Shown one piece after another: positions 1 through 64,000 of a stretch of 64,000 nt of DNA. The translations under genes were made by a program, and so were the position numbers. Source of the DNA: Dysgonamonadaceae bacterium (lineage in GTDB: Bacteria > Bacteroidota > Bacteroidia > Bacteroidales > Azobacteroidaceae). The stretch is taken from the NCBI GenBank assembly GCA_031272075.1, contig JAISUK010000047.1, forward strand, positions 1 to 64,000, written 5' to 3'. The notes below the pieces were generated by a model. That model made no database searches, was not told where the DNA came from, and saw only the letters and a program-made list of their open reading frames with translations. The stretch's first letter is position 1, and the number at the start of each line of letters is the position of its first letter.

Positions 1-315
1 CTGTTTGAACAGGTAATGTTTTCGACTGACATCATAAATCTCATTCGGGTCAGGTTCAATATGCAATAGGGATTTTTCATTGCAAAAGTGGGTGACGGTT
101 ACGGCCGAGTCGCCTTTCTGAAGATACATCACCCCGCTTAATGTTCCTGAAAAATCACCCTTGATGGCTTTGTTAAAAACGGAATGAAATCCCATTCCAT
201 CCTTATGATTAGCGGATTCATATTTTATTTGTTGCGCGTTTACTTGAAAGCATGACGCAAGAAACAATATACAAACGAGTACAATTTTCTGTACTTTTAC
301 CAATATAGACTTCAT
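1..315 (-). CDS. Hypothetical secreted protein, C-terminus truncated by window edge
   Basis: Minus-strand frame starting at CAT 313-315 reads MKSILVKVQKIVLVCILFLASCFQVNAQQIKYESANHKDGMGFHSVFNKAIKGDFSGTLSG...; signal peptide-like N-terminus; open to window start. Confidence 0.6.
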   Translation of the reverse strand, partial: MKSILVKVQKIVLVCILFLASCFQVNAQQIKYESANHKDGMGFHSVFNKAIKGDFSGTLSGVMYLQKGDSAVTVTHFCNEKSLLHIEPDPNEIYDVSRKHYLFKQ

Positions 316-326
316 GACAATAAATT

Positions 327-1130
327 TTAATCCTGAACGGTAATACTGGTAAATGTATGTCCGTAATTTAGCAATTCGGTAAGTTTTGACATGGCTTCAT
401 CCGTAGTGCGTATGCAACCATACGTTGGATGTTCAGGATTATTGCATCTTCCTGAATGAATTCCCATGTACTCTCGAGTAACATTGCTATATACAAAAGT
501 ATTAGCTCTAAATATTCCATATATCCCAAATGAACCTTCGAAAGTATCCTCCGAGTTATTATGTTTTAAAGCAGAATGTTGATCCAGCATCGAATAAGTA
601 CCATTCGGCCATATTCCTTTACTGCGTGAATCAACATTGTTATACGCACTATAAGTACCCAGACAACAGTCTCGTACATAAATACGTATTTGGTGGTCAC
701 TGCGATCGAAAGTGACAGTAAGTTCACCGATATTACTCGGAACTCTATTGCCACAGGCATCGACGTATCCCCAATCCTCTACATAACCTCCTTGCCATTG
801 GGATCTTGAACAAAACAGGTAATATTCATCCCTTGTATAAGGACGGCCGCACGCATAATCAAAAGGATCATATCTACTTCCAAGACTGGAGGCGCTATCA
901 AAAGCGTAGTAACTTCCTGATTCGTAGTATATTCCGTTATCATCATAGTAATAGCCGCAGCCTTCCGAGGTTCTTACCCATATTATATTCATGCCGGAAC
1001 CGGTGGTATAATATCCGTAATCATCCCAATAGTCGCCACCTTTGATGGCGCGTTGTTCACGCTCGTTCAGCGGTATGAAATTCTCCCTCAATGCGCTGAA
1101 ACTCTCTCCAGTTAATTTTTTCTTGTTCAT
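327..1130 (-). CDS. Double-glycine-leader protein with C-terminal L,D-transpeptidase (YkuD/DUF2778)-like domain
   Basis: N-term MNKKKLTGESFSALRENFIPLNEREQRAIKGG is a GG-type leader; C-term MGIHSGRCNNPEHPTYGCIRTTDEAM matches the H-x(n)-[ST]xGCxR catalytic pattern (H225, C239). Confidence 0.7.
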   Translation of the reverse strand: MNKKKLTGESFSALRENFIPLNEREQRAIKGGDYWDDYGYYTTGSGMNIIWVRTSEGCGYYYDDNGIYYESGSYYAFDSASSLGSRYDPFDYACGRPYTRDEYYLFCSRSQWQGGYVEDWGYVDACGNRVPSNIGELTVTFDRSDHQIRIYVRDCCLGTYSAYNNVDSRSKGIWPNGTYSMLDQHSALKHNNSEDTFEGSFGIYGIFRANTFVYSNVTREYMGIHSGRCNNPEHPTYGCIRTTDEAMSKLTELLNYGHTFTSITVQD

Positions 1131-1173
1131 AATGGTAAAATTTGGTTTAATAAAAAAGTTAAGTTAATTATTA

Positions 1174-2109
1174 TCATTTGCAATTAGCATTTTCATTCAT
1201 GAACAGGAGCATATTCCCGAAACCCGCCAAACCTCTGGAAAAAATGAAATCGCGTTTTGTCAGGCTTTCCTGCTTTAGGTTTATGAAACGTGAAATTGCT
1301 CCCAATGCGATCGCTTCCAGACTGCTATTGCCGAAATAGAGCTCCTCCTGCCAGGATATTTTTATCAAAGTTTCGATATCAAACCCATTTTCCGGTTTCG
1401 TGCGATTCATTAGAAACTTCTTCCAGACTTTATTTTTCTCGAGTTCAAATTCTTTAAGCACGCGTTCAAATATATACAGGTCGGCTTTGTCGAATGTCTG
1501 ATTGGTTTTGTGATTTAATATTTTTTCCAACAGGACTAAAAGATTCTTTTTTATTGAAACAGCTTTCTCCTTGTTGTGCTTGTATTTTTTAATTCGCATG
1601 AGAAAAATCAAAACAGAATTGATATGATAAAGAGAAACCGCATCTTGAAAGATACTCAATCCCTTATCGCATGAGTCCAGACATTCGTCGATGTGTTGAA
1701 TATAATCTACATTGGTCTTGTTATCCTTCAATCGTTCAAGCAGATAAATCCCTTTTCCCAACAAGGATGTATGCGGATTACACTTGTAATCGGAAAAGAT
1801 TTTCTTATCCACGTCCTGTAAGACTTCATTGGAATCTCCATCTACATAACCTTTTCTTATCAAGCAATTTACAACCAAACCTATTCCTGCAAGTCCGTTT
1901 TCAAAACAGGGAGATGTTGTCGCAATAGACCTCAGCACTTTGTCTAACATATCGTCGGCAATCTCGCTGTAATATTTACAATTGGAATAATCGGCATATC
2001 GATACAGAAATAGTATGATCCCCATTTTCCCGTCGTGCAATCCATTGCCGGTTATATGGTAACTGTATAAAACCAGTGTGTTTGCTATTTTTTGTAATTC
2101 ATTTTTCAT
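1174..2109 (-). CDS. LanC-like (lanthionine cyclase fold) protein
   Basis: Repeated GL-x-G-x-x-G motifs (NGLHDGKMGIILFLYRYA, FENGLAGIGLVVNCLI, FSRGLAGFGNMLLFMN); adjacent to GG-leader gene and glycosyltransferase. Confidence 0.6.
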   Translation of the reverse strand: MKNELQKIANTLVLYSYHITGNGLHDGKMGIILFLYRYADYSNCKYYSEIADDMLDKVLRSIATTSPCFENGLAGIGLVVNCLIRKGYVDGDSNEVLQDVDKKIFSDYKCNPHTSLLGKGIYLLERLKDNKTNVDYIQHIDECLDSCDKGLSIFQDAVSLYHINSVLIFLMRIKKYKHNKEKAVSIKKNLLVLLEKILNHKTNQTFDKADLYIFERVLKEFELEKNKVWKKFLMNRTKPENGFDIETLIKISWQEELYFGNSSLEAIALGAISRFINLKQESLTKRDFIFSRGLAGFGNMLLFMNENANCK

Positions 2110-2125
2110 ACGTCAGTATTTTATT

Positions 2126-4000
2126 TTATTTTATTTTATTGTTTTGTTTTGTCGAGTTGATTACTTGCTTGAAAAAATCAATAATATCCGGTACATGATA
2201 ATCAAAAGTAAATTTCATACGATTCGCTCGTACATTCCGTTCCGTTTCAGCCAGAAGTCCTTTATCTTTCAATTGAGTGACCAATTCCTTCATTGAGTCG
2301 TACAATATACACATTCCGTATTTTTCGACACCGTTGCGCATCGCAACAATATGACCCGTATTCCTTTTCTGTATGATTGGAATTCCGGCAGCCGCCAACG
2401 TGTTGATTCGAGCCGGAATATTCAAATCAAACCATCCGGCGCGCATCAACGAATTTTCATTCAAGCTTTCAAAACAATGCAACCAGCCTGCATCGTATTT
2501 AGAAAATTCTTTGACCCAATCCATTTGAGAGCAATGCGGCTCTACATGAAAATGTCTCGGGGCAAGGTCTCTGAATTGGGAGATGCCCTTTTCTTCATGG
2601 ATGTAAGTTTCATTGTATACATGTAAATGGATATTATTATCTGCCATGATGCGCATATCTTGCGGTCTGATTCCTATGATCCTTCCAATGACTACCGTAT
2701 GCACTGCTCCATCCGATGCCGAAAGTTTTTCGGAAAAATCTCCTTTAAAACAGTCGGCTTTCGGCAAGTCCCCATCCATGATAAAGGTCAAGGCATTATT
2801 GGGGTCGTATGATGTAAATAATTCAAACCATTCTTTTGTTTCTTTATTCAGGTATATTTTACCATCGGAGCGGGAGTATAAATCGATCAGTTTTTCCCAC
2901 AAACCCTGTTTCATCGCACCGTGTGGACTTTCTTTGAAATGCCATACAAAGGGAATCCCCGTATTCGCATTCATTACTTCATGCGCAAAATAAATCGCGC
3001 CTGTATTCAATTGAGCATAAATGATATCCGGTTTAATCTCTTTGAGCCTTTGTCGCCAATTATCGTACGGTACATCTTCCACATTTCCGAATGGGAGCGG
3101 GCCGACGGTACAAAAGCAATATTCCGGTTTCCCCCAAAGACCGTACAACTTGTGACCGGCCTCTTCAAAAGCATACACGCGCTCAGGATTGTAGGCCAGC
3201 TCTCCAACCAACAAAATTTTCAAACTTTCATCTGATAGCGGTCTTTTCAATTTGTAATGACTGTATGCCTTGTATTCATCGATTGTATTATAGTTGGTAG
3301 TTCTCATCCGGACAGGATCTTGGATTTTATAGTAATGTCTGTATTTATTCAATCCTCCCCCCATCTTTTCTCCCATAATTTTATGTCGCTGGCGGGGTTG
3401 ATTGGTCCATTCACAGGTGATTTTGTTTGTTGGAACGAAGAGACCTTTGTCAGTCAATTTTCTCCAGAAGGAATAAAACAAATCATCCGAAACACATTCT
3501 TCGCGCTCTATCCAGCGGTCATCCGTCTTTCTGTGCGCTGTCTGGACTAATTGCAGACAATAATCCGCCTGAACTCCCAGTGCTTTTTTATACATGATAA
3601 GACTGGCTTCGGGAACAACATCTAAACAAAAACCGCTAAAAGCCAACACAATATCTTTTGACTCTTCAAATTTTGATTTTAACGTTTCTAGATGATTGTT
3701 ATAATAAAAGTCGTCGGACGGCAAATATGCAATATATTCGTATTGAGCCATATCGATTCCTTGATTTAGTGCCGCACCCAAGCCTTTGTTGTTCGCGTTT
3801 TTGATATAACGTACAGGATAGTCACATGTGTCAGACAAATATTCAGACAAATATTCTTCTGTTTTATCTGTTGAACCATCATTGATAATGATTAATTCCC
3901 AATTCTTACAGGTTTGTTTGCACAAACTTAAGATAGCTCTTCGAATAAAGCACGCCTGATTAAATACAGGCATAATAACCGAAAAATGTATATTATTCAC
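2126..4000 (-). CDS. Glycosyltransferase, N-terminal GT2 domain plus a second GT-like domain (624 aa)
   Basis: N-term HFSVIMPVFNQACFIRRAILSLCKQTCKNWELIIINDGSTDKTEEYL is classic GT2; C-terminal half resembles a GT-B fold. Confidence 0.75.
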   Translation of the reverse strand: MNNIHFSVIMPVFNQACFIRRAILSLCKQTCKNWELIIINDGSTDKTEEYLSEYLSDTCDYPVRYIKNANNKGLGAALNQGIDMAQYEYIAYLPSDDFYYNNHLETLKSKFEESKDIVLAFSGFCLDVVPEASLIMYKKALGVQADYCLQLVQTAHRKTDDRWIEREECVSDDLFYSFWRKLTDKGLFVPTNKITCEWTNQPRQRHKIMGEKMGGGLNKYRHYYKIQDPVRMRTTNYNTIDEYKAYSHYKLKRPLSDESLKILLVGELAYNPERVYAFEEAGHKLYGLWGKPEYCFCTVGPLPFGNVEDVPYDNWRQRLKEIKPDIIYAQLNTGAIYFAHEVMNANTGIPFVWHFKESPHGAMKQGLWEKLIDLYSRSDGKIYLNKETKEWFELFTSYDPNNALTFIMDGDLPKADCFKGDFSEKLSASDGAVHTVVIGRIIGIRPQDMRIMADNNIHLHVYNETYIHEEKGISQFRDLAPRHFHVEPHCSQMDWVKEFSKYDAGWLHCFESLNENSLMRAGWFDLNIPARINTLAAAGIPIIQKRNTGHIVAMRNGVEKYGMCILYDSMKELVTQLKDKGLLAETERNVRANRMKFTFDYHVPDIIDFFKQVINSTKQNNKIK

Positions 4001-4303
4001 AACTTTAAGATTTTGTTAATTTATAAAAAAGTTTTGGCAATCAGTATCATTCATAGGAACGGCTTTGATTACACCGCAAATTAAAATCGCACTTTTCAAT
4101 TTCCCAAATATTTTTCCTATTATTTTGAATTTATTATCATAACATCGACTTTCGAGGACGAAAGTAGATGTTTTGAAGTACGAAAAGGCGAAATTAGTGG
4201 CTAGTGGGTAGTGGCTGGTGGGTTACAGGATTTCAATTATGCGGGTTTTTACGTGTTTCGACGATTCAGAGAGGCTTGTTAAAAAATAAGTAACATGTAT
4301 TTC

Positions 4304-4334
4304 TTTGAATTTTCGATTTTATTTGCTATTTTTG
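4304..4334 (+). promoter_or_regulatory. Bacteroidota-type promoter for the ATPase gene (TTTG-N19-TATTTTTG)
   Basis: -33 TTTG at 4304-4307 and -7 TAnnTTTG at 4327-4334, 28 nt before ATG 4362. Confidence 0.65.
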
Positions 4335-4361
4335 CAAAATTAATTCAAATATAGCATTTAA

Positions 4362-5606
4362 ATGGTACTCGAAATCAGGTTAAGGAATATTTATTCTATC
4401 AAGGACGAGGTCGTTTTGGATTTGCGGGCAGGTGGCAGCAAGTCTCAACAAACCCAACGATTGCAGGCAAATACATTCACCTGCAAAGACGGACAGATAT
4501 TGAAATCTGTAGCGATTTATGGAGCAAACGCCTCCGGTAAAAGCAATATTATCAAGGCAATACACCAATCTGTCCGGATGATTCTACAGTCGCATTTACA
4601 CAATGAAAATGCCGTTTTCGACATGAGGCCTTTCAAGTTTGACGGTTATCCTCAAAAACCAAGTTCATTTTCAATACGTTTCATGATTCAAGAAACAGAA
4701 TACGAATATGCGTTCTCATTCAATCACAATGGGATCATGACGGAGAATTTGTACCACAGCCCTAACGGGAGGCGCGCTAAAATATTTACCCGCAACGAAG
4801 CACCAGGAAAAGAAAAATCTAAAATTTACAGTTTCACTGCCGCCATCCGCAAACCGCTCGATGTCGCCGAAAATACCTCTCGTAAAACACTGTATCTCTC
4901 GCGCGCCAGTCAAATGGACAGGGAAATCGCCAAAACTGTTTACAAGTTTTTTGCGCAAAAAATCGCATTCAATCATCTGTCGGGGAATTTATTCGTGTAT
5001 CTGGAATTTGAAAAAAGTAAAGAATTATTATTGCATGCCTTGAAAATTGCAGACACCGATATTGTTGACTTCAAAATTAATTTTTTGAATAAAATGATCG
5101 ATTCGTCATACAACAATAACCCGACATCGGGCATTGCACAGGAAAGCGCAGAATTGCTGCCAATCATCACATTCCATCAAAACAATCCGAAGATTCCGTT
5201 CGATTTTGCAAAAGAAGAATCTGCAGGAACACAAATTTTATTCCGTTTGATGATGGTCATATTAGACAGTGTGAGAAACAACAAACTTTTACTGATTGAA
5301 GAAATCGGCAGCAACTTGCACAGCAAAATAGTGGAATACATCATTGAACTTTTTCATGCAAGCAATTCCGCACAAATTGTTTATACAACCCACAACACCA
5401 ATTTGCTCAATCTTCATAAACTGCGGAAAGATCAAATATATTTTGTTAATAAACGCATCGACGGTTCAAGTGATTTGTATTCACTTTTCAATTACAAGGA
5501 TTTCCGCGACACGATGGACGTAGAAAAAGCCTATTTACAGGGGCGTTTCGATGCGATCCCCAATATCGACGATCGACCTGAAATACTGAGGACGTTGACC
5601 AAATGA
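4362..5606 (+). CDS. AAA family ATPase, OLD/RloA/AbiEii-like (AAA15 type)
   Basis: MVLEIRLRNIYSIKDEVVLDL start, Walker A GANASGKSN, Walker B-like LLLIEEIGSNLH, THNTNLL motif. Confidence 0.8.
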   Translation: MVLEIRLRNIYSIKDEVVLDLRAGGSKSQQTQRLQANTFTCKDGQILKSVAIYGANASGKSNIIKAIHQSVRMILQSHLHNENAVFDMRPFKFDGYPQKPSSFSIRFMIQETEYEYAFSFNHNGIMTENLYHSPNGRRAKIFTRNEAPGKEKSKIYSFTAAIRKPLDVAENTSRKTLYLSRASQMDREIAKTVYKFFAQKIAFNHLSGNLFVYLEFEKSKELLLHALKIADTDIVDFKINFLNKMIDSSYNNNPTSGIAQESAELLPIITFHQNNPKIPFDFAKEESAGTQILFRLMMVILDSVRNNKLLLIEEIGSNLHSKIVEYIIELFHASNSAQIVYTTHNTNLLNLHKLRKDQIYFVNKRIDGSSDLYSLFNYKDFRDTMDVEKAYLQGRFDAIPNIDDRPEILRTLTK

Positions 5607-5658
5607 TTTCGAATATAATAGCTTACCGGTGAGCCGTAGTTTTGTTGTGATAAAGCAA

Positions 5659-5687
5659 AAGGAGTCAGAAAATTTTCCTAACTCCTT
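5659..5687. terminator. Bidirectional hairpin terminator between the ATPase and tRNA-Pro
   Basis: AAGGAGTCAGAAAATTTTCCTAACTCCTT near-perfect inverted repeat, T-rich on both sides, between convergent genes. Confidence 0.7.
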
Positions 5688-5699
5688 CTCTTTCAGCCG

Positions 5700-5774
5700 T
5701 CGGGGTGAGACGATTCGAACGTCCGACCACACGCCCCCCAGACGCGTACTCTAACCGGGCTGAGCTACACCCCG
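5700..5774 (-). tRNA. tRNA-Pro (anticodon GGG)
   Basis: Cloverleaf on minus strand: acceptor CGGGGTG/CACCCCG, anticodon loop CTGGGGG, T-arm GGACGTTCGAATCGTCT; CCA not encoded. Confidence 0.92.
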
Positions 5775-5826
5775 AAAACGCTGCAAAGATAAGAAAAATT
5801 CCTCGGAATAAATCTTAATTTTGAAA

Positions 5827-6306
5827 TTATTCTTCATCAGACCGTTCAAAAGAGATCGGAATCTGTCGGCGGAAAGCTTCTTTGAACGAAATCAAGGTTT
5901 CCGAACGAGCCAATCCCAAGGGTTGTAATTTTTGATGAATGATCTCCAATAAATGCTGGTTGTTTCGCGCATAGAGTTTGATGAACAAGTCATATTTCCC
6001 TGTGATATAATGACATTCTACCACTTCAGGAATTTTATCCAAAGCTGCCAGGACTTCTTCAAAATTTTCCGGATTCTTTAAAAACAATCCGATATACGCG
6101 GAAGTCTCATACCCAACCTTCGAGTAATCAACGACATATTCCGATCCTTTGATTACGCCCAGATTGACTAGTTTTTGAATCCGCTGGTGGATAGCTGCGC
6201 CCGAAACATCACATTCTCGCGCAATTTCCAAAAAAGGGATTTTCGCATTGCAGACGATCATGTTGAGGATTTTTTCATCCAATTGATCAAGTTGATGATG
6301 ACCCAT
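5827..6306 (-). CDS. Lrp/AsnC family transcriptional regulator
   Basis: LDQLDEKILNMIVCNAKIPFLEIARECDVSGAAIHQRIQKLVNLGVI HTH plus C-terminal RAM domain. Confidence 0.93.
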   Translation of the reverse strand: MGHHQLDQLDEKILNMIVCNAKIPFLEIARECDVSGAAIHQRIQKLVNLGVIKGSEYVVDYSKVGYETSAYIGLFLKNPENFEEVLAALDKIPEVVECHYITGKYDLFIKLYARNNQHLLEIIHQKLQPLGLARSETLISFKEAFRRQIPISFERSDEE

Positions 6307-6322
6307 AATTTATATTGTTATA

Positions 6323-7264
6323 TTATTGTTCTATATTTATCGTATTTTCGATGATGTATTCAGGCCGGTTTTTCACTTCATCGAATAAAATCCCGATGTA
6401 TTGGCCCAAAACGCCTATCGTCAACAGCTGTACGCCTCCGAAAAAGATCACAATGATCATGATTGAGGTAAAGCCGCTCTCTGCATTGGTATATCCGAAT
6501 ATTTTCCCTAGCGCATACCATATCGCCAGGATGATCCCGCCGATCACAGCGATAAATCCCAAACTTACCGATAAAAGCAATGGTTTTTTTGAGAAGTACG
6601 ACAATGCTGTGGAAGCAAAGGAGATCATTTTCCGAAACGGATATTTGGTTTTTCCGGAATGACGCGCATTTCTTTCGTAATAATAAGGCACTTGCTTGAA
6701 TCCGACCCAGGAAATGAGTCCGCGGATGTATTTTCCACGTTCCCGCAATCTGTTAAATTCTTTGATAATCGTGGAATCAATCAACCGGAAATCGCCCGTA
6801 TCCAGCGGGAATTTCACTTCCGACAGGCTATTCAGAAATCTGTAAAACAATTTAGACGACCACAATTTGAATCGGCTCTCCCCTTCCCTTGATTTACGCA
6901 CACAATAAACCACATTCGCCTGTTCTTTTTCCATCGTTTGCAACAAATCAGGGATAATTTCGGGAGGATCCTGCAAATCGGCATCAATAATCACCGCCAA
7001 ATCTGTTTTACAATAATTGATTCCGGCTGTCACCGCCGCCTGATGTCCAAAATTGCGTGAGAAATTGAGGATGAAAACGTCAGTGTCGACAGACGCGATT
7101 TCTGTCATGATCTCCAACGTCCGGTCTGTGCTCCCGTCATTGATAAAAGTGATATACGATTTGATACCGGTCAATTGATTCAATACAGATTTGACACGTT
7201 CGTAAGTGATCTGAATCACAGTCTCTTCATTATAACAAGGAATAATTATACTTAATGTTTTCAT
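6323..7264 (-). CDS. GT2 glycosyltransferase, GtrB/DPM1-like with C-terminal TM segments
   Basis: LSIIIPCYNEETVI, INDGSTDRTLEIM, DADLQDPPEIIPDL; two C-terminal hydrophobic helices. Confidence 0.92.
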   Translation of the reverse strand: MKTLSIIIPCYNEETVIQITYERVKSVLNQLTGIKSYITFINDGSTDRTLEIMTEIASVDTDVFILNFSRNFGHQAAVTAGINYCKTDLAVIIDADLQDPPEIIPDLLQTMEKEQANVVYCVRKSREGESRFKLWSSKLFYRFLNSLSEVKFPLDTGDFRLIDSTIIKEFNRLRERGKYIRGLISWVGFKQVPYYYERNARHSGKTKYPFRKMISFASTALSYFSKKPLLLSVSLGFIAVIGGIILAIWYALGKIFGYTNAESGFTSIMIIVIFFGGVQLLTIGVLGQYIGILFDEVKNRPEYIIENTINIEQ

Positions 7265-7336
7265 ACTTCAATAATTTGCCATATTTAATAAAAACAACCA
7301 AGCGTGCATTATTAAATATCTTTGTCCATAAAAAGG

Positions 7337-7831
7337 TTAACTCGCCTCTTTGACAACATCGTTTTTAAATGTATAATATTTATTACATAAAAAATTAAGG
7401 ATTGTATAACATACATTCCCGATTAATTGACAAATATAAGAAGAAGTTAGGAAATATTCCTTATTTTGGAAAGAAAATTTAAAAGAAGCAATAACTGCAG
7501 ACTTGTTTAATATCAAAACGACACCAAGCTGAACGATATAACAGACGGCAAATACTGCAACAAACTTGATAAAACCTTTTTTCCAGTCGCCTTTGCTCTT
7601 GAAAGTCCAATTCCGGTTAAAAATAAAACTGCTGATTATCCCGGCGCCGTATCCGACGAGATTGGATACCAGCATGGCATGGTTGGGCGTGCGTTGTTCG
7701 CCATACATGCCATATCCCCATTTCATGATAATCCAAATGACGGTCAAGGTCAACAAGGTATTCACAACCCCTACAATTCCGTATTTCAGAAACTGGGTGA
7801 AAAAATTTTTATTGAGCGTAAAAGCAGTCAT
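7337..7831 (-). CDS. GtrA family membrane protein
   Basis: FLKYGIVGVVNTLLTLTVIWIIM, FIFNRNWTFKS, FLCNKYYTFK. Confidence 0.9.
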   Translation of the reverse strand: MTAFTLNKNFFTQFLKYGIVGVVNTLLTLTVIWIIMKWGYGMYGEQRTPNHAMLVSNLVGYGAGIISSFIFNRNWTFKSKGDWKKGFIKFVAVFAVCYIVQLGVVLILNKSAVIASFKFSFQNKEYFLTSSYICQLIGNVCYTILNFLCNKYYTFKNDVVKEAS

Positions 7832-7854
7832 ATTCGCGAAATCTTACATTTCTG

Positions 7855-9021
7855 TCAGCTATAAATACCGATATAATCTTTTTTTCCACGTTTTAATCGC
7901 GAAATATAGATATAAAAATCAAACAACAACTGAAAGAAGTCAAATAGCGGAAGCAAATAATAAAAACGACCGGTATTCAGCTTTTTAGCCGATTTATTGA
8001 TGACCAATAATTGCGTGGTTAATCGCGCCAAAAATGCAAAAACAGCAATCGTCGGCAACAACAATCCCCAAAATCCATAAACAATGGCGGCAATGGCAAA
8101 AATTCCGAAGAAAAGGCGGGAAATGGACTCGCAACGCCAGAATGCCACCGGTCCGGGTTTGTAATGATGTTGCGTTGTAGCCCTGCACAATTTGATTTCT
8201 TTCCACAATTTGAAATCTTCCAGTTGCATGAGCTGCATCGATTCCGGAGCAAGCTCCACTGCCGTATTTTCGGAAGTCGCAATCTGATTAATGAACAGAT
8301 CGTCCTCGCCCGATTGCAGATACATATATTTAGAAAAACCTTTATTCTCGAAGAAAAGGGACTTTTTATAGGCCATATTTCTTCCGTTGCCGCTATATGG
8401 TCGATTCATGATGGCAAAGGAAAGATAGCGCAGGCCATCGATCAAATTATCGTATGCTGCAAACCGATCTTTCAGCGAATTGCCTTTCTTCAAAGGACTG
8501 AATCCCAGCACGATTGATTTAGTATCGGAAAAATTGCGCATCATGCACGAAATCCAGTCTTTGCCTACCGGACTGCAACAGGCTTCAGTAAATAACAAAT
8601 AGTCGTATTTGGCCGCCTTGATTCCGACCATCATCGCCAATTTCTTACGACTCAGGTATTTTGAATCTTCAGGTATATACGTAGTATATAAATGTTTGTA
8701 CTTTTCTTCCAAATCACTCAACACCTGGTCGCTTTCATCGGTCGATCCGTCATTCACGACAATCACTTCATAGAGCGGATAATCCTGTTCCAAGATCAAA
8801 GGTAAATATTGCGCCAGGTTCTGAGACTCATTTCTGGAACAAATCACGATAGAAACGGGCGATTTTGCATTTTCCGAAGCCGAAATCTGCTCATTGCCCG
8901 CTTTCTTTGGAAAACGTAACGGCTTGGAATAGAATACGAGATAATAGATCATCTGAATCAGAAACGACAACCCCAGTCCCGAAAGTAAAATGATTTCAAC
9001 GATATCCAACTGAAAATTCAT
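7855..9021 (-). CDS. GT2 glycosyltransferase, membrane-anchored
   Basis: VSIVICSRNESQNLAQYLPLILEQDYPLYEVIVVNDGSTDESDQVL with N- and C-terminal TM helices. Confidence 0.88.
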   Translation of the reverse strand: MNFQLDIVEIILLSGLGLSFLIQMIYYLVFYSKPLRFPKKAGNEQISASENAKSPVSIVICSRNESQNLAQYLPLILEQDYPLYEVIVVNDGSTDESDQVLSDLEEKYKHLYTTYIPEDSKYLSRKKLAMMVGIKAAKYDYLLFTEACCSPVGKDWISCMMRNFSDTKSIVLGFSPLKKGNSLKDRFAAYDNLIDGLRYLSFAIMNRPYSGNGRNMAYKKSLFFENKGFSKYMYLQSGEDDLFINQIATSENTAVELAPESMQLMQLEDFKLWKEIKLCRATTQHHYKPGPVAFWRCESISRLFFGIFAIAAIVYGFWGLLLPTIAVFAFLARLTTQLLVINKSAKKLNTGRFYYLLPLFDFFQLLFDFYIYISRLKRGKKDYIGIYS

Positions 9022-9060
9022 TAGAAACAACTAGCAATTAAAAGATTCAACTTCATCCAT

Positions 9061-10215
9061 CTATATCAAATCCGAAAAATACGCTTTGGGCAATTTTCGG
9101 CAGTTATACTGCATCGCCATCACTTCACCGTAGGCGCCTGCAGAACGAATCGCGATGAAATCACCCCGATTGACTTGATTCAAAGAAACGTCTTTCCCAA
9201 AACAATCCGAAGATTCGCATATCGGCCCAACGACGTCGTATTTTTCCTGCGAGGCATCCGAAGTGATATTTTCTATTTTATGCGAAGCCTCGTACAATGC
9301 GGGACGAATCAATTCCGTAAAACCCGCATCCAAAATCGCGAATTTTTTGGATGATCCCTCCTTCATATACAACACTTTCGATATCAACGAACCGCACTGA
9401 CCGACTACAGACCTCCCAGGCTCAAAATGCACCTGTTGATTCGGCTGCGGGTGGAAATGTCGATGAAACACCTCGAAATACGAACCGAAATCAGGAACGG
9501 GATGTTGTTCGGGATGATCGTAATCAATCCCCAATCCACCGCCAAAATTGATGTTTTCAACCACGATTTTCCGATCGCCTAAGAAATGCAGGATATCGCC
9601 CAACCGTTTACAAAGCTGTTGGAAAACCTCCATGTCCAGGATTTGCGAACCGATATGGAAATGAATCCCTATCAGGCGAACCGCAGTGCATCTTTGCAAA
9701 TGAAGCAACACTTCATCCAACTGACTGAGATTGATACCGAATTTATTTTCTTTCATTCCGGTAGTAATGTGGTGATGCGTATGCGCATCAATTTCCGGAT
9801 TGATACGCAAAGCGACGGAAGCGATCTTATTTTTCTTTTTCGCAAGTTCGTCAATCACAGACAATTCAGGGATCGACTCAACATTAAAACAAAAAATATC
9901 CTGATCCAATCCCAGATTGATTTCCCAATCGGCTTTTCCCACTCCAGCAAAAACAATGGACGAGGCAGGGAAACCCGCATCCAATGCTGCTTGTATTTCT
10001 CCGCCGCTCACGCAATCGGCACCCAATCCATATTCATGGATGATGGAAAGGATACGTGGGTTGGAATTGGCTTTTACCGCATAATGAATATGGTAACCAA
10101 ATTTCTTCGATTCTTCCGAAAGATTTGTCAATGTCTGTCGCAACAGGGCGACGTCATAATAATAAAACGGTGTTTCCAGCTGCTTGATTTTTTCTATTGG
10201 AAATGCTCCTGTCAT
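9061..10215 (-). CDS. lysA: Diaminopimelate decarboxylase
   Basis: YYDVALL, HYAVKANSNPRIL (PLP Lys), FHIGSQI, NFGGGLGIDY, EPGRSVVGQCG. Confidence 0.95.
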   Translation of the reverse strand: MTGAFPIEKIKQLETPFYYYDVALLRQTLTNLSEESKKFGYHIHYAVKANSNPRILSIIHEYGLGADCVSGGEIQAALDAGFPASSIVFAGVGKADWEINLGLDQDIFCFNVESIPELSVIDELAKKKNKIASVALRINPEIDAHTHHHITTGMKENKFGINLSQLDEVLLHLQRCTAVRLIGIHFHIGSQILDMEVFQQLCKRLGDILHFLGDRKIVVENINFGGGLGIDYDHPEQHPVPDFGSYFEVFHRHFHPQPNQQVHFEPGRSVVGQCGSLISKVLYMKEGSSKKFAILDAGFTELIRPALYEASHKIENITSDASQEKYDVVGPICESSDCFGKDVSLNQVNRGDFIAIRSAGAYGEVMAMQYNCRKLPKAYFSDLI

Positions 10216-10265
10216 TATTTATGTGTTATTTATTAAATAAATTAAGATGAATTAATATTTCGATG

Positions 10266-11573
10266 CTAAAACAAAGCATCGCTCAAGGCTTGTAAAGCAT
10301 CCTTTTTATCGATGGATTTAATTAAAAACGAAACATTATAATCGCTTCCGCCATAAGAAATGATATGCACGGGAATATTTTTGAACGCATTGATTATCTG
10401 CGATTCAAATCCCACATTGTTCCACTTCAGATCCCCAACCACACAAACGATGGTCATTTCATTGTCGATGGTCACGGTTCCATATTTCTTCAATTCATCG
10501 ACAATTTCAGTCAACCGTTTTTGATTGTCGATGGTCACCGAAACGGTCACTTCGGACGTAACGATCAGGTCAATCGCAGTCCGGTATCGTTCGAAAATCT
10601 CGAACACCTTGCGTAGAAAACCATACGCCAACAACATGCGTCCCGATTTTATCCGGATCATCGTGATATTGTCCTTCGCCGCGATCGCCTTGATAGATCC
10701 CTTGTCCATCTGACCGGAAATTACAGTCCCCAAAGCATCTTGCCGGTTGATATTCAACAATCTGACAGGGATATGATTCAACCGAGCAGGCAAAATACAG
10801 ACCGGATGCAATATTTTCGCACCAAAATACGCGAGTTCTGCGGCTTCCTCATAATGCAGATTCCGTACGGGCGATGTCTGTTTCACATACATCGGATCGT
10901 TGTTGAGCATCGTGTCGACATCCGACCAGATTTGAATCTCCTCTGCACGGAGGGCCACCCCAATAAGCGATGCGCTGTAATCGCCGCCAAGTTCCAGGTT
11001 GTCGACTTCGCCATAGGCATTCCGGCAAATACTTCCTTGTGTGACGAAAACGGCAACTTCGGGATAAGTCTCGATCAATTGGGTCAATTTTTCCTTGATA
11101 TACTGCGGATCGGGTTCTGCATTCTTATCGGTACGCATAAATTCCAATGCCGGAAGCAATACAGAATTGATGTTTTGTTCTTCCAGATACAGTTGAATCA
11201 ATTGTGTAGAAATCAATACACCTTGTGCCGTCAATGCCCGTTCTTCGAATAATGTAAACAAGTCGTTCGTATACGAACGGATTTCACCGAATTGCCGTTC
11301 CAACAACGCAGACGCCTTGCTGCGGAACGAATCTGCCTCGTAAAGTGAAGAAATATGATTGGCAATTTGTTGCTCCAATTGATTGATCAGTTCATTGGCC
11401 CCATCGGGATTTTTCTTATACAGGTATTCCGAAATGTCCTTCAGGGCATCAGCGACGCCCGGCATCGCAGGAAAAACCACAACGATCTTTGCCTGATTCC
11501 GGATCAGCTGCACCATCTCTTTGATCCGTTCAACCGAACCAATGGATGTTTCTCCAAATTTTAATACTTTCAT
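10266..11573 (-). CDS. lysC: Aspartate kinase
   Basis: MKVLKFGETSIGSVERI start (downstream of the ORF-track start), VTQGSICRNAYGEVDNLELGGDYSASLIGVAL, IWSDVDTMLNNDP; C-terminal ACT domains. Confidence 0.92.
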   Translation of the reverse strand: MKVLKFGETSIGSVERIKEMVQLIRNQAKIVVVFPAMPGVADALKDISEYLYKKNPDGANELINQLEQQIANHISSLYEADSFRSKASALLERQFGEIRSYTNDLFTLFEERALTAQGVLISTQLIQLYLEEQNINSVLLPALEFMRTDKNAEPDPQYIKEKLTQLIETYPEVAVFVTQGSICRNAYGEVDNLELGGDYSASLIGVALRAEEIQIWSDVDTMLNNDPMYVKQTSPVRNLHYEEAAELAYFGAKILHPVCILPARLNHIPVRLLNINRQDALGTVISGQMDKGSIKAIAAKDNITMIRIKSGRMLLAYGFLRKVFEIFERYRTAIDLIVTSEVTVSVTIDNQKRLTEIVDELKKYGTVTIDNEMTIVCVVGDLKWNNVGFESQIINAFKNIPVHIISYGGSDYNVSFLIKSIDKKDALQALSDALF

Positions 11574-11589
11574 TATCAATAATTTAATG

Positions 11590-12267
11590 TTAAATAACAC
11601 AATCTTCCAGCCTGCCGTCGCGACATTGTCTGACCGCAGCCGGAAAACTTTGCACCAGATTATAGTTGTGCGTCGACATGATGACGGAAGTTCCCGTTTC
11701 GCGAATATCGTGCAGCAACCTGACAATCTGGCTGCTGGTTTCAGGATCCAGGTTGCCCGTCGGTTCGTCCGCCAGAATCAGTTTGGGAGAATTAAGCAAA
11801 GCGCGGGCAATCACAATACGCTGCTGTTCGCCTCCCGACAGTTCATGCGGTAGTTTGTAACTCTTATTCAACATCCCCACCTGCATCAATACTGCTTCTA
11901 TTCGGGAGCGGATTGCGTTTTTTTCTTTCCAGCCGGTGGCTTTCAATACAAATTCCAGGTTTTTCATCACAGACCTGTCGGTGAGTAATTGAAAATCCTG
12001 AAAAACGATTCCGAGTTGCCGACGTAATTTGGGTATTTCCCGATTCTTTATCCGGTTCAAATCGTAGTTGAACACGAATGCCGATCCTTTGTTTACAGGC
12101 ATTTCACAATAAATTGTTTTAAGCAATGTACTTTTCCCGGATCCGACTTTCCCGATGATGTATAAGAATTCACTTTTCCGCAATTCCAAATCCACCCCTC
12201 GGAAAATCACGTTTTCATCGCGGCAAATTTCTACATCCTTATATTTGATCAATAAATCGTCTTCCAT
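11590..12267 (-). CDS. ftsE: Cell division ATP-binding protein FtsE
   Basis: ABC ATPase: [58 protein letters not shown]. Confidence 0.88.
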
Positions 12268-12275
12268 GTTGCCGA

Positions 12276-12875
12276 TTACTTTTTGTGCCTGGATTTCAAT
12301 TCTCTTGCAATATTTTCCATGCGATAACCCTTATCAGTCAGCAGTACTATCAGATGGTAGATCAAATCGGAAGCTTCATAGATCAGCCGTTCATCGTTTC
12401 CATTCATCGCTTCGATGATGGTTTCCACCGCTTCTTCCCCTACCTTCTGTGCAATCCTGCTCAATCCTTTATTGAACAAAGAAGTGGTATACGATCCTTC
12501 CGGCATTTCTCGGCGCCGCAAGTCGATAAAATCTTGCAAATATTTCAAAAACAGGATGTCTTCTTCATTTTTTTCATTGAAACAAGTATCCGCACCTGTA
12601 TGACAGACCGGACCGACCGGATTGACCTTGATCAACAGCGTGTCATGGTCGCAATCTTCCGTCACGGACACCACTTTCAGGAAATTGCCGCTCTGTTCAC
12701 CTTTCACCCACAGCCGATTTTTTGACCGGCTGAAAAAAGTAACCAAGCCCGTCTCCATCGTTTGCCGGAGCGATTCAGGACTCATATATCCGAGCATCAG
12801 GACTTTATTCGTCTGATCATCCTGTATTACCGCCGGGATTAACCCGTTCATCTTTTCAAAATCTAATTGCATCAT
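12276..12875 (-). CDS. hisIE: Bifunctional phosphoribosyl-AMP cyclohydrolase / phosphoribosyl-ATP pyrophosphatase
   Basis: VLMLGYMSPESLRQTMETGLVTFFSRSKNRLWVKGEQSGN, and C-term GLSRIAQKVGEEAVETIIEAMNG. Confidence 0.96.
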   Translation of the reverse strand: MMQLDFEKMNGLIPAVIQDDQTNKVLMLGYMSPESLRQTMETGLVTFFSRSKNRLWVKGEQSGNFLKVVSVTEDCDHDTLLIKVNPVGPVCHTGADTCFNEKNEEDILFLKYLQDFIDLRRREMPEGSYTTSLFNKGLSRIAQKVGEEAVETIIEAMNGNDERLIYEASDLIYHLIVLLTDKGYRMENIARELKSRHKK

Positions 12876-12896
12876 CCAATTTCTATTAGTTTTACA

Positions 12897-13655
12897 TCAC
12901 GTTTCCCGAACTGCGATGCCTTTTTCACTCAAATAACGCTTCAATTCCGGGATGCGGATCTCTCCGAAATGGAAAACGCTGGCTGCCAGGGCGGCATCCG
13001 CTTTCCCGATCGCAAACACATCCAGGAAATGTTCCATGCAACCGGCGCCTCCGGAAGCAATGACGGGAATATTCAGATTATCGGAAAGCATCGCCAAGGC
13101 CTCGTTGGCATATCCTGCCTTCACTCCGTCGTGCGTCATACTCGTGAATAATATCTCACCGGCACCGCGATTTTCCGCTTCTTTGGTCCAGGCAAACAAC
13201 TCCTTGTCGGTCGGAATCCTCCCGCCATTGAGATAGCAGCGCCATTGGCCATTTTCTATATTGGCGTCCACCGCCACGACGCATACTTGCGTTCCGTAAT
13301 GCATCGCTATTTCCTCGATCAAATGGGGATTTTTTATCGCTGCAGAATTGACGGAGACTTTATCGGCTCCGGCGTTCAACAAGCGATCCACATCCTGCAG
13401 TTCATAAATTCCACCGCCTACCGTAAACGGGATGCTGATGGTCGCCGCCACACGTTTCACCAATTCCGTGAAGGTTTTGCGACCTTCGTGCGAAGCGGTA
13501 ATATCCAGATACACGAGTTCGTCGGCGCCTTGTTCGCTATATACACAGCCCAACTCCACCGGATCGCCGGCATCGCGAAAATTGATGAAATTGACTCCTT
13601 TCACCGTTTTCCCGTTTTTTATATCCAAACATGGAATGATTCTTTTTGCTAACAT
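12897..13655 (-). CDS. hisF: Imidazole glycerol phosphate synthase subunit HisF
   Basis: [37 protein letters not shown]. Confidence 0.97.
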
Positions 13656-13674
13656 GAACTACACTTCCAACTGT

Positions 13675-14394
13675 TTATAAAAATGAAATCAAGTCTTTTA
13701 ATCGAATTTTTCCTTCATACAACGCTTTACCAATAATCACACCCGGCACACCGGCTTCATGGAGCGCCACCAGGTCTTCGAGGCAAGAGACGCCGCCGCT
13801 GGCAATGAGGTGAATATCCCACTGCGTTTGAAGGATATTTTTGTACAATTCCATGGCCGGCCCATTAAGCATGCCGTCTTTGGAAATATCGGTACAGATC
13901 ACTTTTTTAATGCCTTTTGCCCGCCATTTATGGATAAACGGGATGACTTCTTCTTCGGTCGCTTCTGTCCATCCGGCGACGGCGATTTTTTGGTGGAGGC
14001 AATCGGCTCCCAAGATGATATGTGAAGCTCCGAATTTGGAAATCCAAGACTCGAAAAGCGCCGGTTCTTTCACGGCGACACTGCTTCCGGTCACCATCGA
14101 CGCACCGTTATCGAACGCAATTTCCAGATCGGTATCCGATTTGATGCCGCCTCCGAAATCGATTACCAGCGAAGTGCGAGAGGCAACCTTATTAAGTATG
14201 GAGTAATTGATCACCCGTCCCTGTTTCGCCCCATCCAGATCCACGAGATGCAGGCGGTGGATTCCGTAATCTTCAAACTGTTTCGCTACTTCCAAAGGAT
14301 CATCGTTGTATACAATCTTCTGATTGTAGTCTCCTTGTGAAAGCCTGACACATTTGCCTTCAAGAATATCTATCGCCGGAATAATCTCAATCAT
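13675..14394 (-). CDS. hisA: Phosphoribosylformimino-5-aminoimidazole carboxamide ribotide isomerase
   Basis: [38 protein letters not shown]. Confidence 0.97.
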
Positions 14395-14413
14395 ACCTGA
14401 TAAGGAATAATAT

Positions 14414-15004
14414 TTATAGATTTATAAAATTTTGCAAAATCCGTTCGCCCACTTTTCCACTCTTTTCAGGATGGAATTGTGTCGCATAGAAATTATTTTT
14501 TTGTATGGCAGCGCTGAACGGCAGGATATAATCTGCCTCCGCGATGGTATAGTCATTCAGCGGGACATAATAACTATGCACAAAATACACATAATCGCCC
14601 AACGTCAATCCCGTGAACAATGCAGATTGAAATTTCCAAATGTTATTCCATCCCATGTGTGGAATTTTATCTTCGTGTTTGTGAGGAATAAAACGTTTAA
14701 CCTCGACATCGAAGATGTTCAAACAATTGGCATTTCCTTCTTCCGAAGCACGGCACAGCAACTGCATTCCCAAACAAATCCCCAACACCGGTTGCTTCAA
14801 ATCGACAATCAAGCGGTCGAGACCGGTCGCTTTCAGGTGCTGCATGGTGGTACCCGCCTCGCCTACTCCGGGAAAGATCACCTTGTCGGAAGCCAAAATC
14901 GTTTCTTTGTCCGAAGTAATCAAGGCCTCCACGCCCAATCGTTTCAAGGCATATTCCACCGAATAGATATTTCCGGCATTGTATTTGATTATCGTAACGG
15001 TCAT
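14414..15004 (-). CDS. hisH: Imidazole glycerol phosphate synthase subunit HisH
   Basis: [44 protein letters not shown]. Confidence 0.97.
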
Positions 15005-15031
15005 CTCTTTTTGTTTGATTTTATGCTTTCG

Positions 15032-16579
15032 CTATTTGGCAAAAGCAACCGACCGCGTTTCGCGAATAACCGTTATTTTCACTTGTCCGGGATAGGTCAT
15101 CTCGTCCTGGATTTTCTTTGCGATCTCGTTCGACAAGTTTTCCGTTTGTAAATCATCAATCTTGTCCGCTCCAACGATGACGCGCAATTCACGCCCTGCC
15201 TGGATTGCATAAGTCTTCACCACGCCGGGATAGGACAAAGCCAACTGTTCGAGGTCGTTCAAGCGTTTGATGTAGGCTTCCACGATTTCGCGGCGTGCAC
15301 CGGGGCGTGCGCCCGATATGGCGTCGCACACCTGCACGATCGGCGCCAACAGGCTGGTCATTTCTATCTCGTCATGATGCGCACCGATGGCGTTGCAGAT
15401 ATCCGGTTTCTCTTTGTATTTTTCGCCGAGTTTCATTCCCAGGATGGCATGTGGCAGTTCCGGTTCGTCGTCGGGCACTTTGCCGATGTCGTGCAGCAAT
15501 CCGGCGCGTTTGGCTTTCTTGGGGTTCAAGCCCAATTCAGCCGCCATGATTGCACACAAGTTTGCGGTTTCACGAGAATGTTGCAATAAATTCTGTCCGT
15601 ACGAAGAACGGTATTTCATCCTGCCGATCATGCGAATCAATTCCGGATGCAAGCCATGGATTCCCAAATCGATGGTCGTCCGTTTGCCGGTTTCGATGAT
15701 TTCTTCTTCGACTTGTTTCTTGACTTTGTTCACGATTTCTTCGATGCGTGCCGGATGAATGCGACCATCCTGCACCAATTGGTGAAGTGCCAAACGAGCG
15801 ACTTCGCGGCGTACCGGATCGAATCCGGACAAGATGATCGCTTCGGGGGTGTCGTCGACAATGATTTCAATGCCGGTGGCAGCTTCCAGCGCTCGAATGT
15901 TACGCCCTTCACGTCCGATAATCCGGCCTTTGATTTCGTCAGAATCGATGTGGAAGACGGTGATGGCATTTTCGATCGCTGTTTCGGTAGCCACACGTTG
16001 AATCGACTGTACCACAATCTTTTTTGCTTCTTTATTGGCCGTCATTTTCGCTTCTTCCATGATTTCGTTGATGTAGGCCAGCGCCTGACTTTTCGCTTCT
16101 TCCTTCATCAATTCTGCCATCCGTTCTTTCGCCTCGTCTGCCGACAATCCCGAAAGCGCTTCCAATCGTTCGATCTCCAATTTGTGGACTTTATTCAGTT
16201 CCTGTTTTTTCTTGTCTACCAATTCCAGTTGGACATCCAGATTTTCGCGAACCAGATCCGTCTCATTTTTCTTTTTCTGCAGATCTTCCTGTTTTTGATT
16301 CAGGATCAATTCTCGTTGTTTGAGCTTGGCTTCTTGCGATTGGATTTTCGCATATCTGGCGCTCACCTGTTTCTCTAAATCCGCCTTTAATCCGATAAAT
16401 TTCTCTTTTACTTCCAGTAGTTTGTCCTTTTTTATCGCTTCGGCTTCTTTTTGGGCATCCTCGATGACTTTACGGCTTCTTGATTTCATGATCACCCTCG
16501 TGATGATAAACATGAGGATCATCCCCACGATCAAAGCAACCACTCCTATTATTATATCCGTAATCTTTATTATTTCCAT
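15032..16579 (-). CDS. rny: Ribonuclease Y
   Basis: N-term TM + coiled coil, KH domain [33 protein letters not shown] domain GLLHDIGKV. Confidence 0.97.
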
Positions 16580-16639
16580 AATCCGTAATCTATTTAATTA
16601 ATATCTATTTATTTTTATTTATTTATTTTGTATCACAAT

Positions 16640-16695
16640 AAAAAAACACCACTCTACTTTCCGAAAAACACTATTTTTAGGAAAGCGTAGCAGTG
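16640..16695 (-). terminator. Rho-independent terminator downstream of zapA
   Basis: Minus strand CACTGCTACGCTTTCC...GGAAAGTAGAGTG hairpin followed by GTGTTTTTTT. Confidence 0.75.
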
Positions 16696-16718
16696 CGTAT
16701 TAAAGTCGCATAGAAAGT

Positions 16719-17018
16719 CTATTTGTTTGACTTGATAAATTCGTCTAAATGAAGATCCAATTCTCCCAATTGTTCAAATAACGGTGATACATCTTCATTC
16801 ACTTTCATCGTCACATCACCTAATGAAAGTTGTAAAGCCACCATAGCTAGAAAATCTTTTTCTTCTAATCCGGCGTTCGGGTATGTGACTCGATACTGGA
16901 GTATCTTGTCACGTATCTGTTTTGCCGCTTTTCGATATAATAATTCTTCGCTCCTGAGGCAACGAACATTGTAATCTTTACCGGCGATATTCACTTTTAT
17001 TCCGAACTCATCATTCAT
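16719..17018 (-). CDS. zapA: Cell division protein ZapA
   Basis: FGIKVNIAGKDYNVRCLRSEELLYRKAAKQIRDKILQYR; neighbour of rny. Confidence 0.85.
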   Translation of the reverse strand: MNDEFGIKVNIAGKDYNVRCLRSEELLYRKAAKQIRDKILQYRVTYPNAGLEEKDFLAMVALQLSLGDVTMKVNEDVSPLFEQLGELDLHLDEFIKSNK

Positions 17019-17029
17019 TGCAAGGTCAA

Positions 17030-17323
17030 TTATTCATTCAATAAAGCGATGCACTTTTCGACTTCTCGCACTAGCTTCGATAATTGTTGTTTCGCATTCT
17101 TGCTGTCACCGGCTTTTGCCACGACAACACGGGCGGTCAGCAAATTATCGTATTTGGTTTTTAACAACTTCAACTCTTGCAATGTAGATTCCATTTGCTG
17201 TTCTTTTTCGGACATTTGTTTCAACAGCTCGGCTTTTTCCTGTTTAAGATCGTTATACATAAACATCAGCAGCCGAACCTTGGTATCAAATTCTATCCAC
17301 ATTTTTTTTTGAGCTTCAGTCAT
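17030..17323 (-). CDS. Small coiled-coil protein upstream of zapA
   Basis: MTEAQKKMWIEFDTKVRLLMFMYNDLKQEKAELLKQMSEKEQQMESTLQELKLLKTKYDNLLTAR; start moved to CAT 17321-17323. Confidence 0.75.
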   Translation of the reverse strand: MTEAQKKMWIEFDTKVRLLMFMYNDLKQEKAELLKQMSEKEQQMESTLQELKLLKTKYDNLLTARVVVAKAGDSKNAKQQLSKLVREVEKCIALLNE

Positions 17324-17447
17324 AATCCGCCAAAATTCCACACAAAAATAGTAATTAGTCAATTGGAAACAAAAAAACAACCTTTTTTTCTTAACAAATC
17401 GAAGAATTTTATTGAATCACTGCAAGAAAAGGCGGTTTTTTACAAAA

Positions 17448-18761
17448 TTATTTCCCGATGGCATAATAATCAAATCCGTATTCCGACAAATCCGCTTTTT
17501 CATAAATATTCCGTCCGTCGAACACCACCGGCGTGCGCATCCGACTTTTGATGACGTCCCATGATGGCAAACGAAATTGTTTCCATTCGGTAACAACAAT
17601 CAAAGCGTCGGCTTCCTCCACAGCCCGGTAAATATTTTCCGCATATTCTACGGCATCGTTCAACCGGCGTCGGGCTTCCGTCATCGCCACCGGATCGTAA
17701 GCGATCACCTTCCCGCCCGCGGCAAGGATCTGATCGATCAACACCAGCGACGGCGCTTCACGGATATCGTCCGTCTCCGGTTTGAAAGTCAAGCCCCAGA
17801 TGGCGATACGTTTTCCTTGGATATGGCCATTGAAATAGCGCATTAATTTACCGAACAGCACTTTCTTTTGGTCGTCGTTCACCTGTTCGACCGCTTTCAG
17901 CACGCGCATGGAATAGCCGTTATTTTCTGCCGTTTTAATCAGTGATTTGATGTCTTTCGGAAAGCAACTGCCTCCGTATCCGCATCCGGGATACAAAAAT
18001 TTTCCGCCAATCCGTGCATCCGTACCAATGCCTTTTCGCACCATATTCACATCCGCTCCGACCACTTCGCACAGGTTTGCGATGTCATTCATAAAACTGA
18101 TGCGCGTGGCCAGCATGGCATTCGCCGCATATTTCGTCATCTCTGCCGATGGGATATCCATAAAAATCACCCGAAAATTATTCAACAGGAACGGATGATA
18201 GAGCGTACTCATTATTTTTTTCGCATGTTCGGAGTCGACACCTACCACCACCCGATCGGGACTCATGAAATCTTTGATGGCAGCGCCTTCTTTCAGAAAT
18301 TCCGGATTGGATGCCACATCGAAAGGCAAATCCACGCCGCGTTTGTCGAGTTCCTTGCGAATCGCAGCCCTGATTAATTCGGAGGTGCCGACAGGAACCG
18401 TACTTTTCGTGACCACCAATACATAATGCTTCAGCAGACGGCCGATGGTCGCTGCCACTTGCATCACATACGACAGGTCGGTACTTCCATCGTCGGCGGC
18501 GGGTGTACCGACCGCACAAAAAATGATATCCAGACCGTCCATCACCGACTCCAGGTCAGTCGTAAACTGAAGTCTGTCGGCACTTTGGTTGCGTTTCACC
18601 ATCTCTTCCAACCCCGGTTCGTAAATCGGAATGATCCCCTGTTGCAATCCGCGGATTTTTTGAGCATCCGTATCTACACAGACCACATCGGTGCCCATCT
18701 CGGCGAAACAGGCTCCGCTGACCAGCCCGACATAGCCTGTTCCCACGATCGCTATCTTCAT
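17448..18761 (-). CDS. ugd: UDP-glucose/GDP-mannose dehydrogenase family protein (UDP-glucose 6-dehydrogenase)
   Basis: MKIAIVGTGYVGLVSGACFAEMG, NPEFLKEGAAIKDFMSPDRVVVG, GYGGSCFPKDIKSLI. Confidence 0.95.
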   Translation of the reverse strand: MKIAIVGTGYVGLVSGACFAEMGTDVVCVDTDAQKIRGLQQGIIPIYEPGLEEMVKRNQSADRLQFTTDLESVMDGLDIIFCAVGTPAADDGSTDLSYVMQVAATIGRLLKHYVLVVTKSTVPVGTSELIRAAIRKELDKRGVDLPFDVASNPEFLKEGAAIKDFMSPDRVVVGVDSEHAKKIMSTLYHPFLLNNFRVIFMDIPSAEMTKYAANAMLATRISFMNDIANLCEVVGADVNMVRKGIGTDARIGGKFLYPGCGYGGSCFPKDIKSLIKTAENNGYSMRVLKAVEQVNDDQKKVLFGKLMRYFNGHIQGKRIAIWGLTFKPETDDIREAPSLVLIDQILAAGGKVIAYDPVAMTEARRRLNDAVEYAENIYRAVEEADALIVVTEWKQFRLPSWDVIKSRMRTPVVFDGRNIYEKADLSEYGFDYYAIGK

Positions 18762-18822
18762 ATTTTCAACAAATTATTTAGATTCTATTCACTCTTCGAC
18801 GATATGATTTCGGAAAAGATAT

Positions 18823-18852
18823 AAAAAAGGGCATCCCTAAGAATACCCTTTT
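18823..18852 (-). terminator. Rho-independent terminator of the ncRNA candidate
   Basis: Minus strand AAGGGTATTCTTAGGGATGCCCTTTTTT. Confidence 0.8.
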
Positions 18853-19065
18853 ATAAAGCCGCATAGTAGATATGACAAAACTCCGTATGACAGGATTTGA
18901 GTGCTTTACCGTGTTTGTAATCCGCCGTGCGAAGCATACCCCTTAGGGCGCGGCCCGCCATTCCCGGTAAGAGCTTGTCTCGGAATATTGCATTATTTTG
19001 ATGAGTTTCCCAATCGACATAATGCGGCTATGTTTTCCAAAGACGTTTATTTCGTCGCTTTTATA
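18823..19065 (-). ncRNA. Structured non-coding RNA candidate (6S RNA-like architecture)
   Basis: No conserved ORF; closing stem AGCCGCAT/ATGCGGCT (18857-18864 with 19022-19029), inner stem GCTcTTACCG/CGGTAAAGC, apical CCCTAAGGG and TGCTTCGCA hairpins; own promoter and terminator. Confidence 0.6.
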
Positions 19066-19071
19066 TTATTG

Positions 19072-19103
19072 CAAATATAAAATTGTTTTTCTGAACCACC
19101 AAA
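19072..19103 (-). promoter_or_regulatory. Bacteroidota-type promoter of the ncRNA candidate (TTTG-N20-TATATTTG)
   Basis: Minus strand TTTG (19100-19103), 20-nt spacer, TATATTTG (19072-19079). Confidence 0.75.
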
Positions 19104-19159
19104 CTTTTTAACATAATTTTATTTTCGGAATGGCCATTTCCCACTTTCTCAGGGTTTAA

Positions 19160-20563
19160 TCAAGTCAGTCCACACTCTTGAAACTGTTCTGGAATGAGGA
19201 TATCCTTGAATCCTTTTTTCATCAACCGGACTTTGAAATCCATCTGCACATCCGGCTCACCATGCACGATAAACAACTGTTTTACTTCGGCGTAATCCTG
19301 GCAGGCCAGGTATTGGCACAAATCGTTGTAATCGGCATGTGCGCTCATGGAATTGATCGTATGAATCGTCGCATTGACTTGATAACGATTGCCGAAAATT
19401 CCCACTTCTTCCGGATGTGTTTTCAAGCGTGCTCCCAAAGATTGTGGTTCGCAATAGCCGATCAACAAAATGGTATTGCGCCAGTTTTCGATGCTATTGG
19501 CAATATGGTGTTTGACCCGTCCGGCTTCTGCCATTCCCGAAGCGGAAATAATCACACAAGGTTTGGTATTGAAGTTTAATGCCTGCGAATCGCGCTTATC
19601 GGTGATGTAACGCAATCCCGGAAAATAAAACGGATCCGAATCCTTTTTCATCAATTTTTGCACCGATTTGTTAAAACATTCCGCATGACTTTTGACAATC
19701 TCGGTAATCGTGGTCGACAGCGGACTGTCGACATAGCAATCGATTGGACTCAATTCGCCGTTCAGGTGCAATTCGTTCAGCGCGTACAGCAATTCTTGTG
19801 TGCGTCCCACGCTGAAAGCCGGAATGATCAGCTTGCCCTTCTTGCCGATGCAAGTCTCTTGAATGTTGCGCTTGAGGTCTTCGGCGTAAGTCTCAATCGG
19901 ACCATGGATTTTATTGCCGTAGGTCGATTCGAGGATGATATAATCCGCCTGCGGAAATTGTTGCGGCGAACGAAGAATCGGATCTCTGTAACGACCCACA
20001 TCGCCGCTGAACGCAATCCTGAAAACACGTCCCGACTCTTTGATCTTCAAAAATACCGTGGCGCTCCCGATGATATGCCCGACATCAAAAAGCTGAATCT
20101 CAACATCTTCGTCGATCGCATACGGCAGATTGTAATCCACCGGATGAAAAAACTCAAATGTCTTCCGTACATCTTCTTCCGTATAAAACGGTTGCAGCAA
20201 AGGACGTCCCTCTTCCAATCGCTTCTTATTCAAGAAATGAATATCCTGCTTCTGTATGTAGGCCGAATCCAGCAACAACGCTTTCGTAATATCAATCGTC
20301 GCGGAAGTGGCATAAATCTTGCCCTTAAATCCTTCTTTCACCAACCGCGGCAACAGACCGCTGTGATCTACATGCGCATGGGATAAAACCACATAGTCGA
20401 TTTCGTACGGATTGAATCCAAAATTCCGGTTCAGGGAATCCGTGTCTTTTCCCATCCCCTGAAACATGCCGCAATCCAATAATACCTTCTTACCATTATT
20501 TAAAGTAATCAGATGCTTGCTCCCCGTTACGGTCTGAGCCGCTCCACAAAATGTTATCTTCAT
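19160..20563 (-). CDS. MBL-fold / beta-CASP RNA-metabolising hydrolase
   Basis: MKITFCGAAQTVTGSKHLI, LSHAHVDHSGLLPRL, FSGDVGRYRDPIL, ASGMAEAGRVKHHI, SAHADYNDL. Confidence 0.92.
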   Translation of the reverse strand: MKITFCGAAQTVTGSKHLITLNNGKKVLLDCGMFQGMGKDTDSLNRNFGFNPYEIDYVVLSHAHVDHSGLLPRLVKEGFKGKIYATSATIDITKALLLDSAYIQKQDIHFLNKKRLEEGRPLLQPFYTEEDVRKTFEFFHPVDYNLPYAIDEDVEIQLFDVGHIIGSATVFLKIKESGRVFRIAFSGDVGRYRDPILRSPQQFPQADYIILESTYGNKIHGPIETYAEDLKRNIQETCIGKKGKLIIPAFSVGRTQELLYALNELHLNGELSPIDCYVDSPLSTTITEIVKSHAECFNKSVQKLMKKDSDPFYFPGLRYITDKRDSQALNFNTKPCVIISASGMAEAGRVKHHIANSIENWRNTILLIGYCEPQSLGARLKTHPEEVGIFGNRYQVNATIHTINSMSAHADYNDLCQYLACQDYAEVKQLFIVHGEPDVQMDFKVRLMKKGFKDILIPEQFQECGLT

Positions 20564-20577
20564 AATATCGAATATTA

Positions 20578-20619
20578 AATTCCTAATTCCTAATTCCTAA
20601 TTCCTAATTCCTGACTCCT
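20578..20619. repeat. Tandem 7-bp repeat, five exact AATTCCT copies plus a degenerate sixth
   Basis: aattcct x5 (20578-20612) then gactcct. Confidence 0.95.
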
Positions 20620-21649
20620 AATTAAACTGCGCCAGATTTTTCCTGTTCACTATCACGTAAATAATGACAGGCACCCCCAACATCGGCGTGACGGCATTCA
20701 GAGGCAACAAGCCGTTGCGGAAAGGAATCGCCGTCAATAAGTTACACAACAACGCAACTACCGCTCCCGACAAGATGACCGCAGGCAATAAAAATTGCTG
20801 ATCGGCGGTCTTCAATACCAGACGCGCCAGATGCGGCACTGCCAATCCGATGAAACCGATCGGTCCGCAATAGGCGGTCACAATTGCCGTCAACAATCCC
20901 GTACACAAAAGAATCAACACACGGGTGCGGTTGATATGAATCCCCAGATTGGAGGCATACCGTTCGCCGAGCGACAAGATATTGAGCGGCTTGATTAGCA
21001 AAAGCGACAACATCAATCCCAGCGTGACCGTGATGCTGAAGAAGGGTAATTGTTTGACAGAGACGCCAGAAAAACTCCCCAATCCCCACACGACAAACAG
21101 TTGGATGTTTTCCGCATTCGCTACGGAGTTCAGGATGGCGATGATGGACGAGACGAGATAGCCTACCATCATTCCGATGATCAACACCAGTACATTGTTT
21201 TTGACTTTTGTAGAGAAATAGACGATCACCGACAACACCGCCAAGGCACCGACGAAAGCGGCCACCACCACCGACAGACTGCCACCGGGAAGCCACCAGG
21301 CGTATTGATCCAATGTTCCGCCGAAACACATCATCACCAGCGCCGCGCCTAGCGTTGCACCATTGGTAATGCCGAGAATCGACGGTCCGGCCAACGGATT
21401 CTGAAACAAGATCTGAAGCATCAATCCGCTTACTGCCAGCGCGGCGCCCGACAACATGGCGGTTACCGCCTGGGGAACACGCGAATACAGGATGATATCG
21501 ATCCAGGCAGAGCGTTCTATCGACTTCCCCGTCAACACCGCCATAACCCGGTCGGCAGGTATATTCACCGATCCGATGATCAGGTTGGCATAAAACAAAA
21601 GCACTATCAACAACAACAGTAAGACACAAACCCACTTTTTGTTTTTCAT
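20618..21649 (-). CDS. FecCD/BtuC family ABC transporter permease
   Basis: SRVPQAVTAMLSGAALAVSGLMLQILFQNPLAGPSILGITNGATLGAALV; GPIGFIGLAVPHLARLV; start taken at MKNKKW (CAT 21647-21649). Confidence 0.9.
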   Translation of the reverse strand: MKNKKWVCVLLLLLIVLLFYANLIIGSVNIPADRVMAVLTGKSIERSAWIDIILYSRVPQAVTAMLSGAALAVSGLMLQILFQNPLAGPSILGITNGATLGAALVMMCFGGTLDQYAWWLPGGSLSVVVAAFVGALAVLSVIVYFSTKVKNNVLVLIIGMMVGYLVSSIIAILNSVANAENIQLFVVWGLGSFSGVSVKQLPFFSITVTLGLMLSLLLIKPLNILSLGERYASNLGIHINRTRVLILLCTGLLTAIVTAYCGPIGFIGLAVPHLARLVLKTADQQFLLPAVILSGAVVALLCNLLTAIPFRNGLLPLNAVTPMLGVPVIIYVIVNRKNLAQFN

Positions 21650-21738
21650 ACGTCCAAAATTTGTTCTTAAAAGGTCGTATGGAACTCGCATGTCATTTTG
21701 TCATCAACTAGGATGTTTGAAAATCATGCTCGTTTCAT
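21647..21738 (-). promoter_or_regulatory. Leader element copy A (upstream of FecCD permease)
   Basis: ~92 nt highly similar to 29156-29248, both ending at the downstream gene's ATG. Confidence 0.75.
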
Positions 21739-21792
21739 CTGATGTACATATCATTACTTAACAGGCAACCGAACCTGCCCGTTTCGTCATTA

Positions 21793-21824
21793 CAAAATTA
21801 GAGAAAAAAAAGGAAAGTATCAAG
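21793..21824 (-). promoter_or_regulatory. Promoter of leader A/permease transcript (CTTG-N20-TAATTTTG)
   Basis: Minus strand -7 TAATTTTG at 21793-21800, -33 CTTG at 21821-21824. Confidence 0.55.
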
Positions 21825-21864
21825 AAAAAAAGATTACCTTTGTATGTCATACCATATATTATAT

Positions 21865-22626
21865 ATGAAGCATTTTTCTGTTATATGCTGTATTTGCTGT
21901 TGTATGGCCGGTCACGTCCTGTCGGCGCAGGAATTGTCTATCGACACTACAATCGCCTTCAAAGCGATTCCGGAGTTTCATCCCCTGAATCATGATTCCA
22001 CGTTGTTCAGGCTCACCTCACTCACCGTTGCAGGCATGTCGGAAAAAATAACACCGGCTTTAGATCTGCGCAATTGGGATCACCTGAATTTCATCAAAAA
22101 ACCTTCTGAAGCGAAAAAGCCGATTCTCCCGATATTATTCACAGAGGATCTGCAGTTCAATATCAATCCTTCACGTTGGGAATTGCCGGTATTGGGGGCT
22201 ACCACGACGTTTTCCCCCACAATGACCTACCGACTGTCGGACCGTTTTTTCCTTTATGGAGGCGTCAGCTTTACACAATACCATAATTTATCGTACGTCC
22301 AAAATATCATCGCCCCGAATTGGCCGGCAAAATCAAACATCACCTCCCAAGTATTCGGAGGATTCGCTTACGAAGTGCACGACCGGATCAGGCTTCACGG
22401 AACATACAATCATTCGCTCTACAACCAGTTGCCTTCGAATATGATCCCGTTTTCTCCTGCATTTAACATGTTCTCGGTCGGCGCAGATATTGATGTATGG
22501 AACGGGCTGGGCGTCACCGTCGATCGGGTGTTTGAAATCGACAGAAGCGGTCGTATGCGTCAAGGCATGCGTTATTCGCCCTATATCAACTTCGACAAAT
22601 TTGTGAGGTTCCTGAGAGGGTATTGA
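21865..22626 (+). CDS. Hypothetical secreted/outer-membrane protein
   Basis: MKHFSVICCICCCMAGHVLSAQEL signal peptide; beta-strand-rich C-terminal half; a TACCTTTG -7-like box at 21835-21842 argues for the internal ATG at 21865. Confidence 0.6.
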   Translation: MKHFSVICCICCCMAGHVLSAQELSIDTTIAFKAIPEFHPLNHDSTLFRLTSLTVAGMSEKITPALDLRNWDHLNFIKKPSEAKKPILPILFTEDLQFNINPSRWELPVLGATTTFSPTMTYRLSDRFFLYGGVSFTQYHNLSYVQNIIAPNWPAKSNITSQVFGGFAYEVHDRIRLHGTYNHSLYNQLPSNMIPFSPAFNMFSVGADIDVWNGLGVTVDRVFEIDRSGRMRQGMRYSPYINFDKFVRFLRGY

Positions 22627-22636
22627 GAATTTGACA

Positions 22637-23662
22637 CTAACAGTTGCCTTGTGAATTTTCAACTTTCGACTCACTTTCTACCTGTAGCGCCGGAACGACT
22701 TTCTCGCCATTGGTTTCGGCCACATTATTGCAATAGTCGCAGGCATTGAAAAAATCATTTCCGAAGAGCGTAAATAGCTGTTGTTTCGTGACGGGACGCG
22801 ACAAGTCGATGTATTCTTTGTTCTCCTGAATTTCCGGAGCAGGCGGAAAGAACCGGCGATAAATATCGCGCAGAGCGAAAGTCCCGGCGCGCGGGCATAC
22901 AAAGAGTTTTCCGCCTCGCACATGATAACAATGGATCAGTTTCAGACATTCCATAAAATAGTGAATGTTGGATTCTTTTGTTCGATAATAGCGTTCCAGC
23001 GGCGCCGTCACCCCCCACCATAATTGCTTGTTGCAAACGACAGCGATGCCCTCGTTCTTCAACCGCTCCACAATCTTGTCCGTCTTCAAAAGGGGCGACA
23101 GCGATTTGTTGGCGGTATAATTCGATATGTAAACGGTAGCCTTTGCGGGAAACTGTTTCAGGATGGATACCAATTCGTCGGAAAAATGCAAAGTACCGTT
23201 GGTCACAATATTCACCCTTACGGTCTTTGGATGTTCGAGCGAATACAAAAGCATCTTCGACAAATCCTTATTAATCAACGGTTCGCCTCCGTACAATCGC
23301 AATTCATAAATCTTTTCCGCATCTGTCAATAAGTGGTCGAGATAGGTTTTATATTCCTCGAAACTGATCGTTTCATGGTATGGCTCTTCGATGAAAGGGA
23401 TATAGTGATCGCAATGTTTGCATTTCAGCGTACAGCGGGTCGTGACTGAAAAACCGACATTGGGAATATAAGCCTTCCTGAATGTCAATATATTAAAAAA
23501 CACCGGCATCCATTTGAAACAAAATAGCATCGCCCGCCACAAGTACACCCCAAGTCGCTTCCATTGTATTGTCGCCGTGGGGTCGCCTCCTTTGATATAC
23601 AATGCCAATTCAATCTTTGTCAGCCGGACAAGCGTCCTTTGGTAATATATTTTTTTATTCAT
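22637..23662 (-). CDS. Radical SAM protein with SPASM-like C-terminal Cys residues
   Basis: FSVTTRCTLKCKHCDHYIPF (CxxxCxxC), RLYGGEPLINKDL, VTNGTL, C-term ACDYCN; start at MNKKIYYQ (CAT 23660-23662). Confidence 0.85.
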   Translation of the reverse strand: MNKKIYYQRTLVRLTKIELALYIKGGDPTATIQWKRLGVYLWRAMLFCFKWMPVFFNILTFRKAYIPNVGFSVTTRCTLKCKHCDHYIPFIEEPYHETISFEEYKTYLDHLLTDAEKIYELRLYGGEPLINKDLSKMLLYSLEHPKTVRVNIVTNGTLHFSDELVSILKQFPAKATVYISNYTANKSLSPLLKTDKIVERLKNEGIAVVCNKQLWWGVTAPLERYYRTKESNIHYFMECLKLIHCYHVRGGKLFVCPRAGTFALRDIYRRFFPPAPEIQENKEYIDLSRPVTKQQLFTLFGNDFFNACDYCNNVAETNGEKVVPALQVESESKVENSQGNC

Positions 23663-24944
23663 CCGCACGTGATTTGTTAATTTCGTTTCGCAAAATAATA
23701 CCGATGACTGTAATATATAAGCAGGAGAAAATAATCCCCGCGAGTGTAAAAAGCAGGACGCAAAGTCGGAAATCGCCATATTTCACTCCGACAAACAATG
23801 CAATAAAACGAACGAGTAAATATAAAATTTCTATCACAAGAAAAATATTTTGCTTCCTGAAAACGATGAACGCCGAATAAAAAGGACAGATAAACAGCAT
23901 CAGGAATCCCCATGGCAACATAGATGTGAAATAGGAGCCTGCCGTCAGCCATTGCGAACCGAAAACAATGGGAAACAACGGTCTGGCAATAAAAAATGCG
24001 AGTATAAATAATGGTAAAACATAGATAACCATCGCTTTCCAATACTTTTTCACCAAGGGCATGGCCGATACGCCCTGCTTTTGAGAAGCGGAAAAACGTT
24101 CAAAAAAGACGGAATACAACGAATTGACTACCAGATTGATTGGCGTCGTCAATACGATAAACGCCAACGAAAACAAGCCAATCCGATCGGTATCAAAAAA
24201 CCCGATCAGATACAGGAACGGAAGATTCATCGAAACTTGATTGATCACGGAACGCACACAATTATACATCGGGAAGTCCTTGTATTTCAATGCAGTATTG
24301 AGATTATCGATGCACTTGTCTTTCCAAAATAGACGTTTGCGAATCGGAAACAGCAGCGTTGTTGCAGCAACAAGCGACAGCACATTGGAAACGATCAGTC
24401 CGATTTGTGTCAGCGCCAAGTTCCCGAACGTCACACGCGAACCGGCATTGACGGTGTTTTGAAGCAATCCCGCGCTTGCGATGGTCTTGTATTGCTTTCG
24501 ACGGATAGCAAGATTCGTCAATAAGAAAATTGATCCGGTAAAAATCACAGACACTGGAATATAGTACCGGAAGTCCGCAATATCATCCAGCCGGAAAAAG
24601 GCAAAAAAGGATCTCCCGAAGCACCAGAAAACGACCAACAGCAACAATGAGAAACAAATCAGGAAACCGAAAGAAAAAGAAAAAAGACGACGCGTCTCCT
24701 GTTCGTCTTTGGCAATGACCAACGACTCTTCATACCGCAGCGTACCGATGGTGGCAAGCAGGGTATAGAAACTGGCATAAGTGGCGAATATCCCGAAATC
24801 CGATTCCGAGTACATTCGTGTCAATAGGGGATATACGGCAAACGCTATCGCTTGTCCGAGGAAATTCCCGCTTAGCAGTACCGAACTGTTGCGGACAATC
24901 TCGCGGCTCAAGATGTTTTTTATAAAGGGGTTCTTCATATTCAA
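23655..24944 (-). CDS. Polysaccharide flippase (Wzx/MATE-like oligosaccharide exporter)
   Basis: REIVRNSSVLLSGNFLGQAIAFAVYPLLTRMYSESDFGIFATYASFYTLLATIGTLRYEESLVIA; multi-TM. Confidence 0.85.
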   Translation of the reverse strand: MNMKNPFIKNILSREIVRNSSVLLSGNFLGQAIAFAVYPLLTRMYSESDFGIFATYASFYTLLATIGTLRYEESLVIAKDEQETRRLFSFSFGFLICFSLLLLVVFWCFGRSFFAFFRLDDIADFRYYIPVSVIFTGSIFLLTNLAIRRKQYKTIASAGLLQNTVNAGSRVTFGNLALTQIGLIVSNVLSLVAATTLLFPIRKRLFWKDKCIDNLNTALKYKDFPMYNCVRSVINQVSMNLPFLYLIGFFDTDRIGLFSLAFIVLTTPINLVVNSLYSVFFERFSASQKQGVSAMPLVKKYWKAMVIYVLPLFILAFFIARPLFPIVFGSQWLTAGSYFTSMLPWGFLMLFICPFYSAFIVFRKQNIFLVIEILYLLVRFIALFVGVKYGDFRLCVLLFTLAGIIFSCLYITVIGIILRNEINKSRADE

Positions 24945-25014
24945 CCCTGCGGATTACGGATTGCTACTTACAGTTGTCAATTTACAACCGAAATTGTCAA
25001 TCGTAAATTGCAAT

Positions 25015-25389
25015 TTACCGAAGTCGGTCGAGCGATTTCACCAGCCGGTCATCTTTCTCGATTCTTCGGATCGCCCACAGGTCGAAGACAAGCGCCACGA
25101 CTGCAAGCACAACGGGAATCCATCGATCTTTCGGATATAAATTGGATGCGATGGCAAACGCGAGCAAAGCAAGCAACAAGAGCAAAAGGACGTACCCGCA
25201 TTTGATTTGAAGTGAACGTTTTTTATAAAGAAAGATGGTCGTGACTGCCAGGATGACCGACAAAGCACACAGCGACAGGACCAGGTATCTATAGACGGGC
25301 AACTCGCCGGCGGAGTAAACAATATATGTCTGCAACGACATAACGACTGCCACAAGTATCAGATAGACGGTTTGGATGCGCTGAATCAT
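25015..25389 (-). CDS. DUF4293 family membrane protein
   Basis: MIQRIQTVYLILVAVVMSLQTYI; four TM segments; downstream of rpoZ as is typical in Bacteroidota. Confidence 0.8.
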   Translation of the reverse strand: MIQRIQTVYLILVAVVMSLQTYIVYSAGELPVYRYLVLSLCALSVILAVTTIFLYKKRSLQIKCGYVLLLLLLALLAFAIASNLYPKDRWIPVVLAVVALVFDLWAIRRIEKDDRLVKSLDRLR

Positions 25390-25730
25390 ATTTCTTCGCC
25401 GAATTTATCCTTATCCTTGACGGGATTGCGGTAATAGATTTCGTTGTCGACATATTCCTGCGTAGCAACCAGCGTCGCTTTCGGCAGTCGTTCAAAATAG
25501 CGGGAGATCTCTATCTGTTCGCGGTTTTCAAACACTTCTTCCAGGCTGTCGTTATACGACGCAAACTCTTGGAGTTTCTTTTCGAGGTCGTGTTTGATTT
25601 CCACACTGATCTGGTTAGCGCGTTTACCGATGATGCGGACAGTTTCGTAAATATTTCCCGTGTTTTCCGACATTTCCATCATGTCACGGGTGATTGTATT
25701 GGCAGGCGCCGTTGATTTTTTGTAATCCAT
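25386..25730 (-). CDS. rpoZ: DNA-directed RNA polymerase subunit omega (Bacteroidota type)
   Basis: MDYKKSTAPANTITRDMMEMSENTGNIYETVRIIGKRANQISVEIKHDLEKKL; start moved to CAT 25728-25730. Confidence 0.85.
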   Translation of the reverse strand: MDYKKSTAPANTITRDMMEMSENTGNIYETVRIIGKRANQISVEIKHDLEKKLQEFASYNDSLEEVFENREQIEISRYFERLPKATLVATQEYVDNEIYYRNPVKDKDKFGEEI

Positions 25731-25752
25731 AATGATTATTATCGTTTCGTTT

Positions 25753-26586
25753 TTATAATTGTTGATTGTCTTTGATGTATTTGGAGGCTTCGTCAAACAT
25801 TTTCTGTACCTGTTTGAGGTATTTGCCCTCAGGATATTCGTTGATATAGGAATAATATTCGTCGACGACATCCCTGAAACGCAGGTTCTTTTTCTCGTCT
25901 ATGCTCAGCATGGCCATGTCGTAACGTGCACGAATGGAGTAATACATAAACTCTTCCCTGTATTTGGAATAGGGATAAGACTTGATGGCATTTTGAGCTG
26001 TAACGACACAGGAAGTGTAATTGCCTCCGGGAAAGGGATATGCGATCACATAATCGCCCAGGTTGTAATACAGCCGTACTGCCAGGAGCTCTTTCAGCGC
26101 CAGCTTTTCCTGTAATTCAAACAAGATTTGCTGGGCAGTTTCTTTCCGTTCACTCTGGGGATAATATTCCATGAAATCCTGGAATTGTTCGATGGCTTTG
26201 TAGGTATCCGCCTGATCTAAACGCGGATCCGGAGAATCGAGGTACAAGCCGTAGGCCGCATAATAACGCGCCAATTCCGTGTATTCTCCTTTGGGATAGC
26301 TGGTGTAATACGACTTGAAATATTCCGCTGCCGTCTGGTAGTCTTTCATACGGTAATAGCTCTGCGCAAGGAGGTAAAGCGATTCTTCCGCATTGCTGGT
26401 GCCCTTAAACATCGGCATGATGTCTTCCAGCAGGATAGCCGAGCGGCTGAATTTTCCCTCATTGAAATATTTCTTGGCATATTCATAACGCGCCATCATG
26501 TCGGGATTCTTCAATACTTTATTAAATTCCCCACATGCCGACGAAATCAACACCAATGTAATAAGAAACAGCAATTTTTGCTTCAT
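25753..26586 (-). CDS. bamD: Outer membrane protein assembly factor BamD
   Basis: MKQKLLFLITLVLISSACGEFNKVLKNPDMMARYEYAKKYFNEGKF lipoprotein with TPR-like repeats. Confidence 0.9.
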   Translation of the reverse strand: MKQKLLFLITLVLISSACGEFNKVLKNPDMMARYEYAKKYFNEGKFSRSAILLEDIMPMFKGTSNAEESLYLLAQSYYRMKDYQTAAEYFKSYYTSYPKGEYTELARYYAAYGLYLDSPDPRLDQADTYKAIEQFQDFMEYYPQSERKETAQQILFELQEKLALKELLAVRLYYNLGDYVIAYPFPGGNYTSCVVTAQNAIKSYPYSKYREEFMYYSIRARYDMAMLSIDEKKNLRFRDVVDEYYSYINEYPEGKYLKQVQKMFDEASKYIKDNQQL

Positions 26587-26673
26587 AGCATCCAAATTAG
26601 CGTGCAAAAATAGCAATTCCCTTTGACATGAAAAAAATTTTTATCCTTTATTAATACAAAAGTCGATTTTTTA

Positions 26674-27099
26674 TTACAATTTATAAAGTTCACTGGCGGC
26701 CAGCAGCTTCAGTTTATTGGCGTTCAAAACTTCCACGCATTTATCCAGGTTGTCGGGACGAATCACGACCACCGCCCCGTTTCCGGCAGTAAAAGCGTAC
26801 ATGTATTCGATGAAGACGCCCGCGTTGGTAATGATGTCCATTGCTTTGGCCAGCGAACCGGGTTGGTCGGGGCATTGCATGCAAACCACATCCGTCGCAG
26901 TGACCGCATAAAGATGTTCTTTCAGCACCTGTTTGCCTTTTTCGGGATCCGAGACGATGAGCCGCAGAATTCCAAATTCAGAATTTTCCGCTACGGTGAA
27001 TGCAGTCATATTGATACCTGCTTCGCCCAATATTTTCGCCACTTCGGTGAATCTTCCTTTCTTATTTTCTAGAAAGATAGACAATTGCTTGATGATCAT
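26674..27099 (-). CDS. ACT domain-containing protein
   Basis: MIIKQLSIFLENKKGRFTEVAKILGEAGINMTAFTVAE; second ACT repeat CPDQPGSLAKAMDIITNAGVFIEYMYAF; next to paaK. Confidence 0.9.
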   Translation of the reverse strand: MIIKQLSIFLENKKGRFTEVAKILGEAGINMTAFTVAENSEFGILRLIVSDPEKGKQVLKEHLYAVTATDVVCMQCPDQPGSLAKAMDIITNAGVFIEYMYAFTAGNGAVVVIRPDNLDKCVEVLNANKLKLLAASELYKL

Positions 27100-27122
27100 A
27101 ATTTATATTTTTATATTAACAA

Positions 27123-28424
27123 TTAAACCAGTTTCCTTTTATCTACCACACGTTTGGCTTTGCCCTGGCTGCGTTCGATGCTGCGGGGTTCTACCAGTCT
27201 GACTTCGGGCATGATTGTCAGCACGCTCTGCAAGCGGTGAGCGATATTTTTGCGCAATTCGAGCATTTTCGCCATTTCATCGGAGTAATATTTCTCATTC
27301 ACTTCCACTTCGACTTCAAAAGTATCGAGGTTATTCACCCTGTCGACAATGATTTTGTAATGCGGCTCCAGTTGCGGGATATCGCAGAGCACCGCTTCCA
27401 CTTGCGACGGGAACACGTTTACGCCCCGGATGATCAGCATATCGTCGCAACGTCCCAATATGCGTGACATGCGTACCGACGTGCGTCCGCAGGCGCATGG
27501 CTCATAATTGAGGCTCGTGAGATCGCGTGTACGGAAGCGCAACAGCGGCATCCCGTCTTTGGTGATGGTAGAGAAGACGAGTTCACCCATCTGCCCCGGA
27601 GGCAGCGGTTCGCCGGTTTCCGGATCCACAATTTCCGGGAGGAAATGATCTTCGCACAGGTGCGTGCCGTTTTGACATTCGCACTCATGTCCCACCCCCG
27701 GACCGATAATTTCCGTCAGTCCGTAGATGTCGTACGCCTTGATCCGCAGTTTTTCTTCCAGTTCCTTGCGCATGCCTTCCGTCCAGGGTTCTGCGCCGAA
27801 AGCGCCCACACGCAACTGAAATTCTTCGCGTGGGAAGCCGGAATCGAGCAGTGCGTCCGCCAGATAGAGCGCATACGAAGGAGTACAGGCCAATCCGGCA
27901 GTACCCAAGTCGTGCATCAGCAGGATTTGCTTTTCGGTATTGCCGCTTGAAGTCGGAAGCACCGTCCCGCCAATCCTTTCTGCCGCACCATGGGCGCCCA
28001 GCCCTCCGGTAAAAAGTCCGTAGCCGTAGGATACCTGAATCACATCGTTCTTGCCCAATCCATAAGCCGTGAAACAACGTGCGCCCACTTCGCTCCAGAT
28101 CCCCAGGTCGTTGCGGGTATATCCTATCACTATCGGTTTGCCGGTAGTGCCCGACGAAGCATGTATCCGGACGATTTCCGAAATTGGGACGCTCAATAAA
28201 CCGTAGGGATAAAAATCGCGCAAGTCTTTTTTCGACGTGAACGGCAGTTTCACGATGTCTTCCAGTTTTCGGATATCGTCGGGTGATACATCATGTTCCT
28301 GCATCCGTTTGCGATAGGGCTCACAGTTGTGATAGACGTGTTCGACCGTCTTTTTCAGGCGTATTTCCTGAAGCAAGCGCATATCCCCGCGGGACATACA
28401 CTCCATTGTCTCATTCCAAATCAT
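27123..28424 (-). CDS. paaK: Phenylacetate-CoA ligase family protein
   Basis: IHASSGTTGKPIVIGYTRNDL, YGYGLFTGGLGAHGAAERIGGTVLPTSSGNT, YDIYGLTEIIGPGV. Confidence 0.93.
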   Translation of the reverse strand: MIWNETMECMSRGDMRLLQEIRLKKTVEHVYHNCEPYRKRMQEHDVSPDDIRKLEDIVKLPFTSKKDLRDFYPYGLLSVPISEIVRIHASSGTTGKPIVIGYTRNDLGIWSEVGARCFTAYGLGKNDVIQVSYGYGLFTGGLGAHGAAERIGGTVLPTSSGNTEKQILLMHDLGTAGLACTPSYALYLADALLDSGFPREEFQLRVGAFGAEPWTEGMRKELEEKLRIKAYDIYGLTEIIGPGVGHECECQNGTHLCEDHFLPEIVDPETGEPLPPGQMGELVFSTITKDGMPLLRFRTRDLTSLNYEPCACGRTSVRMSRILGRCDDMLIIRGVNVFPSQVEAVLCDIPQLEPHYKIIVDRVNNLDTFEVEVEVNEKYYSDEMAKMLELRKNIAHRLQSVLTIMPEVRLVEPRSIERSQGKAKRVVDKRKLV

Positions 28425-28465
28425 ATAATCAAAGGTATTTATTTTAGTTGATAACTATTATTTTA

Positions 28466-29158
28466 TCAATTTCTTCCTTTCACGGCTGCGATGGCCAGCA
28501 GTACGCCCAGCACGATGCCCAAAAGCGCAGCGAACAACACCTGGAAGTCGGCAGGCAGGATAAACGTGACCGTATGTGCCGGAACCCAGAAATAGGGAAT
28601 GGTTTTCTTGAACACGAAGCCCCACTGCACATTCCAGTTGAGGTTGGCCAGGTACTTGCCGAACGGAATTTTTTGCAACAAGCAGGAAAGTTTTCCGCCA
28701 TTGTTCAGGATGTGGGTGTCCGTGACTTTATGGACGGTCATGAATACAGGCGCAAAACAGGTATTCATCATCAGGCTGATGCCGAATGCGCCAACCAGTT
28801 TTTGCCAGGTAAACGCGCCTGCCATAGCGGCTGCGACCCCTTTCACGCCGATGTAATCGATCACAGGAGGCACTCCGGCAGCAAACACTTTCATGGCGAG
28901 GGCGATCCAAACGCCGAGCAGCCCCCAGACCACTGCGCGCGGCCAGATGCCGAAACCGGCTTCATTGTAATGACCTGTCTTGATTCGAAGACCCAACATC
29001 TCTCCCATGGTAGACAGCACTCCGAATTTCAGGAATGCCATGATAAAACCGTGGGCGCCGTTGAACTGTTTGTACGCATCATACAATGATGGGAATAAAA
29101 AGAACGGCAGAAACAGCAACACAAAGCACAAAGCAAATACAAAATCTTGTTTTTTCAT
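28466..29158 (-). CDS. Multi-TM membrane protein, Mpv17/PMP22-like
   Basis: 230 aa hydrophobic; GVWIALAMKVFAAGVPPVIDYIGVKG, LISLMMNTCFAPVFMTVHKV-type segments. Confidence 0.55.
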   Translation of the reverse strand: MKKQDFVFALCFVLLFLPFFLFPSLYDAYKQFNGAHGFIMAFLKFGVLSTMGEMLGLRIKTGHYNEAGFGIWPRAVVWGLLGVWIALAMKVFAAGVPPVIDYIGVKGVAAAMAGAFTWQKLVGAFGISLMMNTCFAPVFMTVHKVTDTHILNNGGKLSCLLQKIPFGKYLANLNWNVQWGFVFKKTIPYFWVPAHTVTFILPADFQVLFAALLGIVLGVLLAIAAVKGRN

Positions 29159-29248
29159 ACGTCAATAATTTATTTTTAAAAGGTCGTATGGAACTCGCAC
29201 GGTATTATTGTCATCCTTCGGGTGATCGTAAAATCCGGCTCGTTTCAT
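29156..29248 (-). promoter_or_regulatory. Leader element copy B (upstream of Mpv17/PMP22-like gene)
   Basis: Shares ATGAAACGAGC, GATTTT, GATGACAA, TGCGAGTTCCATACGACCTTTTAA and GACGTATGAAAA with 21647-21738. Confidence 0.75.
29162..29248 (-). CDS. 28-aa leader peptide MKRAGFYDHPKDDNNTVRVPYDLLKINY (candidate)
   Basis: ATG (CAT 29246-29248) to TGA (TCA 29162-29164), ending 3 nt before the next gene; conservative K/R, F/Y replacements relative to copy A in the RVPYDLL segment. Confidence 0.5.
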   Translation of the reverse strand: MKRAGFYDHPKDDNNTVRVPYDLLKINY

Positions 29249-29283
29249 GAACGATCGGTGTTATTCATTGATTAGAAATTCGA

Positions 29284-29291
29284 CAAATGTA
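29284..29291 (-). promoter_or_regulatory. -7 box TACATTTG for leader B transcript
   Basis: Minus strand TACATTTG matches TAnnTTTG; no good -33 seen. Confidence 0.4.
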
Positions 29292-29340
29292 TACAATTAT
29301 CGGGAAAAACCTATAAAATCGAACAAAAAAAAAAATGATT

Positions 29341-30360
29341 TTATACCACAACTCTGGCGAAAGGTTCGAGATCCATGGGGGCAAATTCGCGGTTCAGGAA
29401 CTTGAAATAGCCGTTCATGGCGACCATGGCGGCATTGTCGGTCGTGTAGGCGGGAGGGGGGATGTAGATATTCCATCCATACTGCTCGGCGTGTTCGCGA
29501 AACGCTTTCCGCAAGCCGGAATTGGCCGACACGCCACCTGCAAGCGCCACTTCGTTGATATGCAAGTCGGCGACCGCTTTCCGCAATTTCGTCATCAGCA
29601 CCGACACAATTGCCTCCTGAAGACAGGCGCAGAGGTCGTTTCTGTTTTTTGCTATAAATTCGGGATCTGTCTTCAATGCGTCGCGCAACAGGTAGAGGAA
29701 TGAGGTCTTCAAGCCGCTGAAGCTGTAATCGTACTCCGGCACATTCGGCCTGCTCAGCGGAAACGCCTGTGGATTGCCTTCGTTGGCCAGGCGATCTACC
29801 AACGGGCCTCCGGGATAGGGCAACCCCATCACCTTCGCACATTTGTCGAACGCTTCGCCCGCCGCATCGTCGATTGTTTGCCCGATGATTTCCATCTCGT
29901 TCCATTGCCGAACCAGGATGATCTGCGAGTTGCCTCCCGATACCAGCAGGCAGAGGAAAGGGAACTTCGGTTGACGGGTATCCGAGACATCGGTGCGGAT
30001 GAAATGCGCGAGGACATGCGCCTGCAAGTGATTCACTTCGATGAGTGGAATGTCGAGCGCGGCTGCAAGTCCTTTGGCAAACGACACGCCCACCAGCAAC
30101 GAGCCCAGCAATCCCGGTCCGCGGGTGAAAGCCACCGCATCGAGCGATGCTTTCCGGACGTCCGCCCGTTTCAATGCTTCGTGCACCACAGGCACAATAT
30201 TTTCCTGGTGCGCCCTTGAAGCCAATTCCGGCACCACGCCGCCATAAGCCTCATGCACTTTCTGGCCGGCAATAACATTCGACAGGACAATGCCGTCGCG
30301 TATCACCGCAGCCGAAGTGTCATCGCACGACGATTCGATGCCTAATAGTGTAATTCCCAT
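29341..30360 (-). CDS. tsaD: tRNA N6-adenosine threonylcarbamoyltransferase
   Basis: MGITLLGIESSCDDTSAAVIRDG, TRGPGLLGSLLVG, NHLQAHVLAHF, VSGGNSQII, ALAGGVSANSGLRKAF. Confidence 0.97.
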   Translation of the reverse strand: MGITLLGIESSCDDTSAAVIRDGIVLSNVIAGQKVHEAYGGVVPELASRAHQENIVPVVHEALKRADVRKASLDAVAFTRGPGLLGSLLVGVSFAKGLAAALDIPLIEVNHLQAHVLAHFIRTDVSDTRQPKFPFLCLLVSGGNSQIILVRQWNEMEIIGQTIDDAAGEAFDKCAKVMGLPYPGGPLVDRLANEGNPQAFPLSRPNVPEYDYSFSGLKTSFLYLLRDALKTDPEFIAKNRNDLCACLQEAIVSVLMTKLRKAVADLHINEVALAGGVSANSGLRKAFREHAEQYGWNIYIPPPAYTTDNAAMVAMNGYFKFLNREFAPMDLEPFARVVV

Positions 30361-30510
30361 TTTTTTGCCTTTTGAGCGACAAAAATAGTAAAAAAAATGC
30401 ATCGTAAGGTTTTTCCAAATTATCATTACGAATGGATAACCGTCACAACTCTTTACTTTATAGACAGACACTAATTATCTGCGAATTATCAATAAATCAA
30501 TATTATCAAA

Positions 30511-30550
30511 AATCTGCGTAAATCTGTATAATCTGCCTCATCTGTGTGTA
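30511..30550. repeat. Imperfect ~10-bp tandem repeat (AATCTGYRTA-like, four units)
   Basis: aatctgcgta aatctgtata atctgcctca tctgtgtgta. Confidence 0.6.
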
Positions 30551-30635
30551 TTAGAAACAGCCTCTTTTCGTAAAAATTTTTAGATGAATTGCAAAAAAAA
30601 AAAAAGAACCTTAATAATAATTAAATAATTGTCCG

Positions 30636-30643
30636 TATATTTG
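30636..30643 (+). promoter_or_regulatory. -7 box TATATTTG of the SusC operon promoter
   Basis: TATATTTG matches TAnnTTTG, ~84 nt before ATG 30727; -33 weak. Confidence 0.5.
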
Positions 30644-30726
30644 TGGCCTGACAATATGCTGTTTGCATTATACAATTTGCAATGCGCATATAATTGGAAT
30701 AATAAAATTAAATTAAGTAATTGATT

Positions 30727-33700
30727 ATGCGAAAATTGAAACCTATCTGGTGTTTGTTAGCCGTTTGCATGCTGTTTGTAACAGCAGCGGCCTTCGGCCA
30801 GGAAAGACAAACTACACTCAGCGGCGTAGTGAAGGACGCCGCCGGCGAGTCGCTGATTGGCGTTTCGGTCGCTGTGAAAGGTACAGCAATCGGAACCACC
30901 ACCAACATCGACGGCCTGTTCTCGCTCGCGGCACCCGTGTCGGCCAACTCCGTGCTGGTGTTCACATACGTCGGGATGATCACACAAGAAATCCCTGTGG
31001 GAAGCCAGCGAGTATTTAATGTGACAATGAAAGAAGACGCCACCCAACTCGAAGAAGTGGTGGTGACGGGCTTCCAGAATCTCGACAAACGCACGTTCAC
31101 GGGGTCTACCGTGAAAATCAAGGCCGACGACCTGATCAGTGAGGGCATGTCAGACATCAGTCGCATGCTCGAAGGCAAGGCTGCGGGCGTGTCGATTCAG
31201 AACGTCAGCGGCACTTTCGGCGCCGCACCCAAGCTGCGTATTCGCGGCGCAACTTCAATCTACGGTAACAACAAACCCTTGTGGGTCATCGACGGCGTGG
31301 TGCTCGAAGACATCGTCAACGTGTCGAACGACCAATTGGCCAGCGGCGACCCCACTACCCTACTCGGATCGGCTGTCGCAGGCCTCAATGCCAACGACAT
31401 TGAGAACATCGACATCTTGAAAGACGCCTCGGCCACCGCTCTCTACGGCGCACGCGCCATGAACGGCGTCATCGTTGTCACCACCAAAAAGGGGAAGGAA
31501 GGCAAACCGCAGATTGCTTACTCCGGCAATTTCTTCATCCGTCAGAAGCCGCTCTACAGCGATTACAGTATCATGGATTCCTGGTCGCAGATGGCTTTCT
31601 ACACCGAGCTTGAAAACCGCAAGGGATTCATCACCAGTTCTATCCTCAACAATAGCGATTCGGGAATCTACGGCAAAATGTACCAGATGATCTCTAATTT
31701 TCAACTGGACAATACTGTCGAAGCCAAACGCGACTTCCTCATGCGGTATGCCATGGCCAATACCAACTGGTTTGACGTCCTTTTCCGCAATACCATTGTG
31801 TCTGAACACTCACTGAGCGTCTCATCGGGTAGCGAAAACGCCCGGTCGTATGCCTCCGTCAGTTTCTACGACGATCCGGGATGGACATTGGGCGAAAGCG
31901 TTAAACGCTATACCGCCAAGTTGCGCAATGACTACAAAATGGGATCGCGACTCGACCTGGCGTTCGACATCTCTGCCAACTACCGCGAACAGAAAAATCC
32001 CGGCACACTGACCCGTAGCGATAATGTCGTGAGCGGCGAATACACCCGCGACTTCGACATCAACCCTTTCAGCTACGCGATAAACACTTCGCGTGCACTC
32101 ACTGCATACGACGAAAATGGCAACTTGGAATATTTCCAGCGCAACTATGCCCCGTTTAACATCATCAACGAGTTGGAAAACAACAACCTCAATGTCACCG
32201 TGATGGATATCAAGCTGCAGGGCGAAGCCACTGTGAAACTCACCAAAGCATTGAACTACTCGTTCATGGGCAACATTCGCTACGTAAAATCTGAGCGGGA
32301 ACATCTCGTGAAGGAGAACTCCAACATGCCCCAAGCCTACCGTGCCAACGGCAACAGTACCATCATTAGCGGGAATCGCTTCCTCTATGCAGACCCCGAC
32401 AACCCCAATTCGGAGAAGCTCGTGGTGCTGCCCGACGGCGGTTTCTATAACACCACCGACAACCTGTTGCGGTCGTACGATGTGCGCAACCAGCTGAACT
32501 ACAAAAACAGTTTCAACGACCTGCACGACCTGTCGTTCGTGACCGGGATTCAAATTCAGGGCAATGAACGTAAAAACCGTCAGAACACCGGCTATGGCTA
32601 CCAGTACGAATCGGGCGGATTGCCTTCGTATGACTACCATATCCTCAAAATGATGCTCGAATCCGGCATATATTATTATGGTATGGACGAGACGCGCTAC
32701 CGCTTTGCGGCAGCCTACGCCAATACCGAATACACCTACGACATGCGCTACGCCCTGTCGGGCACCGCACGCTACGAAGGCTCTAACCTCGCCGGCAGCA
32801 CTGCACGCTGGTTGCTCACCTGGAACGTAGGCTTCCGTTGGAACATGATGGAAGAAAAGTTCATGAAGCCGCTCTCGAAATGGGTCGACCACATGAATAT
32901 CCGCACCAGCTACGGCCTTTCGGCGCAAGCGCCCGAACGCGGCAACTCCAGCACCATCTATTACAACGAGAACGCCTACCGTCCGATGAGCAGCGGCGAC
33001 GCCGAATCGGTGATTGCCATCTCGAGCATCGGCAATACCGGCCTCACCTGGGAAAAATCGTACCAGTTCAATGTTGGATACAATGTCAGCCTCTTCAACA
33101 ACCGCATCGACTTTATGGTGGAATACTGGCGCAAGAACAACTACGACCTGCTCGACCGCATTCAGACCTCCTACATCAGTGGCGACTGGACGCGCTACGC
33201 CAACTATTCCGACCTTGAATCGCACGGCTGGGAGTTCACGCTCGGACTCGTGCCTGTCAACAACAAGAATTTCAGTTGGCGCATCAACCTGCCGTTCGGA
33301 TACAACACCAGCGAGATTACACGTATGGAATACAAGCCGCGTATCTACGACCTCACCCGTCCCGAAGGCGGCAACATCGTGGGATATCCGCTGCGCAGCC
33401 TCTTCTCGGTGCAGTTTATCGGCCTCGATGGAGAGAACGGCCTGCCGCGGTTTATCGACCACCTGGGTGGAGAATCGTATGGTATCTACATGCAGAACAC
33501 CGATGTAGACACCTACATGCAATACCTCAAGTATGAAGGTTCGGTAGACCCGACTTTCACGGGAGGATTCAACAATACCATCCGCTACAAAGACTTTACG
33601 CTGAACACCTTCATCACTTACCAGGGCGGCAACAAGATCCGGCTCTATTCTGCTTTCAAAGCGAGCTATTCCGATCTGGATGCGTTGCCCAACGAATTTA

Positions 33701-34092
33701 AAGACCGTTGGACGGTGCCCGGCGACGAACGCTACACCAATGTTCCCGCCCTTTGGACCAAGCAGTTGTCTCAGATGATGAGCGACAATTCCTTCACGGG
33801 CGTGAGCTACACCCCCTACCCCTATCAGGCCTACAATGCTTCTACAGTGCGTGTGGCCGATGGCGGCTTTGTTCGTCTGAAGACCGTATCGCTGACATGG
33901 GCATTGCCCAGAAACTGGCTGGCCAGGACAGGCGGGGTGAAGAACGCAAGCCTGTCGCTGTCGGGCAATAACATCCTGATGCTTTATGCCGACAAGAGGC
34001 TCGACGGGCAAGACCCCGAATTTTACAATGCCGGCGGTGTGGCTCAGCCTTTGCAGCGCCAGTACATTATTTCACTCAAAGTTGGATTTTAA
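30727..34092 (+). CDS. SusC/RagA family TonB-linked outer membrane protein
   Basis: TLSGVVKDAAGESLIGVSVAVKGT carboxypeptidase-like domain, plug LEEVVVTGFQNLDKRTFTGS, DASATALYGARAMNGVIVVTTKKGKEGKP. Confidence 0.96.
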   Translation: MRKLKPIWCLLAVCMLFVTAAAFGQERQTTLSGVVKDAAGESLIGVSVAVKGTAIGTTTNIDGLFSLAAPVSANSVLVFTYVGMITQEIPVGSQRVFNVTMKEDATQLEEVVVTGFQNLDKRTFTGSTVKIKADDLISEGMSDISRMLEGKAAGVSIQNVSGTFGAAPKLRIRGATSIYGNNKPLWVIDGVVLEDIVNVSNDQLASGDPTTLLGSAVAGLNANDIENIDILKDASATALYGARAMNGVIVVTTKKGKEGKPQIAYSGNFFIRQKPLYSDYSIMDSWSQMAFYTELENRKGFITSSILNNSDSGIYGKMYQMISNFQLDNTVEAKRDFLMRYAMANTNWFDVLFRNTIVSEHSLSVSSGSENARSYASVSFYDDPGWTLGESVKRYTAKLRNDYKMGSRLDLAFDISANYREQKNPGTLTRSDNVVSGEYTRDFDINPFSYAINTSRALTAYDENGNLEYFQRNYAPFNIINELENNNLNVTVMDIKLQGEATVKLTKALNYSFMGNIRYVKSEREHLVKENSNMPQAYRANGNSTIISGNRFLYADPDNPNSEKLVVLPDGGFYNTTDNLLRSYDVRNQLNYKNSFNDLHDLSFVTGIQIQGNERKNRQNTGYGYQYESGGLPSYDYHILKMMLESGIYYYGMDETRYRFAAAYANTEYTYDMRYALSGTARYEGSNLAGSTARWLLTWNVGFRWNMMEEKFMKPLSKWVDHMNIRTSYGLSAQAPERGNSSTIYYNENAYRPMSSGDAESVIAISSIGNTGLTWEKSYQFNVGYNVSLFNNRIDFMVEYWRKNNYDLLDRIQTSYISGDWTRYANYSDLESHGWEFTLGLVPVNNKNFSWRINLPFGYNTSEITRMEYKPRIYDLTRPEGGNIVGYPLRSLFSVQFIGLDGENGLPRFIDHLGGESYGIYMQNTDVDTYMQYLKYEGSVDPTFTGGFNNTIRYKDFTLNTFITYQGGNKIRLYSAFKASYSDLDALPNEFKDRWTVPGDERYTNVPALWTKQLSQMMSDNSFTGVSYTPYPYQAYNASTVRVADGGFVRLKTVSLTWALPRNWLARTGGVKNASLSLSGNNILMLYADKRLDGQDPEFYNAGGVAQPLQRQYIISLKVGF

Positions 34093-34104
34093 ATAATCTG
34101 GAAT

Positions 34105-35736
34105 ATGAAAAAGTATCTATATATATTGATAATGGCGGGCGCAGCAATGATGCTGGCAGCCTGCAACGACTACCTCGATGTAGTGCCCGACAACCGCACT
34201 GAGATCGACAATGTGGATAAAGTGGGCATGTTGTTGGGCGGTTCTTACCCCTACTACAACTATGCCGAGATGTTGAACCCGCGCGTAGACAACGTCACCG
34301 ACAAGGGCGAAGGTACAAGCAGCGGTATCGATACCAACCGCGACAGTTTCTTCTGGCGAGATGTTCAAAACCAGACTACGCAATGCACGCCCACACAGTT
34401 TTGGGTAGGTAGCTGGGCTTCGATCGCAGGCGCCAATGGTGCGCTCGACGCAGTCGCCGAACTGGAAAAAGACCCTACCGCCGATCAGCAACTGCTCTCC
34501 TACTACAAAGGCGAGGGACTGACGCTGAGGGCGTATAATCACTTCCTCATGGCTTGTATCTTCTGTAAATTCTATGATCTGGACAATGCCGGAAACAACA
34601 GCACCAATGCCGGACTGCCCTACGTGAAAGAGCAGGAAACGGAAATTCACCGGCAATTTGATCGCGGCACCGTAGAGCAGTTGTGGGACAATATCCGCAC
34701 CGACCTCGAAGAAGGTTTGTCGCTGATTGGCCCCGACAATACCTATTCGGTTCCAAAATACCACTTCAACCAGTATGCCGCTAACACTTTCGCTTCGCGC
34801 TATTACCTGTATCACGGCGACTTTGCAAAAGTAGTGGAAACAGCTTCAAAAGTGGTGCCCCAACCCACAGTGATTCCCGGAGCCAACGTCCCTGCAAACG
34901 ACGTGGCGGCGGTGTTTGTGACCAACAATTTCCATCCGTGGACTACTACCTACAACACCATGACCAGCAGCACCGACATCAAGTTGGGCTACAACTCTAC
35001 ATCGGCTCCTTCTAATCTGCTGCTAGCTGACGGCGCTTCTTACATCGGGATGTACACCAATTCGTGGCGATATGCAACATCAAGTCCCGACTGTAACCGT
35101 ACCGTGTCGGCAGCTAACCCCACAGGCGCTGCATTTGCCTACAAGATTTTCCACTCTGGCGACTACAACTATTACGTGCCCAAATTTTATTACTACTTCA
35201 AGCGGACTACCATCAATGCTAGCACAGGTGTATATCACACCGAGTACATATATTTCCGTATGGAAGAAGCATTGATTAACCGTGCAGAAGCATACGCACG
35301 TATGGATAAGTATGACGAAGCCATCGCCGACCTCAACCTGTTTTGCCGCACGCGTATTGTCAACTACAACGAAACGACACATGCGCTCACGTTGGCAAAA
35401 ATCGCGAGCTTCTATGCTGCTACCGTCCGCGACGGCAATTTCTATATGAACAAGTACAACGCCTTCGGCTCGCAGGGCTGGAGCGACGAGAAGAAAGCGC
35501 TCGTGCACTTCATACTCTTCTGCCGCCAAGCCGAATACCTGCATGAATCGTTGCGCTATTGGGACATGGTACGTTACAAAATTGAGTGCACCCACGAGAC
35601 GCATCCGTCTGTTGGTTCACGCTCCAACACGCTTTACCCTGGGGACGACCGATGGGTATTGCAAATTCCCGAAACGGTGACGCTGGCAGGCATAGAACAA
35701 AACCCGCGCACTAATCTATTGTCACCCGAATGGTAA
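34105..35736 (+). CDS. RagB/SusD family nutrient-uptake outer membrane lipoprotein
   Basis: MKKYLYILIMAGAAMMLAACNDYLDVVPDNRTEIDNVDKVG; located directly after SusC; YIYFRMEEALINRAEAYARMDKYDEAIADLN. Confidence 0.93.
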   Translation: MKKYLYILIMAGAAMMLAACNDYLDVVPDNRTEIDNVDKVGMLLGGSYPYYNYAEMLNPRVDNVTDKGEGTSSGIDTNRDSFFWRDVQNQTTQCTPTQFWVGSWASIAGANGALDAVAELEKDPTADQQLLSYYKGEGLTLRAYNHFLMACIFCKFYDLDNAGNNSTNAGLPYVKEQETEIHRQFDRGTVEQLWDNIRTDLEEGLSLIGPDNTYSVPKYHFNQYAANTFASRYYLYHGDFAKVVETASKVVPQPTVIPGANVPANDVAAVFVTNNFHPWTTTYNTMTSSTDIKLGYNSTSAPSNLLLADGASYIGMYTNSWRYATSSPDCNRTVSAANPTGAAFAYKIFHSGDYNYYVPKFYYYFKRTTINASTGVYHTEYIYFRMEEALINRAEAYARMDKYDEAIADLNLFCRTRIVNYNETTHALTLAKIASFYAATVRDGNFYMNKYNAFGSQGWSDEKKALVHFILFCRQAEYLHESLRYWDMVRYKIECTHETHPSVGSRSNTLYPGDDRWVLQIPETVTLAGIEQNPRTNLLSPEW

Positions 35737-35759
35737 TCACTATTAAAATTTCACAGAAT

Positions 35760-36692
35760 ATGAAACGAATAATATATTACATGTTTGCTTTCGTCCTCTC
35801 GTTGGGAGTATTTTCCTCCTGCACGGACGATGACGCACTCGACACTTCCGAACCGATATTCGGGTTGGGAGGCGACGAATACGAAATGACTGAGCTTGAC
35901 CTGTGGATCCAGGAAGAATTTACCAAGCCCTACAACATCGCGGTAAAATACCGCTGGAATCCCTGGGAAGTAGACCTCACTTCCACCATTGTGCCCGTCA
36001 AGGAAGAGCTTGTACAGCCCGTCATGGAACTCATTCGCGATGTATGGATCGAGCCTTACAAGTCGCAAAAGGGCCTTGACTTCATCAAGCAGTATGCACC
36101 CAAAAACTATGTGTTGGTGGGCAGTCCGAGGTACAACACCAACGGCACCATCACTTTGGGTGAAGCCGAAGGCGGTAACCGGATCACCATTTACCGCGTG
36201 AACTGGTGGGATCCTACCAATCACACCAACACCGATTATGGCTTCGAGAACCTGGTGCCGCGTATCCTCAAAACCATCCACCACGAGTTTACGCATACCC
36301 TCAACCAGATCGTGCGCTATCCGGAGAGTTTCATGGGCATCGCTCCCTACGAATCGGCGTGGACAAACGTCTCCGATGCTGCTGCACGCGATAAGGGTTA
36401 CATCTCTCCCTACGCCAGCGACTCCCCCGGTGAAGACTTCGCCGAGATGGTGTCGATGATTTTGGTGTATGGCCGCGACTGGTTCAACGCCCGCGTAGCT
36501 GCCGCCGACAACACTGTGAAGTTGGCAGGCAAGGAAATCACTGCCCGTCAGGCGTTGCAACAAAAAGAAACCATTGTCATCAATTACCTGCACGACGTAT
36601 GGGACATCGACCTTTACACCGTATCGCCCGACAGGCCTGGAATGCACGAACTGGTGCAAACCGCCCTCAAGGAATATATGGATAACATCTAA
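35760..36692 (+). CDS. Substrate-import-associated zinc metallohydrolase lipoprotein (HExxH)
   Basis: Lipobox LGVFSSC; HEFTHTLNQ at 36280-36306; start at MKRIIYYMF (ATG 35760). Confidence 0.85.
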   Translation: MKRIIYYMFAFVLSLGVFSSCTDDDALDTSEPIFGLGGDEYEMTELDLWIQEEFTKPYNIAVKYRWNPWEVDLTSTIVPVKEELVQPVMELIRDVWIEPYKSQKGLDFIKQYAPKNYVLVGSPRYNTNGTITLGEAEGGNRITIYRVNWWDPTNHTNTDYGFENLVPRILKTIHHEFTHTLNQIVRYPESFMGIAPYESAWTNVSDAAARDKGYISPYASDSPGEDFAEMVSMILVYGRDWFNARVAAADNTVKLAGKEITARQALQQKETIVINYLHDVWDIDLYTVSPDRPGMHELVQTALKEYMDNI

Positions 36693-36704
36693 ATTCACAA
36701 ACGT

Positions 36705-38117
36705 ATGAAAAAGATATTGTTTCTACTTATCATATTCGCGGGAATCATGAACACCTCCTGCGACTACAAGATGGACCGCGTGTTCGACGAATCGAGCGAC
36801 ACACGCCTCCAGCAATATGTGGATCACTACACCAACACCCTGTTAGGTTCACCTAACGGCTGGATAATGACCATTTATACCGGCGCCGGAGGCGTCTATC
36901 GCTTCTGGATGAACTTCTCGAATGACAACCGTGTGGTCATGGCCGCCGACTTCAACAGCACGCTCTACGAATCGAGCTATCAGATCAAAGTGATGCAGAT
37001 GGCCATGCTGCAATTCGATACCGGCAGTTACCTCTCCGATGTCTGCGACCCGCAACCGACAGTTTCGGGCGGCACAGCAGGGGCAGGCCAAATCTCCGAC
37101 TTCGAGTTTTACTTCATGGCTGAAGACTATGGCGAGATACTGCTCAGGGGGCGCTACAACCGCACGACGGCCATACTGAAGCCCGCCACGCCTGCTGAAG
37201 CGGCTGTCGCCTTGGAAGGAGCGCTCGAAAAGGCTCGTCAAAACCTCGAATCCTACGTGGGCGCCATGACTTTTCCGGTGATTGAGGGCTCGAACGGCCA
37301 AAAAATCCAAATCAACCTGGGATCACGTAGCCTCACCTATCAATATATTGAAGACGGCTCACTGGTGGAGGGTTCGCTGTACGGCTATGCCGACATCGAC
37401 GGACTGACCCAAAACTACCTCAACGGCACGTATTATTGCCTCGATCTCGAGTTTGATGGCAAGATTTTCACGCGCTTTGAGTGGGACGAATCACGCCAGC
37501 TTTATGTGGCCGTCTCTGAGGACGGCGATCGCTACGATCTATACGACAACCAGATACCGATCTACGAACTGGATGTCGTATTTGGAGCAAAGAAAGATTA
37601 CAACTACTTCCACGTAGAAAAAGTGTCGCTTGCCGGCAGCTTCTCCACAGAATTCCTCGCCATCTACGATGACATCAATACCAAGCTGAACGCTCTCAGC
37701 AGCCGCTCGTTGGGATACCTCGACTTCCGGCTTTACACCAACAATGAAAGCACGACGCAGGTAGTGAACGCCAGTACAGGGCTTCCGATGCCCGACGTGT
37801 TGGAAGTAACATTCCGCTACATCAACTCCACCGGCACAGGTTACGATGCACAGTGGTATTGGGGCATCACGATTGATGCGCAGGGCATTTACACGTTCAG
37901 CAACATGACGCAGCGCCAGCCTGACCGCACCAACGAGAACAACACCAAGTCGGCCTACCAGAAAGCTTTCGACTATATCAACAACAACCGGTTCAAGCTC
38001 GACTGGGTGGTGAATAACACGCCCGGATCTTCTGCCAGCCTCGGTGGATTCTATGTAGTGGATGCTTCAGGCAACGCGACGAACAGTTTTGTTGGCGGTA
38101 CGCTTGGTAAGAAATAA
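36705..38117 (+). CDS. DUF4302-like lipoprotein
   Basis: Lipobox GIMNTSC; LLGSPNGWIMTIYTGAGGVYRFWMNFSNDNRVVMAADF. Confidence 0.7.
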   Translation: MKKILFLLIIFAGIMNTSCDYKMDRVFDESSDTRLQQYVDHYTNTLLGSPNGWIMTIYTGAGGVYRFWMNFSNDNRVVMAADFNSTLYESSYQIKVMQMAMLQFDTGSYLSDVCDPQPTVSGGTAGAGQISDFEFYFMAEDYGEILLRGRYNRTTAILKPATPAEAAVALEGALEKARQNLESYVGAMTFPVIEGSNGQKIQINLGSRSLTYQYIEDGSLVEGSLYGYADIDGLTQNYLNGTYYCLDLEFDGKIFTRFEWDESRQLYVAVSEDGDRYDLYDNQIPIYELDVVFGAKKDYNYFHVEKVSLAGSFSTEFLAIYDDINTKLNALSSRSLGYLDFRLYTNNESTTQVVNASTGLPMPDVLEVTFRYINSTGTGYDAQWYWGITIDAQGIYTFSNMTQRQPDRTNENNTKSAYQKAFDYINNNRFKLDWVVNNTPGSSASLGGFYVVDASGNATNSFVGGTLGKK

Positions 38118-38144
38118 GCAGTGAAAATATTAAATTATTGACGT

Positions 38145-39629
38145 ATGAAAAAGTTCTTATATATCCTTATAGCCCTGGGAGCGCTCACAATGGTGGGTCT
38201 CACAGCCTGCGACGACGAGAATGATGTCGAGGTCTCGGTGGTGACCACCAACCTCCAGGACATCTCTTACAACTCGGTCACGGTGAACGGCGAAGTCACA
38301 GGCAGCGGCACACGTGGCGTATGTTATGCCACCAATTCCAATCCCACGGTCAATGACGGCCGTGTGGACGCCGAGGCGCAATCAAGTCGCTTCAGCGTTG
38401 TGATCAACAACCTGCAAAAGGGTACCACTTACTGGTTCAGGGTATTCCTGATTCAGGGCGCGGAAGTCATCTATGGCGAAGCAAAAGATTGTACCACCTA
38501 CGACGAGGGCACGCCGGCCATCGCTGTGACCTCCACAGGCAAGCCCACAATGACGAGTGTCACCTGCTACGTGCGCGTAGTCATAGATGGTGGAAAAACC
38601 ATCACCGAGCGGGGCATCTGCTGGAGCGCCAGTCCCAACCCTACATCCAACCTGCCGACCTCGAAGAGCGAAGGCAGCGGGTCGGGCGCTTTCACCAGCG
38701 TCATCACGGGACTATCGCCCGAAACGACCTATTATGTGCGTCCTTATGTGATATCCGACGGACAGGTGATCTACGGTCCGGAAAGTACCGTGCGGACGGC
38801 GAATGTGATTGACAACATCAAGGTGACAGACACCGATCCGGGCGCTACCTCTGCCGAAGTGAGCATCCTCACCTCGTATAAACCAGAGAACGTTACAGCC
38901 ACTGAACAGGGCGTCGTCTTTGGTTCCGCCAACAACGTCACCTTAGCCAACGGCACCAAGATAGCCGCTTCGAGCATTGCTCCGGGCAGTTATAGTTTCA
39001 CGATAACGCCGCTCGGCATCAAGAGCACAAGCTATGTCCGCGCCTACATCGTGACAACCGACTACGGCACCTACTACTCCGACCCCGTTCCGGTTACGAC
39101 CACCGTGACGTACGAATGGTATCTGGGCAACTACACCCTGCTGTACTCGAGCAGTACCGGCACCACAACGCCCAACCGCACGCTGCCCATCACCCTCACG
39201 CGGGGCACGGCAGCCAACACATACGTCGTAACAGGTATCTTGACGGCGGAAAATGAAGCCACTGCCGACCTCATCTGGAAATACGACCCGGAAACTTCCG
39301 ACCTGACCATGGCCGGTCAGATAATGGGCACTACCCTCGTGTCGGGAACGTCCTACGACCACCGCTGGTTAGTCTACGGAAAGAACGCCGCCGGCTCGTG
39401 GTACACCACCACCGGCACCTACATCATGCGCAGCACCAACTTCCACGATGTAAACGGCAAGACCAACTTCGACTTTGTAGATCAGGGCACCCTCGGATAT
39501 ACCAACTGGACGGGATACACCCAGATCGGTTTTGTCACGCGTGCTTACAACGGCACCACCAACATGGGCAACGTGGTTGGCGCAGGTGGCTACTACGCCT
39601 ACTACTACATGTCGATACAAAAGGAATAG
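38145..39629 (+). CDS. Lipoprotein with fibronectin-III-like repeats
   Basis: Lipobox MVGLTAC; repeats GVCYATNSNPTVNDGR / GICWSASPNPTSNLPTSK / GVVFGSANNVTLANGTK. Confidence 0.7.
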   Translation: MKKFLYILIALGALTMVGLTACDDENDVEVSVVTTNLQDISYNSVTVNGEVTGSGTRGVCYATNSNPTVNDGRVDAEAQSSRFSVVINNLQKGTTYWFRVFLIQGAEVIYGEAKDCTTYDEGTPAIAVTSTGKPTMTSVTCYVRVVIDGGKTITERGICWSASPNPTSNLPTSKSEGSGSGAFTSVITGLSPETTYYVRPYVISDGQVIYGPESTVRTANVIDNIKVTDTDPGATSAEVSILTSYKPENVTATEQGVVFGSANNVTLANGTKIAASSIAPGSYSFTITPLGIKSTSYVRAYIVTTDYGTYYSDPVPVTTTVTYEWYLGNYTLLYSSSTGTTTPNRTLPITLTRGTAANTYVVTGILTAENEATADLIWKYDPETSDLTMAGQIMGTTLVSGTSYDHRWLVYGKNAAGSWYTTTGTYIMRSTNFHDVNGKTNFDFVDQGTLGYTNWTGYTQIGFVTRAYNGTTNMGNVVGAGGYYAYYYMSIQKE

Positions 39630-39682
39630 CGACACGCAGCTTCGGTGAAATCCGGCGTGGATCTCACTGATAGTGGATATGT

Positions 39683-39717
39683 AAATGCCTGATTCCGCAT
39701 TCCGGAATCAGGCATTT
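39683..39717 (+). terminator. Hairpin terminator at the end of the SusCD operon
   Basis: AAATGCCTGATTCCG-CATTC-CGGAATCAGGCATTT perfect 15-bp stem. Confidence 0.85.
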
Positions 39718-39791
39718 TGCATTTACATCCGAATCCGATTTGCGGGATTCACAATTTATTTCTACTTTTGGAGCGTCGTGGAAGAAAAGAT

Positions 39792-42700
39792 ATGAAAATC
39801 CTAAAATACATCTTATTAGGCATAGTGCTTTTCCTGTGGTTTTTTTATGTAATTCCCGCAGGACTGCTTCAGGTTCCGTATATCCAAGGGAAACTCTCGG
39901 AGAAAGCGTCCGCGATACTGCGAAAGAAGTTGGGCGTCGAGGTCACCATCGGAAAAGTCAATTTTGATCTGCTCAATAAACTCACTTTGAAAGATGTCTA
40001 TCTCGAAGACCTGTCCGGCGACACGCTGTTTAGTGCAGGACGCCTGAGCGCCGGATTTGAATTTATCCCCTTGCTGAAAGGACATTTTCAATTCGACATC
40101 ATCCAACTGTTTGATTTCCGGATCCAGCTCAATAGAGCCACCCCCGACGCACCGCTCAACCTCCAGTTTCTGCTCGATGCTTTTGCAGGAAAAGACACCA
40201 CCGACCAACCGAAAGACATCTCACTCAGGATTCAAACCGTCAACCTGCGTCGCGGAGAATTGACTTACTGCGTGAAAAATGCAAAAGTAACTACGGAAAA
40301 ATTCAATCCAAACGACATTCATGTTCGAGAGCTTTCGGCGAACATCCACATTCATTCGTTCACAAACGACGAATTGAACGCGGATTTATCGCGTGTATCT
40401 TTTCTGGAAAAGTCGGGGTTAAACGTTCAACGAATCGCCTTCGATATCACTTCCACCAACCGCAAAACCACTGTTAAAAGCCTGGAATTGAAACTCCCGA
40501 ACTCGCTGTTGGCATTACAGGATGTGCTGATTCTTTATCCAAACACCATCGCCTCAACAAATCTCCTGAAAGAGGCCTATATTAACCTGAAAGTCGGCAC
40601 TTCTTACGTGCAATTAAACGATTTAGCAGTCTTTGCGCCTGCTTTCAAACCCTTCGGGAACCGGCTGACCTTCGACGGCGATTTGTCGGGCGATTCCGAT
40701 CATTTACAATTCACCAACTTCCACATCCGTGAGAAGGATCAGTTGATCATTCGTGCGACCGCCAGCCTGGAAAAAATTACCGATCCGACACGCTTTTTCA
40801 TTCGCGGGAACATTGAGCAGTCTTTTATCTCATCAGCCAATATTCAGCAATTGGTGGATAATTTCAGCAACAAATCGGTAAATCTCCCGTCGCAAATCAC
40901 CCACATGGGCGACATCGGATTTGAAGGAGAGCTTTCAGGCCTTTTGCAGAACCTCACTGCCTACGGAATCATCACGACCGACATCGGCACGCTCCGCACG
41001 GACATCAATATCGGACGCCGCAAACATTTGTATGTCAATGGTTCGATAACATCAAACGGCATGGACATTCGAAAACTGATGAACGATTCGGACTACGGGA
41101 ACGCCAGCTTCAATATCAATGTCGATGCCGAGCAAGACGACAGACAGCTTTTTTCGGGAAAGATTGATGCCACTGTGGGACGTTTTGAATACAAAAATTA
41201 TTCCTACGAAGACATTGCCCTCAACGGGGTGTTTACACCCTCAAGCTTTTCCGGCACGTTGAGCGTCGACAATCCCGACGGATACCTGGCAGCGCGGGGA
41301 TTGTTCGTCATGCAGGGAGAACGCTCGGAATTTGACTTCTCGGCCGAAGCACGTCGTGTGAAGCTCGACCGCTTGAACCTGAGTAAGAAATACAAAAATT
41401 CCAACCTGTCGTTCGACATCAATGCCAACTTCACGGGCAACAGCATCGACAACCTGGTTGGCGCCATTAACCTCACTGACATGACGTTCAATACCGAAAG
41501 AGGTAGTTATGCGCTCGACACTTTCAACCTGAATGTCAGTCAACTGGAGACAGAAAAATTACTTACCGTCCATTCCAATCTCCTCAACGGCGAAATCCGG
41601 GGAATCTATTCTTTGACAGGCATCAATACTTCCATCAATCAAACGCTTGCAGCCTACTTGCCGTCGGTATTCCCGACACCACAAAAACCAGTGGACGTCG
41701 CTCCGAACAGTTTTTCCATTCATTTCACCATCGAGGATTTGCAAAAATCTTCTTACATCCTCGATTTGCCGTTCACCACCTTCGGACAATCGACCATTTC
41801 GGGGCAATACAACAGTATTTACGATAAATTCTATATCAATATCCATTCCGACCGGTTTGCTTTTAAGAACGCTATTGTGGAGTCGGGAACGATACTGCTG
41901 GAAAATCCAAAAGACAGCATACGACTGAATATCAGCGGCATCAGTCTCCAGAAAAACGATATGCGTATGAAATTCAGATGTTTGGCAACCATCAACGAAG
42001 ATCTGGTATGCACCCGATTGGACTGGGATGACAACGATGACCGCCAATATGCCGGGGCGCTCGCTTTCAACACATTGTTTGAGAGGTCGGAACCCAATGG
42101 CGACCTCAGCACACGGATCAATATCCTGCCTACGGACATCACGGTGAATGATTCTGTCTGGTCAGTGCTGCCGGCATCGGTGACAATCGATTCGACAACA
42201 CTCCGGGTCAGGAAATTGCGGATTGAACACAAAGACCAATTTATCCAAGTTGAAGGCACGGTGGCGCCGAATCCCAGCGACAGCCTGATCGTCAGTCTCA
42301 ACAGAATGAACCTGGAATACATTTTCAATACATTGAATATTCCGGCATTGGAATTTAAGGGCAACGCTACCGGATATATCAAATTGCGGGATGTATACGA
42401 AACCAGGGAGATGTCTACGAACCTGGACGTCCGCGATTTTACTTTCAACAACACCGTATTCGGACGATTATCGCTCAACGGTCTGTGGGATGAACAACTG
42501 CAAGGCATCCTGATGCGCGGAAATATCTTCAAAAACGATACCACCACCGTCGGCGTCGACGGCGTGATTTATCCGGTCAAAGAGGAACTGTCGATCCTGT
42601 TTGACGCGAAAAATGCCGATGCTTCGTTCCTGCGTAAATACATGAATAAAGTTGCGAAAAATGTCTCCGGCGAACTCACCGGGAAAATGCGGTTATTTGG

Positions 42701-44228
42701 AGACCTGAATAATCCCACAATCGAAGGAGATGTCTTTGTCAGAAACGGACGATTCGGCATCGACTTCCTGAACACTTATTATACTTTTTCGGACACCGTC
42801 CGCTGCAGGCCAAACGAGATTACCGTCCAAGACATGAACCTGTATGACAAAAACGGCTTGGCGGCAACCGTCAAACAGGCTTATGTCAGGCATCAGCAGT
42901 TTGACGACTTTGCCTACAATGCGAATCTTGTCTTCGACAACTTTCATGTTTTCAATGCCACCGAAGCATTGAATCCTTTCTTCTACGGCACTGTGTACGG
43001 GACAGGCAATGCGACGATTTACGGGACGGAAAATTCCGTCAATATCGATGTCTCCATGCAAAACACCCGAAACACGCAGCTGACGCTCAATTTTATGCAG
43101 GAGAGCGATATCTCCAACCACGATTTCATCCGGTTTGTCGACAAGCGGAAAGATACCACTTCGCTGCTCGAAAAATACCATTCGCTGCTCGACGAAAAAC
43201 CCATCTACATCAATACGGGGGACGATACGGATGTCCGCTTCAAATTAAGCTTGGAGGCTACGCCCGACGCTCAGGTCGATCTGATCATGGATCCGACCTC
43301 CGGAGACAAGATTCGGATGTACGGCAACGGCCACCTGGAGATGGAATACGGGACGCGGGTGCCGCTGCGGATGACCGGCAACTATACGATTGAGCGTGGA
43401 AAATACAATTTTAGTTTCCAACAAGTCATTTTTAGGGATTTCGACATTCAGGAAGGGAGCACTGTTTCCTTTCACGGGGATCCTTACGCCGCTAACATTG
43501 CCATCAATGCCGTTTATACGACGACGACCAATCTGTCGGACCTGAATCCCGACCTGGTGAATTACGCCGGGAGAAGCAGCGTTCCGGTCAATTGTATTTT
43601 GAATATTACCGGCGCTTTGGAACATCCCAACATCAATTTCAATATCGAAGTGCCCGAATCCGACTACCTGGAGCGGCAGATAAAAAATTACATCAACACC
43701 GACGACATGATGAACCGGCAAATTGTATATCTGTTGGTATTGAATCGGTTTTACACTTCACCCGAATACACAACTACCGGATTTTCGCGCAGTATCAACG
43801 ACTTCTCCTCCATCGCTTCGTCTACTTTGTCGTCGTCGTTGTCGGGCATCATTGGTTCTTTTACCGACAATGTGCAATTGGGGACACGCATCCGGGCAAC
43901 CGACGAAGTGGCCATGACCGGAAATGAAGTGGAACTCATGCTGTCCAGCCAATTGTTGGATAATCGTCTGATCTTTAACGGCAATCTCGGCTATCGCGAT
44001 TACTCCCGTTTGACCGGCATCGAGACAGAACTCCCTCCTTTCATAGGCGATTTTGACCTGGAATATCGGCTGTCGCCGCGAGGAAATACCTGGCTCAAAT
44101 TCTACAGCCACTACAATTACCGCTACTATTATGAACATCAGGCAAAAACCACCCAGGGATTGGGCATCATTTACAGGAAAAATTTTGAACGGCTCGACGA
44201 ATTATTCGGGAAAAACAGGACACGATGA
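39792..44228 (+). CDS. tamB: Translocation/assembly module TamB (DUF490) protein
   Basis: N-term TM, long repetitive beta protein, C-term RQIKNYINTDDMMNRQIVYLLVLNRFYTSPEY; start at ATG 39792. Confidence 0.85.
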   Translation: MKILKYILLGIVLFLWFFYVIPAGLLQVPYIQGKLSEKASAILRKKLGVEVTIGKVNFDLLNKLTLKDVYLEDLSGDTLFSAGRLSAGFEFIPLLKGHFQFDIIQLFDFRIQLNRATPDAPLNLQFLLDAFAGKDTTDQPKDISLRIQTVNLRRGELTYCVKNAKVTTEKFNPNDIHVRELSANIHIHSFTNDELNADLSRVSFLEKSGLNVQRIAFDITSTNRKTTVKSLELKLPNSLLALQDVLILYPNTIASTNLLKEAYINLKVGTSYVQLNDLAVFAPAFKPFGNRLTFDGDLSGDSDHLQFTNFHIREKDQLIIRATASLEKITDPTRFFIRGNIEQSFISSANIQQLVDNFSNKSVNLPSQITHMGDIGFEGELSGLLQNLTAYGIITTDIGTLRTDINIGRRKHLYVNGSITSNGMDIRKLMNDSDYGNASFNINVDAEQDDRQLFSGKIDATVGRFEYKNYSYEDIALNGVFTPSSFSGTLSVDNPDGYLAARGLFVMQGERSEFDFSAEARRVKLDRLNLSKKYKNSNLSFDINANFTGNSIDNLVGAINLTDMTFNTERGSYALDTFNLNVSQLETEKLLTVHSNLLNGEIRGIYSLTGINTSINQTLAAYLPSVFPTPQKPVDVAPNSFSIHFTIEDLQKSSYILDLPFTTFGQSTISGQYNSIYDKFYINIHSDRFAFKNAIVESGTILLENPKDSIRLNISGISLQKNDMRMKFRCLATINEDLVCTRLDWDDNDDRQYAGALAFNTLFERSEPNGDLSTRINILPTDITVNDSVWSVLPASVTIDSTTLRVRKLRIEHKDQFIQVEGTVAPNPSDSLIVSLNRMNLEYIFNTLNIPALEFKGNATGYIKLRDVYETREMSTNLDVRDFTFNNTVFGRLSLNGLWDEQLQGILMRGNIFKNDTTTVGVDGVIYPVKEELSILFDAKNADASFLRKYMNKVAKNVSGELTGKMRLFGDLNNPTIEGDVFVRNGRFGIDFLNTYYTFSDTVRCRPNEITVQDMNLYDKNGLAATVKQAYVRHQQFDDFAYNANLVFDNFHVFNATEALNPFFYGTVYGTGNATIYGTENSVNIDVSMQNTRNTQLTLNFMQESDISNHDFIRFVDKRKDTTSLLEKYHSLLDEKPIYINTGDDTDVRFKLSLEATPDAQVDLIMDPTSGDKIRMYGNGHLEMEYGTRVPLRMTGNYTIERGKYNFSFQQVIFRDFDIQEGSTVSFHGDPYAANIAINAVYTTTTNLSDLNPDLVNYAGRSSVPVNCILNITGALEHPNINFNIEVPESDYLERQIKNYINTDDMMNRQIVYLLVLNRFYTSPEYTTTGFSRSINDFSSIASSTLSSSLSGIIGSFTDNVQLGTRIRATDEVAMTGNEVELMLSSQLLDNRLIFNGNLGYRDYSRLTGIETELPPFIGDFDLEYRLSPRGNTWLKFYSHYNYRYYYEHQAKTTQGLGIIYRKNFERLDELFGKNRTR

Positions 44229-44262
44229 AGTTGGAACCAAATATGTGTTGTTGCCGGCTCAA

Positions 44263-45201
44263 TTACTTCGTTTCCGAAAAGGGATCTTCGCATGTTCGAA
44301 TGAAATCATCGATCTTTCTTGTTAATTTAGCAGCCCCTTCCCGGTTCAGGTGATTATAGTTGTGGAAATCCGTTTTTTCGAAAGAGTCGTCGGAGAAATA
44401 ATTCAGATGCGTGATCCGGTATTTCTGCGTCAATTGGTCTGAAATTGAGTCATGCGACAAGAAGGGTTTTTCGTCAGTCAGGTACTGTCTGAATCCGCTA
44501 TAATTTGGAGGCGTGAGTAGCACAGGGACGATATTTCGTGACTTCAAAAACAGCAGCAACGACTCCAGGTCTTTCAGAACCGATTCTTTATGTTCTTCAA
44601 TCAGATGAACTTCAATACGATAATAATCATTTGCTTTCTCTTTCAACTCCATTTCCGATTCTGACATGACATCCGGCCAACCACCTTGCCATCCTTTTTG
44701 TCCGGTGGTCGTCGCAGGACTTCGCAGCTGTCGGTAAATTTGGAGCAGCAGGTATTTGGACGGATATACGAACAACGATTGCAACAACGACTCTTTGCAG
44801 AATTTCCGGCCTTCATAATCAATACCATAATAATAATGGTAAAAGAAATCCCTTTCGGGAGCATGTTCCGAGGCCAAAGATGAATAATTAAAATCGATCA
44901 GAACATATTTCAAGTTCTTCAGTGACGGCGCATATTTTTCCGTCAAACGTCTGTCGTAATAGATTGTTTGAGAGCCGAAAGCCAGATTGTGCGCATACAA
45001 AGAAATCTGGTTCGGATCCACGCCGTCCATTTCGCCCGAACTCCCCAGAATCAGTACTTGAATACTATCGGCATTTTCCAGCAATTGGTCGCGTTTCTGC
45101 TGATAGTCGCTAGGCATTTGACGCACACACAATTCCAGAAAGACGACAAACAAGCCGACCGGAATCAAAAAAACCACTAAGCGGAGAAAAAATCGTTTCA
45201 T
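44263..45201 (-). CDS. SGNH/AlgJ-AlgX-like membrane-anchored protein
   Basis: N-term TM; VLILGSSGEMDGVDP (GxS block), C-term FHNYNHLNREGAAKL; adjacent to MBOAT. Confidence 0.65.
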   Translation of the reverse strand: MKRFFLRLVVFLIPVGLFVVFLELCVRQMPSDYQQKRDQLLENADSIQVLILGSSGEMDGVDPNQISLYAHNLAFGSQTIYYDRRLTEKYAPSLKNLKYVLIDFNYSSLASEHAPERDFFYHYYYGIDYEGRKFCKESLLQSLFVYPSKYLLLQIYRQLRSPATTTGQKGWQGGWPDVMSESEMELKEKANDYYRIEVHLIEEHKESVLKDLESLLLFLKSRNIVPVLLTPPNYSGFRQYLTDEKPFLSHDSISDQLTQKYRITHLNYFSDDSFEKTDFHNYNHLNREGAAKLTRKIDDFIRTCEDPFSETK

Positions 45202-45207
45202 ATCACA

Positions 45208-46656
45208 TTAAAACTGAAGATAGATGAATGCCTGTTGACCCACCTGATAGACATAAACCATCAGTATCAGGAAATAATAAAATATCCAACGCACCCAAAA
45301 GGGAACCTTGAACGCCAATTGCAGTGCATGTTCTTTTTCGCGATGAATCCATTCCATCACCACAAAGAATAGCGTAAAAGTCAGCACGGCGCATAAATCA
45401 TTCCGCTTTTCCAACAAGAAATAGGGAATTTCCGAACCGGAAAAAGTAAAAATAGAGCAGAAATAGTGATAAGCGTCTGCAATGGAATCCGATCGAAACA
45501 AAACCAACGAAAACATGATTAAAATAAACATTCCAGTCATCAGCCGAAATTCCTTGAAAGTAGGTATCAGTCCGGCGCTTAATTTCTTGTTTTTATTCAT
45601 CGACCCCTTGATTATCAACGGAATATAACAACACCCGTGCAACAATCCCCACAGCACAAATGTCCAATTGGCGCCATGCCATAAACCGGAAACCAGGAAG
45701 GTGATCAAAATAGAGAGGATCAAGCCGGTTTTACCCCAATCCCTGAACCGGATCGACAGCGGGGTAAAGATGAAATCCGTCAGCCAGTTGGTCAAAGAAA
45801 TATGCCAGCGTTTCCAAAAGTCTGCGATGTTTTGAGCAAAGAACGGGAAGCGGAAATTTCGCGTGATGCGAATCCCCATCATATTTGCCAAGCCGATGGC
45901 CATATCCGAATAGCCGGAAAAGTCGGCATACATCTGGATGGTAAACAGGAAAGCGCCCAACAACAGTACTGACGACGGCATTTGGTGATAATCTTCAAAA
46001 ATCCGGTTGACGAAAAGCGCCGCATTGTCGGCGACGACCACCTTTTTAAATAATCCCCACAGCACTTGTTTCAATCCGTCCGCGACTTGGCAGTAATCGA
46101 ACTTCCGGATCGTCTGCAATTGCGGAATCAACAACTTTGCCCGATCGATCGGTCCGCACACCATGCTGGGAAAGAAAGTGATGTAAGCAAAAAAAATCAG
46201 CCCGTCGGTTTCGGGTTCGATACGTTCATAATAGACATCGATCAGATAGCTGAGCGTCCGGAAGACATAAAAACTGATGCCCAGCGGGAGGATAATCTTC
46301 AGCGTATGCAGCCCTGTATGCAGTCCGAAAGAATGAAAACAATCAATCAACGAGGTGATAAAAAAATTGGTATATTTGAAATAGAAGAGCAGCGCAACTT
46401 CCACTATCACACCGAAAGTCAGCCAATATTTTCTTTTTTTCTCGTCATGCGCCGCCAGTCTCAATCCGACGAGGTACGCGAGCGAGGTGTTTGCGATCAA
46501 CAGCAACAAGAAACGCCAATCCCAACAGGCGTAAAACACGAAACTCGCCAACAGGATCAGTCCGTTACGAAGCTTGAGGTTTCGCTGAAACGCGAGCCAA
46601 TAGAGCACGAAGAAAATAGAAAAGAAGAGTAAAAAACTGAGGGAACCAAACAGCAT
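45208..46656 (-). CDS. MBOAT family O-acyltransferase (AlgI-like)
   Basis: MVCGPIDRAKLLIPQL, MYADFSGYSDMAIGLANMMGIRITRNFRFPFFAQNIADFWKRWHISLTNWLTDFIFTPL, SGLWHGANWTFVLWG. Confidence 0.95.
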   Translation of the reverse strand: MLFGSLSFLLFFSIFFVLYWLAFQRNLKLRNGLILLASFVFYACWDWRFLLLLIANTSLAYLVGLRLAAHDEKKRKYWLTFGVIVEVALLFYFKYTNFFITSLIDCFHSFGLHTGLHTLKIILPLGISFYVFRTLSYLIDVYYERIEPETDGLIFFAYITFFPSMVCGPIDRAKLLIPQLQTIRKFDYCQVADGLKQVLWGLFKKVVVADNAALFVNRIFEDYHQMPSSVLLLGAFLFTIQMYADFSGYSDMAIGLANMMGIRITRNFRFPFFAQNIADFWKRWHISLTNWLTDFIFTPLSIRFRDWGKTGLILSILITFLVSGLWHGANWTFVLWGLLHGCCYIPLIIKGSMNKNKKLSAGLIPTFKEFRLMTGMFILIMFSLVLFRSDSIADAYHYFCSIFTFSGSEIPYFLLEKRNDLCAVLTFTLFFVVMEWIHREKEHALQLAFKVPFWVRWIFYYFLILMVYVYQVGQQAFIYLQF

Positions 46657-46666
46657 GATATTGTAA

Positions 46667-48412
46667 TTATTGTTTTGCCTTTATGAAACAAGGATGTGTC
46701 TGATAGGAGGTTACGTCGAGTTCATAGCTGATCCGTCCCTGATCTTCGGCAGTCGGAGTAAATCCCAAACCGGCATAATGGTCTTTTACGATACCGTTTT
46801 TGGGTGTCGGGATATATTCGCTGCGTAACGTAGTGATGCCATCGGTTGCCTTCGCATATTCCACGAGTGTATTCAGGACAAAATCTTCCATGCCGCGTTT
46901 GAGCACACGGCAACTCATAAACCAATTTTCGACAAACAGCACACCGGGATCGGCTTTACGTAAAACGACGACGCAGATCAGGCCATGTTCTCCGAATCGG
47001 TCTTCCAAAGTGAAAGCAAAAGTAGCATAATCGTCTGCAAGCGCCAACTGTTCGATATCTGCTTCCGTATACCTGACGGTTCGCAGATTGAACTGGTTGG
47101 AACGTTGCGACAACTGTGCCACACGCGGGGTGTTGAATTTATTAAAACCTTCCACTTGGGAAACCATTTCCAAACCGCTCAGGAAATCCGCTTCGTCGGT
47201 ACATTGTCGGTGAAAAGTAAGGCGTTGCGATTCTACCCGGTATTGATTGGTGCGTTCTTTGTCTTCGCTGGAAAACGAGATCGTTTCAAACAGATTCAAT
47301 GAATACAAGTATTCCAGGTATTCGGTAGGATCTTCGGGCAATTCCGGCACGCAGATGCCTGGGATGTTGTCGCGTACCATATTGCGTTCAAACGGGTTAT
47401 CGTCGAGAAAAACCATGGAATCGAACCCGATATTCAAGACAGACTGAATCGTCCGGATATTATCGGCTTTATTTTCCCAGTTGGCAGTAAATACGGCGAT
47501 ATCTTCCAAGCGAAGCACCATATCGGGGTGCTTTTCAAACGGTTCTTTTGCGACATTTTCTTCATTTTTGCTGCAAACGGCGAGGATGATTCCCCTGTTT
47601 TTCAATTTTTTCAACCAATATTGAAATTCTGTAAATGCCTTGCCGATTCCGAGGCTTCCCAATTGGATTTTTTCTATGCCGTCGTCGCCGATGACGCCTC
47701 CCCACAGGGTATTGTCGAGATCTACAATCACACATTTCTTAAATCGTCCGTAGGCAGCCGCGATGATGTCGACCGTCCGTTGGGCAACCATTGGGATGGC
47801 ATCCAGGCTGAAGACAAATTCCGTATTCACATAGATTGCTGGCTGGAAAAGCGTTCTTTTTCCGATCAAATTTTGTACCGAAGCCACATCGCAGATAAAG
47901 AAGTTTGTACTCGCAGCGGCGAACGACATCAGTTCGTAATTCAGTTTCCGCAGTTGAAACAGGAAAGACGACTCCATCTTGTTGGCGAAACTGCCGTAAA
48001 CAGCATCGTCTATCTCCGGGTAATTCAGATAAATGATCTTCGCTTTCAGGTTGGAAGAAATCATGTCCGTCAATTGCCGCACTTCCTGCATGCGCTGTTC
48101 GCATAAACCGGACTGTTGTTCGGCGGTCAGTTTATTGTATTTTCCAAGCAATTTATGTGTGGAATGAAACAGGATGACGATATCCGGATCGAAGGCATAA
48201 AATTCTGATTGCAAGTCATACACTTGGCGGTCGATCTGGTTGAAATCCGCTTCAAATATCCGAAAATCAAAATCATAATCAAAGCCAAGGCCACGTAATG
48301 CCTGCACATAAAACTGCGTGGCGGAATCCCCCAATATTCCCAATTTCAATGGTGTTTTGCCAGAAAAGTCTGATTTCAGGTTTTTCTTTATTTCTTGAAA
48401 TGATTTCATCAT
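46667..48412 (-). CDS. FkbH-like HAD-IIIC phosphatase/synthase
   Basis: KCVIVDLDNTLWGGVIGDDG, LAVCSKNEENVAKEPFEKHPDMVLRLEDIAVFTANWENKADNIRTI, FLDDNPFERNMVR. Confidence 0.93.
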   Translation of the reverse strand: MMKSFQEIKKNLKSDFSGKTPLKLGILGDSATQFYVQALRGLGFDYDFDFRIFEADFNQIDRQVYDLQSEFYAFDPDIVILFHSTHKLLGKYNKLTAEQQSGLCEQRMQEVRQLTDMISSNLKAKIIYLNYPEIDDAVYGSFANKMESSFLFQLRKLNYELMSFAAASTNFFICDVASVQNLIGKRTLFQPAIYVNTEFVFSLDAIPMVAQRTVDIIAAAYGRFKKCVIVDLDNTLWGGVIGDDGIEKIQLGSLGIGKAFTEFQYWLKKLKNRGIILAVCSKNEENVAKEPFEKHPDMVLRLEDIAVFTANWENKADNIRTIQSVLNIGFDSMVFLDDNPFERNMVRDNIPGICVPELPEDPTEYLEYLYSLNLFETISFSSEDKERTNQYRVESQRLTFHRQCTDEADFLSGLEMVSQVEGFNKFNTPRVAQLSQRSNQFNLRTVRYTEADIEQLALADDYATFAFTLEDRFGEHGLICVVVLRKADPGVLFVENWFMSCRVLKRGMEDFVLNTLVEYAKATDGITTLRSEYIPTPKNGIVKDHYAGLGFTPTAEDQGRISYELDVTSYQTHPCFIKAKQ

Positions 48413-48448
48413 GATGCTATTGATTTAATTTGCCCATTTCTCCTGCGT

Positions 48449-49786
48449 CTATTTTGTTGTGGATTCTGTTTCAGAGCCATCCGAAGGATTGACAAGGCCT
48501 TGTGTACTTTCTTTGAGAAATAATATCTTGATTGTTTGCAGGCATATCAAAAAATCGCGGAGCAATGTATAATTATTGATATAGATCAAATCGTAACGTA
48601 ATTTTTCGTCGGAAGAAGTATTGTATTTGCCGTATACCTGCGCCAATCCCGTCAATCCCGCTTTCACTTTCATCCGGTAACGGTATTCCGGGGTATTTTT
48701 CTCAAACGATCGGACAAAATAGGGGCGTTCGGGACGAGGGCCGACGATACTCATGTCGCCTTTCAGGATATTGATGAGTTGCGGCAGTTCGTCCAGGCGT
48801 GTAGCACGAAGGAAATGGCCGATTTTCGTAATCCGGGGATCGTTTTCTCCGGCGAGCACCGGGCCTGACATACGTTCAGCATCAGGAATCATCGTGCGGA
48901 ATTTCAATACATTAAACAGGTTTCCGGAGATTGTACAGCGCTGTTGTTTATAAAACACCGGTCCGCCGTCGAGTTTGACCAGCAAAGCCACGATCACTCC
49001 GATAGGGAAAGAGACGATCACTGCAATCAGCGTAAAAAACAGATCATACACCCGTTTGATGAACTGTTCTTCCGGGCTAAGCCCCAGTTTGGGGATTCGG
49101 TAGGTGGGGATGTCGTTGGTTTTAAACATCACCGAATTCATGATTCCGATATCGGAATATTTCGGCACGAAAAATACCTGTTTTTCATTTTCGATGGCAT
49201 AAAAGAACAAGCGTTCACGGATCGTTTCATTCACTTCGGAAGTGATAAATATTTCGGAAATATTTTCCAGATGGAAGAACAAACCCGGATCATTTTCTTC
49301 ACAAACGATTTTCACCTGATAGATATCGCGGTATTTTAGTTGAATTTTCTGTGCCAAAATTGTTGCGTCTGCGTTCCCGATGATGGCCACAGGGCGTATT
49401 CCATGGCTTTTTTTATCAATCTTCCAAATCAGGCATCTCCAGATAGAAAGCAGCACGAAGTAGACGATCATACTGAGGAAAATGACACTTCGGGGATAGG
49501 AAAAAGCGATGTTTCTGACAAAGAAACACACCGCCATAATGCTCAATGTCAGACTTATAGATATGAGAAACACGATATAGATCACTTCCTGCAGGCTCAT
49601 CCGTTCCATATTGTAAAGTCCGTAGACATACATAAAGATGAGGTAGAGCAGTCCTATGAACGGGGCAATCGTGTAGAACGCTTCTACATTATGTTGTTCC
49701 AAGCGACCTTCGAGGAAATCGAAAGTCATGAGGATGCCGCCGTATACGGCGATCAAGTCAACCAATATGATGAAAAGTCGTTTCAT
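48449..49786 (-). CDS. Sugar transferase (polyprenyl glycosylphosphotransferase, WcaJ/WbaP-like)
   Basis: [84 protein letters not shown]. Confidence 0.95.
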
Positions 49787-50888
49787 AAATATCCGTTAAG
49801 TCATTTACAATCGAATCTACAGTAAAATTAGTTAAAACCCTTTTGGAAGCATTGGCTCCTAGGGATTCCCGCAATGTGGAATCTTCCAGCAATTTGTTTA
49901 CTGCTTCCGCATAGCTTTTAGAATCTTTGTTCGGTACTTCAATCCCGGTTTCTCCGTTGGGGCAAACCCAATTCACGCCCGAACAAGGAATCGTGAACGT
50001 CACTGCCGGCAGTCCGCAATACATGGCTTCCGCCAAAGCGATTCCGAACGCTTCGTTTCGGGTAATGGACGGGAACGCAAACACGTCGGAAGCGTATAAA
50101 TACTGTCGCAATTCCGTATCGCTCAATTTTCCCGGAAAATGTACGGCGGCAGCATTGGGCATTGTTTTCAGTTTTGCCGTCAACGGACCTGTTCCGGCAA
50201 CGACTACTGCCGTATTGTCATGGAAATACGGCACAGCTTCCAACAAATATTCCAATCCCTTGTAAGGGACATGCCGTCCGAAAGTGAAAACGATCTTTTT
50301 CCCCCCGTATTGCTTTTTCACTTGTTCAATCCCTTCGCTGTCGTCCGCTCCGGGTTTTAATTTAGTGATATTGACAGTGTTGGGAACCACACAAATTTTC
50401 TCCTTGAACGGCTGCAAGGGTTTCGATCCCAAGATGTAAGTAGGGCTTGTAATCAATATTTTATCTGCACGGCACAACATTTTCTTTTCGATCGAACGAT
50501 AAAAGATATATAACAAATCTTGTGCCACAATATCGGAATGCCAATGAATGATCAAGGTTGTGGTGGGAGGAATCAGCAGCATCAGGTAGACGCTTATCAA
50601 TGGGTTTGGCGTATGGAAATGAACAATATCGGGCTGAAACGACTTGAACAGTTTCCGCATTTCCGTGAAATAGGTGAACGACAATGCCTGGCTGAACAGC
50701 TTGGTATATATTCCGCAACGGATGATTTCCACTCCTTCATCGTAATCCCTGCAGGTGGTTTTCCCATCGTTAAAGCACAAGACTTTATGTTCATAGGAAG
50801 GAAGCGATTTTACAATGCTGTAACATACTTCTTCAATGCCACCGATATGCGGGGGATAATAATTCGGGATATGCAGAATTTTTTTCAT
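49758..50888 (-). CDS. Glycosyltransferase family 4
   Basis: HIPNYYPPHIGGIEEVCYSIVKSL, FTFGRHVPYKGLEYLLEAVPYF, FPSITRNEAFGIALAEAMYCGLPAVTF. Confidence 0.92.
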   Translation of the reverse strand: MKKILHIPNYYPPHIGGIEEVCYSIVKSLPSYEHKVLCFNDGKTTCRDYDEGVEIIRCGIYTKLFSQALSFTYFTEMRKLFKSFQPDIVHFHTPNPLISVYLMLLIPPTTTLIIHWHSDIVAQDLLYIFYRSIEKKMLCRADKILITSPTYILGSKPLQPFKEKICVVPNTVNITKLKPGADDSEGIEQVKKQYGGKKIVFTFGRHVPYKGLEYLLEAVPYFHDNTAVVVAGTGPLTAKLKTMPNAAAVHFPGKLSDTELRQYLYASDVFAFPSITRNEAFGIALAEAMYCGLPAVTFTIPCSGVNWVCPNGETGIEVPNKDSKSYAEAVNKLLEDSTLRESLGANASKRVLTNFTVDSIVNDLTDIYETTFHHIG

Positions 50889-51604
50889 GCCTCTCCTCCG
50901 AGAAAAAATTTCGTTTCCAGTTCCTGTTCAATCGGCCATTTGAGGTATCCGTCATTGGTATACGACCTGATTTTGACAAAATCGAAGAAGATGCCGACGC
51001 TCAAAGTCGGAAACATCTTCGACAATGGAAGCGCCAAAGCAGGAGGAAAGGGATACAAATTACTCCCCTTGAAGTTTTGTAATTGATACCCGTCGAAGCC
51101 CGAATTGACCAGATTTCGGAAATCGTTTTTCGTATACGCGCGCACGTGAGCCGAATTATTCTTGATCGTACTGGGTTGTTTGCCCATTGACAGCAGTATC
51201 CGGTTGTGGAACGCCGCGAGGTTCGGCACGCCGACGATAAAATGACCGCCGACTTTCAGTATCCGGGTTGTTTCGTGCAGTGTCCAGAACACATCCTTCA
51301 GATGTTCCATCACCTGATTGGTCAAGATGATGTCGACACTCTCGTCCTCAAAAGGAAACCGGTCTCTCTCCAAATCGCAATTAAACACTTCAATTCCCTG
51401 GCTTTTCAACAATTCGACATTGGGAGGAAAAGATTCTATCGCGCAGAGTCGCAGTTGACGGCCTCCGATTTCCCCCACCCTTTTGGCGATCATCAAATCA
51501 TCTCCTTTACCAGCGCCCAGATCCAATACCGTAGCATAAGGCATCGCATCTTTCAGATACCTTTCAATGTTGTGGCGTCCGTAGTTTAATCTTCTATCTA
51601 TCAT
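50885..51604 (-). CDS. Class I SAM-dependent methyltransferase
   Basis: ATVLDLGAGKGDDLMIAKRVGE, FPFEDESVDIILTNQVMEHLKDVFWTLHETTRILKVGGHFIVGVPN. Confidence 0.9.
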   Translation of the reverse strand: MIDRRLNYGRHNIERYLKDAMPYATVLDLGAGKGDDLMIAKRVGEIGGRQLRLCAIESFPPNVELLKSQGIEVFNCDLERDRFPFEDESVDIILTNQVMEHLKDVFWTLHETTRILKVGGHFIVGVPNLAAFHNRILLSMGKQPSTIKNNSAHVRAYTKNDFRNLVNSGFDGYQLQNFKGSNLYPFPPALALPLSKMFPTLSVGIFFDFVKIRSYTNDGYLKWPIEQELETKFFLGGEA

Positions 51605-51667
51605 AATTTTTTATATCATTTCGTATCATAATGCTACATTTAGTTTGCTTTCGCCGTTTTTCTACCT

Positions 51668-52765
51668 TTATTTCAAGATTTGATCGAAAAGACTTTTCCA
51701 GTCCGCGGCGAAAGGTTCTTCGTATTTGATTTCCTCCGTCGGATCATAGACAATCCGGTCGGCAATGAAATCGCTCATTTGCTGCGCCAACTGAGGCGGA
51801 TTGTCCGGGTTGAAGAATTTGGCTTTGTCATACACGCCCACGGTCTCCTTGGCATACGGAAGATCTGAAATCAAGACAGGCTTCCCGTATTCTTTCGCTT
51901 CGGATACCGGCAGTCCCCAAGTCTCTATCTTCGACGGGAAAACAACACAATCACATTCCAAGAAATGCCGGTGCATGGCGTCCCTGTCCAGCAGGCCTAC
52001 AAATTGCAGACTTTTCAGCCTACCGTATTTTTTGTACAGGTGGCGCGTATAGCGGTTTTCCTTCCCGTCGATGGTGATGACGACTTTGAAATCGGCAACG
52101 CCTGCTTTTTCCAGCAATGCTGTCGCTTTGCAAAGGATTTCAAAGTTCTTATTGATCATCGGGCGTGCGGGAAACAGGAAAAGCGTCCGCTTATTCTTCG
52201 CTCCCGTAACTTCCGTTGCCGTTCTCGGAGTGGATTGCATCGGCAATGCCACCACAATTTTGTCGCGATCCAGACCGAACATTTTACCGAAAGCTTTGCG
52301 AAGCCATTCTTGCTGCACGACGACAAAATCATTTTTCTTTATATTGATGCGATACATCTGCTTGGAAAGCAAGCTAAACAAATAGATCCGCGGCTGTATC
52401 CAAAAATATTGTATTCCGGGACTGTAGAACGGATAAGAATTTTGGCAATACAAGATTCTTCTTTCAGCCGACACATTCGGAGAAATGTCGTGCAATGAAA
52501 TCCAGCAGTAGGGCTTCAGTTTTCGGGACAATCGACGAAAGCCCAGGTATTCATAGTACATTCGGAATAGCCAGGACTTACGCGAATTTTTAAAGGCGAG
52601 GTATTGAACATGCTCATAGTGCGGGAAAAGTTTTTCATCATGTACCAATGCGATAATTTCATACTCGTCTTTCGCATACTCCGACAACGATTCCAGGAAG
52701 GCCTGCATCACTTTGAGCGGGCCTCCTGCAAAGAAATTGATTCCCGATACGACTATTTTCCTCAT
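51668..52765 (-). CDS. Glycosyltransferase family 4
   Basis: LFLFPARPMINKNFEILCKATALL, CDCVVFPSKIETWGLPVSEAKEYGKPVLISDLPYA. Confidence 0.9.
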   Translation of the reverse strand: MRKIVVSGINFFAGGPLKVMQAFLESLSEYAKDEYEIIALVHDEKLFPHYEHVQYLAFKNSRKSWLFRMYYEYLGFRRLSRKLKPYCWISLHDISPNVSAERRILYCQNSYPFYSPGIQYFWIQPRIYLFSLLSKQMYRINIKKNDFVVVQQEWLRKAFGKMFGLDRDKIVVALPMQSTPRTATEVTGAKNKRTLFLFPARPMINKNFEILCKATALLEKAGVADFKVVITIDGKENRYTRHLYKKYGRLKSLQFVGLLDRDAMHRHFLECDCVVFPSKIETWGLPVSEAKEYGKPVLISDLPYAKETVGVYDKAKFFNPDNPPQLAQQMSDFIADRIVYDPTEEIKYEEPFAADWKSLFDQILK

Positions 52766-53505
52766 TCCGGCGACGAATTATTGTTTATCCAAAACAAACT
52801 CATGTGAATTGTTTTGATATGTAAAAACAATTTGCGAATCAGTGGCACATTCCACAGTCCGAAATCCACCCGTTGATAGCTGCCGCGTCCAAAAAGGGCG
52901 TCGAATATGCTCATCCATTTTTTCATGGAGAGAAACGACACGCCCACCCCGGCAGTATTCGCTCCCATGCGCTTCATGAGCATCTTGGCGGGTTTGAACG
53001 AAGTGAGCTGAAAAATCAGTCTGCTGGGCAGGTTATCGAACCATATTCCATTGTACATATTCTCAAAAATCGCCAGGTAATGGACATCGCGATGGCTTCT
53101 TATCACCTTCAACGTATTCTCGATGTTTTGCCTCGTTTGTCGGTAAGTGTTGGAAACCAGGTGATGCAACACCCAGTTGATAAATACGATATCCACATGA
53201 TTCACGGACAAATATGTTTCCAGGTTTTCCACCGAATCCAATATGATTTTTTTTCGCGGATTTTCCTTGTTAATCTCAATCAGATTTTTGGCATTGTCCA
53301 GCAGAATCGCATGCGATTTGGGATAATGAGCTAAAATTCTATCCGTAAACATACCATTCCCCCCCCCTATATCCAGAAATGTAAACTCGCCGGTAATGAA
53401 ATCCCTGTCGATGAAATTGACGACAGCGTCCCACAATTCGCCGTTCACATATTCTGTGTTGAAAGACTCCAACTGATCCGAACTGAGTTGTTTTAATTTA
53501 TCCAT
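52762..53505 (-). CDS. Class I SAM-dependent methyltransferase
   Basis: FTFLDIGGGNGMFTDRILAHYPKSHAILLDNAKNLIEI. Confidence 0.85.
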   Translation of the reverse strand: MDKLKQLSSDQLESFNTEYVNGELWDAVVNFIDRDFITGEFTFLDIGGGNGMFTDRILAHYPKSHAILLDNAKNLIEINKENPRKKIILDSVENLETYLSVNHVDIVFINWVLHHLVSNTYRQTRQNIENTLKVIRSHRDVHYLAIFENMYNGIWFDNLPSRLIFQLTSFKPAKMLMKRMGANTAGVGVSFLSMKKWMSIFDALFGRGSYQRVDFGLWNVPLIRKLFLHIKTIHMSLFWINNNSSPE

Positions 53506-54680
53506 GATGATTGATTATTCATTAATTCTCGAAATAACTGCAGCCACAATGCCATGACTTTTTCTTCGGTATAATTGTACGAAGCAGTTCGTGCTGCTTT
53601 TCCCATCGATACGCGCAGTGTCTCCGATTCGATCATTGCAATGATTTTATCCGAAAGGGCAGCGATATCGCCGGCTTTGACCAGAAATCCGTTTTCCCCA
53701 TCGGTAATGATGTCTTTCGGTCCGCAGGGGGCATCGAATGCAACCAACGGCAGTCCGCACGACATGGCCTCGATCAGCACCATCGGAAGCGCATCCAGAC
53801 AACGGGAGGGAAACAGCATGACGGAATGTTTCAGAAATTCGGCATGAATATCTTTTACCGGATCAAAAATTGTGATCACCGGTTCCAATCCGTATTGCCG
53901 GATCAAGGCATTCAATTTTTCTTTTTGACTGCCGCCTCCGAAAATCGAGAGCGTCCAGTCGGGATGTGTCCGATGCACAATCCGCCAGGCTTCTATCAAC
54001 TGGTCGAATCCTTTCTCGTAGACGAGCCTGCCGACTGCGATCGCTTTCTTTGCAGTACAGTCGGAAACCTTGTCCGGGATAAACGACAACGGATTCGGGA
54101 TGATCTCCACATTCCGTTCGTTTTTCCAGCTCATGCGTTCTTCTTTGGTCAACACAACCAACCTGGAGAGTTTTTTGCAATCATTTCTGAGTTTACGGGT
54201 ACGGACTTGCTCTACAAAGATCGGAATCGGAGAATGATACATCTGGCGTGCCATGAGATAGCGGTAATTTCCCGGAAAATGGAGTTCTCCAATTTTGATA
54301 CTCCCGTCGTTCAATCGGTTGATAAACTCAATATCCAGTCCCAGGGTCGAGATTGTGATATCCGGACGAATGTCGTCCAGTAATTTTTTCAATGCATGCT
54401 TGTATTCTTTGATTTTTTTATAACGCGAAATCAGTTTTTCGACATAGGATTCCTTTCCAAAATTAACATAAATGCCGATTTCCAGATGATAAAGATGGAC
54501 TTGGGGGGACAGCGGGTAAAAAACAGGCGTCCCGATTTGTTCAGTAGTGACAATCGACACATCGTAATTCATTTTTTCAGCCAGGTAATTCGCCTTGATG
54601 GTAACGACACGTTCCATTCCGCCTGAGTTGGAAAGGCCTCCTGGAAGCAGATACACTATTTTTGGTTTCAGTTCTTCCAT
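53493..54680 (-). CDS. Glycosyltransferase family 4
   Basis: VYLLPGGLSNSGGMERVVTIKANYLAEK, AVGRLVYEKGFDQLIEAWRIVH, FPSRCLDALPMVLIEAMSCGLPLVAFDAPCGPKDII. Confidence 0.93.
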   Translation of the reverse strand: MEELKPKIVYLLPGGLSNSGGMERVVTIKANYLAEKMNYDVSIVTTEQIGTPVFYPLSPQVHLYHLEIGIYVNFGKESYVEKLISRYKKIKEYKHALKKLLDDIRPDITISTLGLDIEFINRLNDGSIKIGELHFPGNYRYLMARQMYHSPIPIFVEQVRTRKLRNDCKKLSRLVVLTKEERMSWKNERNVEIIPNPLSFIPDKVSDCTAKKAIAVGRLVYEKGFDQLIEAWRIVHRTHPDWTLSIFGGGSQKEKLNALIRQYGLEPVITIFDPVKDIHAEFLKHSVMLFPSRCLDALPMVLIEAMSCGLPLVAFDAPCGPKDIITDGENGFLVKAGDIAALSDKIIAMIESETLRVSMGKAARTASYNYTEEKVMALWLQLFRELMNNQSSWIN

Positions 54681-54683
54681 AGA

Positions 54684-55997
54684 TCATCCGGCCAAACCGG
54701 CAACTAAATTTCTGCGTTTTTCCACCCGATCGTAATGCCGTACCATGAATGAGGAACCGAGGAAAAGCAGGATTACCTCCGTGATATTTTGCGAAGCCAA
54801 AGCCTCTGCTTTTAATTCCAGGACAAACAGGTATAAAAATAGCGTCCCGATACACACAAAGTCCGCCCAACTTTGATGCGTCTTGTTGCGTTTGGAAATC
54901 AGTAGCGGCTCATAGAAATAGAGCGTTTGATAAAAGATCAGATACAGCAAGTAAAACACACCTCCATAGAGCACCGTCCGCATATAGCCCGCGTCGGTAT
55001 CGCCGTAGTATCCATCCGATTTCAGGTATCTTCCGGTACCTCTGAACATGACATCTTCCGGTATTTCATAATAGTGGTCATAAAGCATAATGTCTGTTGA
55101 ATGCGTCGAAAGTCGTCCGGTTTCTTCGTATTGATAAAACATTTCAAAGGCGAAAGGAAACACATGATTAACGAGTGCGGTTTGTCGCTGCGACGGCATA
55201 AACAAAAATACCACGAACAAAAACAAGAGAAACAGGATTGTCGTTTGTAGCAGGCTGATCAGGGTCTTGATTGGTTTTCGGAAAATGAACAAGCACATCA
55301 GTGCGCCCATGCCCAAGCCGACAAATGCCGTACGTCCGGTGAGGAGTGATCCGAACAACAGCAAGAAGAGGCAAATATATATTTTATAACCCGTAATGAG
55401 TTTTTGTCCGTCGATCAACAATATCCTGAAAAGCAAGACAAAAGCGATTCCGTACCCGGCGGGAAGTTCAAAAAACGGCTGACCGGCAAGCACATACCCC
55501 CTGAAATAAATATCAAACGGACCATTGAGCAAGAAATCCTGGATATATTCTTCTTTTATCGAAATCAACCAACTGCCGACAGCGGGTATCGTGAAACCCA
55601 GAAACTGAATCAATCCTTGCAATACGAATGCGTAAACCACAATTTTCATGGCTTCTTCAAAGGAGGAGGATTCTTTGCCTTCGATCAACACCGGCAGGCA
55701 GAAAACCAAACAACTCAGCATAAAAAGTTGCAATACAAACACTTTAACGAGCGTAATCTCGTAGGTGTTTCGGGTAATGGCAATGAAGGCGCAGATGAGA
55801 ATAGTGCATATCAGTCCGATAAAGATGATGAAATTGTACTTCTTGAAGAAAAAAGTGAAAGGAATCGTATTTTTGAAATAGACATAATAACATGCAGCCA
55901 GGATAACGGATAAGCTGGATGAATAATAGATATAGGGAAGTTTGAAATTGAAAATAATCAAAAACAAAAGTATCACCCTGAAAAAAGTCCGTAACAT
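54684..55997 (-). CDS. O-antigen polymerase/ligase-like protein (Wzy)
   Basis: ~10 TM segments, GRTAFVGLGMGALMCLFIF; location inside EPS cluster. Confidence 0.7.
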   Translation of the reverse strand: MLRTFFRVILLFLIIFNFKLPYIYYSSSLSVILAACYYVYFKNTIPFTFFFKKYNFIIFIGLICTILICAFIAITRNTYEITLVKVFVLQLFMLSCLVFCLPVLIEGKESSSFEEAMKIVVYAFVLQGLIQFLGFTIPAVGSWLISIKEEYIQDFLLNGPFDIYFRGYVLAGQPFFELPAGYGIAFVLLFRILLIDGQKLITGYKIYICLFLLLFGSLLTGRTAFVGLGMGALMCLFIFRKPIKTLISLLQTTILFLLFLFVVFLFMPSQRQTALVNHVFPFAFEMFYQYEETGRLSTHSTDIMLYDHYYEIPEDVMFRGTGRYLKSDGYYGDTDAGYMRTVLYGGVFYLLYLIFYQTLYFYEPLLISKRNKTHQSWADFVCIGTLFLYLFVLELKAEALASQNITEVILLFLGSSFMVRHYDRVEKRRNLVAGLAG

Positions 55998-56001
55998 ATA
56001 T

Positions 56002-56886
56002 TTATCTACAAAAAAGTAATTTAATAAATCCTTTAATAAAGTTTTTCACCATAAATCCATCCACGTATGTTACCGGGAAATGCAGGTAACGCAACGATTC
56101 TTTCTTATGGTTTCTCGCCAACACGCAGAAAGTCAGTGAATCCCTTCTTGAAAGCACTTTCCTGGCCAATTGGGGAGTCATTTTGTCTTTCCAGCTATTT
56201 ACAACTTTCCATGCCTCGACATACATTTTAAGTATGTTGTTCGACACGTTCGCTTCATGTCTCCGATAGTAACACAGATCTTCGTCCATGTAAGCTATCT
56301 TCTCGTTATATGCGATCTTAAGCCACATATCCCAATCTTCGATCGGGGTATTTTCATTGTATCCGCCCTGTTTTTCAATAACACTTCTTCGCATCATTGT
56401 AGCGCCGGCAGGAATACAATTATTCTCTATCAACGATTCGAACGACAGGTCGCTTTCCGGCTGCAATATCGGAGTAAAAATAGTAAAATTTTCCAAGATA
56501 TTACTATTTTCGTCGATATAACGCACTTTTCCGACCACAACGGCCACTTCCGGATGACTTTCCATGAATTTTACTTGCTTTTCGAGGCGGCCTTCCACCC
56601 ACACATCGTCGGATGCAACGCCGGTCAGATATTTGCCTTTGGCGTAGCCGATGATCTTATTCATGGTTTTCGGAACGCCCTGATTCGGTTGAAATTCCAG
56701 GAAGAAATTGTATTTCTGCCTCAGATTTTCAAGGATCTCGCGCGAACCGTCGGTAGATCCGTCGTCGATAACAATCAATTGTATATTCTTATACGACTGA
56801 TTCACGACACTCAAAATACTTTCTTCGATGTACTTCTCATGATTGTACGACGTCACATATACTGAAACTAACGGATCATTCATCAA
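56002..56886 (-). CDS. Glycosyltransferase family 2
   Basis: PLVSVYVTSYNHEKYIEESILSVVNQSYKNIQLIVIDDGSTDGSREIL. Confidence 0.93.
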   Translation of the reverse strand: MMNDPLVSVYVTSYNHEKYIEESILSVVNQSYKNIQLIVIDDGSTDGSREILENLRQKYNFFLEFQPNQGVPKTMNKIIGYAKGKYLTGVASDDVWVEGRLEKQVKFMESHPEVAVVVGKVRYIDENSNILENFTIFTPILQPESDLSFESLIENNCIPAGATMMRRSVIEKQGGYNENTPIEDWDMWLKIAYNEKIAYMDEDLCYYRRHEANVSNNILKMYVEAWKVVNSWKDKMTPQLARKVLSRRDSLTFCVLARNHKKESLRYLHFPVTYVDGFMVKNFIKGFIKLLFCR

Positions 56887-56893
56887 TTTTATT

Positions 56894-57754
56894 TTAATTG
56901 TTTCGTCTTTCCGATGCGATTCTTTTCATGATTTCCGAATCGGACTTCATGTCGAATTTTCTTGCAAAAAAAGCATCAGAAGCCATTATTTTGTCGTAAT
57001 CGGAACTGTTCAATACCTTTGGAAAATCCGGTCCGGTAAGCCAATCGATATATCTTTTATCATTATTTACCGTTGTTGCGCGGTAAGGTGAATTGAGAAC
57101 GATGGTTTGCAACCAAATCTCATCAGATATGCGCGTATGGCGGAATGAATCCGTATATTCCGGATGCCGCTCTATGTAATCCAGAATATATTGCATCGTT
57201 TCTTGAGCGATGTTGACCCATTGTGCGCCCCCGTAATAAGTAAGCGGGAGCAATTTCCGTCGCAAGCCCAACAGTTTCTGAAACAAGCGGAAGATGCTGC
57301 ACAATCGGTTCCCCAGCGACGGCGATCGGGGATTTTTCAGGTGTTCCCAATATAGCTGAAGTCGGTCGAACCCACCACTCAGTTTCCAGTCGGGTCGCGG
57401 CAATTGTTGATATGAAATGAAATTCGTATCGCGGCATTGTTGGATTTCTTCGATGATTCGTTTGTTGCTTTTCAATGGGAAATCGCTGCCGCTGATCAAC
57501 ATATAATAATCGCAATGATGACTGTAAGCCAGTTTCATCAAATCCAGCGTAGCGAGTATCATCGTCTGACTGCCCCAATAGATGGTATGCTTCTTGATGA
57601 CATGCACCTGCGGCTCTCCATCGAAAAGCGAGGGAGAAATCGCACATTTCTTGTCGATGTGGATATAGATCTGAAAATCCGTTTTCAGTTCATTCACCAA
57701 CCACCGCAGTTGCTCGAAATTCGCATGTGCCAATATCAAAATGCCGACAGTCAT
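56894..57754 (-). CDS. Beta-1,6-N-acetylglucosaminyltransferase-like (Core-2/I-branching, GT14)
   Basis: GILILAHANFEQLRWLVNEL, YYMLISGSDFPLKSNKRI, GAQWVNIAQETMQYI, ISDEIWLQTIVLNSPY. Confidence 0.85.
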   Translation of the reverse strand: MTVGILILAHANFEQLRWLVNELKTDFQIYIHIDKKCAISPSLFDGEPQVHVIKKHTIYWGSQTMILATLDLMKLAYSHHCDYYMLISGSDFPLKSNKRIIEEIQQCRDTNFISYQQLPRPDWKLSGGFDRLQLYWEHLKNPRSPSLGNRLCSIFRLFQKLLGLRRKLLPLTYYGGAQWVNIAQETMQYILDYIERHPEYTDSFRHTRISDEIWLQTIVLNSPYRATTVNNDKRYIDWLTGPDFPKVLNSSDYDKIMASDAFFARKFDMKSDSEIMKRIASERRNN

Positions 57755-57755
57755 G

Positions 57756-59243
57756 TCAATGGTTTTTTTTGTTTTTCAAATAATTTCTAAACAACTCTTT
57801 TAAACCGATCCGTTCGTTCAAGCATCGCAATGAATATAGCAATGACAACAAGAACAGTCCGCTTCCAAGCGTATATATCCAAATCGCAGGCAGGCAACAA
57901 GTGATCACGAAAGCGACGACAAGCACCGCCAACTGAATCAGAAACACTTTTTGAAATTCTTTTGCGAAGAAAATCCGGTATTTCAACTTCACATAAATCG
58001 TAATCACGAGGTAATTGATCAGGAACCCCGAAACGATACCGATGCCGATGCCTTCCAGGTTCCCAAAATAATACCCAACGATTGATCCCGCTAAGATAAT
58101 AGCATTTCCGAAAATTTCCAAGAAAAAGAAGCGTTTTGTATCACCTTTTGCCAAAGTGACGTATCCCAATGCCCACGATGCTGTTTTGATTATCATCCCC
58201 ATCGTCAGCCATCTGGAATAGACCAAGATCGGCATAAATTCGGAGCTCAACAGCAGTTGAATGACAATCGGCATGAAAGTCATATACAAGATGATCAACG
58301 GGACAACAATCAGGATGGCGATCTCGCCCTGTTCGTTGACCGCATCTTTCATTTTACCGACATCGTCCTGGAGGGTGGCTAATTTTGGAAAATAATCCAC
58401 CGTCATGGCCGCAAATATCAACCCCAGATATTGGTTGGTGATCGACCATCCGGAGGAAAACAAACCGACCTGGTCTTCACCCGACTGACCGGCGATGAAA
58501 AGAAGGGTCATGTAGTAGGTCAACTGGCTGATCAGCGTCCCCATGTTGTACATGATTCCGAATTTAATCATCACTTTTCCTTTTTCAAACAGCTCTTTTT
58601 CGGTGACTGTAACCGGGAGCACCGGTATTTTACGGACGTAATACCACGAAAAGAAGGTTGTGACAATCGCCGAAAGAATCAACGCAGGCGCGATTCCGTC
58701 ATTGCCCCAGAAATAATAGAGCGGAACAACGATGATTAGTCCGACCAGCGAACTCAACATGATCGACTTGGCATATTCTTTATGTTTGCGCGCTCCCTGA
58801 AGGATAGCGACTTGTCCCCAGTTGAAAGTCATCAGCAACAACACCGCCGAGAGGCAGACGAACGTCCAGGTATGGCTATTGTCGTCAAATGACGATCGGC
58901 TCAGTATTGGTGCAAGCGCAATGGTGACGGCCACGCCGAGCAAGCCGGTAATCCACATCCATTTCTGTAACGTTTTGACGATGATGGAAAATGTATGCAT
59001 GTCTCCTTTTGCATAGACCGGAGCAATGTCTCTGGTGGCACTGAAGTTAAGCCCCATATTCGTGAGCGAGGTGATCAGATTGATGGGAGACTGATACAAA
59101 TTGTTGATTCCGTAGCCGGCCTTTCCTAGCAGGACAGCGATCATTTTCGACTTTATCAGACCGATGATGATTGAAAACAATTGAACGGATCCGAATAGAC
59201 TTATCGCCTTAAATATTTGTCTATATGAATGTTGATCTGACAT
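57756..59243 (-). CDS. O-antigen translocase/flippase (Wzx)
   Basis: SLFGSVQLFSIIIGLIKSKMIAVLLGKAGYGINNLYQSPINLITSLTNMGLNFSATRDIA. Confidence 0.9.
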   Translation of the reverse strand: MSDQHSYRQIFKAISLFGSVQLFSIIIGLIKSKMIAVLLGKAGYGINNLYQSPINLITSLTNMGLNFSATRDIAPVYAKGDMHTFSIIVKTLQKWMWITGLLGVAVTIALAPILSRSSFDDNSHTWTFVCLSAVLLLMTFNWGQVAILQGARKHKEYAKSIMLSSLVGLIIVVPLYYFWGNDGIAPALILSAIVTTFFSWYYVRKIPVLPVTVTEKELFEKGKVMIKFGIMYNMGTLISQLTYYMTLLFIAGQSGEDQVGLFSSGWSITNQYLGLIFAAMTVDYFPKLATLQDDVGKMKDAVNEQGEIAILIVVPLIILYMTFMPIVIQLLLSSEFMPILVYSRWLTMGMIIKTASWALGYVTLAKGDTKRFFFLEIFGNAIILAGSIVGYYFGNLEGIGIGIVSGFLINYLVITIYVKLKYRIFFAKEFQKVFLIQLAVLVVAFVITCCLPAIWIYTLGSGLFLLSLLYSLRCLNERIGLKELFRNYLKNKKNH

Positions 59244-59258
59244 CTTCGCCCTGTGGTA

Positions 59259-60377
59259 CTACCATTTATTTAACACCTCGACGACTTTTCTTCGATCCGC
59301 ACTTTTCATCACCGGACTCATCGGCAGGCTCAGCACTTCATCGCTGATCTGTTCCGTCACCGGAAACGAGGGGAAGTTCCATTGTTGATACGCCTTTTGT
59401 TTGTGCGGCGGGATGGGATAATGAATCAGGGTTTCTATTTCGTTTTCTTTCAAATACGACTGCAAGGCGTCACGGTTTTTACTGCGCACCACAAAAACAT
59501 GCCATACATGCTCTTCCCAATCGGTTATCATCCGGTAGTCGCCGGCGCCAACCGGCAAAATGATCTTCTCATTGGAGATGTGTTTGCAATAGTATTTGGC
59601 GATTTCTCTGCGAAGGGCATTGTCGGAGTCGAGTTCCAGCAATTTCACATACAACACGGCAGCTTGAATCTCATCCAATCGACTATTGAATCCCAGATAA
59701 TCATTGACGTATTTCTTTTTGCTGCCGTAATTGGCCAAAGTCCTGATCACCTCGGCCAGGGCTTCGTCATTTGTCGTGACAGCGCCCGCATCGCCCAAAG
59801 CACCCAGATTCTTGCCGGGGTAGAAACTGTTGCCCGCGACATCGCCGATAGCGCCGCAACGTCGGTTGCCAAAAAAAGCGCCCGCCGCTTGTGCATTGTC
59901 TTCAATCAGTTTCAAGCGGTATTTGTTGCACAGCGCGATCACTTGATCATTGCACGCATTCCTGCCATATAAATGGACGATGACGATTGCTTTGGTTCGA
60001 GGCGTGATTACCGCTTCTATTTTTGTAGAATCGATATTGAAGGTATTGATATCAACATCCACCGGCACCGGCTTGAGTTTATTGTCGGTGACGGCGAGCC
60101 AGGTTGCTATAAACGTATGTGCCGGGACGATGATTTCATCGCCTTCGTGCATGACGCCCATTTCGATGTATGCTCTGAAAATCAACCGCAGGGCATCCAA
60201 TCCACTGGCTACACCTACGCACGAATGCACTCCGAGAAACGATGCGTATTTTTCTTCAAATATACTTAAATAATCGCCGAACAGATACCTTCCGGAATCA
60301 ATTACATTGTTCACTACCATTTTTATTCCCCCGGCTTTCCTTCTCGTAACCGCTCTCAAGTCGTAAAAACTTATCAT
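59259..60377 (-). CDS. DegT/DnrJ/EryC1/StrS family aminotransferase (FdtB-like)
   Basis: [83 protein letters not shown]. Confidence 0.95.
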
Positions 60378-61315
60378 ATTTTGATGTCTATTTTATATAA
60401 ATCAAGCGCAACTCCGCGTCCGCCCATCCCTTCCTTTTGTTGTATCAGACCGGTATTCAGCACACGTCCGCCCTGTTCGGTCGAGATGCCCCAACTATAA
60501 TGGTTGCGATCGCGATACACTTCATTGATCAGGAAATCGTTGAGATAATCAAGCGCTCCCAATGTCCTGCCTTCCTGCGAATTGGCCATGTATTGGGTAT
60601 GGACAAGGCCATCGTAATCGTAAATGACGATTCCGGCCAATAATTTCGTATCTGACCGCAATTCATACAGTTTGATTTGTTGCGGGAAATGATTTTTCAG
60701 ATGGTGGATTTCCTCCAGGCTATGCACCGGTTTAGCCTGGAATTTCGACAAAACCGCCGTCAGCAGTTCCCAATATTCGGTAAAATCCGTCGCTTCGGCC
60801 AGCCGCAATGCGTCATTTCGTTTACATTTCTCGACTGCTTGACGTTTTCCTTCCGAAAACCGTATTTTGTGCGACTGTGACAATACAGAAGAAATGTCGC
60901 GTTTAATCAATTTTGCTTCATACCTGAACAAAGCGTACAAATCTTCTTCGGAAGGATATTTATGAAACACAGACGGGATCACTTTGTAAATGATGGCATT
61001 AAATCCTTTGTCTGCACAATAGTGATACAACAAATCAAAAATTTCCAACACCTCCGACATCCACAGGTCGTAATGCATCACCAAACCTCCAAATGTCAAT
61101 CCCGCATGAGAGATGAGTTCCTTACCGTTTTCATTGGCCGGTAACACCGCGACGATTTTATTTTTTTTCTCGAAAATAATGGAATGGTCTGTAAATCGAT
61201 CTTCATGATAATCCATGTAGTCGCGACAGAAAAGAAAAATCCCGTTCTTGGAAGATCTAACAAATTGATCCCAAGCAGGTTTATCTATTTTAGAGTATCT
61301 TTTTAGTGTAATCAT
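60374..61315 (-). CDS. GNAT/FemAB-like acyl or aminoacyl transferase
   Basis: [66 protein letters not shown]. Confidence 0.65.
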
Positions 61316-61788
61316 CGGGCGATTGTTTTAAGCAAACGAGCTGGAGTTCCGCCTATTACCGAATAAGGGGGAAAACTCCGATCTACATAAGCATTGGCCG
61401 CCACGACACAACATTCACCCAGTTCTACTCCCGGCATGATGATTGCATTGGCGCCGATCCAGCAGTGGTCGCCAATCTTAACAGGCATCGTGACAATCGG
61501 GTAGAATTGTTGCATGAATGTGCTGGCATTGGGTCCGGAATCCGCCATGATGTTCACCCGTTGTGCGATAGAGACCTGTTTTCCGATGCTCACTTTGGCG
61601 GCAAATCCGTTGATGATGGAAAACATGCCGACATACGAACCGCTTCCGATCTCCAGCAATGCATGTTCGCTTCCAAAGATACTGCAATATTTTGCAATTT
61701 TTACGCCGTCGCCGATAATGACATTATTGATGGCGCTGGTCGGATCTACAATCACCGCTTTCCCCAATTGAATATTACTGATAATCAT
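61312..61788 (-). CDS. Hexapeptide-repeat acyltransferase (LbH fold)
   Basis: VIIGDGVKIAKYCSIFGSEHALLEIGSGSYVG, IGDHCWIGANAIIMPGVELGECCVVAANAYV. Confidence 0.9.
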   Translation of the reverse strand: MIISNIQLGKAVIVDPTSAINNVIIGDGVKIAKYCSIFGSEHALLEIGSGSYVGMFSIINGFAAKVSIGKQVSIAQRVNIMADSGPNASTFMQQFYPIVTMPVKIGDHCWIGANAIIMPGVELGECCVVAANAYVDRSFPPYSVIGGTPARLLKTIAR

Positions 61789-61793
61789 CGCAT

Positions 61794-62231
61794 TTATGGT
61801 TGTTTTTCTGGCAGTTTGTTATTCAAAATATCCTTTCGATACGCAACAAAATCGTCGTATTTTCTGATATAATCCTTTTCATCGTATTCGGCTGAGGCCA
61901 GCACCAAGCATACCGCTCCTGAGGAAAAATTGCTCAGCTCCCGCCAGATGCCGGGCACGACATACAAGCCGTAATACGGGCGATTGAGGGAGCAAGTTTT
62001 TTGATCCGTGCCGTCATCCAACGTGACATCAAAACTGCCGCTTACCGCAACGATCAACTGCTGCAATGCTTTATGCGCATGCCCTCCCCTTGACTCTCCA
62101 CCCGGAATATCGTAGAGATAGTACACCCTCCGCACGTCGAAAGGGAGATCCACGCCATTGTTTAACGCCGTGATATTACCTGATCGATTGTGAATTTTAG
62201 GCAAGGTGATGATATTGCAGTTAGAAATCAT
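61794..62231 (-). CDS. FdtA/QdtA-like (WxcM domain) protein, GGHAHK motif intact
   Basis: FDVRRVYYLYDIPGGESRGGHAHKALQQLIVAVSGSFDVTLDDG. Confidence 0.9.
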   Translation of the reverse strand: MISNCNIITLPKIHNRSGNITALNNGVDLPFDVRRVYYLYDIPGGESRGGHAHKALQQLIVAVSGSFDVTLDDGTDQKTCSLNRPYYGLYVVPGIWRELSNFSSGAVCLVLASAEYDEKDYIRKYDDFVAYRKDILNNKLPEKQP

Positions 62232-62631
62232 GTCGTTTTTCCGATAATTTCAGGTATTCATCCAAGTCGCGTATATAGTCGCTTTCCTGGAAAAGCGTAG
62301 ATGCCAATACCAGGCACACCGCATTGGTAGAAAAGTTTTCCATTCTTCTCCAGCACATACGCGGGATATAGAGGCCTTTATAAGATCGGTTCAACGAAAA
62401 TTTTGCTTCATTGAACCGGTCATTTACCACCACATCAAAACTGCCGGATAATGCGATGATAATTTCCTCCTGGGTTTTAAATGCATGTCCCCCGCGGATT
62501 TCTCCGCCAGGGACATCATAGATCCAATACGTACGCTTAATGATAAAGGGCAGGTATTTTCCGTTCTCGATGAAAGAGAGATTTCCGCGTTCATCGAGAA
62601 TTTTCGGTATATCTATTATGGATACACGCAC
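62221..62631 (-). CDS. FdtA/QdtA-like (WxcM domain) protein, GGHAFK variant
   Basis: FIIKRTYWIYDVPGGEIRGGHAFKTQEEIIIALSGSFDVVVND; GTG start at 62629-62631 avoids overlap with the upstream gene that the ORF-track start would create. Confidence 0.8.
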   Translation of the reverse strand: MRVSIIDIPKILDERGNLSFIENGKYLPFIIKRTYWIYDVPGGEIRGGHAFKTQEEIIIALSGSFDVVVNDRFNEAKFSLNRSYKGLYIPRMCWRRMENFSTNAVCLVLASTLFQESDYIRDLDEYLKLSEKRHDF

Positions 62632-62647
62632 ATGTGGAATCGCTAAA

Positions 62648-63445
62648 TTAAAATTTGTATTGCAGTCCCAACATCGTGTTTGCATTCGTGTCAAATCCAC
62701 GGTCGCCGATATAGCCGTCAAACTCTTCGGGGAGGAAAATGCCGTTTCCTTCAAAGAAGAGCGACCAGGGGCTACCCTTGCTGAAGTCGTACCCGAGGCG
62801 ACCTCCGAAGCGGAAGCCTGCCACATTGGTCGTAGGATTTGTTTCACTTTTGACATTGTGCAGAAATCCCACGCCCAGGAAACCCATGACATTGAATGAA
62901 TGGTCTTCTCGATCCGATCCGTTGAACAGCCGGATCATATCCACTGTAATGTCAAGAAATACGGACGTAGAATTGAAATCTTGCCAAAATCCTTGGCCGT
63001 CGTCGGTAAATTTAAATTTTCCACTGTTGGCATTGATCACTTCAGCATCGGAACCTTCCAAATAGACCCAATTACGCGGGTAATATTCCGGGTTCGGAAA
63101 ACTGCCGCTAGCATGTTCCACAAAACTGCCTCGTTGTGGGCCTAAGTAATTAAATCCACGGTAGCTTCCGCTATGAAACTGTAACCGAGCACCATAGGTC
63201 GATCCGAACCATTTACCGATAGAAATCTCAGCGCCATAAGTCATTCTGTCAAAAACCGATTGTGCACCATCTTGATTCGCCATCAGCAAATTTGGTCCGG
63301 CGCCAACCGAAAAATACCAATTTTTCTCGGACGCACTCTTTGACTCTTTCGCATTATCCGTTTCAAACTTATTCTGCGCATACGTCGTTTGTAAACACAT
63401 TACAAAACAAAAAGCAATTCCCAATAATAACTTTATTTGTTTCAT
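62648..63445 (-). CDS. Outer membrane beta-barrel protein
   Basis: MKQIKLLLGIAFCFVMCLQTTYAQ signal peptide, alternating beta-barrel strands, terminal aromatic LGLQYKF. Confidence 0.75.
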   Translation of the reverse strand: MKQIKLLLGIAFCFVMCLQTTYAQNKFETDNAKESKSASEKNWYFSVGAGPNLLMANQDGAQSVFDRMTYGAEISIGKWFGSTYGARLQFHSGSYRGFNYLGPQRGSFVEHASGSFPNPEYYPRNWVYLEGSDAEVINANSGKFKFTDDGQGFWQDFNSTSVFLDITVDMIRLFNGSDREDHSFNVMGFLGVGFLHNVKSETNPTTNVAGFRFGGRLGYDFSKGSPWSLFFEGNGIFLPEEFDGYIGDRGFDTNANTMLGLQYKF

Positions 63446-63514
63446 ACTAAAATTTATAATTTTATTGTTCATATTTCCTTACAAAATTCATTAAATCAAT
63501 CTGATAAAACCGTG

Positions 63515-63522
63515 CAAATGTA
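63515..63522 (-). promoter_or_regulatory. -7 box TACATTTG upstream of the OM beta-barrel gene
   Basis: Minus strand TACATTTG in the 170-nt gap between the kinase gene and the OM protein gene. Confidence 0.45.
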
Positions 63523-63615
63523 GCACTTTATTTAAAATCGTTATTTACATATTGTGATAAAAATATTGTATAACCCTTCCAAAAAGCAATTTAGTTGATT
63601 AATACTCAAGTTTGT

Positions 63616-64000
63616 TTATGTTTCCGTATCTTCTTCTTTCGAACTGTATCCATGTCCATAGCCGTAACCGTAGCCATAACCGTAACCGTAGCCATAACCG
63701 TAGCCGTAGCCATAACCGTAACCGTAGCCATATTTGCCTCGTTTGGTCTGTCCGGTACAATTATAGATCAACCGTATCCGTTTCAGACGTTGTTCGCGAC
63801 GAATACTTTCGATAAAATCAGAAACGCTCTTCGGCGTAAAGTTCTCTCTGACGACAAACAGCGAAGTGTCGGCAATACGATCCAGCAAGAAAGTATCGGA
63901 AACGCTTCCCACGGGCGAGGTGTCCAAAACGATGTAATCATATTCTTTCTTCAGTTTTTCGAACAGTTCATCCAAACGCGACTCCATCAGCAATTCATTG
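63616..64000 (-). CDS. BY-kinase/Wzc-type capsular biosynthesis ATPase, C-terminal part with (GY)n tail (truncated by window edge)
   Basis: EYDYIVLDTSPVGSVSDTFLLDRIADTSLFVVRENFTPKSVSDFIESIRREQRLKRIRLIYNCTGQ... then KYGYGYGY... tail; frame open to 64000. Confidence 0.88.
   Translation of the reverse strand, partial: NELLMESRLDELFEKLKKEYDYIVLDTSPVGSVSDTFLLDRIADTSLFVVRENFTPKSVSDFIESIRREQRLKRIRLIYNCTGQTKRGKYGYGYGYGYGYGYGYGYGYGYGYGYGHGYSSKEEDTET
63658..63729 (-). repeat. Four tandem 18-bp repeats encoding (GY)12
   Basis: atagccgtaaccgtagcc / ataaccgtaaccgtagcc / ataaccgtagccgtagcc / ataaccgtaaccgtagcc. Confidence 0.97.

Follow-up and report, generated by a model that had tools for sequence, protein, structure and literature searches.

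A double-glycine leader on a candidate toxin with an L,D-transpeptidase fold in a Dysgonamonadaceae bacterium

In the window, the 64,000-nucleotide stretch of a Dysgonamonadaceae genome analysed here, the ORF at positions 327-1130 encodes a toxin candidate that combines a double-glycine (GG) leader with an L,D-transpeptidase-like catalytic domain. With a probability of roughly 0.78, we place the protein in a polymorphic toxin system with GG leaders, as the toxin that would be exported by a dedicated C39-peptidase ABC transporter (PCAT) and would attack peptidoglycan peptides, with the product of the adjacent ORF 315-1 as its immunity protein. Sequence and comparison show the leader, the fold, the catalytic pair, the toxin-immunity linkage, the exporter linkage in relatives and the sharing of the leader by unrelated cargoes. 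The initial annotation had read the ORF as a cell-wall-targeting enzyme exported through a peptide-type GG route, an interpretation that is supported at the level of sequence comparison.

Gene row, leader and catalytic domain

Four ORFs form a tight row on the minus strand, with gaps of 16, 43 and 11 bp: a glycosyltransferase (GT) of 624 aa (positions 2126-4000; GT2 domain Glycos_transf_2, E=2e-33, with a weak GT4-like match in the C-terminal part), a LanC-like protein of 311 aa (1174-2109; LANC_like, E=4e-10), the GG-protein and a signal-peptide ORF (1-315). The ORF of the GG-protein had been annotated at 327-1130 without a strand. It proved to be real (ORF call, Pfam and NCBIfam matches, AlphaFold and Foldseek) and 267 aa long, and it lies on the minus strand, starting with ATG at 1130 and ending at 327. 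In its product, the leader (residues 1-32, positions 1035-1130) is followed by a Tyr/Gly/Asp-rich linker (residues 33-134, positions 729-1034; pLDDT mostly <50 at residues 33-96 and higher after) and by the catalytic domain (residues 135-267, positions 330-728). Because window position 1 is base 1 of contig C52, ORF 315-1 is cut by the contig end. Promoter and terminator scans performed no better than shuffles, and PADLOC and a phage search yielded no match.

The leader, MNKKKLTGESFSALRENFIPLNEREQRAIKGG, has a predicted cut after GG. A matrix of 14 columns, built solely from the leaders of 23 small peptides in other genomes, gave it a score of 16.0, compared with a maximum of 9.2 in the reversed controls (7004 ORFs), only three of which scored above 8 (9.2, 8.6 and 8.2). 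When the full-size leader class, which was seeded by hand, was subjected to leave-one-out, the window leader ranked above all 9281 other ORFs. Across five full-size proteins, each held-out leader topped 9281 other ORFs, with the exception of one that was beaten by two. A leader profile that includes the window's own row found the window protein with E=3e-15. By matrices, profile and leave-one-out, the protein carries the GG-leader pattern of a C39-PCAT substrate; statistically, the leader is not a chance match among the ORFs scored, and its original assignment to residues 1-32 was borne out. Weak leader matches in family f45 were set aside, as they resemble what we take to be GreA transcription factors. 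The 326-aa L104 was likewise rejected as a full-size GG-protein, since it appears to be a small precursor whose reading frame runs on into a downstream gene.

With the leader profile and the matrices, nine full-size GG-proteins were found in the window and six other genomes, including the weaker cases G002 and G016, to whose leaders the window leader is only weakly similar (z 0.7 and 2.4). Leaders are related across pairs (z mostly 4-22) and most cargoes are unrelated (z around 0); for L108 and L204, the leaders are 77% identical and the cargo z is 0.4. Nine related leaders on mostly unrelated cargoes, that is, a common N-terminal trafficking part with interchangeable C-terminal domains, constitute a polymorphic toxin signature. 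The cargo is L,D-transpeptidase-like in the window and in G029. A Cys...His...Asp pattern, papain-like by motif only, is present in L106, L205, L108 and L138, and a GHTHS...D (HxH) pattern, metallopeptidase-like by motif only, in L204; L206 and L207 carry cargo of no assigned kind. A structural assignment of the papain-like cargo was attempted and discarded, as the model was poor (pLDDT 49) and the Foldseek result meaningless, and the assignment is by the C/H/D pattern only. A signal-peptide protein is a neighbour of six of the nine GG-proteins. L206, L207 and L138, from three genomes, have an erythromycin-esterase-like neighbour in place of the small exported protein (L138:4026-5845, L206:495-2423, L207:2719-4407 and 5180-6943), those of L206 and L207 being named through their similarity to that of L138. 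Erythromycin-esterase-like homologues also occur in graspetide loci (PMC8939145).

The GG-proteins of the window, G029 and G016 have in common a segment PYTxxEYY...WxGGYVExWGYV (window residues 97-123, positions 762-842, minus strand; motif scan and blastp), and L007 matched L207 in blastp with E=2e-10. As WxGGYVExxGYV, the segment stands after the leader in otherwise different GG-proteins (L207:4370-4966, window 762-842) and could be a second, linker-type module.

In Pfam searches, the window protein matched Tlde1_dom (E=7e-4, 20.5 bits) and YkuD (E=0.013, 16.5 bits) below the gathering scores of 30.1 and 23.4. Its relative from G029 (L007, 47% identical) reached 28.9 bits for YkuD and the relative L018 29.9 bits, both above the gathering score. 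In an AlphaFold model based on six sequences, the 10-residue blocks from residue 141 onwards had pLDDT values of about 71-92. When the model was compared with the PDB by Foldseek, each of the 50 matches listed was an L,D-transpeptidase or related to one (prob 1.00, best E 4.5e-5); they include YkuD (1y7m) and Tlde1a (7uo3), the two folds that had been predicted from the letters alone. The match is distant (rmsd 4.6-7.9). Normalisation by the whole query gave low TM-scores of about 0.3, in part at least because the leader and linker, half of the model, are disordered. Judged by the model, the domain has the L,D-transpeptidase fold (YkuD superfamily). This kinship is visible by fold comparison and Pfam only, and a profile search of PDB sequences found no match.

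An alignment of seven sequences showed H225 (codon 458-456), C239 (codon 416-414), R241, T236 and G238 to be invariant, and the positions initially given for the His and the Cys were right. The domain thus has the catalytic His and the GC(I/V)R cysteine that characterise the YkuD superfamily. The motif of the window protein is H-x13-C with TYGC, where Tyr takes the place of Tlde1's second His. Genome contigs queried with a single sequence returned no match, and with the alignment five loci; GG members of this catalytic type number two, in the window and in G029.

Immunity candidates and exporters

The initial annotation had stated that no immunity gene is identified in the window, which was wrong. 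ORF 315-1, with a predicted signal peptide and no other TM segment, is an immunity candidate by homology to the genes flanking the toxin of G029 (Bacteroidia bacterium MS502-39, BNTV01000089). This closest relative (214 aa) has the GG leader and the H/C pair, and its genes are ordered immunity - GG-toxin - immunity, both flanking copies being homologous to ORF 315-1. An immunity gene of G032 matches ORF 315-1 at 65% (aa) and at 89% (DNA) over window positions 3-202, up to the contig end.

RHS proteins ending in the window's toxin domain were found in G140, G064, UBA12447, BWOrgHeat MAG3 and Persicobacter sp. JZB09, and each is followed by a small exported (signal-peptide) protein. In Persicobacter, which belongs to another order, the protein behind the RHS toxin is a member of the window's immunity family. 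Among 72,556 plasmids, queries with the toxin and with the immunity candidate had one match each, adjacent on the same plasmid. On the unannotated Persicobacter plasmid CP012866 (L073:3-8789), a giant RHS protein of at least 2928 aa ends in the toxin domain and the immunity gene overlaps it. A profile comparison indicated no relation between the immunity family of the GG and Persicobacter carriers and that of the other RHS carriers. Since the same domain occurs with linked immunity genes in both kinds of carrier, it is a toxin module common to RHS and GG-leader proteins. The RHS relatives have no GG leader because another delivery protein carries them, and this favours the toxin reading. Judged by homology and position only, the immunity genes are linked and often duplicated or orphan, as expected of polymorphic toxins. 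One orphan paralogue in the window's own genome, on C21 (L021:9569-10237), adjoins an alpha/beta hydrolase, and the PCAT in L131 adjoins a hydrolase distantly similar to it.

The G029 toxin adjoins a complete exporter operon (C39-peptidase ABC transporter-HlyD-TolC), in which OEP, HlyD and the transporter (C39 E=1.5e-36) are divergent from the toxin gene. A homologue retaining the GG motif and the H/C pair next to such a transporter is what the initial annotation had proposed to look for. In G001, from the window's genus, the same exporter is divergent from another GG-protein, and the PCAT reading frame is split in two. In G032, PCAT-HlyD-OEP starts 81 bp after the immunity homologue, and the contig itself starts within one more immunity copy. 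A cognate PCAT is therewith present at the G029, G001 and G032 loci. The PCATs of G029, G044, G012, G032 and G001 form one clade (5 of 67, support 1.0); the other four are 79-88% identical to that of G029, compared with 49% for the next best outside. As a sequence-based grouping, the exporters are a dedicated clade. The toxins and the PCAT clade occur together in 3 of 48 genomes (hypergeometric test, p=0.018), many of these genomes being incomplete. A route other than the T6SS is suggested by the GG leader and by its linkage to a PCAT in relatives.

The main weakness of this reading is that a search of the window's own genome (93% complete) found no C39 peptidase, and the window copy could be an orphan. 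An ABC protein on C32 was considered as exporter and rejected, as it is without a C39 domain and has no exporter partners beside it. The only PCAT-type HlyD of the genome, on C48 (L225:8547-9389), is truncated: it is without its N-terminal part and has no adjacent transporter, as in a remnant of an exporter operon. Together with the orphan immunity paralogue on C21, these findings would fit a toxin that is stranded or in decay, its module having arrived from an RHS or GG carrier, the exporter being absent and the gene being kept with its immunity gene or being lost. We regard this as unlikely, though as an alternative to be reckoned with. The leader, linker and catalytic residues are intact, and the contig ends in the immunity gene, at the very place where in G032 the sequence runs on into PCAT-HlyD-OEP; the window's exporter therefore probably lies in the gap beyond the contig end, the contig having very probably been broken at a repeated immunity gene. 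Repeated genes are a usual cause of assembly breaks, and relatives carry the immunity genes in repeated copies.

Signal peptides are present in none of the toxins, and the immunity candidates all have a strongly hydrophobic N-terminus. The export of the immunity candidates, pointing to a periplasmic bacterial target, argues against a target other than peptidoglycan, be it that the fold acts on different D-amino-acid or protein substrates or that the toxin is directed at a non-bacterial target. Such a target would be compatible with the position of Tlde1's second active-site His, which is not conserved among the relatives (Y, D, N, L or H), but we consider it improbable.

Tailoring genes and proposed mechanism

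LanC-like and GT genes are located beside the window toxin, L204, L205 and the G044 exporter, and GTs alone beside L108; GT2/GT4 pairs occur in L108, L205 and L126. The G044 locus has the one-strand order immunity - TM - LanC - GT4 - GT2 - PCAT - HlyD - OEP. LanC-like relatives occur in GG-peptide, GG-toxin and PCAT clusters, and small GG-peptides in related genomes are surrounded by similar LanC/GT/PCAT sets. L055, L064, L067, L069, L071 and L072 are small GG-peptide clusters with a LanC-like gene, most of them also with a glycosyltransferase and a PCAT. These surroundings would suit a RiPP precursor, in which the leader serves as handle for LanC/GT tailoring and the C-terminal domain is a folded core or a dead enzyme. 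For the window protein, this appears decidedly improbable. Its match to NCBIfam TIGR04149 (residues 4-46, E=0.0048) amounts to 16.8 bits against a cut-off of 25, it has a 235-residue cargo instead of a short core, and the TIGR04149 matches lie almost all in open frames <130 aa. In addition, the protein retains a complete, conserved catalytic domain and is linked to an immunity gene that also accompanies RHS toxins. A motif check of the LanC-like protein found no zinc ligands (CHG is absent, and the last of its His residues is at about position 200 of 311), and it is therefore not expected to cyclise. An ordinary secreted L,D-transpeptidase or carboxypeptidase acting on the wall of the cell that makes it, with an odd N-terminus, would account for the fold and for a catalytic pair as in housekeeping L,D-transpeptidases, but is already disfavoured as very improbable by the absence of a signal peptide, the rare and patchy family (3 of the 393 genomes of the order), the same domain at RHS tips with linked exported proteins, the duplicated immunity-like neighbours in G029 and a leader common to unrelated cargoes.

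For the polymorphic toxin system, we infer cleavage, export, toxicity, a peptidoglycan target, immunity and tailoring in the following form. The toxin would be synthesised in the cytoplasm with a bacteriocin-type leader, which would be recognised by a dedicated tripartite exporter (C39-peptidase ABC transporter, HlyD adaptor and TolC-like channel). The exporter would cut after Gly-Gly and move the remaining ~235 residues out of the cell. In the periplasm of a competitor, the H225/C239 domain would cut or exchange peptidoglycan stem peptides, like Tlde1, and the exported product of ORF 315-1 would protect the producer. The LanC-like protein and the GT of the same operon would probably modify the toxin before export, the GT perhaps glycosylating the Tyr/Ser/Thr-rich linker.

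It is further proposed, tentatively and at slightly less than even odds, that this is an undescribed delivery class with a ~30-residue GG leader as sole trafficking part, a dedicated PCAT-HlyD-TolC clade and LanC-like/GT tailoring (probably glycosylation) before export. Polymorphic toxins are normally thought to be carried by large proteins (RHS, CdiA, VgrG/PAAR and others), and GG leaders by small peptides. If the proposal is true, the class merges the bacteriocin/RiPP and polymorphic toxin worlds and includes three or more unrelated kinds of cargo: L,D-transpeptidase-like and, both by motif only, papain-like (Cys/His/Asp) and metallopeptidase-like (HxH). The short leader seems to make up the entire delivery part for folded enzymes, beside a separate exporter clade. 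This offers a compact secretion system and a rule to find hidden toxins, namely the leader matrix beside this PCAT clade, and raises the question of whether LanC-like/GT pairs modify whole protein toxins.

Comparison with known systems

The initial suggestion of a new class of effector was restated, because an L,D-peptidase toxin domain has already been described in RHS toxins (Zhang et al. 2012, PMC3482391). Its core, a toxin on the GG route, is supported, and the system is better described as one of polymorphic toxins with a GG leader and a PCAT as their mode of trafficking. In the relevant passages of PMC3482391, the RHS toxins share with the window the kind of enzyme and the linked immunity gene, but the carrier is a huge RHS protein instead of a 32-residue GG leader; a GG-leader/PCAT route is not described in these passages. 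Tlde1 (PMC9638812) resembles the window protein in its L,D-transpeptidase fold, Cys/His pair, effector-immunity pairing and presumed periplasmic peptidoglycan target. It differs in T6SS delivery and in its motif, HX14-17(S/T)HGC, where the window protein has H-x13-C with TYGC and a Tlde1_dom score under the cut-off.

Bacteroidetocins (PMC6671954), also from Bacteroidota, likewise combine a GG leader with a C39-peptidase ABC transporter. However, they are 42-residue disulfide peptides that lack an obvious immunity gene and have TM and oxidoreductase proteins as partners, whereas the window class consists of enzymes of about 235 residues with linked immunity genes. In the Cdz system of Caulobacter (PMC5380434), toxins are exported by a type I system and an immunity gene is present, but the toxins are glycine-zipper aggregating peptides of 84-86 residues, not enzymes, and the immunity protein is located in the inner membrane. 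T6SS and CDI carriers are known to bear papain-like toxins that resemble C39 peptidases (PMC12136450).

No description of enzyme-sized GG-leader polymorphic toxins was found in the open-access library searched. Glycocins combine a GT2, a PCAT and a GG leader. They are similar to the window in having a glycosyltransferase beside a GG-leader substrate, but are small peptides with neither a LanC-like partner nor an enzyme cargo, and glycosylation of the window protein is putative. Provisionally, and as far as checked, the kind of toxin is known and the combination used for its delivery is new.
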